The notes under the pieces were generated by a model, which worked only from the letters and a program-made list of their open reading frames with translations, was not told where the DNA came from and ran no database searches. A stretch of DNA of 64,000 nucleotides, taken from the NCBI GenBank assembly GCA_029260345.1, contig JAJDDK010000002.1:248001-312000 (forward strand). The letters are read 5' to 3'. Origin of the DNA: Phycisphaerales bacterium (lineage in GTDB: Bacteria; Planctomycetota; Phycisphaerae; Phycisphaerales; UBA1924). The translations under genes and the position numbers were made by a program. Below are positions 1-64,000 of the stretch, one piece after another (the stretch's first letter is position 1; every line of letters begins with the position of its first letter).

Positions 1-1205
1 AGATTTCGAGACGCGATGGCGTATTCAAGTGCGACGCTTGTCGTCGAAAGCTGTGTGATTTCGTCCTCGACACGAACGATGCCGCGCGTGGGAGAGGCGA
101 GACGTGCGAAGGCGTCTTCTTCCTGGAGTTCGACCGGGGTGTCATCGCGCGGTTGAATCGTGAGGCCGTTCGTCCAAGTAATCGTGAGGACGTCATTCTC
201 ACCAGGATCACTTGGCTGGTCGATTGAGGATTCACCTGTTGCCGTTTCATCACGTGGCGGCGAAAGCAGACGCAACCCTTCAATCGTGCGCGGCGTGGGT
301 CGGTTATCGAGCAGGCGCGCCCAAAGGTCGAATCGTTCGGCGGTGGCGACACGCGGGCCGAATTCAATCGTCACGTTGCCAGTCATCGCGGCGTGGTACA
401 GCGATTCAATGACGGCCGCCACGGGAGAGGAAGATTCATTACCCGATTCGCTCTCGTCACTCTTTGATTCAGCGAGTTGCGATGGATCAATAACAGCGCT
501 GCCCGCGGAATTCGTTTGAAACAGCGAGAGGCGGCTGTGCACTTCATCAATGATGAGCGTGAATCCCGTGAATTCGATCGCGAGGCCGGCGGCGGTGATT
601 TGCACGTGATCTGTCGTGCGCAATTCGCCCATGGTTGTGTCGAAGCTCAGCGTGTCCGTCGCAAACGTCACGGCAGGGGCGATGTCCTCGCGCGGGCGGG
701 GATCTTCATCGAAGACGCGAACGCGGACTTCACCCTCGAATCGACCGGATTCCGGTTCGCGGCGACCTTGTGGCTGAAGCAGGCTTCCGTGATTCGCCTG
801 GAGGTGCGCTACGCCGCCGTTAGAGAGATGCATCCACGCCTGCGGCTGGTCGACTTCGATGCGACCGCCTTCGCGCGGCTCGAGTGTCTCGTAAAGAAGT
901 TCGCGGACAATGCGACCGTCCTCGTCAACAAACTCAATTCGACCTTGTTCGGAGCCTTCCACGGCCGGGCCGAGCAGGTCTTCCACGGCGCCGACTCGCG
1001 ACGATGTCCCATTCGTCGCCGTGATGGTGTTGTCAATTGGTTGGAGTTGCGGCTCGGGCGCAACATCGCCATCGGTGGCGCCTGGTGATCGTGTCGAAAC
1101 GACCGACCACGTCACGATGGTGATCGCCACGACGGTCAGCGCCGCTGCCGCCACAAGCGCTATGCGTCGCCCGCCGCCCTCGGATTGTCCGTGCGCTTTC
1201 GTCAT
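1..1205 (-). CDS. LptC/OstA-like LPS export protein, C-terminus cut by window edge
   Basis: Reading the minus strand from an ATG at 1205, the frame stays open to base 1 (about 401 codons), so the stop lies outside. The product begins MTKAHGQSEGGGRR, followed by one hydrophobic segment (IALVAAAALTVVAITIVTW) and then a beta-rich periplasmic region. The stretch around residues 155-195 (FATDTLSFDTTMGELRTTDH, then VQITAAGLAIEFTGFTLIID) has the repeating 'layer' pattern of LptC/LptA/OstA-type proteins. Known for the family: LptC is a bitopic inner-membrane protein passing LPS from LptB2FG to the LptA bridge. It lies 56 bp downstream of kdsD on the same strand, as lptC does in the proteobacterial kds-lpt clusters, which supports the call. 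It is much longer than E. coli LptC (191 aa), so it may combine LptC and OstA-like parts. The function is inferred from pattern and neighbour. Confidence 0.62.
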   Translation of the reverse strand, partial: MTKAHGQSEGGGRRIALVAAAALTVVAITIVTWSVVSTRSPGATDGDVAPEPQLQPIDNTITATNGTSSRVGAVEDLLGPAVEGSEQGRIEFVDEDGRIVRELLYETLEPREGGRIEVDQPQAWMHLSNGGVAHLQANHGSLLQPQGRREPESGRFEGEVRVRVFDEDPRPREDIAPAVTFATDTLSFDTTMGELRTTDHVQITAAGLAIEFTGFTLIIDEVHSRLSLFQTNSAGSAVIDPSQLAESKSDESESGNESSSPVAAVIESLYHAAMTGNVTIEFGPRVATAERFDLWARLLDNRPTPRTIEGLRLLSPPRDETATGESSIDQPSDPGENDVLTITWTNGLTIQPRDDTPVELQEEDAFARLASPTRGIVRVEDEITQLSTTSVALEYAIASRN

Positions 1206-1261
1206 TCGCGTGCAATCCTACTCATTCAGGGCAAAATATTCGGGGAGGCGCCTCGACGGGG

Positions 1262-2314
1262 TCAATCACGGACAACTTTCAGCGCGATCAGATCCTGCAC
1301 GTCGAGGAGGCCGACGGGTCGGCCTTGGTCGTCCACCACCGGGATCTCGTCCTGGCGCGCCTCGCGAATCAGGTTGACGGCGTCGCGCACGATCGCCGTT
1401 GCGGGAAGTGTGCGCGGCGATCGCGTCATCACCGTGCTGATCGGCTTCGCAAGTTCGGACGTGTCGCGGAGGATGAGCCGCCGCAGATCGCCATCGGTGA
1501 AGACGCCGCTGAGAATGCCGTTTGCGTCAATAAGCACTAAGGCGCCAGGTCGTCGGCCAACTTCGGCGGCTTGCTTCAGCGCATCAGCGACCGTGAGCGT
1601 TTCCTGCAACACCGGGAGAGATTCGCCGGCTTTAAATCGAATGATTTCGGTGATTGGCCGCAGGAGATCGCCGAGGAGGCCGCCGGGATGACGCCGAGCG
1701 AAATCGTCCGCACTGAAGGCGCGTCGTCGGCTGGCAGTGAGAGCCAATGCATCGCCAAGCGCGAGCGTTGCGGTCGTTGAACTGGTCGGAGCGAGACTGA
1801 GCGGGCAGGCTTCCTCGACAATGCCGATGCCAAGAGCGACGGTCGAAAGCCGCTCCAGCGATGAGCCGCCGGCGCCCTTTGTGATCGAAATGATGGGGAC
1901 GGCGTCCTGCTTCAGAATCCCGGCCAGCCCGACCAGTTCATCCGTCTCGCCGGAATAGCTCAGGGCAAGGAGGCAGTCGCCGCGCCGAATACGGCCCAAA
2001 TCGCCGTGGGCTGCTTCTGAGGGATGGACCCACTGGGACGGAATGCCAAGGCTCGCGAGTGTCGCAGATATTTTCTGGCCGATCAGGCCAGACTTGCCCA
2101 TGCCACTGACGACCACGCTGCCGTCCGCATCGGCGGCCTCCACAATGATCGCCACCGCTTCGAGGAAAGCGTCGTCCAGCAATTCGGCGACTCGGGCGAC
2201 CGCCTCACTCTCGGCGAGGATGGCGCGGCGGGCGAATTCGAGATCGTCGCTGGACTTCGCCATCGGCTTCTCCGGGGCCGTTTTCGGAATGGCTTGGGCG
2301 GTCGAGTGGGCCAT
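1262..2314 (-). CDS. kdsD: KpsF/GutQ-family arabinose-5-phosphate isomerase
   Basis: This 350-aa protein would interconvert ribulose-5-phosphate and arabinose-5-phosphate, the first step to Kdo for lipid A-linked sugars. An N-terminal SIS sugar-isomerase domain (about residues 50-190) carries the phosphate-binding stretch VVSGMGKSGLIGQKISATLA. The HPSEAAHGDLGRI segment is typical of KdsD/KpsF. Two C-terminal CBS domains follow (about 225-350), the second with EIPVVDDQGRPVGLLDVQDL. Length and domain order match the family. The gene is divergent from scpA, with 56 bp between starts, and is followed on the same strand by an lptC-like gene, which fits LPS biogenesis. An in-frame Met at residue 18 is an alternative start. 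Confidence 0.93.
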   Translation of the reverse strand: MAHSTAQAIPKTAPEKPMAKSSDDLEFARRAILAESEAVARVAELLDDAFLEAVAIIVEAADADGSVVVSGMGKSGLIGQKISATLASLGIPSQWVHPSEAAHGDLGRIRRGDCLLALSYSGETDELVGLAGILKQDAVPIISITKGAGGSSLERLSTVALGIGIVEEACPLSLAPTSSTTATLALGDALALTASRRRAFSADDFARRHPGGLLGDLLRPITEIIRFKAGESLPVLQETLTVADALKQAAEVGRRPGALVLIDANGILSGVFTDGDLRRLILRDTSELAKPISTVMTRSPRTLPATAIVRDAVNLIREARQDEIPVVDDQGRPVGLLDVQDLIALKVVRD

Positions 2315-2370
2315 GAACCAAAGGGTACACTTGCCGAAGTCGCCCGGCAGCCACCTGGCGACGCTCCGCC

Positions 2371-3219
2371 ATGCTCACTGAGGATTACACAGTCCGGCTC
2401 GATCAGTTCCAGGGACCGCTGGATCTGCTGCTGTATCTCGCCCGCAAGGCGGAAGTGGACATTGTGGACATCCCGATCGCTCGGATCGCGGATCAGTACG
2501 TCGAGCATCTGGAGGGCATCGAACGGATCGATATCGATCTCGCTGGTGAGTTCCTTGTGATGGCGGCGACATTGATGGAGCTGAAGTCGCGGCTGCTGTC
2601 ACCGCTCCCGGCGGAGGACGCCGAAGAAGATACGGCGACCGAGCGCGAACAGCGATCCGATGATGACGACGCCGTGGACCTCCGCGCCGAACTCATCCAG
2701 CAACTGCTCGCGTACAAATCCTTCCGCGATGCGGCCGATGCGCTGGAACGCCAGCGCGACACCTGGAGCCGCCGCTATCCGGCTGGCAAAGCCGCGACGG
2801 ATAGGGACGCGATGCTTGAGGCCGTGCAGCGGCGCAATGAATCAATCGAACTCGAAGACATCGGTTTGTTCGATCTCGTCGAGGCGTATGAAGCGGTTTT
2901 GGAGCGTGTGAACTTTGACTTGCTCGGTTCGCATCATGTGGCGCTCGACGACGACGACACGCCGATTGAGATGCACGCTGAGGATTTGATCGACCGTCTT
3001 GGTCAGTCATCGGCGCCGATGGCGCTGCGTGAGATTTTTTCAGGGCGCACGCGTGGCCAGGTGGTCGGCCTCTTTGTGGCAACGTTGGAATTGGTTCGGC
3101 GCCGGCGCATCGAAATCCGCCAGCGCGATGAAGATGGCGAAGTCGTCCTTGCGCTACGTCAGGATGAAGAGTCGCCGGAGGACGCTTCCTCCGAAGCATT
3201 TTCGCCCGACGCGGACTGA
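2371..3219 (+). CDS. scpA: Segregation and condensation protein A
   Basis: ScpA is the kleisin subunit that bridges SMC heads in the bacterial condensin. The N-terminus has the family signature FQGPLDLLLYLARKAEVDI, followed by DIPIARIADQYVEHL and the helix FLVMAATLMELKSRLLLP-like (FLVMAATLMELKSRLLSPLP). The C-terminal winged-helix part (RGQVVGLFVATLELVRRRRI) is also present. At 282 aa it is normal length. The usual partner gene scpB is not downstream; the next plus-strand gene is the rluB-type synthase that normally follows scpB. The last 61 bases overlap the end of the convergent coiled-coil gene, and both reading frames look genuine. An acidic, low-complexity tail (ESPEDASSEAFSPDAD) occupies the overlap. 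Confidence 0.95.
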   Translation: MLTEDYTVRLDQFQGPLDLLLYLARKAEVDIVDIPIARIADQYVEHLEGIERIDIDLAGEFLVMAATLMELKSRLLSPLPAEDAEEDTATEREQRSDDDDAVDLRAELIQQLLAYKSFRDAADALERQRDTWSRRYPAGKAATDRDAMLEAVQRRNESIELEDIGLFDLVEAYEAVLERVNFDLLGSHHVALDDDDTPIEMHAEDLIDRLGQSSAPMALREIFSGRTRGQVVGLFVATLELVRRRRIEIRQRDEDGEVVLALRQDEESPEDASSEAFSPDAD

Positions 3220-3875
3220 AGCAACGTTTCAAGTTTTGCAATCGCATCCGCCGTGCGGCAATGCAATGCGACGAGATCGCGGCCTTGCTCCTGCACACTC
3301 GCTGTGGACTTTTCAATCGTTGCGAGCATCTCAGTCATGGCCTGTTCCTTCCGCGCGAGAGCATCGAGACGAGCTTCCAATCGCACCTGACGCTCTTCGA
3401 TTGACGCGACCACAGCGCTGGCGCGCCGGTCCAATTCGGCCAGCGCGCTTTCCACGCTGACGGAGATCTGGCGACTCGCACGTGCGACCAGTCGCTCGGC
3501 ATCCGGAAGACTGACCTCAGCGACGTTCGATTCAGCATTTGGCTGCGGCGACGGAGCGACCCGGCGCATGGCTTCGAACGCACGCAGCACCTTGACCGCC
3601 GCGCCGAGTTGGCGTGCCAGTTCCGATGTTCGATTGCTGATTTTTTCGTCGAGCGATGCTGATTCCAGCACGGCGCCTCGCAATCCTTGCGCGGCGTCTT
3701 CGGATTCCTCAATCAAACGGCGCAATCGCTGCGCGTAATCCTCAAAGGCAGTGTGATCCACGATGCGAGGCGAGAGAAATATCTCATCGTTCGCTTCGGA
3801 GGGCTTGGTTTCCACGAGCGGTGATGCAGTCCTGGCGTCCGGCGATGGTGCGGCGAGTTTTGGCATGGTGGGCAT
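3159..3875 (-). CDS. Hypothetical coiled-coil protein
   Basis: I do not recognise a named family. From the ATG at 3875 (or 3866) the product is about 238 aa. It has a Pro/Ala-rich N-terminus, then a long charged helical region (about residues 40-220) containing YAQRLRRLIEESEDAAQGL and VEARLDALARKEQAMTEMLA-like heptads, with an acidic Ser-rich end. There is no signal peptide or membrane segment, so it is probably cytosolic. It sits where scpB would be expected between scpA and rluB, but on the opposite strand. It overlaps the 3' end of scpA by 61 bp tail to tail and is divergent from rluB. The heptad pattern and sustained coding bias support it as a real gene. A chromosome-related role is only a guess from location. 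Confidence 0.7.
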   Translation of the reverse strand: MPTMPKLAAPSPDARTASPLVETKPSEANDEIFLSPRIVDHTAFEDYAQRLRRLIEESEDAAQGLRGAVLESASLDEKISNRTSELARQLGAAVKVLRAFEAMRRVAPSPQPNAESNVAEVSLPDAERLVARASRQISVSVESALAELDRRASAVVASIEERQVRLEARLDALARKEQAMTEMLATIEKSTASVQEQGRDLVALHCRTADAIAKLETLLQSASGENASEEASSGDSSS

Positions 3876-3948
3876 CCCGGAAGCGTGCGACGAAGTGAAA
3901 TCACGGCCACGCTGCGCGTTTGCAGCGCGGACCGATACGATTCCCTCA

Positions 3949-4812
3949 ATGCCCAAACCTTCAGCACATTCCATGCCGCACGACGATGGCGACCCGCTTC
4001 GCGACGCTTCACGAGGCGAACGCCTTCAGAAAGTGCTCGCCGCGGCGGGGATTGAATCCCGCCGGCGATGTGAGGAACTGGTCGCCGAGGGGATGGTCAG
4101 CGTCAACGGTCGGGTGGTGCAGTCGCTCCCGGCCTGGGTGGATCCGGCGGAGGACGAGATCACGGTTGATGGGCGACGTCTCCCCAAGGCCGAGCGGAAA
4201 GTCTACGTGATGCTCAACAAGCCCCGGCGCTGCGTCACCACGTGCGACGACCCGAGCGGCCGGCGAACCGTCGTCGATCTGGTTGACCATCCATTGGTCC
4301 GCCGACTGTTTCCGGTGGGCCGCCTCGACTTTGAAACGGCGGGCCTGCTTCTACTGACGAACGATGGTGATTTCGCAAACTCGCTGGCGCATCCGCGCTA
4401 CGGCGTGGACAAGACCTATCGAGCGAAAGTGCGCGGCGAAGTCAGCCACGAGGACGTGGAACGGCTGGCCAAGGGTGTGTATCTCGCCGATCGGAAGAAG
4501 GGCCACACGTCTGGCGCTCGACGGGCGGGCGCCATTGAGATCGCCATTCTTCGGCGCGATCGAGAGAAGACGACGCTTGAGATCACACTGAAGGAAGGTC
4601 GCAACCGGCAGATTCGTCGCATGCTCGCATTTCTTGGACATCCCGTTGTGCGTCTTGAGCGCACGCGCATGGGGCCGGTCAAGATGAAGGGCCTGCGCCG
4701 CGGTGAATGGCGCGAGCTAACGCGCGATGAATTAATCGCACTGCGTCGAGCCACAGCGCGCGGCAGCTCGAAGCCGGCGGCGGGCGCACGAAAGAAGAAG
4801 AAATCGCCGTGA
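3949..4812 (+). CDS. rluB: RluB/RsuA-family rRNA pseudouridine synthase
   Basis: This enzyme isomerises a uridine in rRNA (RluB acts on 23S U2605 in E. coli). An N-terminal S4 RNA-binding domain (ERLQKVLAAAGIESRRRCEE, residues about 25-85) precedes the catalytic domain. The catalytic aspartate is in GRLDFETAGLLLLTNDG, and GRNRQIRRMLAFLGHPV is the RsuA/RluB/RluE-type second motif. The lysine-rich tail (ARKKKKSP) is common in RluB. The start is placed at the ATG at 3949 because the frame upstream has no family similarity and would run into the divergent gene; an ATG at 3973 is the alternative. It overlaps the next gene by 4 bp (GTGA). Which rRNA position it modifies cannot be read from the sequence. 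Confidence 0.9.
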   Translation: MPKPSAHSMPHDDGDPLRDASRGERLQKVLAAAGIESRRRCEELVAEGMVSVNGRVVQSLPAWVDPAEDEITVDGRRLPKAERKVYVMLNKPRRCVTTCDDPSGRRTVVDLVDHPLVRRLFPVGRLDFETAGLLLLTNDGDFANSLAHPRYGVDKTYRAKVRGEVSHEDVERLAKGVYLADRKKGHTSGARRAGAIEIAILRRDREKTTLEITLKEGRNRQIRRMLAFLGHPVVRLERTRMGPVKMKGLRRGEWRELTRDELIALRRATARGSSKPAAGARKKKKSP

Positions 4813-6161
4813 GTTTTCGTCAGCACATCCTGGAGCGAGCCCGCGCCTGGATCAGCCGGCCGGATCAGGAGCTTTCTCGATGGCAGCGGACGGCCGAGTC
4901 CGCCGCAGCGTTGACGTTTCATTGCGGGCGACAGTTGCGCCGAGATCGGGCGCCGCAGATGGCGGCGGCGCTGACGTATCGCACACTGTTTGGCTTGATC
5001 CCAACGCTGGTGCTTTCGCTGATCGTGCTCCGTTTTTTTTATGCGGATTCCATCGAGGCGCCGCTGCGCCGAGTCATTGATTACGTGGGCCTTTCGGATG
5101 TGGCGATTCCGACTCAGGGTGATGAGTCTGCGGTGGGAGCCGGCGAGGAGCGTCTGGGCGCCTGGATTGAGGCGTTGGTGTCGCGAGTGAGCGATATCAA
5201 TTTCACGGCGATCGGCGCCGTTGGTGTTGGCGTACTTTTGTATGCCGCGCTTATTCTGATGGCGCAGGTCGAGCAATCGTTCAATGTGATTTACAAGGCC
5301 AGCACTTCACGGCGACTGATTGCCCGCGTGATGCAGTACTGGACGCTGCTGACGCTTGGGCCACTGGGCATCGTCGCGAGTTTCTGGATCAACGATCAGT
5401 TTCAATCGATGGTGCGCGACATTGGCGGCAGCGCCGTGGTTTCGGCTTTTGGATTCATTGCGGCGTTCTTCGTGAGCTGGCTGCTTTTGTTGCTTGCTTA
5501 CAAGGTGGTGCCCAATGCGCGCGTGCAATTGAAACCGGCGCTGATTGGCTCATTCGTCGCCGCAGCGTTGTGGGAAGTGGCCAAATGGGGGTTCGGTCTC
5601 TACGTCGATTTTTCCACGGGCTACGCACGATTTTACGGCTCGCTGGGGTTGATTCCGATCTTCATGCTGTGGGTTCACATCACATGGTTGGTGGTGTTGT
5701 TCGGGTTGGAATTGTCGTATGCGCTGCAGACGCTTGAACGCGGGATCGATTCATTCCGCGATGCGTCATACTCGCGCCGACCGGAGACGCCGGACCCGAT
5801 GCGGGCGCTGTCGATTCTCGCGGGCATTGCAGACGCCTTCGAGAAAGGTGATCTGTTGACCACGCCGGAAGTCGCGCAGTTTGTCGGCGTTTCGGGAGAG
5901 CGAGCGCAGCCCAGCCTGAATGCGCTGGAAAAGCTTGGCCTGATCCATCAGGTGGAGCGTCCCGACGATGAGCCGGCGCAGTGGTCGTTGTCTCGAGCGC
6001 CTGAGAAAATTCAATTGCGCTCCGTCGCAGAATCGCTCTTGAATACGGCCGACGAGAATTCTCGGCCGCCAGCCATTACGAAGCTTCAGCAGTCCTTGCT
6101 GCAGGGGCTCGGTGATCGAACGCTCGACTCGATGGCGTCGCCGTCGAAGTCAGCAAGCTAG
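4809..6161 (+). CDS. YihY/BrkB-family inner-membrane protein with C-terminal winged helix
   Basis: A 450-aa polytopic membrane protein. Hydrophobic segments (AALTYRTLFGLIPTLVLSLI, IGAVGVGVLLYAALILMAQV, the WTLLTLGPLGIV region, VSAFGFIAAFFVSWLLLLLA, GLIPIFMLWVHITWLVVLFG) give about six helices in the YihY/BrkB pattern, including GSFVAAALWEVAKWGFGLYV. A soluble tail (about residues 320-450) resembles a winged helix-turn-helix (EVAQFVGVSGERAQPSLNAL). Family members were once mislabelled ribonuclease BN; that activity belongs to another protein, so none is assigned. The start is the GTG overlapping the rluB stop, implying translational coupling. The physiological role is unknown. Confidence 0.87.
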   Translation: MSFRQHILERARAWISRPDQELSRWQRTAESAAALTFHCGRQLRRDRAPQMAAALTYRTLFGLIPTLVLSLIVLRFFYADSIEAPLRRVIDYVGLSDVAIPTQGDESAVGAGEERLGAWIEALVSRVSDINFTAIGAVGVGVLLYAALILMAQVEQSFNVIYKASTSRRLIARVMQYWTLLTLGPLGIVASFWINDQFQSMVRDIGGSAVVSAFGFIAAFFVSWLLLLLAYKVVPNARVQLKPALIGSFVAAALWEVAKWGFGLYVDFSTGYARFYGSLGLIPIFMLWVHITWLVVLFGLELSYALQTLERGIDSFRDASYSRRPETPDPMRALSILAGIADAFEKGDLLTTPEVAQFVGVSGERAQPSLNALEKLGLIHQVERPDDEPAQWSLSRAPEKIQLRSVAESLLNTADENSRPPAITKLQQSLLQGLGDRTLDSMASPSKSAS

Positions 6162-6170
6162 AATCCGCGC

Positions 6171-6968
6171 ATGGACGAACAAGGAATCAAGGTGCTTGCC
6201 GTCAACGTCGGCAATTCGCGCACGAGCGCGTGTGTGTTCGAAGGCATTGAGCCCGGACCGGCCGGCTTTGCGCCGACTAGTGATGCTCGCGCAGTGGCGG
6301 ACATGGTTGTGGAATTGTCGCACGCGCTGGATGACGCTGAGGCCGCCGCGATCGTGATCGGAAGCGTCAATGACGCCGCGGGGGCGGTGCTGGTCGAAGA
6401 ATTGACCGGGCGCGTGGATGTCGGGGTCTATCGACTTGGGCGCGATCTGCCGATTCCGCAACTGCACACCCTCGGACCGGACCACACGACCGGACAGGAT
6501 CGCCTCCTCAATGCGCTGGCGGCGTTTGACGCGATTCAGCAGGCGTGCGTTGTGATTGACGCAGGCACGGCAGTCACCGTTGATTTTGTTGATGGCGAAG
6601 GCGTGTTTCACGGCGGGGCGATTGCGCCGGGGGCGCGCATGCAGCTTCGCGCCTTGCATGAGCACACCAGCGCGTTGCCGGATGTTGATCTTGCCTGGCC
6701 TGATGAATCGGAAGCGTTTGCAAAAACGACGCCGCAGGCCATGTTGACCGGCGTCTGTTTCGGCATTCGCGGCATCGTGCGGATGCTTGTCGAACGGTAT
6801 GCGGAGCATTACGGCGCGTATCCGCAGATCGTCGTCACCGGCGGTGATGCGAAGCTTCTGTTCGAAAGCGATGAGTTGATCGAGAACATGGTTCCTGATC
6901 TCACGCTTCGGGGCGTAGCGCTCTCGGCGCGGTCGGCCCTATTTCCTGCCGACTCCGCCGTGGACTGA
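6171..6968 (+). CDS. coaX: Type III pantothenate kinase
   Basis: This enzyme phosphorylates pantothenate in the first step of coenzyme A synthesis. At 265 aa it has the ASKHA-fold motifs of CoaX: GNSRTSACVF near the N-terminus, GPDHTTGQDRLLNALAAF (the GxDR region), VIDAGTAVTVDFVD and FHGGAIAPGARMQLRALHEH, then IVVTGGDAKLL near the end. One deviation is that the first motif, normally Asp-x-Gly-Asn-(Thr/Ser), reads VNVGNS, with Asn for the usual Asp. It lies 9 bp after the YihY-type gene and 10 bp before the GTPase gene, so it is probably co-transcribed with both. Confidence 0.9.
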   Translation: MDEQGIKVLAVNVGNSRTSACVFEGIEPGPAGFAPTSDARAVADMVVELSHALDDAEAAAIVIGSVNDAAGAVLVEELTGRVDVGVYRLGRDLPIPQLHTLGPDHTTGQDRLLNALAAFDAIQQACVVIDAGTAVTVDFVDGEGVFHGGAIAPGARMQLRALHEHTSALPDVDLAWPDESEAFAKTTPQAMLTGVCFGIRGIVRMLVERYAEHYGAYPQIVVTGGDAKLLFESDELIENMVPDLTLRGVALSARSALFPADSAVD

Positions 6969-6978
6969 GGCGGTCCGC

Positions 6979-8007
6979 GTGCCAGATCCAAGTGGAAAGT
7001 CGCTCATGCAGTTCCGCGTAGCCACGGCGCCAGCGCCCGGCGCGATTGCGGTAATCGATCTGTTTGGCGATGTCGATAGCGCGCTCAAGCTCTTCAAGAT
7101 TCAATTGATTGAACCGGGCGCGGTCGTTGTGCGAGATATTGGCGGCATTGATACGGGCGTGGTGGTGCGCTGGCGCGATGATCATGTGCAACTGTTGCCG
7201 CACGCGGGACCGCATGTTGTGCGCGCGATTGCGGAGCGGTTGCGCGATCATGGCGCCATGGAAGTGATTTCACCCGATCCCCGCATCGCATTTCCAGAAG
7301 CGAGGGATCTGGTCGAGGCGTGCATGCTTGAGACGCTTGGTAGAGCCGCAAGCCCGGCGGCGATTGATCTCTTGCTGAAACAGCCCGAGCGGTGGCGGAA
7401 AGCGCAACGAAGCGGCGTGAACAGTGAAGAGCAACGTGTGAGGTCCGCCGCGCTTGATCGGCTGGTGGCTCCGCCGCTTGTGGTCGCCATCGGTCCGCCG
7501 AATGTTGGGAAGAGCACACTGACCAATGCGATGGCGCGCGAGGCCGTCAGCGTGGTGGCGGATCAGCCCGGCACGACTCGGGATCATGTAGGCGTCACGC
7601 TGGAACTGCCATCGCTGGCCGGCGGCATCACATTGCGATGGATTGATGCGCCAGGTTTTCGAAGCGACGACGATGCGGATCCGATCGAACGTGAGGCAAT
7701 CCGTCTGGCACGAGCCGTGGTGTCGCAAGCGGATCTCGTGCTCTCCTGCGGCGATGCGGCGCATGGGTTCCTTGAGCCGCACGTGTTTGATTCTGGAATT
7801 GGTTGCCCGGTGCTTCGCGTCGGTTTGCGGTCGGATCTGGGTCGGGCGCCAGCCTGCGATGTCACGACGGCGGCTTCGCGGAGCGAAGGCGTCACGGAAT
7901 TGGCGGAAACGATCCGGCAAATGCTCATTCCGGATGACGCACTGAAGTGGCAGGGCCCGTGGCAGTTTCACCCGACCTTGGCCGAGGCCCCGACGCGCGC
8001 GGGTTGA
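6979..8007 (+). CDS. MnmE(TrmE)-like GTPase, shortened and divergent
   Basis: A 342-aa P-loop GTPase from a GTG start; an ATG at 7006 is also plausible. The N-terminus (RVATAPAPGAIAVIDLFGD) resembles the start of MnmE, and a short helical region leads to a G domain: G1 GPPNVGKST (172-180), switch-I-like QPGTTRD (196-202), G3 DAPG (223-226). The G4 NKxD motif is replaced by RSDL (284-287). True MnmE is about 450 aa and ends in a CxGK-type motif with the catalytic cysteine. Here the protein ends FHPTLAEAPTRAG with no such motif, so tRNA-wobble modification activity is doubtful. It follows coaX by 10 bp. I regard it as a planctomycete GTPase derived from or related to MnmE, of unknown role. Confidence 0.75.
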   Translation: MPDPSGKSLMQFRVATAPAPGAIAVIDLFGDVDSALKLFKIQLIEPGAVVVRDIGGIDTGVVVRWRDDHVQLLPHAGPHVVRAIAERLRDHGAMEVISPDPRIAFPEARDLVEACMLETLGRAASPAAIDLLLKQPERWRKAQRSGVNSEEQRVRSAALDRLVAPPLVVAIGPPNVGKSTLTNAMAREAVSVVADQPGTTRDHVGVTLELPSLAGGITLRWIDAPGFRSDDDADPIEREAIRLARAVVSQADLVLSCGDAAHGFLEPHVFDSGIGCPVLRVGLRSDLGRAPACDVTTAASRSEGVTELAETIRQMLIPDDALKWQGPWQFHPTLAEAPTRAG

Positions 8008-8100
8008 GCCTGTCGCCCCGGCGACCTACGCTGGTGGGCTCGCCGCTGGGAATGCCTGAATCGCGGCGCAGCACTGCACTCTCCCCTTTTTGGCGGAATC

Positions 8101-8955
8101 ATGGACAGACGGCACTCAGAAATCGTTGAAGGCGCTGGCCTCGAAGAATCGCGGATTAATGCCGATTTCGCGGATTGGCTGAAGCGATGGGGCTCGCCGA
8201 TCCTGTTGATTGTTCTCGTGCTGGCGCTTGGGTATCGCGGCTGGATGTGGTACCAGCAGAAACAAGTGCAAGCGCTCGACAGCGCGTTCATTGATTTGGA
8301 CGCCGCGGCGCAGGCTGGTCAGCCGATGGCGCTGTTGCAGGTGGCCAACGACTGGGATGGCCGCGCGACGGTGTCCTCGCAGGCGCGGCTTGAAGCGGCA
8401 GATCGACTGTTGATGGCCTATTCGGTCGGGATCGTCCCCGGCGGTTCGCCCGGCGTGGTCGAAGACATCGCCACCACGGCGGCGCGCGACGGCTACCTCG
8501 AGCAGGCGCGCAATCTGTATACCGAAGTGCAAGCCGCGACCGAAGGCAAGCCGACACAGGTCATCCTTCAGATGCATGCGCTTTCCGGGCTTGCGGCCGT
8601 TGAGTCCTCACTCGCCAAGTTCGACGTTGCGTCGAGCTACATCGAACGACTGATCGAGATCGCGAACCAGAACAGGTTCGAAGGTCTTGCGACCGCGATG
8701 CAGGAACGGCTCGCGATCCTTGCGTCGAACCCGATTCCGGCGCCGCTGCCGTCTCAGGAGTTGATTGTGGTCGGTCGTCCCACGACACCGCCGCCCACAC
8801 CTGAGGAAGGCGACTTCCTGACGCCGGAAGAACTCATGAAAGAGCTTGGGCCGACGCCGGCGCCTACCGAGAGCGGCGTTGAGACCGAAGAGCCGCCGGC
8901 TGAAGGTGAAGGCGGCGACAGCGGCGGGACGGAATCGCCCGCCAGCGGCGGATGA
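8101..8955 (+). CDS. Bitopic membrane protein with TPR-like domain
   Basis: A 284-aa protein. A cytosolic N-terminus (about 33 residues) precedes one membrane helix (SPILLIVLVLALGYRGWMWY). A helical TPR-like or YfgM-like region follows (DSAFIDLDAAAQAGQPMALL, LEQARNLYTEVQAATEGKP, ALSGLAAVESSLAKFDVASS), then a Pro/Glu/Gly-rich disordered tail from about residue 220. This resembles YfgM/BamD-like ancillary proteins facing the periplasm, but a specific function cannot be assigned. The stop overlaps the start of rluD (ATGA), so the two are translationally coupled. A 93-bp gap separates it from the GTPase gene upstream. Confidence 0.72.
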   Translation: MDRRHSEIVEGAGLEESRINADFADWLKRWGSPILLIVLVLALGYRGWMWYQQKQVQALDSAFIDLDAAAQAGQPMALLQVANDWDGRATVSSQARLEAADRLLMAYSVGIVPGGSPGVVEDIATTAARDGYLEQARNLYTEVQAATEGKPTQVILQMHALSGLAAVESSLAKFDVASSYIERLIEIANQNRFEGLATAMQERLAILASNPIPAPLPSQELIVVGRPTTPPPTPEEGDFLTPEELMKELGPTPAPTESGVETEEPPAEGEGGDSGGTESPASGG

Positions 8956-10163
8956 GCCCCGACCCCAACGAATCAGACCAATCCAGCCGCGCTTCCGGCG
9001 CTGACCTGCTCGGCCCTGACGGAAAAGTCGATCTGGACGCGATGCGCGCGCTCGCGTCGGATGAAAGCGCCGACGATGATGATTCGCTGCGCCGGGTCGC
9101 CTTCACGCTGTCGCGCGATTTGCGTAAGCGCCTCGATAAGTACATCACGGATCGTGTGCCGTTCCTGAGCCGCAGCCAGGTGCAGCGACTGATCGATGCA
9201 GAGGCGGTGACGGTGAATGGGCGCGCCGCGAAAGCATCGACCACCCTGCGGCAAGGTGATGTCGTGGAAGTGGTCGTCCCGCCGGTGGGGCCATTACGTA
9301 TTGATCCAGAGGAAATGCCGCTGGACATTCTGTTTGAAGATCAGCACATCATCGTGCTGAACAAGCAGCCCGGCGTGATTGTGCATCCGGCGCGGAGCCA
9401 TAAGTCGGGGACGCTGATCAATGGACTGGCGTGGCACTTCATGCATGCGTCAGAGCAGGGCGGCGCCCTCTCCGGTGTTGGGTCCGACGATGCGCGCCCG
9501 GGCGTGGTGCATCGGCTGGACCGCGACACGACCGGCGTGATTGTGTTCGCGAAGGACGATGAAGCGCACTGGCGGCTCGGGCACATGTTCGAAAAGCGCA
9601 AGGTTGAGAAGCGGTATGTGGCGCTCGTGCACGGGCGCGTTGATCCCGAGGGGGATGCGATTGACCTGCCGATCGGTCCGCACCCGAACCGCGCCAAGGG
9701 GTACCGAGAAAAACAAGTCGTCCGCCACGATGACTTCGGTCGGCCTTCCGTCACGCTGTATCGCACGCTGGAGCGCTACGACGATTACACGCTGCTTGAG
9801 CTGGAATTGCGCACCGGCCGCACACACCAGATTCGCGTGCATCTTTCGCACTTGGGCTGGCCGATCGTTGGCGATGACATGTACGGCGGGCGCATTCTGA
9901 CGATGGGTGATTTGGCCGAAGACGGGCGAGACACTCTTCCCACCGACGAAGCTCCAGATGCTGTGGTCATGGGGCGGCAAGCGCTGCACGCGGCGCTCTT
10001 GGCGTTCGAACACCCGATCACGCGCGAACGCTTGTCGTTCACCGCGCCCATTCGTGGCGATGTGGCGCGGCTGATTTCGCTCTTGCGTCAGCATCGACCC
10101 GGTGACGGGGCGATTGAAGTGCAAGGCGCGAAAGTGACGCTGAGAGATCTGGATCAGAACTGA
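8952..10163 (+). CDS. rluD: RluD-type 23S rRNA pseudouridine synthase
   Basis: A 403-aa RluA/RluD-family synthase. About 50 residues of acidic N-terminal extension come first, then an S4 domain (RKRLDKYITDRVPFLSRSQV, with VNGRAAKASTTLRQGDVVEV). The catalytic domain follows, with the active-site aspartate in VVHRLDRDTTGVIVFAKDD. The ELRTGRTHQIRVHLSHLGWP motif and the end segment (RERLSFTAPIRGDVARLI) complete the family pattern. In E. coli, RluD makes pseudouridines 1911/1915/1917 in helix 69 of 23S rRNA; the target here is inferred from family. The ATG overlaps the preceding stop by 4 bp. Confidence 0.9.
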   Translation: MSPDPNESDQSSRASGADLLGPDGKVDLDAMRALASDESADDDDSLRRVAFTLSRDLRKRLDKYITDRVPFLSRSQVQRLIDAEAVTVNGRAAKASTTLRQGDVVEVVVPPVGPLRIDPEEMPLDILFEDQHIIVLNKQPGVIVHPARSHKSGTLINGLAWHFMHASEQGGALSGVGSDDARPGVVHRLDRDTTGVIVFAKDDEAHWRLGHMFEKRKVEKRYVALVHGRVDPEGDAIDLPIGPHPNRAKGYREKQVVRHDDFGRPSVTLYRTLERYDDYTLLELELRTGRTHQIRVHLSHLGWPIVGDDMYGGRILTMGDLAEDGRDTLPTDEAPDAVVMGRQALHAALLAFEHPITRERLSFTAPIRGDVARLISLLRQHRPGDGAIEVQGAKVTLRDLDQN

Positions 10164-10170
10164 TCAGAAC

Positions 10171-10268
10171 TCGGGTGGCGTGGTACGGCCCGAAGAGCAG
10201 TGCCACGGTCGAGTGATCGTGCGCCTCGTCGTGGCACTCCGGCCTTTGGCCGGCGTACCACGGCACCC
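10171..10268. repeat. Nested palindromic intergenic repeat (REP-like)
   Basis: Just after the rluD stop, CGTGGTACG (from 10179) is answered by CGTACCACG (to 10262). Inside it AGTGCCACG (10199-10207) pairs with CGTGGCACT (10230-10238), and CCGGCC-TTT-GGCCGG (10239-10253) makes a tight hairpin. The GAGCAGTGCCAC core is shared with the inverted pair at 30957-31051. It may act as a 3' mRNA structure for the convergent rluD and CYTH genes. Confidence 0.7.
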
Positions 10269-10294
10269 GGCGCCAGTTCAGTTTCGAATCATTG

Positions 10295-10831
10295 CTACGC
10301 CGCTTCGCGGGCGGCCATGTCGGCGTACCCGCCGGAGATGGGTTCGCCGAGGGCGGGCGCGAGGCGCTGCCTGAGCATCGCCACGGCGCGGCGACACGCG
10401 GCTTCGGGTCGCTTCGGCGTAACCAGCGCAGCAATCTCAATGAAATCACCGAGACCTATGACGCGATCAAAATGAATGCGCAGCGGGCCGCAGATCCACA
10501 TGTCGCGCTGCTTGTTGATGATCACCCACACGGGCAGCGGACGAACGCCAAAGCGCTCTTTGGCTTCACGGTCGGTGAAGATCGTGAACTGGCTGAGCTT
10601 CGGCGCCGCTGAGACGGTGCGGTGATAGTGAATCCACTCGATCGGCTCATCATCACACTGACGGCGCTTGAGGCGACCGTCCGCGATGCGGTAGTACGTG
10701 TCCGTCTGCTCCATCGATGCAACGTGCGCGCCGTTGTGCCGCAGCAGCAGCGCTTCAGCGAGCTCGCGATCGCGGAGTTCGGATTTGTACTCGACGTTTT
10801 GCAAGAATGAATCCGCGGAAGGCATGAGCAC
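10295..10831 (-). CDS. CYTH-domain protein (class IV adenylate cyclase/ThTPase superfamily)
   Basis: A 178-aa protein with the CYTH layout. A near-N-terminal EYKSELRD (ExExK-like acidic/basic strand) is followed by QTDTYYRIADGRLKRRQ, the characteristic 'Q-x-D-x-Y/F...GRLKxR' strand pair. EWIHYHR and the later RIHFDRVIGLGDFIEIAALV, with an Asp/Glu near the metal site, complete the tunnel fold. Members bind triphosphates and act as CyaB cyclases, thiamine-triphosphatases or tripolyphosphatases; the substrate cannot be assigned here. The ExExK motif is partly degenerate (VEYKSEL). It is convergent to rluD, and its start is 85 bp from the end of ligA, which lies upstream on the same strand. Confidence 0.8.
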   Translation of the reverse strand: MLMPSADSFLQNVEYKSELRDRELAEALLLRHNGAHVASMEQTDTYYRIADGRLKRRQCDDEPIEWIHYHRTVSAAPKLSQFTIFTDREAKERFGVRPLPVWVIINKQRDMWICGPLRIHFDRVIGLGDFIEIAALVTPKRPEAACRRAVAMLRQRLAPALGEPISGGYADMAAREAA

Positions 10832-10881
10832 GCCGGCCCGGGCATGACTTTGTTTTTGGTTTGGAAGAGCAGCGCCACGCA

Positions 10882-10905
10882 GACGGGCGAGACACCCGTC
10901 CCACC
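10882..10905. repeat. Dispersed palindromic repeat, GACGGGCGAGAC family
   Basis: GACGGG-CGAGACA-CCCGTC followed by CCACC, lying between ligA and the CYTH gene. A second copy, differing by one base, is at 36308-36331. Two copies in 64 kb, both intergenic and both hairpin-forming, suggest a genome-wide REP-like family. Confidence 0.7.
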
Positions 10906-10915
10906 GACCTGGGTG

Positions 10916-13120
<2,205 letters not shown>

Positions 13121-13133
13121 CTATGGTGAGGTC

Positions 13134-14045
13134 GTGGAGACGCTTGTGACACAGACCGCAGCCATTCTGGACGGCAAGGCAATTGCGCAACGCGTGCGCG
13201 AGGACATCGCAGAACGCGTGTCGGACATTCGGAAGCGGGGCGGGGCCGTGCGGCTGGACGCTTTGCTCGCTGCCGGGCCGGATTCCGCCGCAGGGGTCTA
13301 CGCCGAAAGTCAGGGCACGGCCTGCGAAAAGGTCGGCATTGACTATCACCTGCATCGCCTTGCCGCTGATGCGACGTACGACGACATCGCCGGACGCGTG
13401 CTGCTGCTGAACACCGAGGACGACGTCACCGGCGTGATGGTGCACATGCCTCTGCCGGATGGTGTGGACCCGTACAGCATTCAGCGGCTGATCGCGCCGG
13501 AGAAGGACGTCGAGGGCGTGAACCCGGCGAACATCGGGAACATCGTCTACGGGCGGTCCTCGCTGGCGCCGTGCACGGCGATCGCCGTGCGCACGATGAT
13601 CGAATCCACCGGAATCGAACTTCGTGGCAAAACGTGTGTGATCGTCGGGGCGTCGAACATTGTGGGCAAGCCTGTCGCTGTGCTGCTCATGAAACACGAT
13701 GCGACGGTGATATCGACGAATAAATTCACACAGGACATCGCCGCACTGACGAGCCGCGCGGATGTGCTGGTCGCGGCCGCCGGCGTGCCGGGACTGATCA
13801 CGCGCGACATGGTGAAAACCGGCGCCGTGGTCGTGGATGTGGGCACGACGCGTGTGACGGACGAAACGGGTCGCACGCGGACCGTCGGGGATGTTGCGTT
13901 TGACGAGGTGAGCCGCGTCGCTGGCTGGATCAGCCCGGTGCCGGGCGGGGTTGGGCCGGTGACGGTCGCGATGCTGCTGCGGAATGTGGTGGATGCGGCG
14001 GAGCGATTGCCGGTGAAGGCGAATTCACGACGCGAGAGCGAATAG
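13134..14045 (+). CDS. folD: FolD-family methylene-THF dehydrogenase/cyclohydrolase homologue with altered active site
   Basis: Overall fold and motifs are FolD: ILDGKAIAQRVREDI at the start, GASNIVGKPVAVLLMKHDAT in the nucleotide-binding domain and SPVPGGVGPVTVAMLLRN near the end. FolD normally oxidises 5,10-methylene-THF and hydrolyses methenyl-THF. Canonical catalytic positions differ here. YxxxK reads YAESQ (Gln codon 13311-13313), VQLPLP reads VHMPLP (His codon 13443-13445), and KDVDG reads KDVEG (Glu codon 13512-13514). The dinucleotide motif GRS reads GAS, and CHSxT reads TNKFT. The start is uncertain: GTG at 13134 or 13146 is favoured, since an ATG at 13089 would overlap the divergent ligA start. 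The family call is firm; bifunctional activity is doubtful. Confidence 0.85.
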   Translation: METLVTQTAAILDGKAIAQRVREDIAERVSDIRKRGGAVRLDALLAAGPDSAAGVYAESQGTACEKVGIDYHLHRLAADATYDDIAGRVLLLNTEDDVTGVMVHMPLPDGVDPYSIQRLIAPEKDVEGVNPANIGNIVYGRSSLAPCTAIAVRTMIESTGIELRGKTCVIVGASNIVGKPVAVLLMKHDATVISTNKFTQDIAALTSRADVLVAAAGVPGLITRDMVKTGAVVVDVGTTRVTDETGRTRTVGDVAFDEVSRVAGWISPVPGGVGPVTVAMLLRNVVDAAERLPVKANSRRESE

Positions 14046-14068
14046 TGTGGTTCGGGGGCGCCCGATTT

Positions 14069-14176
14069 GAATCTGCCAAGACGTCTGACCTGAGTAAAGC
14101 GAAGGTCAGGAAGATTCGCGATGGCTCGCGCAAATGATCCGGACCTTCGCTTCGCTCAGGTCAGGCGTCCAGATTC
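14069..14176. repeat. Imperfect long inverted repeat between folD and tatA
   Basis: A 28-base arm (14080-14107, beginning GACGTCTGACCTGAG) is answered by 14142-14169 (CTTCGCTTCGCTCAGGTCAG...), 25 of 28 positions complementary. AATCTG/CAGATT outside extends the pairing, and the loop is about 34 bases. A degenerate relative of one arm occurs at 36436-36460. The remaining intergenic sequence up to the tatA RBS shows nothing else recognisable. Confidence 0.72.
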
Positions 14177-14312
14177 GCTCAGATCCAATGGCTTTGGCGT
14201 CAGGTCGCACCTCGGAGCCATTTCACCGGTTTGATTGACCTCCCCCTGCCAACCGGCTTCAATGTGAGCAGATCGACGCGACTCGGTCGATGGAAGTCCT
14301 CAAGGAGCAGAA

Positions 14313-14597
14313 ATGACCACGTTGGCTCTCGGCATGCCCGGTGGATACGAATGGCTGATCATTGCCGGGATCGGTCTGCTGTTGTTTGGCCGCCGCCTCC
14401 CGGAAGTGGGCCGCGGACTGGGCCGCAGCATTGTGGAGTTCCGCAAGGGCATCAAGGGGATCGAGGACGAGATCGAGGCGGAGTCCTCGAAGCCCGCGAA
14501 GTCGATCCCGGATCGCTCTCAGTCGGGGCCAGCGGGCACGGCGACGTTTCAGGCTGGTGAGCCGCAAGCCGCGCCGAACACCGGCGAGCATCACTGA
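14313..14597 (+). CDS. tatA: Sec-independent translocase subunit TatA
   Basis: A 94-aa TatA/TatE-type protein of the twin-arginine pathway. A short periplasmic N-terminus leads into the membrane helix (GGYEWLIIAGIGLLLFGRR), then the FGRRLPEVGRGLGRSIVEFR amphipathic helix with the conserved Phe-Gly pair. An acidic, disordered tail follows. An AGGAG ribosome-binding site lies 6 bases before the ATG. tatC is not adjacent. Its stop is one base from the stop of the convergent hypothetical gene. Family features do not separate TatA from TatE or TatB with certainty; length and the FG motif favour TatA. Confidence 0.92.
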   Translation: MTTLALGMPGGYEWLIIAGIGLLLFGRRLPEVGRGLGRSIVEFRKGIKGIEDEIEAESSKPAKSIPDRSQSGPAGTATFQAGEPQAAPNTGEHH

Positions 14598-14598
14598 C

Positions 14599-15201
14599 TT
14601 ATTGATTTTCGATTGAATTGGATTCAAGCGCGTCGGCAGCGTCGCGGAGTATTTCTGCGCTGAGGCCGTCGGCGGCGCCGGATTGCATTTGGCAGTTGTG
14701 GAGCAGCGTTTCTGCGTAGAGGCGAGCGTGGTGATCGTCTTGCGTCATTGAGCGAAGCAGGAAGACATGGATCGCCCACGGATGGCCGGTTGCGTTGTCC
14801 GGCTGCGTGTGTTCAAGGTGCCAATCGAGGGCGGACTGAATGCGCGCGTGCCACCGGCGATCAGGTTGGTTTGCGATCAATCGCGATGCGGCGTGCATGC
14901 CGGAGAGATCGCGCTCGGTCCAGACTTCGATGGTGTCATCGCTCGTGAACGCAAAGAGGGGGGCCGCGTGATTGTTTTGAGATTTGTGGGATGGCCCCGA
15001 GAGTGATTCAGGGATGGGGTTGCTTTGGGCAATGGCCGCCCAGAGCTGGTCATCCGGCGATGTCGGGATCTTGCTCGGCGGCGTGATGATCCCGCGATGC
15101 GCCTGAAACCAAGGCGCCACGCCCGGTGGAATCGCGGCGGTGCTCGCCTCAGCGACGATGCGGAGCATTTTGACCCATCGATCCCGGCTTTCTACGTCCA
15201 T
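14599..15201 (-). CDS. Hypothetical protein, helical, Trp/His-rich
   Basis: No family recognised. From the ATG at 15201 it encodes about 200 aa (MDVESRDRWVKMLRIVAEAS...). It is soluble and mostly helical. The C-terminal half has several Trp/His/Arg residues (RRWHARIQSALDWHLEHTQP, GHPWAIHVFLLRSMTQDDHH), suggesting a compact alpha-helical fold. There is no signal peptide or membrane helix. An upstream in-frame start at 15300 would add 33 low-complexity residues and overlap the divergent gene, so it is disfavoured. It is tail-to-tail with tatA. Confidence 0.62.
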   Translation of the reverse strand: MDVESRDRWVKMLRIVAEASTAAIPPGVAPWFQAHRGIITPPSKIPTSPDDQLWAAIAQSNPIPESLSGPSHKSQNNHAAPLFAFTSDDTIEVWTERDLSGMHAASRLIANQPDRRWHARIQSALDWHLEHTQPDNATGHPWAIHVFLLRSMTQDDHHARLYAETLLHNCQMQSGAADGLSAEILRDAADALESNSIENQ

Positions 15202-15282
15202 AACTCCTCGATCCGGCCTTTCCGGTCGTCGACTTCGAAAACGAGGCGCCGACGGCGGCAAAACGTGCGGTATATTCTCGAC

Positions 15283-15645
15283 ATGCCGTACATTCGTCAT
15301 GCGCTCTCAAAGCGGTTGACGCGACGAACGTGCCTGCAATGCGGCCATCAAGGCCGCGAGCTTCAGGGCGCGACGGGCGTTATGACTGTGCGTTGCCCCA
15401 AATGCAACGCCGACTTGTACGCCAGACCCCCACGAAGTTACGCGGAAATGGAAGGCTTGGTCGAGGTCGGGCCGGATCCATCGCCCGTGCGCTGGACACG
15501 CCCGGAGATTCCCAAACGCTCCGAACCGCGCCGGGCCATTGCCTTGCGATCCCGATGGTTTGATGATTTGAGCCCGGCGAGCCGCGCGGCGATATTCCTG
15601 GCTGGCGCATTGTCCTGCGCTGCGGCGCTGTTCTTCCTATTCTGA
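15283..15645 (+). CDS. Small zinc-ribbon protein with C-terminal membrane helix
   Basis: A 120-aa protein from the ATG at 15283. Residues about 15-45 form a zinc ribbon (CLQCGHQGRELQG ... VRCPKCNADLYARPP, two CxxC knuckles). A basic linker follows, then one C-terminal hydrophobic helix (AAIFLAGALSCAAALFFLF) that ends the protein, so the ribbon should face the cytosol as a tail-anchored protein. Small proteins of this layout are common and uncharacterised in planctomycetes. The frame is open upstream, but that part lacks family features and overlaps the divergent gene. Confidence 0.7.
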   Translation: MPYIRHALSKRLTRRTCLQCGHQGRELQGATGVMTVRCPKCNADLYARPPRSYAEMEGLVEVGPDPSPVRWTRPEIPKRSEPRRAIALRSRWFDDLSPASRAAIFLAGALSCAAALFFLF

Positions 15646-15744
15646 ATTCTGAATCACGGGCATGGATGACGCGCCACGGTCTGTGTGGCGCGTTGGCGTC
15701 AGAACCGGCGCGGCGCCCGCACACGAATCACGGGGAGCGACCGT

Positions 15745-17181
15745 ATGTCCCGCATTGACGATGTCATCACCACTTTGAAGAAGAACGACGCCGCGGGCAT
15801 TCAACGTCTGCGCGAATGGCTTTCGATCCCGAGCGTGGGCACCGATCGCGCTTTTGAAAAGGACACGCGTCGCGCGGCGCAGTGGTGCGCGGATCAACTG
15901 AAAGAATCTGGCATTGACGCCGACTTAAAAGAAACGGGCACGATCGAAAAACCGGGCAATCCCATCGTATGGGCGCAGCACCCCGGCGCGCCGGATTACA
16001 ACGGCCCTCACGTCCTGTTCTACGGACATTACGACGTGCAGCCGGCCGACCCGCTGGAACTGTGGGAAAGCCCGCCGTTTGATCCGGTGATCAAGCCCGC
16101 TGTACCCGGCGGACCCGGTGAGCGCATCGTCGCTCGCGGCGCTGTGGACGACAAGGGCCAGGTCTCAACATTTCTCGAAGCGATGCGCGCCTGGAAAGAA
16201 ACGACAGGCGGCGTCCCGGTGAAGATGACGATCCTCATCGAAGGCGAAGAAGAGTCCGGCAGTGTGAATCTGGAGCGATTTCTCGAAGAGAATATTGATG
16301 CGCTCAAGGCATGTGATGTCGCACTTATCAGCGACACCGGAATGCCCTCAGCGACGCAGCCAGCGATCACGTACGGCATGCGCGGCCTTGCGTACACCGA
16401 AGTGCGACTGCACGGGCCGGATCAGGATTTGCACTCCGGCCTGTGGGGTGGCCGAGCGCCGAATCCGAATACGGAGCTCGTCAAGGTCTTAGCCCAGCTT
16501 TGGGACAAGGACTATCGCGTCACAATTCCCGGTTTCTATGACGACGTCATTGAACTCAAGCCGGAGGAGCGCGAGGAATGGAAACGCCTGAAGTTTGATC
16601 AGACCGTGGCGCTCAAGAAGATCGGCCTTGGACCGGAGGCGGACATTGGTGAGAAGGGATACGCCGCGATTGAGCGTGAATGGGCGCGCCCCACGGCGGA
16701 GATCAACGGCATCTACGGCGGGTACATCGGCGCCGGCGCCAAGACGGTGATCCCGGCGTATTCCACCGCGAAGATCAGCTTCAGGCTTGTCGCGAATCAG
16801 GATCCGGAGAAGATCCGTGATTCATTCTTTGCGTGGTTGCAGGAGCGGACGCCGCCGGGATGTCGGTGGGAGCTGTCGGACCACGGCGGGGGCCCTCCCG
16901 GCAATGCTGCACGCGATTCGATTTATTTACAAGCCGCGTCGCGTGCGCTTGAAGGCGCGGCGGCAGGTGTCAAGCCGATCTTCATCAAGAGTGGCGGCTC
17001 GATCCCGGTGGTCGGGTTGCTAAATGCGGTCGCCGGTCTCGACAGTGTGCTGATGGGATTCGGTCTTGATGATGACCGTGTGCATTCACCCAACGAGAAG
17101 TTCGAACTGGCGTGCTGGCGCATGGGCACGCAAGCGCACACGCGTCTCGTCGATGAATTTCAGAAAATCGGATCGCGCTGA
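15745..17181 (+). CDS. M20-family dipeptidase/carboxypeptidase
   Basis: A 478-aa M20 metallopeptidase, probably cytosolic because no signal peptide is seen. The metal and catalytic motifs are present: YGHYDVQP (His ligand and Asp), GAVDDKGQ (bridging Asp), EGEEESGS (general-base Glu and ligand Glu), SDTG (Asp ligand) and the late His in DRVHSPNEKFEL. The dimerisation insert contains LHGPDQDLHSGLWGG, typical of the dipeptidase (M20A/F, CNDP-like) branch. The start at 15745 is chosen for the GGGGAG RBS just upstream; the longer frame adds 20 basic residues with no similarity. The likely role is hydrolysis of dipeptides; exact substrates are unknown. Confidence 0.9.
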   Translation: MSRIDDVITTLKKNDAAGIQRLREWLSIPSVGTDRAFEKDTRRAAQWCADQLKESGIDADLKETGTIEKPGNPIVWAQHPGAPDYNGPHVLFYGHYDVQPADPLELWESPPFDPVIKPAVPGGPGERIVARGAVDDKGQVSTFLEAMRAWKETTGGVPVKMTILIEGEEESGSVNLERFLEENIDALKACDVALISDTGMPSATQPAITYGMRGLAYTEVRLHGPDQDLHSGLWGGRAPNPNTELVKVLAQLWDKDYRVTIPGFYDDVIELKPEEREEWKRLKFDQTVALKKIGLGPEADIGEKGYAAIEREWARPTAEINGIYGGYIGAGAKTVIPAYSTAKISFRLVANQDPEKIRDSFFAWLQERTPPGCRWELSDHGGGPPGNAARDSIYLQAASRALEGAAAGVKPIFIKSGGSIPVVGLLNAVAGLDSVLMGFGLDDDRVHSPNEKFELACWRMGTQAHTRLVDEFQKIGSR

Positions 17182-17184
17182 GCG

Positions 17185-17472
17185 TCAGGCGGCGCGGCGA
17201 CCGACATCCGTGTCAGGCAGTTCGAAAACATCCGCCGTTTCCAGTTCGCCGGTTTGCGAAGGCTCGAGCGGGAGAATTTCGACATCGCTCTCGTCGAGCG
17301 GCTGAAAGAGCCGCGCGTCCTTGTAACGCGAATGGAGCTGGACCACATTGAGCTTGAGCTGATGCAGTCGAACCTGGTCATCGAGCCGCTGGGCAAGGGC
17401 GCCGACAGAGCCGGCAATGGCCCACGCCGCGATGGCGATGCAAAGGGCGATGATGATCGTGGGCATATCCAT
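17185..17472 (-). CDS. Small single-pass membrane protein, hypothetical
   Basis: About 95 aa from the ATG at 17472. An N-terminal hydrophobic helix (IIIALCIAIAAWAIAGSVGA) is followed by a short amphipathic coiled-coil-like stretch (LAQRLDDQVRLHQLKLNVVQ) and an acidic tail. The arrangement of one anchor plus a coil looks genuine, and it is tail-to-tail with the M20 peptidase gene. It is divergent from the large membrane protein gene at 17521. No function can be assigned. Confidence 0.55.
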   Translation of the reverse strand: MDMPTIIIALCIAIAAWAIAGSVGALAQRLDDQVRLHQLKLNVVQLHSRYKDARLFQPLDESDVEILPLEPSQTGELETADVFELPDTDVGRRAA

Positions 17473-17520
17473 GTGTTTTCGCCATCGACCAGCCAACCCC
17501 CGGACTTGATGGTCCGTAGA

Positions 17521-19875
17521 ATGCCGGCAATGCGTTCGCCCCTCCGCACCCTCATTTTGGGTTTCGTGTGCCTTGTGCTGCTCGCTGTGGCATCGGCCTC
17601 ATCAGCGCAGGACGGGAATGTGCCAGCGGGCTCGCCGCTGGGGGGCGAGGTGCAGATCGAGACAGATCTCTTTGGCGTCGGCAGCGTGGTGCGTCCGGCG
17701 GACTTCGCCGCGATCCGACTGCGGCTCACTGATCGGGGTGACCGCGTCCGTGACACCCTCGTCCGGTTGCATATGCCCGACCCGGACGGTGATGAGGTGC
17801 TGGTCGAGCGGACGATCACACTCAACCCCGGTCGTCCGCAGTTGCTTTGGCTTTACGCGCATATTCCACCGACGTTCGATCGTCAGAGCCTGTTGACCGT
17901 GACCGTGCATGAGACGGCCGAAGGTGGCGGTTTACAAGCTGGCCGACAGATCGCGGTGGGGCGGATTCCGCCGCAGCGTGTCGTTCCGATGACGGAGTCA
18001 CTCATTGCGATTGTGGGTCGCCGCGACGGCGGGCTAGCGAACTACACCGTGCGCGACGACAGCGATGCGCCATCGCCGACATGGCATGAACTGATCAATG
18101 TGATTGGCGGCATCGAACCGGACACCATGCCCGATGCATGGATGGGCTTAGCGCCGTTTGAAGCGCTGGTCTGGATGGAAGGCGATCCGACGGATCTTCG
18201 CGCCGATCAAGCCGCAGCCCTGCGCGAATGGATTTTGCGTGGCGGACGACTCTTCATCGTGTTGCCGTCCGTTGGTGAACTTTGGACCAACACCGCGAAT
18301 CCACTTTTCGATGTGCTGCCTGCCATGAAGGTCACTCGTCGCGAGGGCGTCAACCTCGAGGCGTACCGGCGGCTGTTGTCGAATCGCCAAACACTGCCGC
18401 TGCCGGGGAATTCGGTCGTTCATGTTTTTGAAGCGGCGCCGTTCGCCGGCGAACAAGACGCGATGCCGATTCTGGCTGGTCCGGACGGCGCGCCGATCGC
18501 TATGCGAAGGCTGATCGGTTTGGGCGATGTGACCGTGGTTGGGCTCGACCTCGCCAGCCCAGCGCTCACCGGGCGCATCGATGCGCAGCTCATCTGGCAT
18601 CGTCTCCTTGGCAAACGATTCGAAGTGCTGACGCGCACAGAGGTGCTCGACACCCTTGGGCGCGCTCGAACAAGTTTCCCGCGCCTGAGCGGCGACCCAC
18701 TGGATCAGGGCATTTCGAACATGATCAACAAGACCGGCAGTGCAGGCGTTGGTGTACTGCTCGGATTGATTGTGTTCGCGACGTATTTCCTATTGGCCGG
18801 TCCGATCGGCTTCGGCCTCCTCAACAAATGGGGATGGCGTCGCCATGCGTGGCTGGCGTTCATCGGCGTGGCCGCGGCGTTCACGATTGTGGCATGGGGC
18901 GGCGCCAGCGTCGTGAAACCACGCAAAATTGACATCACGCACCTGACTTTTCTCGACGGCGTGTATGGACAGAACATTGTTCGCGCCCGGTCGTGGTTCA
19001 GCGTGTTGTTGCCGACGTACGGCGCGCAAACGGTCTCCATCGGAGATGACGAAGCGCCGGCGCTTGGCGCCAGGGATTCACGAAATGCGCTGTGGCCGTG
19101 GCAGGATCCGGCGTCGTCATCACGAACGCCATTTCCCGATCGTCGCGAATACATCATCGATGCGCGGCGTCCCGATTCGATTCGCGTCCCTACACGTTCG
19201 ACGGTGAAAGAGTTTGAATCGTGGTGGATTGGCCCGCCGCCGTGGCGTTTGCCGCGACCGGTGGATGGTGAAATTCGCGTTGACGCTAACAGCGCGTTGT
19301 CCGGTGCGCTCGCGCATGAGTTGCCGGAAGCGATGGAGAATGTGCAGGTGGTGTTGAATCTCGGCCAGCAGCCGCTCTCGGCTGAAGTGCGCGGCAGCCC
19401 GCTTCCCGCACGAATCTTTGCCTGGGCGCCATTCGGATCTGAAGCATGGCCCTCCGGCGCGGCGCTTGATCTGGCTGAGCTTGATCTTCGAGATGCAGCG
19501 GTTGGGCAGGAGTTCTTCGAGTCAATTCAGGTCGCGGCGGCGCGCATCTTTGCGTCGCAGGGCGACATAGCGCCGACGAATTTGCCACGCGCGATTCAAG
19601 CGATCACGTGGCACGGCGCCCTCGAGCCGCCGGACTGGCGAGGGACGAACATTCTCGAAGCCGCTCTGCGCCGGCGCATCACGCACACGCTGGACCTGAG
19701 CCGCTGGCTGACACAGCCTTGCCTGATTGTGGTTGGCGAGTTGCCGAACAGTCAGATTCCGTCGCCGATTTTCGTTGAAGGCGAAACTCCGCCGTCCAAT
19801 GGGCGAACCATCATCCGTTGGGTCTATCCTCTGGCCCCGAACCCGCCCCGACCGGCGAGCGACGGAGCGTCTTAA
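17521..19875 (+). CDS. Large exported/membrane protein with GATase1-like domain, ABC-associated
   Basis: About 784 aa from the ATG at 17521 (or 17530). A signal peptide (LRTLILGFVCLVLLAVASASSA) leads to beta-rich extracytoplasmic regions. A segment at about residues 160-270 (TWHELINVIGGIEPD, FEALVWMEGDPTDL, ILRGGRLFIVLPSVGELW) resembles the class-I glutamine-amidotransferase-like fold without an obvious catalytic Cys. Two central membrane helices (VGVLLGLIVFATYFLLAGP and AWLAFIGVAAAFTIVAWGG) follow, then another soluble region. The gene is 3 bp upstream of an ABC ATPase, so it may be the membrane partner, although it does not look like an ABC-2 permease. The family is unnamed to me. Confidence 0.68.
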   Translation: MPAMRSPLRTLILGFVCLVLLAVASASSAQDGNVPAGSPLGGEVQIETDLFGVGSVVRPADFAAIRLRLTDRGDRVRDTLVRLHMPDPDGDEVLVERTITLNPGRPQLLWLYAHIPPTFDRQSLLTVTVHETAEGGGLQAGRQIAVGRIPPQRVVPMTESLIAIVGRRDGGLANYTVRDDSDAPSPTWHELINVIGGIEPDTMPDAWMGLAPFEALVWMEGDPTDLRADQAAALREWILRGGRLFIVLPSVGELWTNTANPLFDVLPAMKVTRREGVNLEAYRRLLSNRQTLPLPGNSVVHVFEAAPFAGEQDAMPILAGPDGAPIAMRRLIGLGDVTVVGLDLASPALTGRIDAQLIWHRLLGKRFEVLTRTEVLDTLGRARTSFPRLSGDPLDQGISNMINKTGSAGVGVLLGLIVFATYFLLAGPIGFGLLNKWGWRRHAWLAFIGVAAAFTIVAWGGASVVKPRKIDITHLTFLDGVYGQNIVRARSWFSVLLPTYGAQTVSIGDDEAPALGARDSRNALWPWQDPASSSRTPFPDRREYIIDARRPDSIRVPTRSTVKEFESWWIGPPPWRLPRPVDGEIRVDANSALSGALAHELPEAMENVQVVLNLGQQPLSAEVRGSPLPARIFAWAPFGSEAWPSGAALDLAELDLRDAAVGQEFFESIQVAAARIFASQGDIAPTNLPRAIQAITWHGALEPPDWRGTNILEAALRRRITHTLDLSRWLTQPCLIVVGELPNSQIPSPIFVEGETPPSNGRTIIRWVYPLAPNPPRPASDGAS

Positions 19876-19878
19876 ACG

Positions 19879-20850
<972 letters not shown>

Positions 20851-20996
20851 TCAATTGATTGCATTTCGCCGCCATTCCGCCCAGACTTTCGACGATTTGA
20901 CCTGCCTCCCGGGAAGCAGGATCGGTTATTGTGGGCTCCCTTGGCGGGGCTCATGGGCGATCCCCGTCCACACTGGGTCGAGTAGAGGAGCTACGA

Positions 20997-23201
20997 ATGA
21001 AATCCCGTTTCCTCGTTCTTTTCGCCGCGGCGGGCGCCGGGCTGGTTATGGCGGGTTGCGCCAATTCACATTCGTCTTCGTCGCCGCAGGCGCGCAGCGC
21101 CAACCTTGGTGAGCGACTGGTTTATCCCGATGCGAAGAAAGTCGCCCACACGGATACGTACCACGGCACTGCGGTCTCTGATCCGTACCGCTGGCTGGAA
21201 GATGGCGAGTCCATCGAAACGCGCGAATGGATCGAACGCGAGAACGAAATTTCGTTCCCGTATCTCGAGAACATCCCGGCGCGCGAGTTCGTCACGAACC
21301 GCATGACGGAGCTGTGGGATTATGAGAAGTTCGGGATGCCGTGGAAGAAGGGCGGCAAGTACTTCTACACCTTCAACGATGGCCTGATGCCGCAGAGCCA
21401 GTTGTATGTGATGAACTCGCTCAACAGCGAGCCGCGACTGCTGCTTGACCCGAACACGCTGAGCGACGACGGCACGATTTCCACCGGCGGCTATTCCGTC
21501 AGTCCGAACGGGCAATACCTCGCTTATTCAGTGAGTGACGGTGGCTCCGATTGGCGTCAGTGGCGCGTGCGCGACATTACGACGGGCGAGGATCTCGACG
21601 ATCTCATTGAGTGGTCGAAGTTCTCCGGCGCTTCGTGGACGGCCGACAGTCAGGGCTTTTTCTACAGCCGGTACGACGAGCCGATGGGCGCTGAACTTCA
21701 GAGCCAGAATTTCTTCCAGAAGTTGTACTATCACCGTTTGGGCACGCCGCAGTCGGATGACCGGCTCGTGTACGAGCGACCCGATCACAAGAACTGGGGC
21801 TTTGGCGGCGCTGTCACTGACGATGGCCGTTACCTGATCATCAACGTGTGGGAGGGAACCAGCCGGAAGAACGGCCTGTTTTACCTCGATCTTGCCTCCC
21901 CCGATTCCGGTGTGGTCGAACTGCTGAGCGCGTTTGATGCGTCGTACGGTTTCATTGACAACGACGGGCCACTTTTCTGGATCAAGACGGATCTTGACGC
22001 GCCCAAGAGCCGCGTTATCTCGATCAACATCAACCAGCCGGAAAAGCGCTTCTGGAAAGAAGTGATTCCCGAGTCGCAAGAAACACTGGTGGGCGTCAAC
22101 GCCGTTGGCGAGCAGTTCATCGCGTCGTACCTCAAGGACGCGGCGACGCAAGTGCAGCGATACAGCCTCGACGGCGCTTCGCTTGGCGCGATTCGTTTGC
22201 CGGGCCTTGGCTCGGCGGGTGGCTTCAGTGGCGAACGTGATTACACCGAGACGTTCTATTCGTACTCGAGCTACACGACGCCGCCGACGATCTTCCGATA
22301 CGACACGGTCTCCGGCCAGAGCGACGTGTTCCGTCAGCCGGACGTCAATGTGAATCCGAATGACTACGTCACGCGTCAGGTGTTCTACACCAGCAAGGAC
22401 GGCGCGCGGATTCCAATGTTCATCACGCACAAGAAGGGGCTGCGCCGCGACGGCAAGAACCCGACGCTGCTCTATGGCTACGGCGGCTTCAACATTCCGC
22501 TGACGCCTGGCTTCAGCGTCTCCCGCATGGTGTGGATGGAAATGGGCGGCATCTACGCCGTCGCCAATCTGCGTGGCGGTGGCGAGTACGGCGAGGAATG
22601 GCATCAGGCCGGCACCAAGCTCCAGAAGCAGAACGTGTTTGACGACTTCATCGCCGCGGCAGAGTGGCTGATCGATGCCGGGTACACCTCGACGCCGAAG
22701 CTGGCTATTCAGGGTCGCAGCAACGGCGGATTGCTTGTTGGCGCCGCGATGACGCAGCGGCCGGATCTCTTCGGCGCCTGCCTGCCAGGCGTGGGCGTGA
22801 TGGACATGCTGCGCTTCGAGAAGTTCACGATCGGCTGGGCGTGGGCGAGCGATTACGGCACGGTCGAGAACCCGGAAGAGTTCCAGGCCCTGTATGCCTA
22901 CTCGCCGTATCACAACATCAAGAAGGGCGTCTGCTATCCGCCGACGCTGATCATCACGGCGGATCGCGATGACCGCGTCGTTCCGGCGCACTCCTTCAAG
23001 TTCGCCGCCCGCCTTCAGGAGGCTCAGGGCTGCGACAACCCGATCCTCATCCGCATCGAGACGCGGGCTGGGCACGGCGGCGGCAAGCCCACTGAGAAGA
23101 TCATCGAAGAGGCCAGCGACGAGTACACGTTCCTCGTCAAAGCTCTGAAGATGGACGTGGGCGCCTCGACCGGCGCGTACGCTGAGGTCAACGAGGACTG
23201 A
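20997..23201 (+). CDS. Prolyl oligopeptidase family (S9A) lipoprotein
   Basis: A 734-aa serine peptidase. The N-terminus is a lipoprotein signal with lipobox VMAGC (Cys near residue 20), so it should be membrane-anchored on the outer side. A seven-bladed propeller region (about 60-440) includes DPYRWLEDGESIETREW, the usual S9A opening. The alpha/beta-hydrolase domain carries the nucleophile Ser575 in GRSNGGLLVG, the acid in DRDDRVVP and the His in GHGGGKP. The start at 20997 is preceded by GAGGAG. It would cleave proline-containing peptides, probably for nutrient scavenging. Confidence 0.93.
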   Translation: MKSRFLVLFAAAGAGLVMAGCANSHSSSSPQARSANLGERLVYPDAKKVAHTDTYHGTAVSDPYRWLEDGESIETREWIERENEISFPYLENIPAREFVTNRMTELWDYEKFGMPWKKGGKYFYTFNDGLMPQSQLYVMNSLNSEPRLLLDPNTLSDDGTISTGGYSVSPNGQYLAYSVSDGGSDWRQWRVRDITTGEDLDDLIEWSKFSGASWTADSQGFFYSRYDEPMGAELQSQNFFQKLYYHRLGTPQSDDRLVYERPDHKNWGFGGAVTDDGRYLIINVWEGTSRKNGLFYLDLASPDSGVVELLSAFDASYGFIDNDGPLFWIKTDLDAPKSRVISININQPEKRFWKEVIPESQETLVGVNAVGEQFIASYLKDAATQVQRYSLDGASLGAIRLPGLGSAGGFSGERDYTETFYSYSSYTTPPTIFRYDTVSGQSDVFRQPDVNVNPNDYVTRQVFYTSKDGARIPMFITHKKGLRRDGKNPTLLYGYGGFNIPLTPGFSVSRMVWMEMGGIYAVANLRGGGEYGEEWHQAGTKLQKQNVFDDFIAAAEWLIDAGYTSTPKLAIQGRSNGGLLVGAAMTQRPDLFGACLPGVGVMDMLRFEKFTIGWAWASDYGTVENPEEFQALYAYSPYHNIKKGVCYPPTLIITADRDDRVVPAHSFKFAARLQEAQGCDNPILIRIETRAGHGGGKPTEKIIEEASDEYTFLVKALKMDVGASTGAYAEVNED

Positions 23202-23746
23202 TTCGGCCAATTCAGGTTGAATCAGATGCGGAGATGAAAATGATGCCCGGTCCCGGGATTCCGGGGCCGCGCGTTTTGCATAGAACCGCGGCGAAATGTC
23301 GGCGGATTCACTGTTTCCGAGCGCGCCGCCCTTGACCACGTTCGGCAAACCGATAGCATTGGCCTTGTTCCGGCCTTGGGAGAGGGTTGTCTCTTTGCTT
23401 GGGCCGGGTCTCGAAATGCCATAAGGAGCGTCGTGATGGACTCGATAGACGAGGACGCCGACGCCGGCTCGAGCAGCTGAGGGCGCCGCCAAATGGCCCG
23501 ATTCGCTGACGAGTCGGTGCGGTGACCAAAGGCCGGACAGTTTTCGGCCGACACTCAAAACAACCCGATAACGCCACCCGGAGTCAGGGGCAACCGCTCG
23601 ACTCCGCCTGTCATGAATCGTTTCGATCGCGGACCGAACGCGCGGCGTCCGCGATGCCAGACCAAGTGTTTTCTCGCAGGCCGCGCCACTGACGCACCGT
23701 CGGAGGCCTCATCCGCCCCGACCACATCAATCGATCGAGCCACGCC
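23202..23746. other. 545-bp intergenic region upstream of fusA
   Basis: No convincing gene. Near its start, CGG-T-CCCGG-GATT-CCGGG-G-CCG (23248-23269) forms a 9-bp stem followed by GCGTTTTG, a weak candidate terminator for the peptidase gene. GGCCG...CGGCC near 23534-23552 makes a smaller hairpin. The rest is presumably the promoter and long untranslated leader of fusA. No riboswitch or conserved structure was recognised. Short open frames here have no coding character. Confidence 0.5.
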
Positions 23747-25852
<2,106 letters not shown>

Positions 25853-25888
25853 TTCGGCTCGCACTATCGATACACGGGGAAAGACAGA

Positions 25889-25922
25889 AAGCCCTCGCGA
25901 TCTTCGCGGGGGCTTTTTTTCA
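25889..25922 (+). terminator. Rho-independent terminator of fusA
   Basis: AGCCC-T-CGCG, loop ATCTT, CGCG-G-GGGCT, then seven T. It lies 37 bases after the fusA stop and just before the adenosyltransferase gene. Confidence 0.9.
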
Positions 25923-25952
25923 TTTGGGCGCTGGTGCAGGTACCCTTGCACT

Positions 25953-26573
25953 ATGCCACGCCTGACGAAGATCTACACGAAGACGGGCGACGCCGGCGAC
26001 ACCATGCTCGGCGATGGATCGCGTGTGCCCAAATCGAGTGTTCGCGTCGATGCCTACGGCGATGTTGACGAGGCGAATAGTGCGCTCGGTTTGGCAATCG
26101 CGGCGTGTGATGCGGATGGTCCGCTCGCTGAGCTTCGGAATGCGCTGCTCTCCATTCAGCAAGATCTCTTTGATGTTGGCGCGGACCTCTGCACGCCGCT
26201 GGCGTCCGATGAAACTCCCGGCAAACGTCTCCGAATGACGGATGGGCAAATCGACCGCATCGAACGGCTCATTGACGTTCACAACGCGGCTCTGGGGCCC
26301 CTCGAATCGTTCATTCTTCCGGGTGGGACGGAACTCAGTGCGCGGCTCCATCTGGCCCGGACCATCACCCGGCGGGCGGAGCGGCGCGTGGTCGCACTGC
26401 TTGCCGCCGAACCTGACGCGACCAATCCACGAACGCTGGTGTTCCTGAATCGAGTCAGCGACCTGCTTTTTGTGCTCGGGCGCGTGGCGAATGTATCGAA
26501 CGGCGGCGATGTGCTCTGGGTTCCCGGCGCCAATCGCGAGACGAATCAGGGCGGCAAAGCCGATGAGTCATAG
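25953..26573 (+). CDS. ATP:cob(I)alamin adenosyltransferase, PduO type
   Basis: This enzyme transfers the adenosyl group of ATP to cob(I)alamin, making coenzyme B12. The 206-aa product from the ATG at 25953 has the PduO ATP-binding N-terminus (KIYTKTGDAGDTMLGDGSRV, then KSSVRVDAYGDVDEANSALG). The central helices and the FLNRVSDLLFVLGR signature, with the conserved Arg and Asp, follow. The start is chosen because the family begins right at this Met; the upstream frame covers the fusA terminator. No B12-dependent enzyme is in the window. Confidence 0.93.
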   Translation: MPRLTKIYTKTGDAGDTMLGDGSRVPKSSVRVDAYGDVDEANSALGLAIAACDADGPLAELRNALLSIQQDLFDVGADLCTPLASDETPGKRLRMTDGQIDRIERLIDVHNAALGPLESFILPGGTELSARLHLARTITRRAERRVVALLAAEPDATNPRTLVFLNRVSDLLFVLGRVANVSNGGDVLWVPGANRETNQGGKADES

Positions 26574-26635
26574 GGCGTAAGGGCTTCGGCAATGCGGTAC
26601 GCTGGTGGTCGGATTCAGGAAGGGGCGTCTCGCCG

Positions 26636-28216
26636 GTGACTGCAACTGTCACAAGTGATTTTCGAGAAGAGTTTGAAGCGGAGCGGCTGAGCTGGCTGCG
26701 CCGGCGATTCCTTTGGTACACGGGAATCAATGGCGGACTTGGCATTTTTTCGGTGCTGGCCGCGTTGTTCCTCTTCACCCAGGATTTATCCGGAGTCATC
26801 GTGCTGACGATGATTGCTGTCTTTCTGAACACGCTCGGCGCGGCGTTCTACATTGGTTGCTTTCTGGTCGTTCGGCAATCGGATCGCCCGTTTCGCCGAG
26901 AACGCTTAGTACGTCTTGTCTTCTGGTTGATCGTCGCCAATGGGTTGCTGCAATTGCCAGCGTCAATCATTGGGAACCGCATCAGCGCCGAGATCCAAGA
27001 GAACCAGCGCACTCGATTGGCGGCCGACAATCCTGAGATTGTTGATGAGAGCCCCATCGTCGACACGAGTGCCGAAATTGTTCCGGTCGAGTCAGATTCG
27101 GACGCGGGCAACTCGACCGAGTCTGAGCCAGTCGCTGAAGCATTGAAGCAACCCGATTCGCAGACAACGTTGCGGTTGGGCACTCAATTTCTTGTGAGCG
27201 TCTTTGTGACGCATCTCTTGGCATCCTTGTTTATTCCGTGGACGCCGCGCGAAGCAATTCGTCCGCTGGTGCCACTGCTGACGCTCTTTGCCGTGATTAC
27301 CCTCGCGTTCGGCGAAGGCTCGTTCCTGTTGCGATTGGTGTTGGTGATTGCATCGCCGCTGATCGGATTGCCGGGCATCTTGTGGTGTTCATGGCGTGCC
27401 AGCCGCTTCCGCGACCGATTCCATTCCCGTGTGCTTCGCCGCAGCTATCGCGAAATGAAACGCGAACTCGTCGATGCGCGGCGGATTCACGAGGATCTCT
27501 TCCCGGCGCAGATCACGGACGGCGCCGTGCATTTCATTTATCGCTACGAACCAATGCGCCAGATCGGCGGCGACTTCCTGTACGCGCACCGATTCCCCGG
27601 CGTGGACGGCGAAGACAATGAACCGCTCAGCATTGTGATGATCGATGTGACCGGTCACGGCATTCCCGCCGCGCTCACGGTGAATCGGTTGTACGGCGAA
27701 CTGGAGCGTCTCTTTGCCGAAGAGCCGGACATTCGCCCGGGCGATGTGCTGACGGCGCTCAACAGCTACGTGCATTTCACACTGGCGACGCACAGTGTGT
27801 ACGCGACCGCATTGTGCCTGCGGATCGATCCTGATCTGGACATTCTTGAATGGGCTAGCGGCGGGCATCCGCCGGCGTTCTTGCGCAGCGTGGACGGTCG
27901 TATCGATCGCCTTGATTCGACCGCGTTCGTCCTTGGTGCATGCCACGGACGCGACTTTCAGGATGGGCAGGAGTCCGCTCCTTTTAAGCGCGGCGACACA
28001 CTGATCGCCTACACCGATGGCGCCATCGAAGCTCGCAATGCGCAGGGGCGCATGATGGGGCTTGAGGGCTTCCAGCGGCTCATCGCAACGCTGCGCCCTG
28101 ATCCCGGAGAGGAGAACGGCTGGGCCTCCGCTGTGCTCCGTTCCGTTGATCAGCATCGCTTCGGTCCACCCGCGGATGACACGCTGATTGTCGAATTGTT
28201 CCGGCCGCTGCGGTGA
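26636..28216 (+). CDS. Membrane-bound SpoIIE/RsbU-type protein phosphatase
   Basis: A 526-aa protein from a GTG start with a purine-rich RBS (AGGAAGGGG). Membrane helices lie at about residues 25-105 (YTGINGGLGIFSVLAALFLF, GVIVLTMIAVFLNTLGAAFY, LVFWLIVANGLLQLPASI) and again at about 175-255, flanking an acidic Ser/Glu loop. The C-terminal PP2C-like SpoIIE domain has MRQIGGDFLY (metal Asp), VMIDVTGHGIPAALTVNRL, ASGGHPPAFL and TDGAIEARNAQGRMMGLEGF. Such phosphatases dephosphorylate STAS-domain antagonists in partner-switching sigma control. A STAS protein is encoded at 50754 but is not adjacent. Confidence 0.88.
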   Translation: MTATVTSDFREEFEAERLSWLRRRFLWYTGINGGLGIFSVLAALFLFTQDLSGVIVLTMIAVFLNTLGAAFYIGCFLVVRQSDRPFRRERLVRLVFWLIVANGLLQLPASIIGNRISAEIQENQRTRLAADNPEIVDESPIVDTSAEIVPVESDSDAGNSTESEPVAEALKQPDSQTTLRLGTQFLVSVFVTHLLASLFIPWTPREAIRPLVPLLTLFAVITLAFGEGSFLLRLVLVIASPLIGLPGILWCSWRASRFRDRFHSRVLRRSYREMKRELVDARRIHEDLFPAQITDGAVHFIYRYEPMRQIGGDFLYAHRFPGVDGEDNEPLSIVMIDVTGHGIPAALTVNRLYGELERLFAEEPDIRPGDVLTALNSYVHFTLATHSVYATALCLRIDPDLDILEWASGGHPPAFLRSVDGRIDRLDSTAFVLGACHGRDFQDGQESAPFKRGDTLIAYTDGAIEARNAQGRMMGLEGFQRLIATLRPDPGEENGWASAVLRSVDQHRFGPPADDTLIVELFRPLR

Positions 28217-28256
28217 TGCGAGCGCGGCAGAGCGACGGCGCCGATACGCTGTGCGC

Positions 28257-29207
28257 ATGAAGCCGCAGATGTTGACAACGTGGTCATTTGGACCGACTGG
28301 GAACGACGCCGCGATGCCGAGTTTGCTTGAGGGCGGGCATGCGCTCAATGCAGTCGTGCAGGCGGCGACCGTGATTGAAGCAGACCCGACGATTGATTCC
28401 GTCGGTGTTGGCGGATTGCCGGATGCCGATGGCAACGTCTCGCTTGACGCCTGCATCATGACCGATCCGAATCGTTGCGGCGCCGTGATGTACGTCCAGC
28501 ATTTTGCAAACCCGACGCAGATCGCGCGCAAGGTGATGGAAGAAACGATTCATGTCACACTCGCGGGCGAAGGCGCCGAAGCGTTTGCGGATTCGCTTGG
28601 GTTTCCGCGATCACAGATTCTCACCGCCGAAGCGAAGGCGGTCTGGGAACGCTGGCGCAAAGACCCGAACAACATCGATCGCGACAAGTATCGAGGATGG
28701 TTGCCGCCGATCAACGTCGAAGAACTGCGCGGCGTTGATGTGAAGACGCGCCCGCACGCGGCGGAGCCATTGCATGACACCGTGACGATTTTGGCCCGCG
28801 ATGTGAAAGGCCAGTTGGCGGGCGCGTGCACGACCAGCGGCATGGCGTTCAAGGTGCCGGGGCGCGTCGGTGACTCGCCGATCGTCGGGCAGGGGTTGTA
28901 TGTGGATCAGGAAGCGGGCGCCGCGGGAGCGACGGGGACTGGTGAGATTATTTCCGGCGTATGCGGGTCGTTCCTGATTGTGGAACTTATGCGCCGCGGG
29001 GCGAAACCGGTTGAGGCGATTCGTGAAACGCTGGAGCGGATTCAGAAGCGTTTTTCGCTTCACCAAGAGCACCAGGTCGCCTTTGTCGCCATGTCCAAGG
29101 CAGGTGATTGGGCCAGCGGGGCGCTGCGACCCGGGTTTCGGCACACGATCACTGACGAGATTGGGTCGCGTGTTGAAGAGCCGACGATGGTGCTGATTCA
29201 GGACTAG
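28257..29207 (+). CDS. N4-(beta-N-acetylglucosaminyl)-L-asparaginase-like Ntn hydrolase
   Basis: A 316-aa Ntn-hydrolase precursor of the glycosylasparaginase/isoaspartyl peptidase family. The autocleavage site and N-terminal nucleophile are the Thr in PLHDTVTILARD (about residue 180), preceded by the alpha subunit with VGGLPDADGNVSLDACIM and ARKVMEETIHV. The beta subunit contains ACTTSGMAFKVPGRVGDSPI and GTGEIISGVCGSF. There is no signal peptide, so it should be cytosolic. It would cleave Asn-GlcNAc or beta-aspartyl bonds. The ATG at 28257 is chosen because the family begins here; the longer frame overlaps the phosphatase gene. Confidence 0.88.
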   Translation: MKPQMLTTWSFGPTGNDAAMPSLLEGGHALNAVVQAATVIEADPTIDSVGVGGLPDADGNVSLDACIMTDPNRCGAVMYVQHFANPTQIARKVMEETIHVTLAGEGAEAFADSLGFPRSQILTAEAKAVWERWRKDPNNIDRDKYRGWLPPINVEELRGVDVKTRPHAAEPLHDTVTILARDVKGQLAGACTTSGMAFKVPGRVGDSPIVGQGLYVDQEAGAAGATGTGEIISGVCGSFLIVELMRRGAKPVEAIRETLERIQKRFSLHQEHQVAFVAMSKAGDWASGALRPGFRHTITDEIGSRVEEPTMVLIQD

Positions 29208-29365
29208 GTCACTGATCGAAACGCACTTGCAGCCTTGCAAGAGGCATTGCGGTGGTTCGTTGTTAATCCTCCGGAAAAAGTGGCGCACCCTTGGCGCGGT
29301 TCACGCGTCGTTGGTGTGGAGTCGTTCTGTCGAGCGCCCACTTCGTCAAACGAGGAGCATTGAGA

Positions 29366-30049
29366 ATGAAGTTTCTAGCAATCATCGTCGGTGCAGTTGT
29401 TTCGTCATCGGCCGTTGCTGGACCGACGAATCTGCTTCAAAACGGCGATCTTGAACTGTTTTCGCCGTCGCCGAATCCATTCAATAACGCTGATGGGTGG
29501 ACGCTGGTGACGCCTGAGGTCGATGGCGCGGGCGAGACCGTGCTTTCTGCGTCGTTCGCCAGTTTCGGTAACCACACACCCGGCGGAGATCGCGGCCTAT
29601 GGCTTCGTTCATTCGAGGGCGGGCTTGGCGGTGAAGAGCCGTTCACCGTGAACGCGACGGTCTTCCAGGACGTCGCCGCGCACGCCGGTGTTGAGTATGA
29701 GGTCTCGGCGTGGTTCGAGTTCGAAGCGAATTACACGAGCGCCATGACATTTCTGTCATTGCAGTTCTTTGATGCGGCGATGACTGAGCTTTCCGTTCAT
29801 TCGATTGACATCAATTCGCTGAATGCATTTGACGGCGTGTGGCGAGAGTTCAGTGTGGCCGCCGTCGCGGACGCCGGAACAGCATTTGTGCGCGTGAGCG
29901 CCGGAATGATTGATGGGCAAATCAGCCCCATCAATCCCCAGAGCGCGTTCATCGATGATTTCGTGCTGATCCCGGCGCCGGGGAGCGCGGCGCTGCTGGT
30001 GGTGGCAGCGGGTGGTGCGATGGCGCGCCGTCGCCGCTCGTCCTGCTGA
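29366..30049 (+). CDS. Secreted protein with PEP-CTERM-like sorting tail
   Basis: About 227 aa. The signal peptide is MKFLAIIVGAVVSSSAVAG. The mature part starts NLLQNGDLELF and is a jelly-roll, carbohydrate-binding-like beta domain (VFQDVAAHAGVEYEVSAWFE, FIDDFVLIP). The end is Pro-Ala-Pro-Gly, a hydrophobic helix (SAALLVVAAGGAMA) and RRRR, the planctomycete variant of the PEP-CTERM exosortase signal, so surface sorting is likely. The RBS GAGGAG lies just before the ATG at 29366. The gene has its own leader and is tail-to-tail with map. The ligand is unknown. Confidence 0.82.
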   Translation: MKFLAIIVGAVVSSSAVAGPTNLLQNGDLELFSPSPNPFNNADGWTLVTPEVDGAGETVLSASFASFGNHTPGGDRGLWLRSFEGGLGGEEPFTVNATVFQDVAAHAGVEYEVSAWFEFEANYTSAMTFLSLQFFDAAMTELSVHSIDINSLNAFDGVWREFSVAAVADAGTAFVRVSAGMIDGQISPINPQSAFIDDFVLIPAPGSAALLVVAAGGAMARRRRSSC

Positions 30050-30061
30050 GAACAATCGAGG

Positions 30062-30880
30062 TCAAGCGTCAACGATGTCGGGCAGTTCGTGCAACTTCTC
30101 CGTCAGCACAATCGGGCCGCTTTCGTCGACGTACACATCATGCTCGTAATGCACGGCGAGTGACCCGTCCGCCGTCCAGATCGGCCAGTGGTTCGGCTGC
30201 TCGCGCTTGTGCGGCGTGCCGACCGAGATCATGGGCTCGACCGCGATGAGCAGCCCCGGCTGAATGCGCGGCATGAAGTGCGAGCATTCCTCAACGGTGT
30301 TGGGGATGTTCGGCGGCAGGTGGAGTTTGCGCCCGATGCCGTGGCCACAGAGGCCACGCGTGAGATGGAAGCCGCACTCGCGCTCGGCGTGGTTCTGCAC
30401 GGCTTCGGCCCACTCGCGAAATGTGTTTCCGGGACGAAGTTCTTTGACGCCTCGCTTGAGGCATTCTTTGCCGCAATTCATCAGGCGCGTTTTGACGTCA
30501 TCCGTTTCTTTGAAGACGTACGTCCACGCGGCGTCGCCGATCCAGCCCTGATACGTCACACCGATGTCGATGGAGAGGATGTCGCCCGGCTTCATCGGCT
30601 CGGTCGTCATGCCTGCCGTGCCGTGAACGATGCAGTCATTCGGCGAGAGGCACGCGAAGGATGGATAGGGCGGCAGCTTCGGCAGCTTGTAGTGCTGAAA
30701 GCAGGACTTGCATTTGAGGTCGCGAAGCTGCTCGGCGACGAACGTGTCAATCTGCGCGAGCGTCTGGCCGCAGCGGAGGAACGCGGCGAGGCGTTCATGA
30801 ATCGTGACGACACGATGCGCGGCGGCCGTGGCAGCGTCGAGATCGACCTGGTTTCCTTGGCGATGAATCATCGTCGCCAT
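30062..30880 (-). CDS. map: Methionine aminopeptidase, type I
   Basis: This enzyme removes initiator methionine from nascent proteins. The product is 272 aa from the ATG at 30880 (or 30871). It has the five metal ligands of type I MetAP: two Asp in DIGVTYQGWIGDAAWT, His in GHGIGRKLH, Glu in VEPMISVG and Glu in HYEHDVYV. An extra N-terminal portion with C-x-S-C (LKCKSCFQHYKLPKLPPYPS) precedes the catalytic domain. The longer open frame upstream is rejected, as it is low-complexity and covers the repeat region. It is on the same strand as hutI, 266 bp downstream. Confidence 0.93.
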   Translation of the reverse strand: MATMIHRQGNQVDLDAATAAAHRVVTIHERLAAFLRCGQTLAQIDTFVAEQLRDLKCKSCFQHYKLPKLPPYPSFACLSPNDCIVHGTAGMTTEPMKPGDILSIDIGVTYQGWIGDAAWTYVFKETDDVKTRLMNCGKECLKRGVKELRPGNTFREWAEAVQNHAERECGFHLTRGLCGHGIGRKLHLPPNIPNTVEECSHFMPRIQPGLLIAVEPMISVGTPHKREQPNHWPIWTADGSLAVHYEHDVYVDESGPIVLTEKLHELPDIVDA

Positions 30881-30956
30881 GATAGGCGGAGCGGGGTGGG
30901 GGATCGAACGCGGAGGAAGACGGAGGAGGAGTGGAGGAGAGATGGGAATCAGATCG

Positions 30957-31051
30957 GTGTGCCACTGCTCTTGAGCAGTGGAGAAAAGACCTTTGGTGTA
31001 GTGGTTCGAACGAGGAGAAACGAGGAGCACTGCTCAAGAGCAGTGGCACAC
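30957..31051. repeat. Perfect 24-bp inverted repeat pair, GAGCAGTGGCAC family
   Basis: The arm at 30957-30980 (starting GTGTGCCACTGCTCTTGAGC) is exactly reverse-complemented at 31028-31051, with a 47-base spacer. Each arm is itself a hairpin (CACTGCTC/GAGCAGTG). It lies between hutI and map. The core is shared with the element at 10171-10268. It looks like a paired REP (BIME-like) unit. Confidence 0.82.
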
Positions 31052-31146
31052 GAGATTGGGCCGATCTCGAATGCTGCGATCGGCTTTGTTGGAATGGCGT
31101 CATCCATGCCCACGGAGACGTGGGCATGCCACCCGATGTTGGAGCT

Positions 31147-32547
31147 TCACGGCTTGATGATCGTGCGATCAGAGTCGTCACCAATCCATTTTATGAGTCG
31201 GCTGTTCGCGATGACGAGTTCGACCGGATCTCCAGCGAATTCGAATGCAAGCATTCGTTCATCCGTATGGCGAAGCATGATGATGTTCACGAGTTGATTC
31301 GTCGGGGCAATCGTATTTGATTCGACAATTTGTCCAAGATCGCTCAAGAATGGGCTGTCGTATTCGGGATCGTCGTAGTCCCAATCATTCAATCTCTCGT
31401 GTCCCAATAGAGCTCGTGCGTTTACCGTGCATGCGCTAATCGCTTCTTCAATTGTCAGGCCGAGCTTTCGGACTGCAAGTGAGATGATGAATGGCATCGA
31501 GTAACAGGGCGCTGATCCAGGATTGTAGTTCGATGCAATGACAAGTGCGCCGCCCATATCCACAAACTTTCGTCCGTTTGCATAACGATCATCGAGATGG
31601 AAACCACATGCGGGCAGCATGACGCCAAATGTTTTCGATTCAGCGAGCGTCTTCAGGTCGTGGTTTGTCGATGCTTCCAGGTGATCAACGCTGAGCGCGC
31701 CCATTTCGACTGCGAGCGGCGTCATGCCGAGTGAATTGAACTGATCCGCATGGACTCGAAATGGGGATTTGCTTGCCTCAAATAGCCGGCTGCAATTCTC
31801 GACCGACCATGCTCCGACCTCACAGTATGCATCAATACAAAAATAGTTCTCAAGAACGCCCGACGTTTGAGTCGCTTCGCGATGTTTGAAAAGCGCTTCA
31901 ATGAATTCCGGCAACGCATCAATAATGGTCTCAACTTGGTGTGGCATCTCCGGATCAAGCGCATGACCTAAGAGGAGGGTCGGAAATGGAATGAATCGGG
32001 CAGCTTCACTGCCAATTCGGATTGCCCTCATCATTTTCAATTCTGCGTCAGGAGTGAGGCCGTAGCCGGTTTTAACTTCAACGGTCGTTGAACCCGCCCA
32101 AGCCATTCGACGAAGGCGGAATTCGAGAGCATGAGCTAGTTCGTCCTCGCTCGCGTTTCGGACAGCTCGGACCGTGCTCATAATCCCGCCGCCGGCGTTC
32201 AGGATATCTAGATATGACACGCCCGCTCGCTTCATGTCCCATTCATCGAGACGATTTCCAGCCCAGCATGCATGCGTGTGCGCATCAACGAAGGCAGGCA
32301 TAACGACTCGGCCGTGAGCATTGATGACAAAGTGTTCCTCGTTCGGGTCGTCATCCTTTGGTCTTTCAAAGTCGCCCCGCATGAGACTAGGGGGCGCATC
32401 GCCAGCACGCACCTGGAGCACGTCGAGTGCGCCAATCAATACGTATCCGTGTGGGATAACGCTCAGATCATTGGCCTCGGGGCCGCGTCGCGGGATCGCG
32501 CCTTCCTTGAGCGTCAGGATCCGAGCATTATGAATCAGAATGCTCAC
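31147..32547 (-). CDS. hutI: Imidazolonepropionase
   Basis: HutI hydrolyses imidazolone-5-propionate to N-formimidoyl-glutamate, the third step of histidine degradation. This amidohydrolase has AHTHACWAGNR (metal His pair), EVKTGYGLTPDAELKMMRAI, FRVHADQFN, VDHLEAS and ASNYNPGSAPCYSMPFII. At 466 aa it exceeds the usual 400-410 because of inserts near residues 45-75 and near the C-terminus (DWDYDDPEYDSPFLSDLGQI). The ATG overlaps the hutG stop by 4 bp, so the two are coupled. By eye, parts of the gene are clearly more AT-rich than its neighbours, perhaps reflecting a different origin. Confidence 0.93.
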   Translation of the reverse strand: MSILIHNARILTLKEGAIPRRGPEANDLSVIPHGYVLIGALDVLQVRAGDAPPSLMRGDFERPKDDDPNEEHFVINAHGRVVMPAFVDAHTHACWAGNRLDEWDMKRAGVSYLDILNAGGGIMSTVRAVRNASEDELAHALEFRLRRMAWAGSTTVEVKTGYGLTPDAELKMMRAIRIGSEAARFIPFPTLLLGHALDPEMPHQVETIIDALPEFIEALFKHREATQTSGVLENYFCIDAYCEVGAWSVENCSRLFEASKSPFRVHADQFNSLGMTPLAVEMGALSVDHLEASTNHDLKTLAESKTFGVMLPACGFHLDDRYANGRKFVDMGGALVIASNYNPGSAPCYSMPFIISLAVRKLGLTIEEAISACTVNARALLGHERLNDWDYDDPEYDSPFLSDLGQIVESNTIAPTNQLVNIIMLRHTDERMLAFEFAGDPVELVIANSRLIKWIGDDSDRTIIKP

Positions 32548-33509
32548 GTGCTTTGCCCCGAACGCTCTGCGAAGCCCGCAACAAAGTGCAGGAACAATAA
32601 CGCCGCGATGCGTGCGGTTCGACCTGACGCATCATCGTGCGGCGGGCTCAGCTCCATCACGTCAACATGCTTCACGCGTGCATCAGCCCCGGCGCGGCGG
32701 GCGATTTCGCAGACGAGGTGGACGGGCAAGCCGCAGGGGTTGACGGCGGAGACGCCGGGGGCTTGTGAACCGTCGATCACGTCTAGGTCAATGCTGACGA
32801 AACCGACGGAGTTCTCCTTCGGCATTGTGGCTCGGAAGGCGTATTCCATCGGCCCCTCGCCGGGGGCGTGGGCGTAAGAAAGGAGATCGTCGGTGAGGAC
32901 GATGTTCGCGCCCTGATCGCGTAGCCACTCGAAGTGTGCGTGTTCGTTGCTGAAGCGCCCGGCGCCGAGTTCGAAGAAGTGTTTCGGATCGAGGAAGCCG
33001 CCGTCGATGCAGGCGCGGAACGGCATGCCGGAGCACGGCTTCTCGCGCACGTCGAGATGCGGATCGACGTTGATGCCGCCGAGCGGGGCGCCGGTGTGTT
33101 GCGATAGGGCGCGAATTGCCGGGAAGGTCAAGTCGTGTCCGCCGCCGATGCAGAAGGTGACGAGGCCTTGTTCGTGAAGCTTTGTTGTTTCGGCGGTGAT
33201 GCGGTCGTGCGTTTCGTTGAGGGACGCCGCGCTGTCGCCGTCGGCGGGAATCACGTCGCCGGCGTCGTAGACAGCGACGTTCAGCGGTTTCGCCGCGGCG
33301 CCGTCAAACGCAGTTCCGTATTTCGCGAGCGCGGCTCGGAATGCGTTGGGGCCGTCCGCCGCGCCGGGGCGGCCGTTGTTTAGGCGCACGCCGAGGTCGT
33401 CGGGGAGACCGAGGAGTGCGATGCTGCAGCCGTCGGCGGAGTCGGTGCAGATAGTCTTGGCGAAGCGGCCGGGAGCGATGGCGGGCCAGTCTGGGCGGCG
33501 GATGTTCAT
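32544..33509 (-). CDS. hutG: Formimidoylglutamase (arginase family)
   Basis: HutG converts N-formimidoyl-glutamate to glutamate and formamide, the last step of the pathway. The 321-aa ureohydrolase carries the Mn ligands in GGGHDLT, VDPHLDVRE (DxHxD) and SIDLDVIDGSQAPG, with EIARRAGADARVKHVDVMEL following the usual pattern. Pathway context (hutI coupled by a 4-bp overlap, hutU and hutH upstream) makes formimidoylglutamase much more likely than arginase or agmatinase. Its upstream side now abuts the truncated four-helix-bundle gene and the RAYT element, which separate it from hutU. Confidence 0.92.
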   Translation of the reverse strand: MNIRRPDWPAIAPGRFAKTICTDSADGCSIALLGLPDDLGVRLNNGRPGAADGPNAFRAALAKYGTAFDGAAAKPLNVAVYDAGDVIPADGDSAASLNETHDRITAETTKLHEQGLVTFCIGGGHDLTFPAIRALSQHTGAPLGGINVDPHLDVREKPCSGMPFRACIDGGFLDPKHFFELGAGRFSNEHAHFEWLRDQGANIVLTDDLLSYAHAPGEGPMEYAFRATMPKENSVGFVSIDLDVIDGSQAPGVSAVNPCGLPVHLVCEIARRAGADARVKHVDVMELSPPHDDASGRTARIAALLFLHFVAGFAERSGQST

Positions 33510-33592
33510 GGGGGCAGGATATCAGAGCCCTGAGGGCGCATCCTGTCGAAATTGGACACGAGTCTTCAATGGGTGAGGTCGCGAGCTCACGT

Positions 33593-33913
33593 CTATTCAG
33601 ATCGTCTACCTTGGATTTCTCGAAGCTTCTCCATGAATGCCTCGGCGCGCTGGCGCTGGTCGTAGCCTTGACGGGCTCCATCGTTGAGATGTCTTTGGCC
33701 ACGGATGTCGGAGTTTTGAAGAGAGTCCGCCCAGCCGCGGAGTTGGCGGGAGCAGGACTCTGCCTGAAATTTCAAATTTGAGATTTGAGATTTCAGATGC
33801 GCCGTTCGTTCGAGGCGCGCCGTAAACGCCAACATTGATCGCACCTCGCCCGCAGAGCCCCGTGCGATGTAGAGGAACGCGAGGAGTTCGCTCGTCGTGC
33901 CGCGCTCAAAGCG
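33593..33913 (-). pseudogene. Truncated four-helix-bundle (23S rRNA IVS-type) protein
   Basis: The remaining frame starts RFERGTTSELLAFLYIARGS and continues AGEVRSML, the middle of the 'four helix bundle protein' (S23, 23S rRNA intervening-sequence protein) family. It ends with CSRQLRGWADSLQNSDI, GQRHLNDGARQ and a final helix. The N-terminal half expected just before ERGTT (QLRRAxxSxxxNIAEG) is absent. Homology stops at 33914, exactly where the REP arm of the transposase element begins (33915). No plausible start remains apart from a TTG at the junction. The missing half is not on the other side of the element, so this is a deletion remnant, presumably non-functional. Confidence 0.78.
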
Positions 33914-33914
33914 C

Positions 33915-33944
33915 AATCAGAGCCCCGAGCGCAAGCGAGGGGTC
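33915..33944. repeat. Left REP arm of the RAYT element
   Basis: It reads AATCAGAGCCCCGAGCGCAA and continues GCGAGGGGTC. The CCCC/GGGG and CGC/GCG pairs fold into an imperfect hairpin. Confidence 0.8.
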
Positions 33945-34021
33945 GCGATCGTGCAAATGCATCAGTGGCGCCAAACTGACAAGTATTGAATTCGTGTATG
34001 CCTCGATACAAAGCCAGAGCA

Positions 34022-34513
34022 TCAAGCAGAACCGCTGTCTTGGGCGTCTCGCACGTATCGACATGCTGCTGCGAGTTCATTTTCATTCCAGATGTATCGT
34101 GTGCTGCCGTGCCTCGTCCAAATTCGAAGGTCGCGAGAAATGGCGCCGCCTTCACGGAGTCGACGGGTTGACCATGATTTGAACTGCGTCATGACTGATT
34201 CCGGCATTTGCGCCGGCGCGCTTACGACAACATGCACATGATTGGACCGGACATTCAGTTGGCGGAGATTCCAATGTCGAATTCGGCAGTGGTCAGAAAT
34301 TGCATCTTGCACAATTTGGCGAGATGCTGACGAAAGCACGACATTTGCGCCTTTGATGGACTCAATCAATCGAGTTCGCAATATGTGATCAGGGGGTACG
34401 CGTGGGGCGCCATACTGTGCTTGTGATTTGTGGACGGTTCCTCGGTCGTCCCCGTGGAGACGAGATCCGTAGCAGGTCCAAGTCAGGAAATACGCCAGCG
34501 GGTCGTTGTGCAT
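34022..34513 (-). CDS. REP-associated tyrosine transposase (IS200/Y1 family)
   Basis: A 163-aa Y1 (HUH) transposase. It opens with YFLTWTCYGSRLHGDDRG, typical of planctomycete RAYTs. It has the metal-binding HUH motif in RSNHVHVVVSA, and the candidate nucleophile is Tyr in AACRYVRDAQ near the C-terminus. The WTRHGSTRYIWNE stretch is also a family mark. Such single-strand transposases recognise and mobilise the flanking REP hairpins and are often domesticated as single-copy genes. Both inverted REP arms are present, so the unit could be active. It is the only transposase in the window. Confidence 0.9.
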   Translation of the reverse strand: MHNDPLAYFLTWTCYGSRLHGDDRGTVHKSQAQYGAPRVPPDHILRTRLIESIKGANVVLSSASRQIVQDAISDHCRIRHWNLRQLNVRSNHVHVVVSAPAQMPESVMTQFKSWSTRRLREGGAISRDLRIWTRHGSTRYIWNENELAAACRYVRDAQDSGSA

Positions 34514-34568
34514 CGTGGCTTCAACGGTCCAGTCAGTTTGGGTTGGTTATTGCGAGTTGCGCTGTTTT

Positions 34569-34598
34569 GACCCCGCGCTTGCGCTTGGGGCTCTGATT
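34569..34598. repeat. Right REP arm of the RAYT element
   Basis: It reads GACCCCGCGCTTGCGCTTGG and continues GGCTCTGATT. It is the inverted copy of 33915-33944 with two mismatches, 4 bp beyond the hutU stop. Confidence 0.8.
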
Positions 34599-34602
34599 TG
34601 CG

Positions 34603-36273
34603 TCACCCTTTTCGCATCGGAATATCCGCACCCTGCTCACGCGCACATTCAACCGCCTCGTCATACCCCGCATCCACATGCCGGAACACACCCATCGACG
34701 GGTCATTCGTCAGCACGCGCTTCAGCCGTTTCGCGGCTTCGGGCGTTCCATCTGCCACGATGACTTGTCCTGCGTGTTGGGAGAAACCGATGCCGACGCC
34801 GCCGCCGTGGTGGAAGGAGACCCATGACGCGCCGCTTGCGACGTTGACCATGGCGTTCAAAATCGCCCAATCGCTGACGGCGTCGGTGCCGTCTTTCATC
34901 GCTTCGGTTTCGCGGTTGGGGGAGGCGACGGAGCCGCAGTCGAGGTGATCGCGGCCGATGACGATCGGCGCTTTGACTTTGCCTTGCGCAACCAGGTCGT
35001 TGAAGAGAAGCCCCGCCTTGTCGCGCTCGCCGAGGCCGAACCAGCAGATGCGCGCGGGAAGGCCCTCGAAGTGCACCTGTTCGCCGGCCATTTTCAACCA
35101 GCGGTGGAGCGGCTCGTCGTTGGGGAAGAGTTTCATCAGTTCGCGATCGGTCGTGAAGATGTCTTCGGGATCGCCGGAAAGCGCCGCCCAGCGGAACGGG
35201 CCGCGCCCGCGGCAGAATTGCGGGCGGATGTATGCAGGCACGAAACCGGGGAAGGCGAAGGCGTCCTTGAAACCGTGGTCGAAGGCGCGCTGGCGGATGT
35301 TGTTGCCATAGTCGAAGGTGATGGCGCCGCTCTCCTGGAGCTGCACCATCGCTTCGACGTGGCGCTTCATGGTGTCGAGACTGCGTGCTTCGTATTCGGC
35401 GGGATTCGCCTTGCGCAAAGTCTCAGCTTCTTCGAGAGACAGGCCTGCCGGCACGTAACTCAACACATCGTGTGCACTGGTCTGGTCAGTGAGTGCGTCG
35501 GGAGTGACGCCGCGCTCGATGAGTCGGTTGAGGAGTTCGACTGCGTTGCAGGGAACACCAACGGAAAGCGCGCGGCCCTGCTTTGTCGCTTCAATCGCAG
35601 CGTCGATTGATTGATCGACATCGTCGATGATTTCGCCGAGATAGCCCTTGCCGCCGCGGCGTTCGAGTTTCGCGCGATCGACATCAGCAATCAAACACAC
35701 GCCGTTGTTCATTGTGACCGAGAGTGGTTGGGCGCCGCCCATGCCGCCGCACCCGGCGGTGACGCAGAGTCGACCTTTCATGGAGCCGCCGAAATGTTGG
35801 CGTGCGCACTCGGCGAATGTTTCGTATGTGCCCTGCAAGATGCCCTGCGTGCCGATGTAGATCCACGAGCCAGCCGTCATCTGGCCATACATCATCAGGC
35901 CTTTGGCGCAGAGATCGTCGAAGTGTTCCTGCGTCGCCCAGTAGGGGACCAGGTTGCTGTTGGCGATCATCACGCGCGGCGAATCAGTCGTCGTCTTCAC
36001 GACGCCGACCGGTTTGCCGGATTGCACGAGGAGTGTCTCATCCGGTTCGAGGCGGCGCAATGTTTCAACGATCGCGTCGAATGCTTCCCAGCTTCGGGCG
36101 GCTTGGCCGCGACCGCCATAGACGACGAGGTGGTCGGGGTCTTCGGCGACTTCCGGGTCGAGGTTGTTCATGAGCATGCGCAGCGCGGCTTCGGCCTGCC
36201 AGGTCTTGCAGGACTTTTCGAGGCCACGGGGGGCGCGAATGGTGCGGGCGGAGGATTCGGTGACGGCGCTCAT
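34603..36273 (-). CDS. hutU: Urocanate hydratase
   Basis: HutU adds water to urocanate to give imidazolone-propionate (second step), using a tightly bound NAD+. The 556-aa protein matches the family length. Family stretches include [61 protein letters not shown] and the active-site Cys in [19 protein letters not shown]. The C-terminal [15 protein letters not shown] is also present. A minus-strand terminator at 36359-36390 lies between the redoxin gene and this start, so hutU probably has its own promoter in the 36274-36358 stretch. Downstream, the RAYT element separates it from hutG. Confidence 0.96.
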
Positions 36274-36307
36274 GACTCAGGCTCCTGCGATCAATTTGCG
36301 TGCAATG

Positions 36308-36331
36308 GACGGGCGAGACGCCCGTCCCACC
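36308..36331. repeat. Dispersed palindromic repeat, GACGGGCGAGAC family
   Basis: GACGGGCGAGACGCCCGTC followed by CCACC, upstream of hutU. It is the second copy of the element at 10882-10905, with a one-base difference. Confidence 0.72.
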
Positions 36332-36358
36332 GGTGAAATGACCGAACCCAGACTAGCG

Positions 36359-36390
36359 CGAAAAAAGACCCCGCACAATGGGCGGGGCCT
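36359..36390 (-). terminator. Rho-independent terminator after the redoxin gene
   Basis: On the minus strand GGCCCCGC, loop CCATTGT, GCGGGGTC, then six T. It ends transcripts coming from hutH and the redoxin gene before hutU. Confidence 0.85.
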
Positions 36391-36435
36391 GAATCATGGT
36401 TGCGCGGACTGCGTGGGTCGACCGCTGATCCGCGT

Positions 36436-36460
36436 CTTCGCTTTGCTCAGGCGCGGCGTC
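36436..36460. repeat. Degenerate copy of the CTTCGCTTCGCTCAGG repeat
   Basis: CTTCGCTTTGCTCAGG plus a GGCGTC end resembles the arms of the inverted repeat at 14080-14169. It is intergenic, directly after the redoxin gene. Confidence 0.5.
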
Positions 36461-36484
36461 CCGGCGAAAGTGTGCGTCTAGGTG

Positions 36485-37165
36485 TCAGCTTGTCTTGCCG
36501 GAGAGCTTGCGGACTTCGGCGATCACAAGATCCGGGTCGGCTCGCTTCTTGTAATCCCAGTCAGCGAAGGCCCAGCGGATCACGCCGTCGCGGTCGATGA
36601 CGTAGGTCGCCGGCGCGGGGAGCTCCCACTCGCCGCTGGTGTTCCAGTCATCGAGGTTGATGCCGAAGCCGCGATAGCGATCCTCGGTGGCGGGGTCGAG
36701 GGCGAAACCGGTGTTGAAGGCGCGCATGGCTTCGCCATTGGTGTCCACGAGCACGAGCCAATCACCATCGACTTTTTCACCCGTCTCGATGGCGTGCTCG
36801 CGCGTCTCAGGAGAGATCGCGACGAACGTGCCGCCGGCGGCATTGAGTTCGTCTATACGTCCGCTCCAGTCCTTGAGAGCGCGCACGCAGAAGGGGCACC
36901 ATCCGCCCCGATAGAACGTGACAACGACTGGACCTTGTTTGTAGAGGTCGCCGAGATCGACGGAAGCGCCGTTTGCGTTGAGCACGACGATGTCCGGCGC
37001 TTTGTCGCCGACTTTCAGACCCGGGGCGTCCGTCTCCGGGTTGAGCAACGTCTTGTCAGACATGCGCTCGACGTGTTCGCCCGACTTCGAGCTGGAATGA
37101 TTTGCGCACGCGGAAAGCGCGAGCGTGGAAGCAACAAGTGCCGTGGCGATCAAACGTGAATGCAT
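36485..37165 (-). CDS. Peroxiredoxin/AhpC-TSA-like lipoprotein
   Basis: A 226-aa exported thioredoxin-fold protein. The signal peptide ends in lipobox LSAC (Cys 20), and a Ser/Lys linker follows. The redoxin domain contains GDKAPDIVVLNANG and the redox site FYRGGWCPFCVRAL, with a CxxC. The rest (FVAISPETREHAIET, PATYVIDRDGVIRWAFADWD) is typical of the AhpC/TSA branch annotated 'peroxiredoxin-like'. It would reduce peroxides or disulfides outside the cytoplasmic membrane. A GGGAG RBS precedes the ATG. It lies between hutH and hutU on the same strand with a strong terminator behind it, so it is probably a passenger rather than a pathway enzyme. Confidence 0.86.
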   Translation of the reverse strand: MHSRLIATALVASTLALSACANHSSSKSGEHVERMSDKTLLNPETDAPGLKVGDKAPDIVVLNANGASVDLGDLYKQGPVVVTFYRGGWCPFCVRALKDWSGRIDELNAAGGTFVAISPETREHAIETGEKVDGDWLVLVDTNGEAMRAFNTGFALDPATEDRYRGFGINLDDWNTSGEWELPAPATYVIDRDGVIRWAFADWDYKKRADPDLVIAEVRKLSGKTS

Positions 37166-37270
37166 GGACTTTCTCCCGGTGATCTATTTGATTTGATTGG
37201 TGTGAGTTTGGAATGATGGGCGACGGTTCAAACCATCAGACGCCGCACGATATTCCCGGTGTCGTTCAAA

Positions 37271-38803
37271 TTAGGCATGAAATTGACCGGAACGGATGAG
37301 CCCGACGATGGCTTCGATGTCCGGCGTTGGGGGGCGATCAGCGGTGAGTTTCGGCACGGCGGATCGCACAATGGCGTGCGCGCGCTCGACGCCGGCGCCG
37401 GATTTGAGCGGGCGCTGGTACTCAATCGCTTCGGCGGCGCAGAGCAGTTCGATCGCGACGACGTGTTCGCACAGTTCGACGGCGCGGCGTGCCTTTGCAG
37501 CAGAACGCGGTCCAAATGAGTTGTAATCCTCCATCCCGGCGCACGTGGGGACATTGGCGACGCATGCCGGTGAAGCGAGCGTGATCATTTCGTTGCACGC
37601 CGCGGCGGCGGTGTACTGCACGATCATCAGCCCGCTGTGCAAACCAGGCTCGGGCGACAGGTGCGCGTTGATCGGATTTTCAGGATCGGTGGCCGACAGC
37701 ATGAAATACACGCGCCGCTCGGCGATTCCCGCAATCGGCGTGAGCGCCATGGCGAGCGCATCCAGATGCAGCGCCAGCGGCATGCCGTGAAAATTTCCTG
37801 CGGAGACAACCGTGCGAGTTTGCGCGCCGGAATCTTCAAAGACCAGCGGGTTATCCGTCACCGCGCCGAGTTCACGTTCAACAATCGTGCGAACATGATT
37901 GATCTGGTCGAGCGCGGCGCCCAGCACCACGGGGGCGCAGCGCAGCGAATACGGGTCTTGTACGCGCGGATCGTTCGCAAAATGGCTCGGAATGATCTCG
38001 CTGCCGGCAAGCAGCTTTGCTATTCGCTGGGCGATCTCCATTTGACCGTGTTGTCCGCGGATGTTGTGAACGCGTTCATCAAGGAAAGAATCGGTGCCGC
38101 GACAGGCGTCGATGCTCATGGCAGCGGCGCACAGTGCCGCGGGAATCAGACGATCAACATCCGCCATCGCAAGCGCCGCCTGCGACGCCATCAGATGCGT
38201 GCCGTTGATGAGCGCAAGGCCTTCTTTGGATGCGAGTGTGATCGGTTCGCACATGGCGGCGGCCAGCGCCTGGGCGCCGGTCATCAATTTTCCTTTGTGG
38301 GTCGCTTCGCCTTCGCCGATCAGCACGAGAGCCGCGTGCGCAAGTGGCGCGAGATCACCGGAAGCGCCAACGGAGCCGACCGACGGGACCACTGGCGTCA
38401 CACCATGATTCAGCAGGTCCACGATTCGCACGACGACGACCGGACGCACGCCGGAATGCCCGCGTGACTGGGACGCGGCGAGCAGCAGGAGCATCGCGCG
38501 AACGGTCTCCGTCGGCAGAGGTTCGCCGATCCCCGCCGCGTGCGAACGCAAGAGATTTCGCTGGACATCGGCGAGCTGTTCATCGCTGATGCGCTTTCGC
38601 CCGAGGGACCCGAAACCGGTGTTGACGCCATAGAGGGCTTTTCCGCTGGAAGTCGCGGCTTCCAAAGTGCTTCGAGACTGTTCGATGCGCCGGCGAGCTT
38701 CGGGGCCGATCTGGACCGGCCGCAGTTGACGGGCGACGGCCTCGACTTCGGAAATCGTGAGCGGCTGGCCGTTGAGCAGGACGTGGGAATGATCGTCAGA
38801 CAT
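37271..38803 (-). CDS. hutH: Histidine ammonia-lyase
   Basis: HutH deaminates histidine to urocanate, the first step of the pathway. The 510-aa lyase forms its MIO cofactor from Ala-Ser-Gly in SVGSVGASGDLAPLAH. YGVNTGFGSL and NLLRSHAAGIGEPL, with the His that favours histidine over Tyr or Phe, are present, as is LINGTHLMASQAALA. The usual TSANQEDHVSMG loop reads PTCAGMEDYNSFG: the Glu and Asp remain, but the rest differs, placing it in a divergent HAL branch. The start at 38803 begins MSDDHSHVLLNG; the longer frame lacks similarity and overlaps the divergent gene's promoter region. The hut context supports histidine as substrate. Confidence 0.92.
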   Translation of the reverse strand: MSDDHSHVLLNGQPLTISEVEAVARQLRPVQIGPEARRRIEQSRSTLEAATSSGKALYGVNTGFGSLGRKRISDEQLADVQRNLLRSHAAGIGEPLPTETVRAMLLLLAASQSRGHSGVRPVVVVRIVDLLNHGVTPVVPSVGSVGASGDLAPLAHAALVLIGEGEATHKGKLMTGAQALAAAMCEPITLASKEGLALINGTHLMASQAALAMADVDRLIPAALCAAAMSIDACRGTDSFLDERVHNIRGQHGQMEIAQRIAKLLAGSEIIPSHFANDPRVQDPYSLRCAPVVLGAALDQINHVRTIVERELGAVTDNPLVFEDSGAQTRTVVSAGNFHGMPLALHLDALAMALTPIAGIAERRVYFMLSATDPENPINAHLSPEPGLHSGLMIVQYTAAAACNEMITLASPACVANVPTCAGMEDYNSFGPRSAAKARRAVELCEHVVAIELLCAAEAIEYQRPLKSGAGVERAHAIVRSAVPKLTADRPPTPDIEAIVGLIRSGQFHA

Positions 38804-38884
38804 GCGCGCAGTGTCCGCGAGTCTCACGGGAGCGGCAAGCCGCCCGGTTGGTCCGGCGGCAGAGCCGTTAGTATCACCGCACTC

Positions 38885-39712
38885 ATGAAGCATGTGATTC
38901 TTCGATGGATTTTGGTGGCGGTCGCGGCACTAGTCGTGGGGCCGACGCTTTCGGTGCTGACCAGCCTCGCTCGCGATGCGGACGGTGGCGGGGCGGCGAC
39001 GCTGTTAGTGTCGGGTGCACCGATCATGGGCGCCATCGCTGGGCTCGTTGCGATCGCTATCGCCTCTGGGCTGGGCATGATCGTGGCCCGGATCACGAAT
39101 CCGGCGATGGGGCTGTTTTGTGCGGGAGCCGCGATCGCGTGGCCTGCGTTTACCGGCGCGGTTGGGGAGGACGTCATTCGCGTGGCGCAGTCCGCCTCGC
39201 CGCTGTGGGTGCTGGCCGGCGAGGGATTGCTGGTGACGATCGTGGGAGTTGCAGCTTCGTGGATTGTGATCGGCGGTCCTGGGGCCGGTGAAGATTCCAA
39301 GGAAATTTTTGATTCACAAAACGCGCTCGCCGCGAGCGTGACGTTCCTCGTCGGCGCCATCGTCGCTTGGGCGCTGGCTCGGGAAGGGACGCCGGGGCAG
39401 ATCTTGGCAGCCGCCGGAATCGCTTCCATTGTCGGGATCGCGGCGGGGCAGAGCGTCGCGCCTGGCGCTTCGATGGTGGTGTGCATTGGCGCTGCGCTGT
39501 TGCTTTCGGTGCTTGGTCCGGCAGCGGGCGCGATTCTTCAAGGGCGCGACATTGTCGAGACGGCGTATTCGAATGGGCTGTTCCCGCTGGCTCGAATCAC
39601 CCCATTATTCTGGCTGGCCGGGGCCTGGATGGGCGCGCCGATCGGGGCGGCATGGGCGGCATCCATGCTGGAAAAACGCACAGAAGCGACGAGTTCGGCG
39701 AAACGAGCCTAA
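38885..39712 (+). CDS. Polytopic membrane protein, hypothetical
   Basis: A 275-aa hydrophobic protein with about seven or eight helices, for example VILRWILVAVAALVVGPTLS, PIMGAIAGLVAIAIASGLGM and GLFCAGAAIAWPAFTGAV. Others include GEGLLVTIVGVAASWIVIGG, NALAASVTFLVGAIVAWALA and VVCIGAALLLSVLGPAAGAI. Small residues are abundant and charged motifs few. No transporter signature is recognised. It is divergent from hutH with 81 bp between starts; nothing links it to histidine uptake beyond location. Confidence 0.65.
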   Translation: MKHVILRWILVAVAALVVGPTLSVLTSLARDADGGGAATLLVSGAPIMGAIAGLVAIAIASGLGMIVARITNPAMGLFCAGAAIAWPAFTGAVGEDVIRVAQSASPLWVLAGEGLLVTIVGVAASWIVIGGPGAGEDSKEIFDSQNALAASVTFLVGAIVAWALAREGTPGQILAAAGIASIVGIAAGQSVAPGASMVVCIGAALLLSVLGPAAGAILQGRDIVETAYSNGLFPLARITPLFWLAGAWMGAPIGAAWAASMLEKRTEATSSAKRA

Positions 39713-39821
39713 TTGCCAGCATCGCCAGTTCAGACGCTCGGCCTATGATCGGGCGTGAATCTAGAAGGCGCCGGCCATCGAAGCCGTGACGCTACGACTT
39801 TTATTCACTTCCGGAGCCACG

Positions 39822-40649
39822 ATGAGCAACCGAAGCGTGCAGACGCCACACGGGGCGGCGACCAAATCCGGCCCGATGCCTGATGTGCAAGCAAGCGTCG
39901 ATGCGCGCCAAATCGCGATTGAGAAGGTGGGCGTCAAGGATGTGACGTACCCCATCACTCTCCGTACGCCCGATGGCGGCTGCCAGAGCACCGTCGCGTC
40001 GATCAACATGTACGTGTCCCTGCCGCACTACCAGAAGGGCACGCACATGAGCCGCTTCCTGGAAGTGCTCAATGAGAATGCCCAAGGCATCACCCCGGAC
40101 CGCATTCCGGAGATCACGCGGGAAATTCGGCGCCGCCTCGACGCCGAGGACGCTCATTTCGAGCTCCGCTTCACCTATTTCATCCGCAAGGCAGCCCCCG
40201 TCACCAAGCAGGCCGGCCTGATGGATTATCAGGTGACGTTCGAATGTCACTCAAATTCGCATGACGATTTCATTATGGGCGTGACGGCGCCGGCGACGAG
40301 CCTCTGCCCCTGTTCGAAGGAAATCAGTCGTTTCGGAGCGCACAACCAGCGGTGCCACATCAGCGCCAAGGTTCGCTTCCAGGGTGAACTCTGGATTGAG
40401 GATCTCGTCCGGCTGCTGGAGAAAGCCGCGTCCGCCGAGGTGTACGCGGTGCTCAAACGCCCAGACGAGAAATACGTCACAGAGGCGGCGTATGAGAATC
40501 CGAAATTCGTCGAGGACATCGTCCGCGACCTCGCGATCGCCCTTGAGGATGAGGATCGCATCCTGTGGTATTCGATCGACAGCGAGAATTTCGAGTCGAT
40601 CCATAATCACAGTGCCTATGCGCAGATCACGCGCGACAAGCGGGAGTGA
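39822..40649 (+). CDS. folE2: GTP cyclohydrolase IB
   Basis: FolE2 converts GTP to dihydroneopterin triphosphate for folate (and queuosine) synthesis, replacing zinc-only FolE. The 275-aa product from the ATG at 39822 shows DVQASVDARQIAIEKVGVKD at the start, MYVSLPHYQKGTHMSRF, the metal-binding Cys in PATSLCPCSKEIS, HNQRCHISAKV and SENFESIHNHSAYAQI at the end. All are conserved COG1469 features. The start gives the family N-terminus; the longer frame adds 12 residues only. It stands alone, unlinked to other folate genes. Confidence 0.95.
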   Translation: MSNRSVQTPHGAATKSGPMPDVQASVDARQIAIEKVGVKDVTYPITLRTPDGGCQSTVASINMYVSLPHYQKGTHMSRFLEVLNENAQGITPDRIPEITREIRRRLDAEDAHFELRFTYFIRKAAPVTKQAGLMDYQVTFECHSNSHDDFIMGVTAPATSLCPCSKEISRFGAHNQRCHISAKVRFQGELWIEDLVRLLEKAASAEVYAVLKRPDEKYVTEAAYENPKFVEDIVRDLAIALEDEDRILWYSIDSENFESIHNHSAYAQITRDKRE

Positions 40650-40810
40650 TTTCACCCCCGGAGCAAGCCTCGGCGCCAGTCGAATCCGAAAATCGATGCC
40701 GACCTGACCCCAATTCCCTCATGCCATCTCAGGCGAGCCCGCGCTCGCTCCGATAATCTGCTCAACGCAACGGCGCGATCGCCCCGCCCACGGATGGAGC
40801 CAGCGGCACG

Positions 40811-43087
40811 GTGAAGACGGATCGCCTCATTCCAAGCATGTTCCATCGGCGCCTCGCGCTGCTGATGGTGTTCTTCCTGCTGGGAGGAGGCGTCCTCCTG
40901 GCGCGCGTCGCGCGGCTCACGCTCGTTGATGGCCCCGGCCTCCTCGCCGAGGCCGAACGACGCCTCGTCTCCGAGCGGTGGATTGAGACGACGCGCGGCC
41001 GCATCCTCGATCGCAACGGCCGCGTGTTGGCGATGGATCGCCCGGCGTTTGACGTCGCGGTGGACTATCAAGTCATTACCGGTGATTGGGCGGACCAGCA
41101 GGCGGCCGTCGCGGCCCGCCGCGCCAATATCGACCAGTGGCTGGAACTCAGTCCAGCCGAACGCGATGCGCTCATCGAGGTGGAGCTTCCTCCATACCGC
41201 GCGCAACTCGAAGCGATGTGGGATGAATTCGCTCTTACGGCGCAGCTCCCACGCGAAGAGCTTGAACGCCGCAAGAGCGCCGTGATTTCATACGTGCAGC
41301 GCATGGCGGTAAGTATTTGGGAGCGACGCCGCCTGGCGCGCCAGCGCGAACTTTCGCGCGAGCGTGAGACCATGGTCGAAGTGGACATGCGCGATGTGGC
41401 CCGCCCGATTCGCGAACAGCGCGAGCCGCACGTGCTTCTGCATGGTGTGGATGACAACGTCGCGTTTTCGTTTCGCAAACTTGCCGAAGAGCACCCCGGC
41501 CTGACAATCAGCGATGGCGTGTCGCGTGAGTATCCGTACGAGACGATGGAAGTTGTGGTTGACCTGTCATCGTTTCCAGCACACTTACGCAAGCCGCATA
41601 TGAAGTCCGTGACCGTGCGCGGCGTGGCGACGGATCAGATCGGATGGATGCGGGATCGCGTCTTTGAAGAGGACATCGATCGGCGTTTCAAAGCGACCGG
41701 CATTGAGCCGGCGGATGATCCCGGACGTTATCTGCCGGGTGACTCGGTCGGGTCGGCAGGATTGGAAAAGTCACTTGAAGTGGCGCTGCGCGGGTCGCGC
41801 GGGCGCCTGGCGCGTCGCCTCGACACCGGCAACGTCGATCGCGTTGAACCTGTTCCCGGCTCGGATGCGATGCTCGCGATCGACATCGAATTGCAGGCGC
41901 AGTTGCAGGCCATACTTGACCCGGCGCTGGGGCTGACGATCGTGCAGGATTGGCACGGCAACCTTGAGGATCGGCTGAGTCAACAGCTCGCGGCGGGCAT
42001 CGCGGTGATCGACATCGACACCGGTGAGACGTTGGCGCTTGCGTCCACGCCGTCATTCACGCGCGATGAGATTGAGACGGATTCGGAACGCATCTTCAGC
42101 GATCCAATTCTGGCGCCGGCGATCAATCGCGCGTTTGGCCGGCCTTATGAGCCGGGCTCGATCGTGAAGCCGCTGGTGCTGGCGACGGCGGTGAGTGAAG
42201 GCGCGCACAGTTTGGGGACAATGATTCAGTGCAACGGTCACTTGTTCCCCGGGCGCAAAGACATCTACCGGTGTTGGATTTTCCGTGATCGATTCAGCTT
42301 CACGACACATTCGAATCAGGTCGGCGGGCCGCTTGACGGCGAAACGGCAATTGCACGGTCGTGCAACATTTACTTCTACACCATCGGGCGTGCGCTGGGC
42401 GCCGATCGCTTGGCGGCGATGTACACGCGATTAGGTGTCGGAGAAGGATTTCGATTCGGACTCGAACCCGGGCAACCGGGCTTCATGGGGCGGCTGGATG
42501 GTTCGGCGCTTGAGGCGACTGACGCATACTTCCTCGCGATGGGACAGGGGCCGGTGAGCTGGACGCCGCTGCACGCCGCCAATGCGTACGCAACGCTGGC
42601 GCGAGGCGGAGTCACGCTTGAGCCGCGACTCCTGCGCGCAACTGGCGAGTCGCAGCGCACGGTCGATCTTCAGTGGAACAAGACCGCAGTTGCGACGGCC
42701 CTTGAAGGTTTGCGCCGAGGCGTGAATGAAGATTATGGAACCGGTCACCATTTCACGACGGGCGAAGGTCGCCGCGAACGCATTTTCAACGCAGAAGGCC
42801 TGCGCATCGCCGGCAAGACGGGCACGGCGGAATCTGGCCCGATATATGCAGACACCGACAATGACGGTGAACTTGATCGCGATGCAGATGGACATCTGAT
42901 CGCGGTGCGCTCGGGCGATCACAGCTGGACGACGGTGCTCGTCGGCCCCAAGAACGGCGAATATCGATACGCCATCTCCGTTGTCGTGGAATACGGCGGC
43001 AGCGGCAGCCGCGTCGCTGGGCCCATTGCAAATCAGGCCGTTCATGCGTTGCAACAGCATGGCTACCTCCCCGGAGGTGGCTCGTGA
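40811..43087 (+). CDS. mrdA: Penicillin-binding protein 2 (elongation transpeptidase)
   Basis: A class B PBP cross-linking peptidoglycan during lateral growth with RodA. A short cytosolic tail and membrane helix (LALLMVFFLLGGGVLLARVA) precede the pedestal (RGRILDRNGRVLAMDRPAFD). The transpeptidase motifs are SIVK (Ser450), SCN (Ser517) and KTG (Lys669). The 758 aa are longer than E. coli PBP2 (633) because of a charged insert around residues 115-200. A second insert of about 20 residues right after KTGTAE reads DTDNDGELDRDADG, like a calcium-binding loop. The start is GTG; an ATG at 40838 is possible. It overlaps rodA by 4 bp. Confidence 0.93.
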   Translation: MKTDRLIPSMFHRRLALLMVFFLLGGGVLLARVARLTLVDGPGLLAEAERRLVSERWIETTRGRILDRNGRVLAMDRPAFDVAVDYQVITGDWADQQAAVAARRANIDQWLELSPAERDALIEVELPPYRAQLEAMWDEFALTAQLPREELERRKSAVISYVQRMAVSIWERRRLARQRELSRERETMVEVDMRDVARPIREQREPHVLLHGVDDNVAFSFRKLAEEHPGLTISDGVSREYPYETMEVVVDLSSFPAHLRKPHMKSVTVRGVATDQIGWMRDRVFEEDIDRRFKATGIEPADDPGRYLPGDSVGSAGLEKSLEVALRGSRGRLARRLDTGNVDRVEPVPGSDAMLAIDIELQAQLQAILDPALGLTIVQDWHGNLEDRLSQQLAAGIAVIDIDTGETLALASTPSFTRDEIETDSERIFSDPILAPAINRAFGRPYEPGSIVKPLVLATAVSEGAHSLGTMIQCNGHLFPGRKDIYRCWIFRDRFSFTTHSNQVGGPLDGETAIARSCNIYFYTIGRALGADRLAAMYTRLGVGEGFRFGLEPGQPGFMGRLDGSALEATDAYFLAMGQGPVSWTPLHAANAYATLARGGVTLEPRLLRATGESQRTVDLQWNKTAVATALEGLRRGVNEDYGTGHHFTTGEGRRERIFNAEGLRIAGKTGTAESGPIYADTDNDGELDRDADGHLIAVRSGDHSWTTVLVGPKNGEYRYAISVVVEYGGSGSRVAGPIANQAVHALQQHGYLPGGGS

Positions 43088-44316
43088 GCCGAACCGCGAT
43101 GACGCCAGTTCGATGGAACGATGCGCGGCTTCATTCGACGTCTCCCGCGGCGCGCCGGCCACGCGCGATGTGGCGCCACCCTGGATGGATTTGCGTGGGC
43201 AGTGCAATGGCGCTGGTCGGACTGGGCGTCCTGTCCATCAATCTGACATCAGGCGTGAACGCCGAAGGTGTTGGCGGGTTCGCGATTCGTCAGCTCATGT
43301 TCGTCCCAGTTGGGTTGCTCGCGGCGGCCATCGCCGCGGCGCCGCACTACAAATTCATTAGCCGCATGACGCCGTTTCTCGTGATTGCATCACTTGCGAT
43401 GCTCCTACTCGTGCTGATCCCGTTTGTTCCGGAATGGATCGTGAAGCCCCGCAACGGCGCCCGCCGATGGATCAACCTTGGAGTCGTGGATTTTCAGCCC
43501 AGTGAAATTGCGAAGGTCGCGTACTTGCTCATGCTCGCGCGCTATCTCCGATTTCGGAAAAACTACCGCACGCTCCGCGGCTTGATACCGCCACTGGCGC
43601 TCACGTTCCTGCCAATGGGCCTCATCGTGGTCGAGCCAGACCTCGGCACGGCATTGCTCTTCCTGCCAACATTTTTTGCAATGCTGATTGCGGCCGGCGC
43701 CAAACTCAAACACCTGGCGCTGCTCGTTCTCGCAGCGGTGACGCTGGCGCCGGCGATGTATCCGATACTGAAGCCGCACCAGCGCGACCGTGTGCATGCG
43801 ATGTGGAATCAACTGCGCGGCGACCGGCGTCAGGCGGATTCGATCAATTACCAGGGGTTTCAAGCCATCACGCTGGTCGGCGCCGGCGGGGCTGCAGGGC
43901 TGGGTGCGGAAAAAAGCCGCGCGATTATTGACTTCAACAACCTGCCCGAAGATCACAACGACATGATCTTTGCAGTGATTGCAAACCGGTTCGGATTGTT
44001 CGGCGCGGCGCTTACGGTTGGGCTGTATTTGACATGGATTGGAGGGGCGCTCTGGTGCGCCGGCGCCTGCAAGGATCCATTCGGCCGGCTGCTCGTCGTG
44101 GGACTCGCATCCATGATTGGCGCGCAGGCCATCATCAATATCGCCATGACGATCGGGTTGGCGCCGATCACAGGCATGACGCTGCCGTTTGTTTCCTACG
44201 GCGGATCGAGTCTCGTCGTCGCGTTCATCATGACCGGATTGATTGTGAACGTGGCGATGCGCCGGCCGGCGTATCTGGCGCGCCAAAGCTTTGAATTCGG
44301 CGCGGACGACGAATAA
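43084..44316 (+). CDS. rodA: RodA-type SEDS peptidoglycan polymerase
   Basis: A 410-aa SEDS glycosyltransferase with about ten membrane helices, partner of PBP2. Family motifs include GARRWINLGVVDFQPSEIAK, LIVVEPDLGTALLFLPTF (with the catalytic-region Asp), GAGGAAGLGAEKSRAII, LPEDHNDMIFAVIANRFGL and PITGMTLPFVSYGGSSL. An N-terminal, probably cytosolic, extension of about 35 residues is longer than usual. The GTG start overlaps the mrdA stop (GTGA), so the two are translationally coupled. mreBCD are not in the window. Confidence 0.93.
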   Translation: MSRTAMTPVRWNDARLHSTSPAARRPRAMWRHPGWICVGSAMALVGLGVLSINLTSGVNAEGVGGFAIRQLMFVPVGLLAAAIAAAPHYKFISRMTPFLVIASLAMLLLVLIPFVPEWIVKPRNGARRWINLGVVDFQPSEIAKVAYLLMLARYLRFRKNYRTLRGLIPPLALTFLPMGLIVVEPDLGTALLFLPTFFAMLIAAGAKLKHLALLVLAAVTLAPAMYPILKPHQRDRVHAMWNQLRGDRRQADSINYQGFQAITLVGAGGAAGLGAEKSRAIIDFNNLPEDHNDMIFAVIANRFGLFGAALTVGLYLTWIGGALWCAGACKDPFGRLLVVGLASMIGAQAIINIAMTIGLAPITGMTLPFVSYGGSSLVVAFIMTGLIVNVAMRRPAYLARQSFEFGADDE

Positions 44317-44322
44317 TCAGTC

Positions 44323-44853
44323 TCAGTCAGGTGAATCGGATTCGTACTCACGAATCATTCCCGCCACTTCATCCGCGAGCTCGTTGGGAATCGGAATCGT
44401 GAGGTTGTATTGCACGATGAGCCAGCGGTCGCCCTGTTTGCGGAGCGCGCCGGAGCCGCGCGTTTCGCCGAGTCGTGCGTTCATGAGCCGTTCATCGAAC
44501 CAAGCGAACGAACCATCTGACGAGACATCAATGTGCCGCTCCAGCGGCTCATACACCCAGGCGCTCTCCGTTTGAAAGTACGGCATGGCGAATGCTTTGA
44601 ACTCGGACAGCGACCACCGCTCGGTGGCGTCCGTGCCGAGGAAGACCGCTTCTGGGGCGTAAAGCGCAAAGTAGGTGCGCTCATCCGCTGTCGCGGCCGC
44701 GTGGTGCAGGGCGACCAGCGTTTCAGAAATTTGCACTTCCGCGTTGACGTCATTGCTCGTGTGAGCCGCGCGATGATTCTGGCACGCCCCAAGCGCATTG
44801 AGTATGGCGAGAGCGGCAGCGAACTGGAATAGATGAATCGGAGTGGTCTTCAT
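44323..44853 (-). CDS. Lipoprotein with SnoaL/NTF2-like domain
   Basis: A 176-aa protein. The signal peptide (HLFQFAAALAILNALGAC) ends in a lipobox. The mature part is an NTF2/SnoaL cone: ISETLVALHHAAATADERTY, FALYAPEAVFLGTDATERWS, FKAFAMPYFQTESAWVYEPL, and strands ending QGDRWLIVQYNLTIPIPNEL. This matches the 'nuclear transport factor 2 family' of small lipoproteins often annotated as ketosteroid-isomerase-like; no activity can be predicted. The start at 44853 is set by the signal peptide; the frame upstream antisense to rsmG is a shadow. It is tail-to-tail with rodA, 6 bp apart. Confidence 0.8.
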   Translation of the reverse strand: MKTTPIHLFQFAAALAILNALGACQNHRAAHTSNDVNAEVQISETLVALHHAAATADERTYFALYAPEAVFLGTDATERWSLSEFKAFAMPYFQTESAWVYEPLERHIDVSSDGSFAWFDERLMNARLGETRGSGALRKQGDRWLIVQYNLTIPIPNELADEVAGMIREYESDSPD

Positions 44854-44908
44854 GCGATGAGTATGATGCCGACCCGTTGGATCTGCACACGCTTTCTCAG
44901 GACCACAC

Positions 44909-45613
44909 ATGCCCGCACCGCCCCAGACGTTTCTTGAAGAGTCGGCCGCGATCGGCGTCGCGTTTGACGACGGTGATCTTGACAAGCTCGGGCGATATCT
45001 GGAGTTGCTGCAAGAAGCCAACACCCGGTTCAATCTGACATCAATCACGGATCTGGATGAAGCGTGGCGGCGGCACATCCTCGATTCAATGACGCTCCTC
45101 CCGATGCTGGCGTCGATGGATGCAGGTGAAACGGTGGTTGATGTCGGCAGTGGGGGCGGGGCGCCGGGGCTGCCGCTCGCCATCGCGCTGCCAGAATTGA
45201 AGTTCACGCTGATTGAATCAACGGGCAAAAAAGCTGGTTACCTGAACGAGACTGCTCAGTCGCTCGGGCTTGCCAATGTGACGGTCGTAAACGCCCGCGC
45301 TGAGGATGTTGGTCGTGACGAGGCTCATCGCGATCACTATGCGGCGGCCACTGCACGGGCGCTCGGGCCATTGCGGGTTTCGCTCGAACTGGTCATGCCG
45401 CTCGTGCGCCCCGGAGGTTTGGGGCTCTTCATCAAGGGCGCCAAAGCTGCGGCAGAGCTTCAAGAAGCAAAAAGGGCACTGAAATTACTGGGCGGCGCCG
45501 TCATCGAAAATTCGCAGACGCCGACGGGCCGCATTGTCGTCGTTGAAAAATTACATCCGACGGGATCCAAATACCCGCGCCGCCCGGGTGAGCCAAAACG
45601 CGATCCGCTCTGA
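44909..45613 (+). CDS. rsmG: 16S rRNA (guanine527-N7)-methyltransferase
   Basis: RsmG (GidB) methylates G527 of 16S rRNA. The 234-aa product has NTRFNLTSITDLDEAWRRHI, HILDSMTLLP and the SAM-binding VVDVGSGGGAPGLPLAIALP. FTLIESTGKKAGYLNETAQS and the catalytic-region NARAEDVGR...ATARALGPL follow. Length and motif order match the family. It is divergent from the NTF2-like lipoprotein and is followed by a dinG-type gene after 47 bp. Confidence 0.95.
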   Translation: MPAPPQTFLEESAAIGVAFDDGDLDKLGRYLELLQEANTRFNLTSITDLDEAWRRHILDSMTLLPMLASMDAGETVVDVGSGGGAPGLPLAIALPELKFTLIESTGKKAGYLNETAQSLGLANVTVVNARAEDVGRDEAHRDHYAAATARALGPLRVSLELVMPLVRPGGLGLFIKGAKAAAELQEAKRALKLLGGAVIENSQTPTGRIVVVEKLHPTGSKYPRRPGEPKRDPL

Positions 45614-45660
45614 TCATTCCTGAGTGGCGCGACATCGCACCGCCGCCGTACACTTCATCG

Positions 45661-47721
45661 ATGCCGCTTCGCCTTTCCGACTTCTTTGATGCCGACGGAC
45701 CCGTAGCGCGGGTGCTGGGCGATGATTTTGAGGCGAGGCCGCAACAGCGCGAAATGTCCGAAGCCGTGGCCAAGGCGCTCGGCGGTCGCGAGCATCTTCT
45801 GGTCGAGGCGGGAACCGGCGTCGGCAAGTCGTTCGCCTATCTGGCGCCGGCCATTCTGCAAATACTGGAACGCAAGGAACGCGTCGTCATTGCGACGAAC
45901 ACCATCGCGTTGCAGGAGCAGATCCTCGGGAAGGACGTGCCGGCCATGCGGCATGTGCTCGAGGCGGCGGGGGATGAACGGACCTTCAAAGCGGCGCTTG
46001 TGAAAGGCCGCGGCAACTACCTCTCTATCCGCCGACTCAAACTTGCTTCGCAAAGACAGGACAAACTCTTTCACGAGCCAGGCCAGATTCGAACGCTTCA
46101 CCAGATCGAAGACTGGGCGTACGACACCAAGGACGGGACGCTGGCGACGCTGCCGCAACTGGAGCGCCACGCCGTGTGGGAGCGGGTGCAGAGCGATGCG
46201 GGCAACTGCATGGGGCGCAAGTGCACGCATTTCAAGGAATGCTTCTTTCAGTCGGATCGGCGGCGCATGGAGCTTGCGCATCTTCTCGTTTGCAATCACG
46301 CCATGCTGTGCAGCGACCTCGCCCTGCGCCGGCGCGATATTTCGCTGTTGCCGGACTACGACCATGTGATCATCGATGAAGCGCATGCGCTTGAAGAAGT
46401 CGCGACGGACCATTTCGGCTTGTCCGTCGCCGAAGGTCGCGTGCGGTTCATGCTGAATGCGTTGCACGAGCCGCGCCGGTCGCGCGGCTTGCTCGTGTCC
46501 ATCGGGCTGGCGACCGATCCCGCGCTGATCGACTCCGGCCTGCGCGCTGTGGCGTCCGCGGCTCAATCCGCGACGATGTTCTTTGATCAGCTTGTGCAAT
46601 TCGCGCGGCGCGGCAGCGCTTCAGACACCGGCGCCGTCAGCCGACGCGTTCGAGAGGAGGATGAACATTTCGACAACATGCTGTCGCCGGCGATGCGCGA
46701 TCTGGTGCTGCATCTGAAGCGGATGCGCGAAGCCGCCAAGGTGGATGCGGATCGGTACGAACTCAGTGCGTACATCGACCGGGCTGAACTCATTGCGGAT
46801 GAACTCGAGGCGCTGTGCGAACGAACGCTCGACGGCTGCGCCTACTGGGTTGAAACGCAACGCCGCGATCGTGGTGTCACGGCGTCTATTTCCTGTTCGC
46901 CCATCGACGTGGCGCCGGCGCTCAAGGATGCGCTTTTCGAACGAGACTGTTCCGTGGTGTTAACCTCCGCGACGCTGACCACCGGTGGGCGGTCATTCGA
47001 TCACGCCATTCGCAGGCTCGGTTGTGAGGACGCGACCACCGTTGCGCTCGGCAGCCCGTTCGACCACGCTCGACAGGTCGAACTCATGGTTGATGCGACG
47101 ATGCCCGACCCGCGAGCCGCGGATTACATCGAGGCGCTGGCCGATCGAATCCTGACGAACATCGACGAGACCGACGGCGGCGCCTTTGTTCTCTTCACAA
47201 GTTACAACACCATGGGGCGCATCGCGGACCGCCTGCTCCCCGAATTTGAACAACGCATGATGCCGGTCTGGGTGCAAGGCCGCGACGGTTCGCGCGGCGC
47301 CATGCTCGACTCTTTTCGCCTTGAAAGTCGCGGCGTTCTCTTTGGCACGTCCAGCTTCTGGCAAGGCGTGGACGTGCGCGGCGACGCCCTCCGCAATGTC
47401 ATCATCACGCGCCTGCCCTTTGAACCGCCCGACCGGCCCGTTGTCGAAGCACGAAACGAACTCATCAAGGAACGCGGCGGCGACCCATTCCGTGACGATT
47501 CCCTGCCCCGCGCCGTGATCCGATTCAAACAAGGATTTGGCCGGCTCATCCGCAGCGCCGGCGACCATGGCCGCGTCGTGGTGCTGGACCCTCGGATTGT
47601 CACCAAGTTTTACGGTCGCGCTTTCCTCGCCGCGATCCCTGAAGGCGTCGCCGAACGCATGCACGTGCGCCGGCCGGGAGCGCCCGACATCGAAACCGTC
47701 GCCGACTATCCTGTGGACTGA
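45661..47721 (+). CDS. DinG-family ATP-dependent DNA helicase
   Basis: A 686-aa XPD/DinG-type superfamily 2 helicase. Walker A is LVEAGTGVGKSFAY, and motif Ia is VIATNTIALQEQIL. The Fe-S cluster cysteines fit NCMGRKCTHFKEC and the Cys in LLVCNHAMLC. DEAH is in VIIDEAHALEEVA. Helicase motifs V and VI (LFGTSSFWQGVDVRGDALRN; FKQGFGRLIRSAGDHGRVVV) follow. Such proteins unwind R-loops and damaged DNA. The exact subgroup (DinG or YoaA) is not decided. A possible start upstream was not needed; the ATG at 45661 begins the family match. Confidence 0.92.
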   Translation: MPLRLSDFFDADGPVARVLGDDFEARPQQREMSEAVAKALGGREHLLVEAGTGVGKSFAYLAPAILQILERKERVVIATNTIALQEQILGKDVPAMRHVLEAAGDERTFKAALVKGRGNYLSIRRLKLASQRQDKLFHEPGQIRTLHQIEDWAYDTKDGTLATLPQLERHAVWERVQSDAGNCMGRKCTHFKECFFQSDRRRMELAHLLVCNHAMLCSDLALRRRDISLLPDYDHVIIDEAHALEEVATDHFGLSVAEGRVRFMLNALHEPRRSRGLLVSIGLATDPALIDSGLRAVASAAQSATMFFDQLVQFARRGSASDTGAVSRRVREEDEHFDNMLSPAMRDLVLHLKRMREAAKVDADRYELSAYIDRAELIADELEALCERTLDGCAYWVETQRRDRGVTASISCSPIDVAPALKDALFERDCSVVLTSATLTTGGRSFDHAIRRLGCEDATTVALGSPFDHARQVELMVDATMPDPRAADYIEALADRILTNIDETDGGAFVLFTSYNTMGRIADRLLPEFEQRMMPVWVQGRDGSRGAMLDSFRLESRGVLFGTSSFWQGVDVRGDALRNVIITRLPFEPPDRPVVEARNELIKERGGDPFRDDSLPRAVIRFKQGFGRLIRSAGDHGRVVVLDPRIVTKFYGRAFLAAIPEGVAERMHVRRPGAPDIETVADYPVD

Positions 47722-47757
47722 CGAATTCGCCACTTCACCTTGCAAGGAACGGAGCGC

Positions 47758-49137
47758 ATGCTCGACGCAATTTTCAAGGCCTACGACGTACGCGGCGTCT
47801 ATCCCGAACAACTCAACGACGACATTGCCGAAAGTGTCGGCTACGGCGCCGCGACCTATCTGGCGACGCTCGCCGACGGCCCGATTGTCGTCGGGCGCGA
47901 CATGCGCCGCTCCAGCCCATCCGTGGCCGACCGGCTCATTCGCGGCATGGGAATGGTGGGCGCCAATGTGATTGACGTTGGCCGTGTCGATACGCCGTTC
48001 GTGTCTTTCGCGATCAATCATTTCGGCGCCGCTGGCGGCGTGATGGTGACGGCCAGCCACAATCCGCCGCAATACAACGGATTTAAGATTTCCGGCCCGC
48101 TCGCCAAACCCATCGGCAAGGCGACCGGCCTTGACGACATCAAGCGCCTCGCGACCACACACGGCGCCAGTTCAAAGAGCGGTGACGTCTCCAAACGCGA
48201 CTTGTGGGCAGACTATCGCGGCCATGTGCATCAGTTCCTCGATCACGACGCCATCAAGAAGCGTCCGGTGAAGGTGGTGATTGACGCGTCCAACGGCATG
48301 GCGGGAACGATGGTCCCGCGCGTCTTCGGCGGCGCTGGCGCGATCGACGGCCTGGAGATCATCGAAGTTCACTTCGATAACGAAAGCGGTGAGTTCGCGC
48401 ATGAGCCAAACCCACTCGTCGCATCGAACCTGCGCGATTTGCAGGCGGCCGTCCAAAAGCATGGCGCTGATCTTGGCGTGTGTTTCGATGGTGATGCGGA
48501 CCGCTGCGTCGTCGTGGATGAAAATGCGGAGATTGTCGGCTGCGATCTTTTGACCGCGTGGCTCGCCGTTGATTTTCTGAAGACGTCGCCAGGGTCCGCC
48601 ATTGTGTACGACCTGCGATCAAGCAAGGCCGTTGAGGAAGATGTGCGAAACGCTGGTGGTGAACCCGTGCGCGGTCGCGTCGGACACGTCTTCATGAAGC
48701 AGGCGCTGCGCGAAAAGAAGGGCGTCTTTGGCGGGGAGCTTTCCGGTCACTTTTATTTTCGCGACAACTTCTTCGCCGATTCCGGCGCCATCGCCATGGC
48801 GACGGTCGTCAGCGCGCTGGCGCGAAGCGGCGCCTCAATGTGTGATTGCATCAAGCCGATCGCTCGGTACACCCAGTCGGGCGAGATCAATTTCGAAGCG
48901 CCGGACAAGGACGCGGCGATGGCCGAGGTGAAACAGCGGTACTCAACGCGCGGCGCCATCGACGAGCTCGACGGCGTCACGGTCGATTGCTTCGACGCCG
49001 AAGGGTGGTGGGCCAATATTCGCAAGAGCAATACCGAGCCGCTGCTGCGGCTGAATCTGGAAGCTCGAACTCCCGAACTATGTGAGGCGATGCTTGCCGA
49101 AGTGGCGCCGCTGCTGGGGACGCAGGTCGATCACTGA
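47758..49137 (+). CDS. Phosphomannomutase/phosphoglucomutase
   Basis: A 459-aa alpha-D-phosphohexomutase interconverting hexose 1- and 6-phosphates for nucleotide-sugar synthesis. The phosphoserine loop is VMVTASHNPPQYNGFK, the Mg loop is CFDGDADRC, the sugar-binding loop is GELSGHFYFRD (GEmSGH-like), and the phosphate site is RKSNTEPLLRLNLE. The start FKAYDVRGVYPEQLN is typical of AlgC/ManB enzymes with both mannose and glucose specificity. AAGGAACGGAG supports the ATG at 47758 rather than the TTG 18 bases earlier. Confidence 0.93.
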   Translation: MLDAIFKAYDVRGVYPEQLNDDIAESVGYGAATYLATLADGPIVVGRDMRRSSPSVADRLIRGMGMVGANVIDVGRVDTPFVSFAINHFGAAGGVMVTASHNPPQYNGFKISGPLAKPIGKATGLDDIKRLATTHGASSKSGDVSKRDLWADYRGHVHQFLDHDAIKKRPVKVVIDASNGMAGTMVPRVFGGAGAIDGLEIIEVHFDNESGEFAHEPNPLVASNLRDLQAAVQKHGADLGVCFDGDADRCVVVDENAEIVGCDLLTAWLAVDFLKTSPGSAIVYDLRSSKAVEEDVRNAGGEPVRGRVGHVFMKQALREKKGVFGGELSGHFYFRDNFFADSGAIAMATVVSALARSGASMCDCIKPIARYTQSGEINFEAPDKDAAMAEVKQRYSTRGAIDELDGVTVDCFDAEGWWANIRKSNTEPLLRLNLEARTPELCEAMLAEVAPLLGTQVDH

Positions 49138-49190
49138 ACGCCCCAGGCCCGATCAGCCGAAGTAGAGCGGTTGAAGGAGCACCCCCGACC

Positions 49191-50723
49191 GTGAACGTCT
49201 CACGATTTTTTGATCACTGGCGATTGACAGAAAACCCGTTTTCCGCGGAGGAAGCGCGGCACGACGCGGTCTTTGCGCGCTTGGCGCCCAATTCTGCCAA
49301 TCACCCCGATTTTGAGAAAATCCTCGGCGATGTGGGACGGCCTGCGACCTCGATCGTGTTCGGCGAGAAAGGCAGCGGAAAGACCGCGATCCGGATGCAG
49401 ATAGCACAGCGGCTCGAAGAATGGAACCAGCCTCGACCGGGTGAGCGCGCGATCCTGATTCCGTACGACGATCTAAATCCGGTGCTGGATCGGTATTGGG
49501 CGCGAAAGCAAGGGCAGGGCGCCAAGAACGTCGATGAGGCGCTGAAGAAATTCAATCTTGCCGATCACATGGACGCGATCCTGAACGCGGCGACGTCGCG
49601 TCTCATCGACACGCTCTTTGCGCGAAGTGGCGAGGAACGGCAGGACGGCCGCGCATGGATTCGGGCATTGCGGCATGCAGAGCCTTCGGTTCGCGCGGAT
49701 CTCATGGCGCTGCAGGCGGTGTACGACCGGCCGGCGATCGCAGCGAATCGCACTGGACGTGTGCGCCGATTGATTCGAGCGCCATTGAACTTCAGCCGCG
49801 CTTTTTGGACTCTGCTGGCGGTTCTCGGATGGATGGCTCCTGTGGCGCTGGCTGGCTGGCTCTTATGGAAGCAGATTCCGTTTCGCGATGACGCGTGGTT
49901 GTGGGGGGTCGGCGGGGCCGCCGCGGCGTGGCTGCTCGTGCTGGCGAAGCGATTGCTCTGGGATGAATGGAAGTGGCGCCGGGTCGGGCGCAAACTCGCA
50001 CGGCGCGTGCGCGTGCTGGAACGTTCCGTGTCGTCATACGCCGATTCGATCAGTCGACTTCCGCGCACGTATCTGACCGTCGGATCATTGCCGATCGATG
50101 GCGGTGATGAAGCGCGCTATGAAATGTTTGCGCGGCTGCGCCGTGTGCTGGGGGCGCTGGGCTTCACAAGTGCGATCGTCGTCCTTGACCGAATCGATGA
50201 ACCGACGATCGTGAGCGGCGATCCGGATCGCATGCGCGCGATTGTATGGCCGCTGCTTTCGAGCAAATTCCTTCAGATGGAAGGGTTTGGTTTGAAGCTT
50301 CTGCTGCCGATTGAATTGCGCCACGCGCTCTTTCGCGAGTCATCGGCGTTCTTCCAGGAAGCGCGCCTTGATAAGCAGAATCTCGTGGAGCAGCTTTCGT
50401 GGTCGGGGCCGACGTTGTACGACTTGTGTACGGCCCGTCTTCGCGCTTGCCGCGAACCGGATGCCGGGGCGATTTCGCTGGCGGATCTCTTCGATGATGA
50501 TGTGCAGCGGCAGGACGTGGTCGATGCGCTGGATCAGATGCGCCAGCCGCGCGATGCGTTCAAACTGCTGTATCAGTGCATTCAGGAGCACTGCTCGAAT
50601 GTGACGGAGGACGCCGCGGAAAGCGAGCACCGCTGGCGCATTCCGCGGCTCATCCTCGAGACCGTCCGCCGACAGCAAGTGGACCGCGTGCAACAGCTCT
50701 CACGAGGCATGCGACCAGCCTGA
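49191..50723 (+). CDS. Membrane-embedded ExeA/AAA-like P-loop ATPase, uncharacterised
   Basis: A 510-aa protein starting at GTG with a GAAGGAG RBS. Its opening (FFDHWRLTENPFSAEEARHD) resembles ExeA/GspA-type AAA ATPases. Walker A is GEKGSGKT (58-65), and Walker B is AIVVLDRIDE (328-337). Between them, about residues 205-226 and 236-253 form two membrane helices (WTLLAVLGWMAPVALAGWLL and LWGVGGAAAAWLLVLAKRLL) flanked by basic helices. The ATPase halves are therefore cytosolic and joined by a membrane hairpin. The C-terminal part (about 340-510) is helical. I know of no named family with this layout. A STAS-domain gene follows 30 bp later, perhaps in the same transcript. Confidence 0.72.
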   Translation: MNVSRFFDHWRLTENPFSAEEARHDAVFARLAPNSANHPDFEKILGDVGRPATSIVFGEKGSGKTAIRMQIAQRLEEWNQPRPGERAILIPYDDLNPVLDRYWARKQGQGAKNVDEALKKFNLADHMDAILNAATSRLIDTLFARSGEERQDGRAWIRALRHAEPSVRADLMALQAVYDRPAIAANRTGRVRRLIRAPLNFSRAFWTLLAVLGWMAPVALAGWLLWKQIPFRDDAWLWGVGGAAAAWLLVLAKRLLWDEWKWRRVGRKLARRVRVLERSVSSYADSISRLPRTYLTVGSLPIDGGDEARYEMFARLRRVLGALGFTSAIVVLDRIDEPTIVSGDPDRMRAIVWPLLSSKFLQMEGFGLKLLLPIELRHALFRESSAFFQEARLDKQNLVEQLSWSGPTLYDLCTARLRACREPDAGAISLADLFDDDVQRQDVVDALDQMRQPRDAFKLLYQCIQEHCSNVTEDAAESEHRWRIPRLILETVRRQQVDRVQQLSRGMRPA

Positions 50724-50753
50724 GTACACGCGATCTTTGCGCAATGCTAACAC

Positions 50754-51149
50754 ATGGCGACAGCGTCCAAGCGCTTGGGCATGGTAAAGACGTCTCCTGT
50801 GAGCACATTTACAAGTGTCGTTGATGAACGGAATGGTGTCGTGGTGATGGCCATGGGCGGGGACGCCGCGCTCGAGCATGTGGATGAGCTCGAGTCGGCG
50901 GTCACGAAGATGGTCGCCCGGTCGCCGAAGAAGTTGGTTGTAGATCTGAGCGATGTGAGTTTCATCGCCAGTCTTGGTGTCGGTCAACTGGTGACGTTGT
51001 GCCTGCACGTGAAGCGTAAAGGCGGGCGCGCTGTGGTGGCGTCGCCGCCGAGCGCCACGCGTGAAGTGCTTGACCGGTGCAAGATGCACACGGTGGTCCC
51101 GCTCGCAAGCGATGTGGACGAAGCGATTGCGATGCTCTCCGGTACTTGA
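50754..51149 (+). CDS. STAS-domain anti-sigma factor antagonist-like protein
   Basis: A 131-aa protein with an SpoIIAA/RsbV-like STAS domain. ALEHVDELESAVTKMVARSP leads to LVVDLSDVSFIASLGVGQLV, in which Ser73 corresponds to the phosphorylatable Ser/Thr of antagonists. The following CLHVKRKGGRAVVASPPS and the end of the domain fit the fold. An unstructured N-terminus of about 18 residues precedes it; an ATG at 50781 would remove part. It lies 30 bp after the membrane ATPase gene and ends directly against the thiG stop. A SpoIIE-type phosphatase is encoded at 26636; whether they interact is unknown. Confidence 0.85.
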   Translation: MATASKRLGMVKTSPVSTFTSVVDERNGVVVMAMGGDAALEHVDELESAVTKMVARSPKKLVVDLSDVSFIASLGVGQLVTLCLHVKRKGGRAVVASPPSATREVLDRCKMHTVVPLASDVDEAIAMLSGT

Positions 51150-52004
51150 TTATTCGCCCGGGATGTAGCTGACGACGCCTTCCCACGGTGACGATGCGGT
51201 CGCATACTTTTTCTTGGCAATGCGCCCGGCGCGGTAGGCGAGGGCGCCTGCGATGCACGCGTGCCGCATGGCGTGGGACATGGCGAGCGCGTTTTCGGCG
51301 TGTGCGATGCCGGTGTTCAAGAGGACGCCGTCGGCGCCAAGCTCCATGGCGATGGCGACATCGCTGGCGGTGCCGACGCCCGCGTCCACAATCACGGGAT
51401 AATTGGCATCGTGGTCTTTGAGAAGTTCGAGACACAGCACAATGTTGTTCGGATTCAGAACGCCCTGGCCGGAGCCGATCGGGCTGCCCGCGGGCATGAC
51501 GCTGGTTGCGCCCGCTTCCTGCAAGCGCTGCGCGGAGATTGGGTCGTCACTCGTATACGCGAGCACCTCGAAGCCATCGGAGACGAGTTCGCGCGTCGCT
51601 TCAAGCGTGCCGACCGGGTCGGGAAGCAACGTCTTCTTGTCGCCCAACACTTCAAGTTTGACCCACGAGCTGCCGGGGTTATTGAGCTGTTCAAGAATGT
51701 CGCGGCCCATGCGCGCGACGCGCACGGCGTCCTCCGCGCTGAAGCACCCCGCCGTATTTGGAAGAATCGTGAAGCGATCGAGATCAATAAAATCAAGCAG
51801 GCTTTCGCCTTTATCGTTGATCAGACGCTCGCGACGCACCGCGACGGTGACGACCTCAGCGCCTGAAGCGTCTAGACACTGCTGCATCGTGGGATAATCA
51901 CGATACTTTCCCGTCCCGACGATGAGTCGCGATCGCAATGACCGCGAGCCGATTTGCAACGGTTCGAGCGCCGGTTCGACGTGTTGTTCATGCGTGACAG
52001 GCAT
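51150..52004 (-). CDS. thiG: Thiazole synthase
   Basis: ThiG builds the thiazole phosphate of thiamine from deoxyxylulose-phosphate, ThiS-thiocarboxylate and dehydroglycine. The 284-aa TIM barrel shows [64 protein letters not shown] (Schiff-base Lys region) and [20 protein letters not shown], with [17 protein letters not shown]. All are strongly conserved. It is 47 bp downstream of thiS on the same strand, forming a small thiSG operon; other thi genes are not in the window. Confidence 0.96.
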
Positions 52005-52051
52005 GGATGGGTCTGATTCCTCTTGGGCAATGTCAAAGGCCTGAACAAATG

Positions 52052-52252
52052 TCAGCCGCCTCCAACCAGTGTGACAATTTCGATGCGATCACCATCTGTC
52101 AGCGTGAGCTCAGCACGATTTCGCTTGGGCACGAGCTGTTTGTTGACTTCCGTGGCGCACGCCGCATCGCTCAATCCTTGCTGATCGATGAGATCCGCAA
52201 GGGTCGCTGCGGCTGGCAATTCGAGTGTGTCGCCATTGACGGTGATCTGCAT
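52052..52252 (-). CDS. thiS: Sulfur carrier protein ThiS
   Basis: A 66-aa ubiquitin-like protein from the ATG at 52252: [20 protein letters not shown], then the helix [20 protein letters not shown] and the end [10 protein letters not shown]. The C-terminal Gly-Gly is adenylated and thiocarboxylated to donate sulfur to ThiG. The tail has one extra Gly (GGG). The start is fixed by the family N-terminus; a longer frame upstream overlaps the divergent gene. It is transcribed with thiG. Confidence 0.93.
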
Positions 52253-52317
52253 TGCGGCCCTATTGTAGATCGTCAGGGCATTGGTGCAGGAGAGCCGAGG
52301 CAACGTTTGGAGGCCAT

Positions 52318-53142
52318 GTGGCAAAGCGAGGCGACACGATTTGGATGCTGGGCGGAGGGCTGATCGGCCTGGCGGCGCTCGTCGCGGGGGTGGTGATGTC
52401 GCTTCGCCCGACGGTCGAGACCGAAGCGGTCGTGCGCGTTGATGACCCCAATGACCTGATCGATTTGGCGTGGTCGTTTGTTGAGGAAGGCCGGCCGGAT
52501 CGACTGCCGGAACTCATCCATGCGGAGTCGCCGGAAATGGAGGCGGTTCTGGCGAGGATCGGACGGTTGCTCGATGGAATGCATGAACTGGCGCAAGCGA
52601 TTCAGGCGCGCTTCCCTGAAGAGTCGATGCGATTGCGAGAGGACGCATTTGCGGCTGCCAGTGGATCTTCATTCGCCGGGCAAGCGCGAAACGCCGCCCG
52701 AGATGGCCCGGATGAGCAATTCTTGTCGAAGATTTTCGCCGATCCGTTTGGCTGGCTGCGCGAAGCGCGCGACCGGGTCAGCGTCGTCTATATCGCTGAT
52801 GATGCGCGGGCAGTCATGTTCGATGACAAGCCAGCATTCGGCGTCGGTTTAACGATTCGAGAATATGACGATGGGTGGCGAGTGGCCCTGCCAATGTCGC
52901 TTCCAATTGTGCGGCGGTATATGCCGCAGTCGCGGGACGAATGGACCATCGTCGCGTCGATGGTGACCGTTCTTGAGAATGCGGTGCGCGACCTTGCGGA
53001 TGATGTGGAGTCCGGGCGGGTTCGAAATCTGAGTGACGCCGCCCGAGCCGCCGGCGAAAAGGCCTGGGCGCCCCTCGTGATGACAATTGTGGCGTATCAG
53101 CGCGTGATGCAAATGCGAATTTCTGAGGGGCAGGTCCGATAG
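52318..53142 (+). CDS. Hypothetical single-pass membrane protein
   Basis: About 274 aa from the GTG at 52318, which has TTGGAGG just upstream. One N-terminal helix (TIWMLGGGLIGLAALVAGVV) anchors a soluble, probably periplasmic region. It contains DDPNDLIDLAWSFVEEGRPD and RLPELIHAESPEMEAVLARI, which look helical, and a mixed domain with VVYIADDARAVMFDDKPAFG and GLTIREYDDGWRVALPMSLP. This layout resembles DUF-type proteins with an NTF2-like second half, but I cannot name it. It is divergent from thiS. Confidence 0.65.
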   Translation: MAKRGDTIWMLGGGLIGLAALVAGVVMSLRPTVETEAVVRVDDPNDLIDLAWSFVEEGRPDRLPELIHAESPEMEAVLARIGRLLDGMHELAQAIQARFPEESMRLREDAFAAASGSSFAGQARNAARDGPDEQFLSKIFADPFGWLREARDRVSVVYIADDARAVMFDDKPAFGVGLTIREYDDGWRVALPMSLPIVRRYMPQSRDEWTIVASMVTVLENAVRDLADDVESGRVRNLSDAARAAGEKAWAPLVMTIVAYQRVMQMRISEGQVR

Positions 53143-53283
53143 GGCGGTCTGCGGCATGTCCGATCCGCATGAAAACTTGCGCAAGGTCTGAAAACGCATT
53201 GCGTTGAGCCGCGCGAGGGCCGTAGACTGGGGCGTAATGGCCTTGTTTGGGAAGGCCTGGGGCTTAGGAACATCGGAGGAGTG

Positions 53284-55104
53284 ATGAGTCAGTTCAAAAT
53301 GTGGCGCCCAGCCGGCGCGATGGCGTGCGCGGTGGCTCTTTCTGTCGCCGGCTTTGCGGTCGCCGGCCCGGACTGGGTTGAAGGTGGCGAGGACGACGGA
53401 AACTTCCTCCCGGACGCCGGTTCGCTGCCGGAAGGTTCGCAGCCGATCGATGAAGGCGCGAATCAGCCGGTTCAAAGCATTCGTGGTCGCCTTGCGGGCG
53501 GCGGTCAGCCGATCACCGAAGGTGGAAGCTCTGTTGGCGATTTCGAGGACATGTACCTCGTCGTCATTGACAACTTCGACGACTTCTTCATTACGAGCGA
53601 TCTGACGGACACCACCTTTGCGGTGGAGGGTGAATTTCCGTTCGCTTGCACGTCGCTGTATCTCTTTACCGGTCCGGATCACCCCGCTGGGCCCGGCCTT
53701 GCGATGCTCGGTAATATCGACACGTTTTTCAGTTGCGGCGCCACGCTGACCGGCAGCACCAATGATGGAAGCTCAACGCCTGAACTGATCAACGGTCTCG
53801 CGTATTACATCTGCGTCGCCGGCGACGGTCGATTCCCGGTTGATGCGCAAGGTCAGCCGCTGTTTGAGTTCTTTAGTTTCGAAGGCAAGTTCATGGAGAT
53901 CTCGGGTCCGGATGGGCCCGGCGGCATGAACCCGATTGCCGGTTGGGAGGGCGTTGGTTCGTTCGGCGACTACACCATTCCCCAAGCGATTGCCGTCAGC
54001 GCTGTTGATCCGGCGCCGAATGGGATTTGTGATGTGCAGTTTGAACCGGCTGAGCCGAACGACCTTTGTGTCGGACCATTCGGTGATCAAACGTTGACCA
54101 TCACTGACGACTGCACGTTCGTCAACGGAAAGCTCGAAAAACGCTACATCCCCGGCGCCCAGCCTGACACATGGCTGTGCGTGTACGACAAGTTCGGCAA
54201 CCTGATCGCGAGCGACGACAACGACTCCATGACCGGCAACGGCAAGGGGTCCGGGTTGTGGAGCAGCGACGGCGATGGCAATGGTTACGCCGACATCCTG
54301 ACCGCCAACGGCGACGGAACGTTCAGCCTTCGTCTGGGCGTCACAGGTTTCCCTGACGGCTTCGACGGCAATTGCAACGGCTTCTTCCAGAATGCCCCGC
54401 ACGGTCAGATCGGCGAGTTCTGCGTCGCGATCGACTACCTCGATGCAATGGGTGCGACAATTCGAATTGACACGTACACCGATGAGTTCGTGTCCGGCGC
54501 TGAGGCGTTTCGTCTGAACTTCACCGCTCCGGCCGGCAGCGCCGAAGTCCACATCAACATCGACAACACCTGCGGCGTCGAGCCGATCTGCATGGACGTC
54601 GATTACATGTGCTTCACGAATCTTGAGCCGCTTGGCGCGTATTGCATCACGGTGGTCGGTGGTCTGGATTACGACTGCAATCCGACTGATACGCAGCTCT
54701 GCTGGATTGACAAGAACTGCGACGTCATCGGCACGGACAATGACTCCGGCCCGGCTCCGGGATATTCCGAGCTGTGCGTGATCGCCGACGTGAATGGCAA
54801 CATCTGCATCGCGGTCTCCGGTGGCGGCGACGACAATTGCGACGGTTACATCGGAGATGCGGCGCCTGAGAACGGCTCCGGTGGGTTGCTGCCTCACGGC
54901 GTGTGCGGCACGTACACCTTGCAGCTCTACAAGAATCCGGACGCTAATCAGCCGTCCGAGCCGGTGAATCCGCACCCGGATGACACGACGTGCGAGGAAG
55001 CCGCGATGGCAACTCAGGGCGATGTGAACATGGACGGCATCGTGGATGCGGCGGATCTCGCCAAGCTCCTGTCCAACTGGGGCGTCGTGACGATCACTCC
55101 GTAA
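53284..55104 (+). CDS. Secreted protein with dockerin-like C-terminal repeat
   Basis: About 606 aa (ATG at 53284; the GTG three bases earlier is possible; GGAGG precedes). The signal peptide ends VAGFAVAG, and the mature protein starts PDWVEGGEDDGNFLPDAG. Residues about 28-245 are paralogous to the whole mature protein of the gene at 55319 (GPDGPGGMNPIAGWEG, VAGDGRFPVDAQG). A Cys-rich middle and C-terminal part holds repeated units of about 80-100 residues with Cys and Asp/Asn-Gly turns. The end is GDVNMDGIVDAADLAKLLSN-WG, a dockerin-type calcium loop used by planctomycete exported proteins. No enzyme motif is seen. Confidence 0.83.
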   Translation: MSQFKMWRPAGAMACAVALSVAGFAVAGPDWVEGGEDDGNFLPDAGSLPEGSQPIDEGANQPVQSIRGRLAGGGQPITEGGSSVGDFEDMYLVVIDNFDDFFITSDLTDTTFAVEGEFPFACTSLYLFTGPDHPAGPGLAMLGNIDTFFSCGATLTGSTNDGSSTPELINGLAYYICVAGDGRFPVDAQGQPLFEFFSFEGKFMEISGPDGPGGMNPIAGWEGVGSFGDYTIPQAIAVSAVDPAPNGICDVQFEPAEPNDLCVGPFGDQTLTITDDCTFVNGKLEKRYIPGAQPDTWLCVYDKFGNLIASDDNDSMTGNGKGSGLWSSDGDGNGYADILTANGDGTFSLRLGVTGFPDGFDGNCNGFFQNAPHGQIGEFCVAIDYLDAMGATIRIDTYTDEFVSGAEAFRLNFTAPAGSAEVHINIDNTCGVEPICMDVDYMCFTNLEPLGAYCITVVGGLDYDCNPTDTQLCWIDKNCDVIGTDNDSGPAPGYSELCVIADVNGNICIAVSGGGDDNCDGYIGDAAPENGSGGLLPHGVCGTYTLQLYKNPDANQPSEPVNPHPDDTTCEEAAMATQGDVNMDGIVDAADLAKLLSNWGVVTITP

Positions 55105-55151
55105 GCGAGTGCGACGAGCATGAGGCTCGTCCGATACTGAAATGACATGCC

Positions 55152-55184
55152 AAGGGGTCGGCCGTCGTGCCGGCCCCTTTTTTC
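55152..55184 (+). terminator. Rho-independent terminator after the dockerin-tailed gene
   Basis: AAGGGG-T-CGGC, loop CGTCGT, GCCGG-CCCC, then six T. It lies 47 bases after the stop and separates the two paralogous secreted-protein genes. Confidence 0.88.
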
Positions 55185-55318
55185 ATTCGCCAATCACCAT
55201 TTCGATTGCGAGAGCTCCCGCTTCAGGTCAGATCAGGCGGATTTCTATTGCATCCGTGACCCGGAGGCGTAGGCTGGAGAGGATCGGCGGGTGAGCCGCC
55301 ACAAGGAGTTGGAGAAAC

Positions 55319-56086
55319 ATGAACGTCAGAATGCGTCAATTTGTGGGTGTCGGTGCGTTTGCGCTTTGCTTGTCCGCTGCGGTTCCTGCGCTGGCAGGGC
55401 CGGATTGGGTCGAGGGCGGTGAGAACGATGGGAATTTCCTCCCGGACGCTGGCCCGCTCCCGATGAACGCGCAGCCGATCACCGGCAGCGGTCCGGTCGG
55501 CTCGATTTCCGGTCGACTCGCGGGCGGAGCAGGTCTCACCGAAGGCGCTGGTGGCGATTTCCAGGACATGTACCTGCTTCAGATCGATGACTTCGGAAAC
55601 TTCTTTATTGATTCTGAGCAAATTCCATCGGCGACCGAAGGGAACTTCCTTTTTGACACGTCGTTGTTTCTCTTCACCGGCCCGAATCATCCGCTTGGCG
55701 CCGGGATTGGTTTGCTGGCGAACCTGGAAGGCCCCCAAAGCTCATTCGGTGGCGCCATCCTCTCTGGGCAAACCGACGACGGCACAAACCCAATGCTGAT
55801 CTCTGGGCTGAGTTACTACCTTGCCATCGCCGGCGATGGAACGATGCCCGTTGACGCCCAAGGAAATCTGATCTTCGACTTCGGCAATTTCGTGAGCGAA
55901 GTTGGTGGTGAAATCTCAGGCGCCGACGGCCCCGGTGGTATGAACCCCATCGCTGGCTGGGTTGGTCAGGGAATGACCGGAGATTATTTCATTCCGCAGA
56001 TGTTTGGCGTGAGCGCCGTTCCGACGCCCGGCGCTATCGCCGTGTTTGGAATGGGCGCCCTCGCTGGCCTGCGCCGTCGTCGCTGA
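55319..56086 (+). CDS. Secreted protein with PEP-CTERM-like tail, paralogue of 53284
   Basis: A 255-aa protein. The signal peptide ends VPALAG; the mature part PDWVEGGENDGNFLPDAGPL, MYLLQIDDFGNFFI, LFLFTGPNHPLGAG, YYLAIAGDGTMPVDAQGNL and GADGPGGMNPIAGWVGQG parallels the first 245 residues of the preceding gene. It then ends in VPTPGAIAVFGMGALAGL-RRRR, an exosortase-type sorting tail, instead of Cys-rich repeats and a dockerin-like end. An RBS (AAGGAG) precedes the ATG. Its stop is directly adjacent to the kinase stop on the other strand (TGATCA). Confidence 0.85.
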   Translation: MNVRMRQFVGVGAFALCLSAAVPALAGPDWVEGGENDGNFLPDAGPLPMNAQPITGSGPVGSISGRLAGGAGLTEGAGGDFQDMYLLQIDDFGNFFIDSEQIPSATEGNFLFDTSLFLFTGPNHPLGAGIGLLANLEGPQSSFGGAILSGQTDDGTNPMLISGLSYYLAIAGDGTMPVDAQGNLIFDFGNFVSEVGGEISGADGPGGMNPIAGWVGQGMTGDYFIPQMFGVSAVPTPGAIAVFGMGALAGLRRRR

Positions 56087-58630
56087 TCAGCTGTTGGTCG
56101 TCGATGCGTTGAGTTGATTCTCAGCGTCGGTCAACATCTCGCGAAAACTTTCGAGCGCGACCGTGTCGCCGGAATCTTCAAGCACGCGTTCGGTTTTGCG
56201 CGCCGAGCGAACGATGCGATGTGTTGGGGCTCGGAACAGTATTTCATATTCAGCAAATGATTCGGTGATGAGCATTTCCGACTGCGCCGGATCGCTGCTT
56301 CGCAAGCTGACGCCGAGCGACGCCTTCGCCTCGGCGACATGGCGCCTTTCAGATTGCGCGGTGTTCATTCGAATGGTCAGCGCTTCCTGAAATGAAACAG
56401 ATGCGGCAGAGGCATCACCGCGACGGAGCGCAATGCGTCCAAGCATCATGTGCGAATCCGCGATGTCGTCGTGCCCCTCAGGCAACTTTCGAATGCGAAT
56501 GTCGAACGCCATACCGGCGAATCGGGTGGCCTCATCGAGGGAATCGCGCTCAAGAAAGATCTTCGCTTTTTCGTGGTACACGGTGGCGACGGACGTGTTG
56601 TCGTCACCCAGTCGCTGCAGATAAATGCTGAGCGATCGATCCAGCAGTGGCTCGGCCTCATCGTGCCGATCCTGATCCACCAGGCATTCCGCGAGGTTGG
56701 TGCACACGGCGCCGACGCGACGGTCGCTGTCGCCGCGAATGGATTCAATCAACGCGAGCGATTCTCGAAAAATTGGTTCGGCAAGAGCCGGATCTTTGTG
56801 GTCGTGGAGGAAACTCGCAAGATTGTTCAGGCTCGCCGCTATTGGCTCCTGCTTATCGAGTTGGTCGGCGAGCGCCACGCGCCGAATGCGCAGCGCTTCG
56901 CGATACAGGCGCTCCGCTTCATCGTCTTGACCCATTCGGTCCAGGCACGCGGCAAGGTGGTTTGTGGTGTCCGCCGTTTCCAGTGAATCCGCCCCAAAGA
57001 GGGTGAGTCGCATCGAGAGCGCCTGGCGATACAGAGGCTCTGCCGCGGCAAAATTGCCCTTCCACCAAAGCGACGCCGCGAGGCCGTGCATGGATTCAGC
57101 AAGTTCGGCGTTGTCGCCTTTCGAGACATCCCGAAGAATACTCAGCGCTTCGCGGTATTGAGCTTCAGCTTTGTCAAAAGCGCGGAGCTGAAGATACGTT
57201 TCGCCAACCAAAAGATGCACACCGGCTGCCACGTCACGGCGCTTCGGGGGGTCCTCGATGAGCCGCCGAGCCTGCGCATCATTCTGATCCATTAACGTGA
57301 AGTTTTGCCGAAAACTATCGCTGTTATCCGGGTTGAACTGGAGCACGGTGGCGGTCATGTAATTTTGGGTCTCTTGTTGCCGTTCGGTCTCGTTGAGCTT
57401 TGCGCGAACCTCCTGAAGAATTTGTACGGACGCTATGGCGATAATGCCCAATATGACGGTGATAGACACGCCGCCGATAGTTGTCGCGAGCTTGTTTCGA
57501 CGCATCCATCGACCGGCGCGCACGACCGATCCCGTGCGGCGTGCAATGATCGATTCGTCATTCAGAAATCGGCGAATGTCAGCTGCAAGCTCACCGGCGG
57601 ATGAGTACCGATTCGACGGTGTTTTTTCGAGCGCCTTCAAAAGGATCGCGTCGACGTCTTTCGTGACTTTCGGCCGGATCGTCGATGGCGCCGCCGGATC
57701 CACTTCCTCAATGCGTTTCAGCACTTCGGACAGCGAACCATCCATGATGCATGGCAGTTTGCCAGTGACAAGTTCATAGGCCACGGCGCCGAGGGAATAC
57801 ACATCCGTGCGCACGCTCAACTGGTCATAGCGGCCGCGCGATTGCTCCGGCGGCATGAACGCGAGCGTGCCGATGATCTGACCGGGTTCGGACAACGTCA
57901 TTTCGACGCCGGCTTTCGACACGGGATCGATCGCCTTTGCCAGGCCGAAGTCCAACAATCGCGGTTCTCCGCGGCTGTCGAGAATTACATTCGATGGTTT
58001 GAGGTCGCGATGCAGCACGCCGCGCTGGTGGGCGTAATCCACGGCGTCACAAATGCGGGCGACAAGATCAAGCGCTTCCTTGATGTCGCATTCACCCGGA
58101 ATGAGCGCATCGTCGAGCGAGCGCCCGTCGACATACTCCATGACATAAAACCAGCGTCGCCGGTGAACGCCCGAGTCGAGAATCGAAACGATGTTTGGGT
58201 GTTGCAGACGCGCGACAAGTTCGACCTCGCGCTCGAAGCGGCGCCGCCCGGATTCCGACGCCGCGGCTTGCCCAAGCATGAACTTTACGGCGACGCGCCG
58301 GCCGGTGGACTGCTGGTACGCCTCGTAAACCACGCCCATGCCGCCCTTGCCAAGGACGTCGATGATGTCATATCCCTCAATCTCAGGGAGTTCATCCCAA
58401 TTGACGGGGTCGCCACCTGAACTTGCGGATGAGTCAATGGTCGCAGCGGAGGACAGCCGGACGCGGCTCTCGCGGGCGATCGCCTCCTGAACCTCGGAGC
58501 GAGTCGTCTTGTGGTCAGACAAATCGGCCGTGGCGAGAACGTCGTCAATGGAGACACGTCGACCCTGGCTCCTCTGTTCAAAGAACCGGGCGACGATTTC
58601 AGAGACGGATTCTCGGGAAGCATCACTCAT
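56087..58630 (-). CDS. Membrane Ser/Thr protein kinase with TPR sensor region
   Basis: About 847 aa. The PknB-type kinase domain (about residues 85-350) has the glycine loop GKGGMGVVYEA, VAVKFM with the catalytic Lys, HRDLKPSN, DFGLAKAID and PPEQSRGRYDQLSVRTDVYS. One membrane helix (GGVSITVILGIIAIASVQIL) follows at about 390-410. The rest is extracytoplasmic TPRs (AEAQYREALSILRDVSKGDN, AAEPLYRQALSMRLTLFGAD, AERLYREALRIRRVALADQL and more), typical of planctomycete STPKs. The start is the Met at 58630; one 12 bases earlier is possible. It is divergent from the sigma-factor gene, with 79 bp between starts, implying a shared regulatory region. Substrates are unknown. Confidence 0.9.
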   Translation of the reverse strand: MSDASRESVSEIVARFFEQRSQGRRVSIDDVLATADLSDHKTTRSEVQEAIARESRVRLSSAATIDSSASSGGDPVNWDELPEIEGYDIIDVLGKGGMGVVYEAYQQSTGRRVAVKFMLGQAAASESGRRRFEREVELVARLQHPNIVSILDSGVHRRRWFYVMEYVDGRSLDDALIPGECDIKEALDLVARICDAVDYAHQRGVLHRDLKPSNVILDSRGEPRLLDFGLAKAIDPVSKAGVEMTLSEPGQIIGTLAFMPPEQSRGRYDQLSVRTDVYSLGAVAYELVTGKLPCIMDGSLSEVLKRIEEVDPAAPSTIRPKVTKDVDAILLKALEKTPSNRYSSAGELAADIRRFLNDESIIARRTGSVVRAGRWMRRNKLATTIGGVSITVILGIIAIASVQILQEVRAKLNETERQQETQNYMTATVLQFNPDNSDSFRQNFTLMDQNDAQARRLIEDPPKRRDVAAGVHLLVGETYLQLRAFDKAEAQYREALSILRDVSKGDNAELAESMHGLAASLWWKGNFAAAEPLYRQALSMRLTLFGADSLETADTTNHLAACLDRMGQDDEAERLYREALRIRRVALADQLDKQEPIAASLNNLASFLHDHKDPALAEPIFRESLALIESIRGDSDRRVGAVCTNLAECLVDQDRHDEAEPLLDRSLSIYLQRLGDDNTSVATVYHEKAKIFLERDSLDEATRFAGMAFDIRIRKLPEGHDDIADSHMMLGRIALRRGDASAASVSFQEALTIRMNTAQSERRHVAEAKASLGVSLRSSDPAQSEMLITESFAEYEILFRAPTHRIVRSARKTERVLEDSGDTVALESFREMLTDAENQLNASTTNS

Positions 58631-58709
58631 AGGCACGATCACAAGTCGGCTGACTGCCGTATCCTATCGGGGCAAACCGCGGTCGATCCCCTCCAGACCC
58701 TTCATCATT

Positions 58710-59357
58710 GTGCATGACACCAGCGGAAATCTCGACGAGTCGGATATTCCGATCCTTTGCGCCCAAGCCGCCGGTGGCGACCTCGATGCGGCGGAGCGAT
58801 TGCTATGGCTGCATCACGGACGGCTGTTGGGGCTTGCCCGCCGCAAGATAGGGGTGGATTGGCAAGGCAAACTCGACCCCGAGGATCTTCTGCAAGAGGC
58901 GTATATCGATGTCCTGCGGTCGATTACGGACTTTGAGGCGCAAGACGCGGAATCGTTCTATCGCTGGGCCGCAAGGATCGTGGATCACAAGTTCATTGAT
59001 CAAGTCCGCCGGTTCCGCCGCAAGAAAAGGGACGTCTCCCGCGAGCAGATGACCGGGCGAGCCGCGGCTGAGGGGCGGGAAACGCTGCTCTCGCAAATTA
59101 TTCCGGATACGACCACCCCCAGCCAGATCATGCGCCGCGAGGACGCCAACTTGGCCCTCATGTCCTGCATCGCGAAGCTCCCCGAGGAATACCGCACCGT
59201 CGTAACGCGGCACTACCTCCAGCAAGAGTCCTTCGCGGATATCGCGCCGGATCTGGACCGCAGCGAAGACGCCGTGCGGCGGATGTCGTCAAGGGCCGTC
59301 GAAAAGCTGCGTGAATGCATGGGGCGGGCGTCGCACTATTTGAGCCGCCTTCCCTGA
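58710..59357 (+). CDS. ECF-like sigma factor (STPK-associated)
   Basis: A 215-aa sigma-70-family factor from a GTG at 58710 (VHDTSGNLDESDIPILCAQA). Region 2 contains LDPEDLLQEAYIDVLRSITD and FYRWAARIVDHKFIDQVRRF. Region 4 has LPEEYRTVVTRHYLQQESFA and the HTH DIAPDLDRSEDAVRRMSSRA. There is no region 3, so it is ECF-like. It is divergent from the kinase gene at 58630; sigma/kinase pairs of this type are known in planctomycetes, where the kinase may substitute for an anti-sigma factor. Upstream in-frame residues lack similarity. The ATG at 58714 is out of frame. The start is not certain. Confidence 0.86.
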   Translation: MHDTSGNLDESDIPILCAQAAGGDLDAAERLLWLHHGRLLGLARRKIGVDWQGKLDPEDLLQEAYIDVLRSITDFEAQDAESFYRWAARIVDHKFIDQVRRFRRKKRDVSREQMTGRAAAEGRETLLSQIIPDTTTPSQIMRREDANLALMSCIAKLPEEYRTVVTRHYLQQESFADIAPDLDRSEDAVRRMSSRAVEKLRECMGRASHYLSRLP

Positions 59358-59538
59358 AATTCGACTTTTTTCAGAATCCACCCAATTAGCGCGCCCGAAC
59401 TCCCTTTCGATGACGCCGTACTACATGGCGGGCAAGGGAAACCGACGCCTCCCGACAACCAAACTCCTCGCGCAAGGCTGACCGGAGGGGGTCAGCCTTG
59501 ACGCGTGCGCACACCGCGCGGCTTTGTACTATCGCGGC

Positions 59539-61221
59539 ATGAACGCAACGCGAAATGCACGATTTTGGTGCGCTGGCGCTTCCGCATTGTTGGTCGCCAT
59601 GATTCTTGTGTCTGGATGTCACAGCGGTGGGAAAAGCGCCGCGCATCATTGGCCAGACAGTCTGGTTTTGACGTCCGAGCACAGTGAGTACAAAGCGACG
59701 GAAACGCATGCCGAAGTCGTTGCGATCATGGATCGGATCGCGGCGGATTCCTTCATCGCGACCCGTTCTTCACTTGGTGCGTCGTACGAAGGTCGGGAAC
59801 TCCCGTTGCTCATTCTCGCCGATCCGCCCATCAAGTCGGCGGCGGCAGCGCACGAGAGCGGCAAATTAATCGTTTACCTCCAGGCGAACATTCATGGCGG
59901 CGAAGTGTGCGGCAAGCCGGCGCTTTTGCAATTAGCCCGCGATGTGGCGCTCAGTTCCAATTCGCCCGATCGCGTTCTCCTGCAGGACATGATTCTCGTC
60001 ATTTGCCCGATTTACAACGCGGATGGCAACGACCGTATCGCGCCGGGTAATCGTGGCTCCGCGCAAAATGGGCCTGAACAAGGCATGGGCGAGCGCGCCA
60101 ATGCACAAGATCTGGATCTCAATCGTGATCACATGAAACTTGAAAGCCCGGAAGCGCAAGCGCTCGCCGCTTTCCTCACGGAATGGAATCCGCACCTGAC
60201 CATCGATTCGCACACGACCAATGGGTCGCTTCACGAATACGCGCTGACGTATGCGGCGCCGCAGAACCCATCGGGCCACGCAGCGCCCATTGAATTCATG
60301 CGTGACCAAATGCTTCCTTCGGTGTCGGTGTCGCTTGAAGAGCGAACCGGGATTCAATCATTCTTTTACGGAAACTTTGATCGGGATCGCACCGTGTGGG
60401 CGACGTATTCCCACGAGCCGCGCTTCGCAACGCCGTATCGAGGCTTGCGCAATCGCATGTCGATCCTGTCTGAGGCGTACGCTTACGACACGTACGAAGG
60501 ACGCGTGGAATCAACGCGAGAGTTCATTCGTGAGTGCCTGTATTACGCAGCCGCGCATCGTGACGAGATTGTCGCGATGCTTGATTTGGCCGAGCGCGCC
60601 ACGGTCACGGCCATCCTTGGGCCGTACAGCAACGAAGTCGGCATTCGTTATGAGATCGCACGATTTGATGAACCGGTCACGATTCCTGCTTTCGAGCGAG
60701 TGCTCGATGAGAACGGGACGCCGACCGGCGAAGTGCAATCGGTTGCGTACACCGTCGATCACTACGGACGATTCGAACCCACTCTTTCCGTGACGCGGCC
60801 CCATGCGTACATCATTCCGCCCGGGTTTGATCCGATTGTCGAAAAACTGCAACAACACGGCATCGTGGTCGAACGGGCAAACGAGTCATGGCAGTGCCCG
60901 GTGGAGATGTACACGATTGACTCGGTGAAATGGTCGGATCGCGCGTTTCAGGGTCATCGCGTCGCAACGGTTGAGGCGACGCCTTCCAAGGGAACCGCTG
61001 TCATTGCGCGTGGGTCGTGGATCGTTCCCATGAATCAACCGCTTGGCACGCTCGCGATGTATTTGCTTGAGCCGGAGTCGGACGACGGGCTCGTCACGTG
61101 GAATTTCCTTGATGACAACCTACGTCTCGGGCAGGTGTTCCCGGTCGGGCGTGCGATGGCCGGACGTGACCAGTGGATTCTTGTGGAAACCGGGGCGAAT
61201 ACGGCAAGACCGGCCCGATAA
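59539..61221 (+). CDS. M14-family zinc carboxypeptidase-like lipoprotein
   Basis: A 560-aa peptidase. A lipoprotein signal peptide (SALLVAMILVSGC) anchors it. The M14 domain has the zinc pair in NIHGGEVCGK (HxxE), the substrate region DLDLNRDHMKLESPE and the third ligand in TIDSHTTNGSLHEY. SEAYAYDTYEGRVE probably supplies the catalytic Glu. A C-terminal beta domain (about 360-560) holds TVDHYGRFEPTLSV and HAYIIPPGFDPIVEKL. Such proteins trim C-terminal residues from peptides or cell-wall fragments; the substrate is unknown. The start at 59539 is chosen for the signal peptide. Confidence 0.87.
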   Translation: MNATRNARFWCAGASALLVAMILVSGCHSGGKSAAHHWPDSLVLTSEHSEYKATETHAEVVAIMDRIAADSFIATRSSLGASYEGRELPLLILADPPIKSAAAAHESGKLIVYLQANIHGGEVCGKPALLQLARDVALSSNSPDRVLLQDMILVICPIYNADGNDRIAPGNRGSAQNGPEQGMGERANAQDLDLNRDHMKLESPEAQALAAFLTEWNPHLTIDSHTTNGSLHEYALTYAAPQNPSGHAAPIEFMRDQMLPSVSVSLEERTGIQSFFYGNFDRDRTVWATYSHEPRFATPYRGLRNRMSILSEAYAYDTYEGRVESTREFIRECLYYAAAHRDEIVAMLDLAERATVTAILGPYSNEVGIRYEIARFDEPVTIPAFERVLDENGTPTGEVQSVAYTVDHYGRFEPTLSVTRPHAYIIPPGFDPIVEKLQQHGIVVERANESWQCPVEMYTIDSVKWSDRAFQGHRVATVEATPSKGTAVIARGSWIVPMNQPLGTLAMYLLEPESDDGLVTWNFLDDNLRLGQVFPVGRAMAGRDQWILVETGANTARPAR

Positions 61222-61371
61222 GCACGAGGTTCTTCCTTCAATCTCGGAATCGGCTGTACCGAATTGCACGGGTCATGCGGTAGGATTGTCGGGAGCGCCT
61301 GCGGCACGCCGCCGTGGGCGTTGTCGCCATGCGACCGGATACGAAGACAACTACCAAACCGGAGAGAGCCG

Positions 61372-62835
61372 ATGGAATCTGTTTCGAAAGCCCTTTTTCC
61401 CTGCGCCCTTTCATTTGCGGCGCTGACCATGATCGCCGGCGAAGCCCTCGCTGGTGGTTCCCCGACGTTCACGAACGAAACCGGCTCACGCCTGGTCGCG
61501 GCCGCAAGCGTCGGCTCCAGCGACAACACGGAAAAAGATTACGGTCTCGGCGACTTTGATCAGGACGGCGACATCGACGTCTTCGTGGCGCGCCGCACCC
61601 GTTTGAACCCGCCGAACGGTCTTGGCAACGTCGTCGCAGCTGCAAACACGCTGCTGATGAACGAAGGCGGCGTTCTAACTGATCGCACCGCAACGCACGC
61701 TGCCGCCGCTCTCACGGCGCATGCTTCGCGCGATGTGCTCGTGCTTGATCTCAACAATGATGGCCTGCTTGACCTCTTTGTGGTCAACGGCAGCTCGGCG
61801 CCGCAGCAGATTTTCATGAATCAGGGCTTTGATGGCGGCATGAACTGGCTGGGCTTTGCGCCGGCCGCCGGCGGACTGAATCCGCTCGGCAACATGGACG
61901 GCTGGACCATCACCGGCGGCGATCTGATGGACGACGGCGATGGCTACCCGGACGTGTACATCGGTGTTCGCGTCGGCACGCACAAGCTGCTGCGCAATCT
62001 CGGCGACACCGGCGGTGGCTGGCTTGGCTTTGCAGATGACTCCGCGGCGCGACTCGGTGGCAACGCAAACACCAGCGGCGCGATCAAGTCTTCGCAGGCG
62101 ATCGACATCAATGGCGACGGCGATATTGATCTCGTGTACGACGAGGCCAACCCAACGGGTCAGCTTCGCATTCTGCACAACAACGGTTCAGGAGTGTTCA
62201 CGAGTGCGCCGCAGGCAGTGATTACGGGCGCGTCTTACAACTTCGGCTTGGGCGATCTTGACGGCAATGGCGTGATGGATTTCTACGGCGTTCGTAACGG
62301 TGTGGATCAGATTCGCACCAACCTCGGCGCCGGCGCCGGAGACTCCGTCAACCTCGGAACGACGCTTTCCGCTCCGGGAATCAGCAACGGCTTTGGCGCT
62401 ATCTGCCGCCCTGCGGACCTCGATGGCGACGGCACGACGGACTTCCTCGTGGCGGACCTCGATCAGGAATTCCCTGGCGATTGCTCTCGTCGTTTGCGCA
62501 TTTTCTTCAATTCCGGTGTATCTCCATTCTTGAGTGATGGCTACCCGACGCCGCAAGCGTGGAATCACAACGGCACGTCTGACATCGCGATGATCGACCT
62601 CGATGGCGACGGCGACCTCGACATGATGGTCGGCCACTGCTCCGGCAACACGATCTGGATGCAGGATGGTTCGCCAGCAGTCACAGGCGACCTGAACGGC
62701 GATGGAATCGTGAACGGCACGGACCTTGCCAACTTGTTGTCGCAGTGGGGCAGCGCGGGCAGCGCGGACTTCAACGACGACGGCGTGGTGAATGGTATTG
62801 ACCTCGCCGCATTGCTTGCGAACTGGACCACCTGA
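61372..62835 (+). CDS. Secreted FG-GAP/VCBS-like protein with dockerin-like end
   Basis: About 487 aa. The signal peptide is FAALTMIAGEALAG. The mature part is a row of FG-GAP/VCBS-type calcium-binding units (YGLGDFDQDGDIDVFVARR, VLVLDLNNDGLLDLFVVNG, AIDINGDGDIDLVYDEANP, FGLGDLDGNGVMDFYGVRN, PADLDGDGTTDFLVADLDQ, IAMIDLDGDGDLDMMVGH), probably an integrin-like beta-propeller. The end has two dockerin-like repeats (GDLNGDGIVNGTDLANLLSQ; DFNDDGVVNGIDLAALLANW). The start at 61372 has GGAGAGAG as RBS. The function is unknown, probably cell-surface or extracellular assembly. It is followed by a strong terminator. Confidence 0.87.
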   Translation: MESVSKALFPCALSFAALTMIAGEALAGGSPTFTNETGSRLVAAASVGSSDNTEKDYGLGDFDQDGDIDVFVARRTRLNPPNGLGNVVAAANTLLMNEGGVLTDRTATHAAAALTAHASRDVLVLDLNNDGLLDLFVVNGSSAPQQIFMNQGFDGGMNWLGFAPAAGGLNPLGNMDGWTITGGDLMDDGDGYPDVYIGVRVGTHKLLRNLGDTGGGWLGFADDSAARLGGNANTSGAIKSSQAIDINGDGDIDLVYDEANPTGQLRILHNNGSGVFTSAPQAVITGASYNFGLGDLDGNGVMDFYGVRNGVDQIRTNLGAGAGDSVNLGTTLSAPGISNGFGAICRPADLDGDGTTDFLVADLDQEFPGDCSRRLRIFFNSGVSPFLSDGYPTPQAWNHNGTSDIAMIDLDGDGDLDMMVGHCSGNTIWMQDGSPAVTGDLNGDGIVNGTDLANLLSQWGSAGSADFNDDGVVNGIDLAALLANWTT

Positions 62836-62864
62836 TTCGCACGTTTGAATTCTGAGTTCACGTG

Positions 62865-62900
62865 ACACCGGCGGCTCTCTAGAGTCGCCGGTGTTTTTTT
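62865..62900 (+). terminator. Rho-independent terminator after the FG-GAP gene
   Basis: ACACCGGCG, loop GCTCTCTAGAGT, CGCCGGTGT, then T-rich sequence. It ends at the stop codon of the convergent sulfotransferase gene. Confidence 0.9.
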
Positions 62901-64000
62901 AGGCGTGGCTCGATTGCACATCAGACGCTCGTTCAACATGCAGTGAGGCGCCGTTTTCGTCCATAGTGCGCCATCGCTCGATCAATGACCCCAGCGCCGC
63001 ATCCAGCTTTGCGCTCTCTTCCGCTGTCAGAGGTGTTTTTGGATTGCGCTTGAAATCGGAAATTCGATCTAGGTAAGCGTTCAACCGCGATTCGTACTCA
63101 TTCGTCCACGGCAGTTCAAGCTGTTCGTAAATGCGCTTGAGCGTATCGCCCGGGTGCGCCGCGAGATCTTCGTAACGAACATCGATCACCCGATCCGAGG
63201 GAAGCTGATCTGCCGCTTCATAGAATCGCTCTTCCATGGCCCGATACAACTCCGGATAGCGATCGATGTACCGCTCGTTGTCACGCGGGTCCTGAAGCTG
63301 AAAGAGTAAGTGAGCCGTCTGTGCCAAATGATCGTTGGATCGAATCACATCAACCGGATCACGCCGAATATGGACAAACTTGGCGCCGGGGTAGAGGTCG
63401 AGCAGCAACTCCATGCGTCCGGTGTTGTGTGGATTCTTCAGGAGCGGCCGTTCATCTATATATCGAAACGCAGAGCGAATGAATCGAAGGTGCAGTTTGC
63501 TCCAATGCGCGCGCTCCTTGTCCGTCATCTGATCCGGGAAACCAAAACGATCGTACCGGCGGGCCAGTCGCGGAAGACGAAGCGACCAATCCGGCGACAG
63601 CCCGGTCATGTTGGCGATTGCAAATTCATCCTCCGCCGGAGTTCCCATACCAAATGCGACCGCATCCATGGGGCGCTTCCAGGGCGAGAAAATCTCAAAC
63701 ACTGGGCGCAGCAGCCAGCCGCTAAAGCGAAATCCGAATGGATTCATCACTTGCCACGTGGTCGGCGCCGTGAACTGCGGATCGATTGAGAGCAAATTGT
63801 GAAGGTGCGTGGTCCCGCTACGGTGCGCGCCGAGGATGAAAATCGGCGGCTGCCGCAGTGGTCGTTGCGGCGCCAGTCGCGCGGCAAGGCGCTCAGGCAA
63901 AGTCAGAATGGTATTTCCTGCTGAAAGTATCAGCGTCGCAATGAGTCGCGGGATGTAGACGGCGCCGATTTGAAACCGTGCTCGCCAGAGTTGAGGCAGC
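62899..64000 (-). CDS. Sulfotransferase family protein, N-terminus cut by window edge
   Basis: The frame stays open past base 64000, so the true start is outside; the TTG at 63900 is probably internal. The product reads LPQLWRARFQIGAVYIPRLI, then a hydrophobic stretch, then the PAPS-binding 5'-PSB loop IFILGAHRSGTTHLHNLLSI. The 3'-phosphate site is in AKFVHIRRDPVDVIRSNDHL, and VIDVRYEDLAAHPGDTLKRI is a conserved family segment. This matches the bacterial Sulfotransfer_3-type family, which sulfates glycans or lipids. The hydrophobic N-terminal part suggests membrane association. The acceptor is unknown. Confidence 0.85.
   Translation of the reverse strand, partial: LPQLWRARFQIGAVYIPRLIATLILSAGNTILTLPERLAARLAPQRPLRQPPIFILGAHRSGTTHLHNLLSIDPQFTAPTTWQVMNPFGFRFSGWLLRPVFEIFSPWKRPMDAVAFGMGTPAEDEFAIANMTGLSPDWSLRLPRLARRYDRFGFPDQMTDKERAHWSKLHLRFIRSAFRYIDERPLLKNPHNTGRMELLLDLYPGAKFVHIRRDPVDVIRSNDHLAQTAHLLFQLQDPRDNERYIDRYPELYRAMEERFYEAADQLPSDRVIDVRYEDLAAHPGDTLKRIYEQLELPWTNEYESRLNAYLDRISDFKRNPKTPLTAEESAKLDAALGSLIERWRTMDENGASLHVERASDVQSSHA

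Follow-up and report, generated by a model that had tools for sequence, protein, structure and literature searches.

A FolD-family protein without the catalytic lysine in a Phycisphaerales genome and its probable pairing with a separate FchA-type cyclohydrolase

The window, which is the whole 64,000-nucleotide stretch of DNA analysed here, carries a gene of the folD family on the forward strand, whose open reading frame and coordinates were verified. The gene and its motifs are arranged as follows, with substitutions named by alignment to characterized FolD proteins.

13134..14045, + strand: folD-family gene, 303 amino acids, GTG start, domains PF00763 and PF02882
13071, same frame: alternative upstream ATG, overlapping the start of the divergent open reading frame 10916-13090
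13311..13313, + strand: Gln60 in place of the catalytic Lys of YxxxK (Lys54 in E. coli, Lys56 in human), by alignment
13443..13445, + strand: His104 in place of the Gln of VQLPLP (Gln98 in E. coli), by alignment
13512..13514, + strand: Glu127 in place of the Asp of KDVDG (Asp125 in human), by alignment
13647..13655, + strand: GAS in place of GRS in the dinucleotide-binding loop, GAS also occurring in canonical FolDs
13716..13730, + strand: TNKFT in place of CHSxT
13935..13958, + strand: PVPGGVGP motif, retained in a 25-row alignment

The divergent upstream frame presumably encodes a protein resembling DNA ligase. Between folD and the next gene lies a long, near-perfect hairpin (14069-14176), which may be a terminator or a mobile repeat. 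The RNA of 14046-14200 folds at -84.8 kcal/mol (z -7.75), and the arm sequence, with up to three mismatches, occurs in the window solely at the two arms themselves. A TatA/B/E-family gene follows downstream at 14313-14597, on the same strand as folD.

The product matches both FolD domains in Pfam, PF00763 with 89.1 bits (gathering threshold 32.8) and PF02882 with 196.5 bits (gathering threshold 27). Its AlphaFold2 model, with a mean pLDDT of 91, has the FolD fold: the 50 Foldseek matches shown from the PDB are all FolD or MTHFD proteins, with 33-43% identity and TM scores of 0.83-0.89 (normalized to query length), and they include the E. coli Q98H mutant 5o2a. The protein falls below the curated cut-off in all 25 NCBIfam models of bifunctional FolD shown (of 30), with a top score of 274 against 421 bits.

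The initial annotation had read Gln, His and Glu at the positions of the three classical active-site residues, and this reading is correct. The motifs concerned (YAESQ from residue 56, VHMPLP from 103 and KDVEG from 124) align without gaps to the solved FolDs of Pseudomonas (4a5o) and Campylobacter (3p2o), which have Lys, Gln and Asp at the three sites. Because these alignments are gap-free, no shifted Lys, Gln or Asp lies nearby, and a concealed motif shift is ruled out. The window protein lacks the catalytic lysine of bifunctional FolD, having Gln60, and it also lacks the Gln of VQLPLP and the Asp of KDVDG, having His104 and Glu127. When aligned to the window FolD, 5o2a has His at the Gln98 site itself, being the Q98H mutant. 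PVPGGVGP is identical across the 25-row alignment except for Ile in one row, and 36 columns are invariant between the window FolD and 24 other FolDs.

The changes claimed in the NADP motifs are likewise present, as GAS and TNKFT, but GAS also occurs in the Pseudomonas, Campylobacter and E. coli chains, and those of Pseudomonas and E. coli have THRFT at the site of TNKFT. Since GAS and THRFT are found in solved FolDs, GAS and TNKFT alone do not mark an altered enzyme, and with GAS present in E. coli-type FolD the NADP motif was dropped as evidence. Among loci of the Phycisphaerae-like class to which the window belongs, GRS occurs in 92 of 93 FolDs that keep the lysine (Lys-type) versus 16 of 177 that lack it (lysine-less), a suggestive contrast that points to no particular cofactor.

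In the human enzyme, replacement of the active-site lysine by glutamine reportedly abolishes cyclohydrolase and leaves dehydrogenase activity; the term "K56Q" was not found in the literature searched. For E. coli FolD, mutational work reports that K54N has undetectable cyclohydrolase and about 19% dehydrogenase activity, that Q98H retains about 8% dehydrogenase and about 1% cyclohydrolase, and that Lys54 is essential for cyclohydrolase (PMC5688156). A second study gives Lys56, together with Gln100, a further part in supporting hydride transfer and has the pterin bound by Asp125 (PMC3368264). A third describes no noticeable catalytic role of Lys in the dehydrogenase step, doubts that hydrolysis uses either Lys or Gln as its base, and leaves the role of Lys there unsettled (PMC9173628). 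By analogy with these results, a lysine-less FolD is predicted to have lost hydrolysis and to have kept dehydrogenase activity at some level. Such a variant would need compensation, because hydride transfer is attributed in part to Lys56 and Gln100, and dehydrogenase activity is lowered in K54N and Q98H alike.

The substitutions extend well beyond the window. Gln/His/Glu is present in 52 of 52 loci of at least 58% identity among L001-L111 (48 distinct aligned sequences, with L001 and L002 being the window gene itself), so it is not a product of chance. Six more distant lysine-less loci have Gln/Asn/Glu (L053, L054), Gln/Gln/Glu (L062) or Gln/Gln/Asp (L056, L057, L078). Across 270 loci of the class, all 93 Lys-type FolDs have both Gln and Asp, and the 177 lysine-less FolDs (176 with Gln, one with Arg) all have Glu. 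A second phylum, that of L078 (Candidatus Zipacnadia), placed in Armatimonadota, was sampled as the best 30 loci from the 142 of 151 searched genomes that had a match; these were ranked by likeness to a lysine-less query, which biases the lysine-less share of 25 in 30. Asp is kept in 23 of these 25, and Glu occurs in two. Since Asp is retained there and replaced by Glu in the class, Lys was probably lost first, and Gln and Asp later. Position 104 in lysine-less FolDs is H, Q, N, L, S, M or Y in the class and Q, L or T in the second phylum, a variability that is expected if constraint on this position was released.

Lysine-less FolDs form a single clade, spanning Planctomycetota and Armatimonadota, in three quick trees built without bootstrap (SH-aLRT 99, 100, and 99 with the three columns removed). 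The first tree has 143 rows and the other two have 132, after short or split loci were left out and near-copies thinned. No title on lysine-less FolD in Planctomycetota was found in the literature searched, in which subscription papers were mostly covered at listing level.

The window genome (3.40 Mb, 96.2% complete) holds a single FolD match, at C2:261134-262042, which rules out a second, ordinary FolD. The initial annotation had proposed looking for a second folD, fchA or fhs in the rest of the genome; what is present is this one FolD, one FchA-type gene and no Fhs match. The FchA-type gene, which belongs to the cyclohydrolase-containing FTCD_C family, lies at C2:185726-186223 on the same contig, about 75 kb from folD. 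The sole NCBIfam match of its product is FchA (NF045657), at 113 bits, below the curated equivalog cut-off of 275; its closest solved relative is the methenyl-THF cyclohydrolase 7vg4, followed by cyclodeaminases. In the 224 residues of it that were searched, Pfam detects PF04961 alone, without FTCD_N; the open frame is 257 residues long. PGGG, Asp100, Asn157, Asp163 and Asn185 are identical in 26 of 26 sequences compared, this partner included. Neither Fhs nor MCH, the gene expected of an H4MPT-linked pathway, has a match in the genome at its 96.2% completeness, and two formyltransferase-domain genes are present. With no Fhs, no MCH and two such genes, 10-formyl-THF would be required and would have to come through a cyclohydrolase step, if established folate pathways apply and allowing for the roughly 4% of the genome that may be missing. 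The E. coli work states that mutants survive on the spontaneous reaction (PMC5688156).

The same pairing recurs across genomes. FTCD_C, counted as present at E 0.001, was matched in 204 of 296 class genomes (203 over the family cut-off) and in 36 of 45 further genomes. In the 261 genomes with a FolD read, a table that does not span all 296 and includes 16 relatives whose FTCD_C state comes from the 45-genome search, an FTCD_C match accompanies lysine-less FolD in 176 of 177 genomes, versus 4 of 84 genomes with Lys-type FolD only. Outside this table stand G280 (neither gene found), G058 and G240 (FTCD_C, no FolD match) and G026 (81% complete, a FolD piece, no FTCD_C). The FolD search covered 80 of the 92 genomes without FTCD_C; G067 was searched separately, and G265, G267, G280, G299, G304, G307, G311, G313, G315, G317 and G322 were left out.

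The one lysine-less genome without an FTCD_C match, G149, is 93% complete, and its FolD is odd elsewhere too. G318 (92% complete) has a weak match, at E 4.2e-4 and below the family cut-off, and G184, G221 and G264 each have a single match in a long frame, which in G184 was read as a full FTCD. Four Lys-only genomes have FTCD_C: in G220 it is a full FTCD, in G168 a single long-frame match, and in G273 there are two matches; G227 combines a full FTCD with a second match, and one of its contigs ends in an unread FolD piece (48% identity). In the named set, FTCD_C is present in 6 of 6 lysine-less and 4 of 10 Lys-type genomes; two of these six lysine-less genomes probably lie inside the class, as L054 appears to be G218 (same contig and place of the FTCD_C match) and L053 nests in family f19. 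Because of these four Lys-type genomes, the partner does not imply loss of Lys, and a strict rule that FchA means no Lys is ruled out.

Within the window's own order, lysine-less FolD occurs together with FTCD_C in all 53 genomes read from families f1-f4 (G038 and G051 additionally carrying a Lys-type FolD), and each of the 16 read from f5-f6 has a Lys-type FolD and no FTCD_C match. Family f11 contains 12 lysine-less genomes that carry FTCD_C; its member G129 keeps Lys, and FTCD_C was not found there. Of the f23 genomes, 28 combine Lys with no FTCD_C match, G220 pairs it with a full FTCD, and the two lysine-less members, G170 and G214, have fchA adjoining folD.

These patterns make it very probable that the window FolD is a monofunctional methylene-THF dehydrogenase paired with a separate FchA. 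Monofunctionality was among the options offered by the initial annotation, which had held that a clade-wide substitution together with a separate cyclohydrolase gene would support specialization; both are seen at sequence level, and that option is favoured. Specifically, the window FolD, which keeps the fold, the substrate Tyr and the dinucleotide domain, would oxidize methylene-THF to methenyl-THF but would have lost the lysine required for hydrolysis. FchA, encoded at a distance on the same contig, would then open methenyl-THF to 10-formyl-THF and thereby supply the two formyltransferase-domain proteins. What each protein catalyses, how the partner contributes and which way the flux runs are all proposed on this basis.

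There is a small chance that the protein is still bifunctional, with a modified cyclohydrolase site of Gln60, His104 and Glu127 that still functions, and with another job for the FTCD_C protein, such as formimino-THF cyclodeamination. The FTCD_C family matches solved cyclodeaminases and a cyclohydrolase alike, the window genome's own member scores below the FchA cut-off, and some lysine-less genomes have FTCD_C in a long frame only, as one weak match, or not at all. Against this, position 104 varies in lysine-less FolDs and is Gln in 93 of 93 Lys-type class loci, and Lys54 is described as essential for the E. coli cyclohydrolase (PMC5688156). Moreover, FTCD_C was not found in the f5 and f6 genomes read or in G129, all of which have a Lys-type FolD. 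A protein acting outside folate C1 metabolism, on another substrate or carrier, is very unlikely. The three changed key residues and the differences at GRS and CHSxT would suit it, but the protein is the sole FolD match in a genome that has formyltransferase-domain genes, it shares the 36 invariant columns with other FolDs, and related families carry an ordinary FolD in its stead. The use of another C1 carrier, also raised by the initial annotation, is unsupported on the search for MCH, which gave no match.

The third alternative concerns the association itself, which might reflect shared descent from one ancestor with both genes and no functional link. Lysine-less FolD being one clade, the gene tree gives a single change of state, as such descent would predict; the idea is nonetheless highly improbable, because both genes switch together at three points of the host taxonomy (f5/f6, G129, and G170 with G214, by family codes rather than a host tree, and with G129 a possible binning error) and because in another phylum folD and fchA adjoin each other on a single strand. 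G129 is 91% complete with 3% contamination, and its FolD clusters with the FolDs of f6. Together with those of f5 and f6, all Lys-type, it forms a group (SH-aLRT 100) with Lys-type FolDs that include those of G227 and G132, which adjoin a full FTCD gene. It thus looks as if the FolD-FchA pair was replaced in these lineages by the FolD of a histidine-breakdown cassette. A divergent Lys-type FolD adjoins an FTCD_C gene in G132:C51, G227:C10, G038:C57 and G051:C1 (a full FTCD where read, at L122 and L135), and in G132, G038 and G051 it occurs besides the lysine-less FolD of the same genome. This divergent FolD probably belongs to a second, histidine-breakdown folate cassette. L211, which is G282's second FolD, forms a long branch separate from these.

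As for gene order, G170, G214, L056, L057 and L078 have fchA upstream of, and co-oriented with, their lysine-less folD. In the second phylum this arrangement is found in 20 of 25 lysine-less versus 0 of 5 Lys-type loci; three of the 20 repeat L056, L057 and L078. The intervening distance is at most about 300 bases in 19 of them, L406 being the exception at about 1.1 kb. Five lysine-less loci there have no upstream fchA, and two of these, L417 and L418, are close to the end of a contig. Such neighbours are rare in the class, with 2 cases among the 55 lysine-less loci for which at least 600 upstream bases were available, and the genes are apart in the window genome.

For the specialized dehydrogenase with its partner, a broader history is somewhat favoured. 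One ancient loss of Lys, enabled by an adjacent fchA, would have split the bifunctional enzyme over two genes, a state that much of the Phycisphaerae-like class, as well as some Armatimonadota, would now share. FolD and FchA would be gained and replaced as a unit, the released Gln and Asp positions would form a natural mutational series for hydrolysis-only residues, and FolD and FchA may bind each other to pass on methenyl-THF.

Several known systems resemble this arrangement in part. Bifunctional FolD/MTHFD proteins (E. coli FolD, the DC domain of human MTHFD1, and MTHFD2) share with the window FolD the two Pfam domains, the fold, the substrate Tyr and PVPGGVGP; unlike them, it has no catalytic Lys, partner Gln or substrate Asp. 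Yeast 1edz, which is presumably a monofunctional methylene-THF dehydrogenase, is likewise a FolD-family protein with one activity, but it is very distant (64 bits) and is comparable by family and activity only. The FchA of 7vg4, the partner's closest solved relative, is taken to come from Methylorubrum extorquens, whose FchA works with MtdA and not with a FolD. Clostridium perfringens, whose FolD is said to have been found monofunctional by Aluri et al. in 2016, places dehydrogenase and cyclohydrolase on separate proteins, FolD and FchA, but also has Fhs, for which the window genome has no match. In T. acetatoxydans, fchA lies next to folD at the fhs1 locus, in a Wood-Ljungdahl setting with fhs (PMC3584212). 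Such acetogen clusters share the adjacency seen in the second phylum, whereas the window genome has no fhs match and its fchA and folD lie apart. Separate FolD and FchA were thus already known; the new elements are a widespread lysine-less clade with a partner gene, and a genome without detected Fhs.

FolD is usually annotated as bifunctional, and in this large clade it probably is not. If so, one step is wrongly assigned in the annotation and metabolic models of the clade, and it would be catalysed by FchA instead. Natural variation in the clade could also show which FolD residues are needed for hydrolysis only. Additionally, the inhibitor carolacton is reported to bind E. coli FolD more weakly after changes at Lys54 and Gln98 (PMC5688156); by analogy, the FolD of these bacteria may be insensitive to carolacton.

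Some FolDs depart further from the common pattern. L275 (G161), from a genome with FTCD_C, is the sole FolD read with Arg at the Lys site and Leu at the Gln site. L170-L172, L221 and L265-L282 (f15, f25, f27 and G084 of f7) are each matched as two segments that break around residue 220, and so carry an insertion at this point. In the second phylum, the CHSxT region of the lysine-less L421, L424, L425, L431, L432 and L434 aligns badly, as if a stretch had been inserted.
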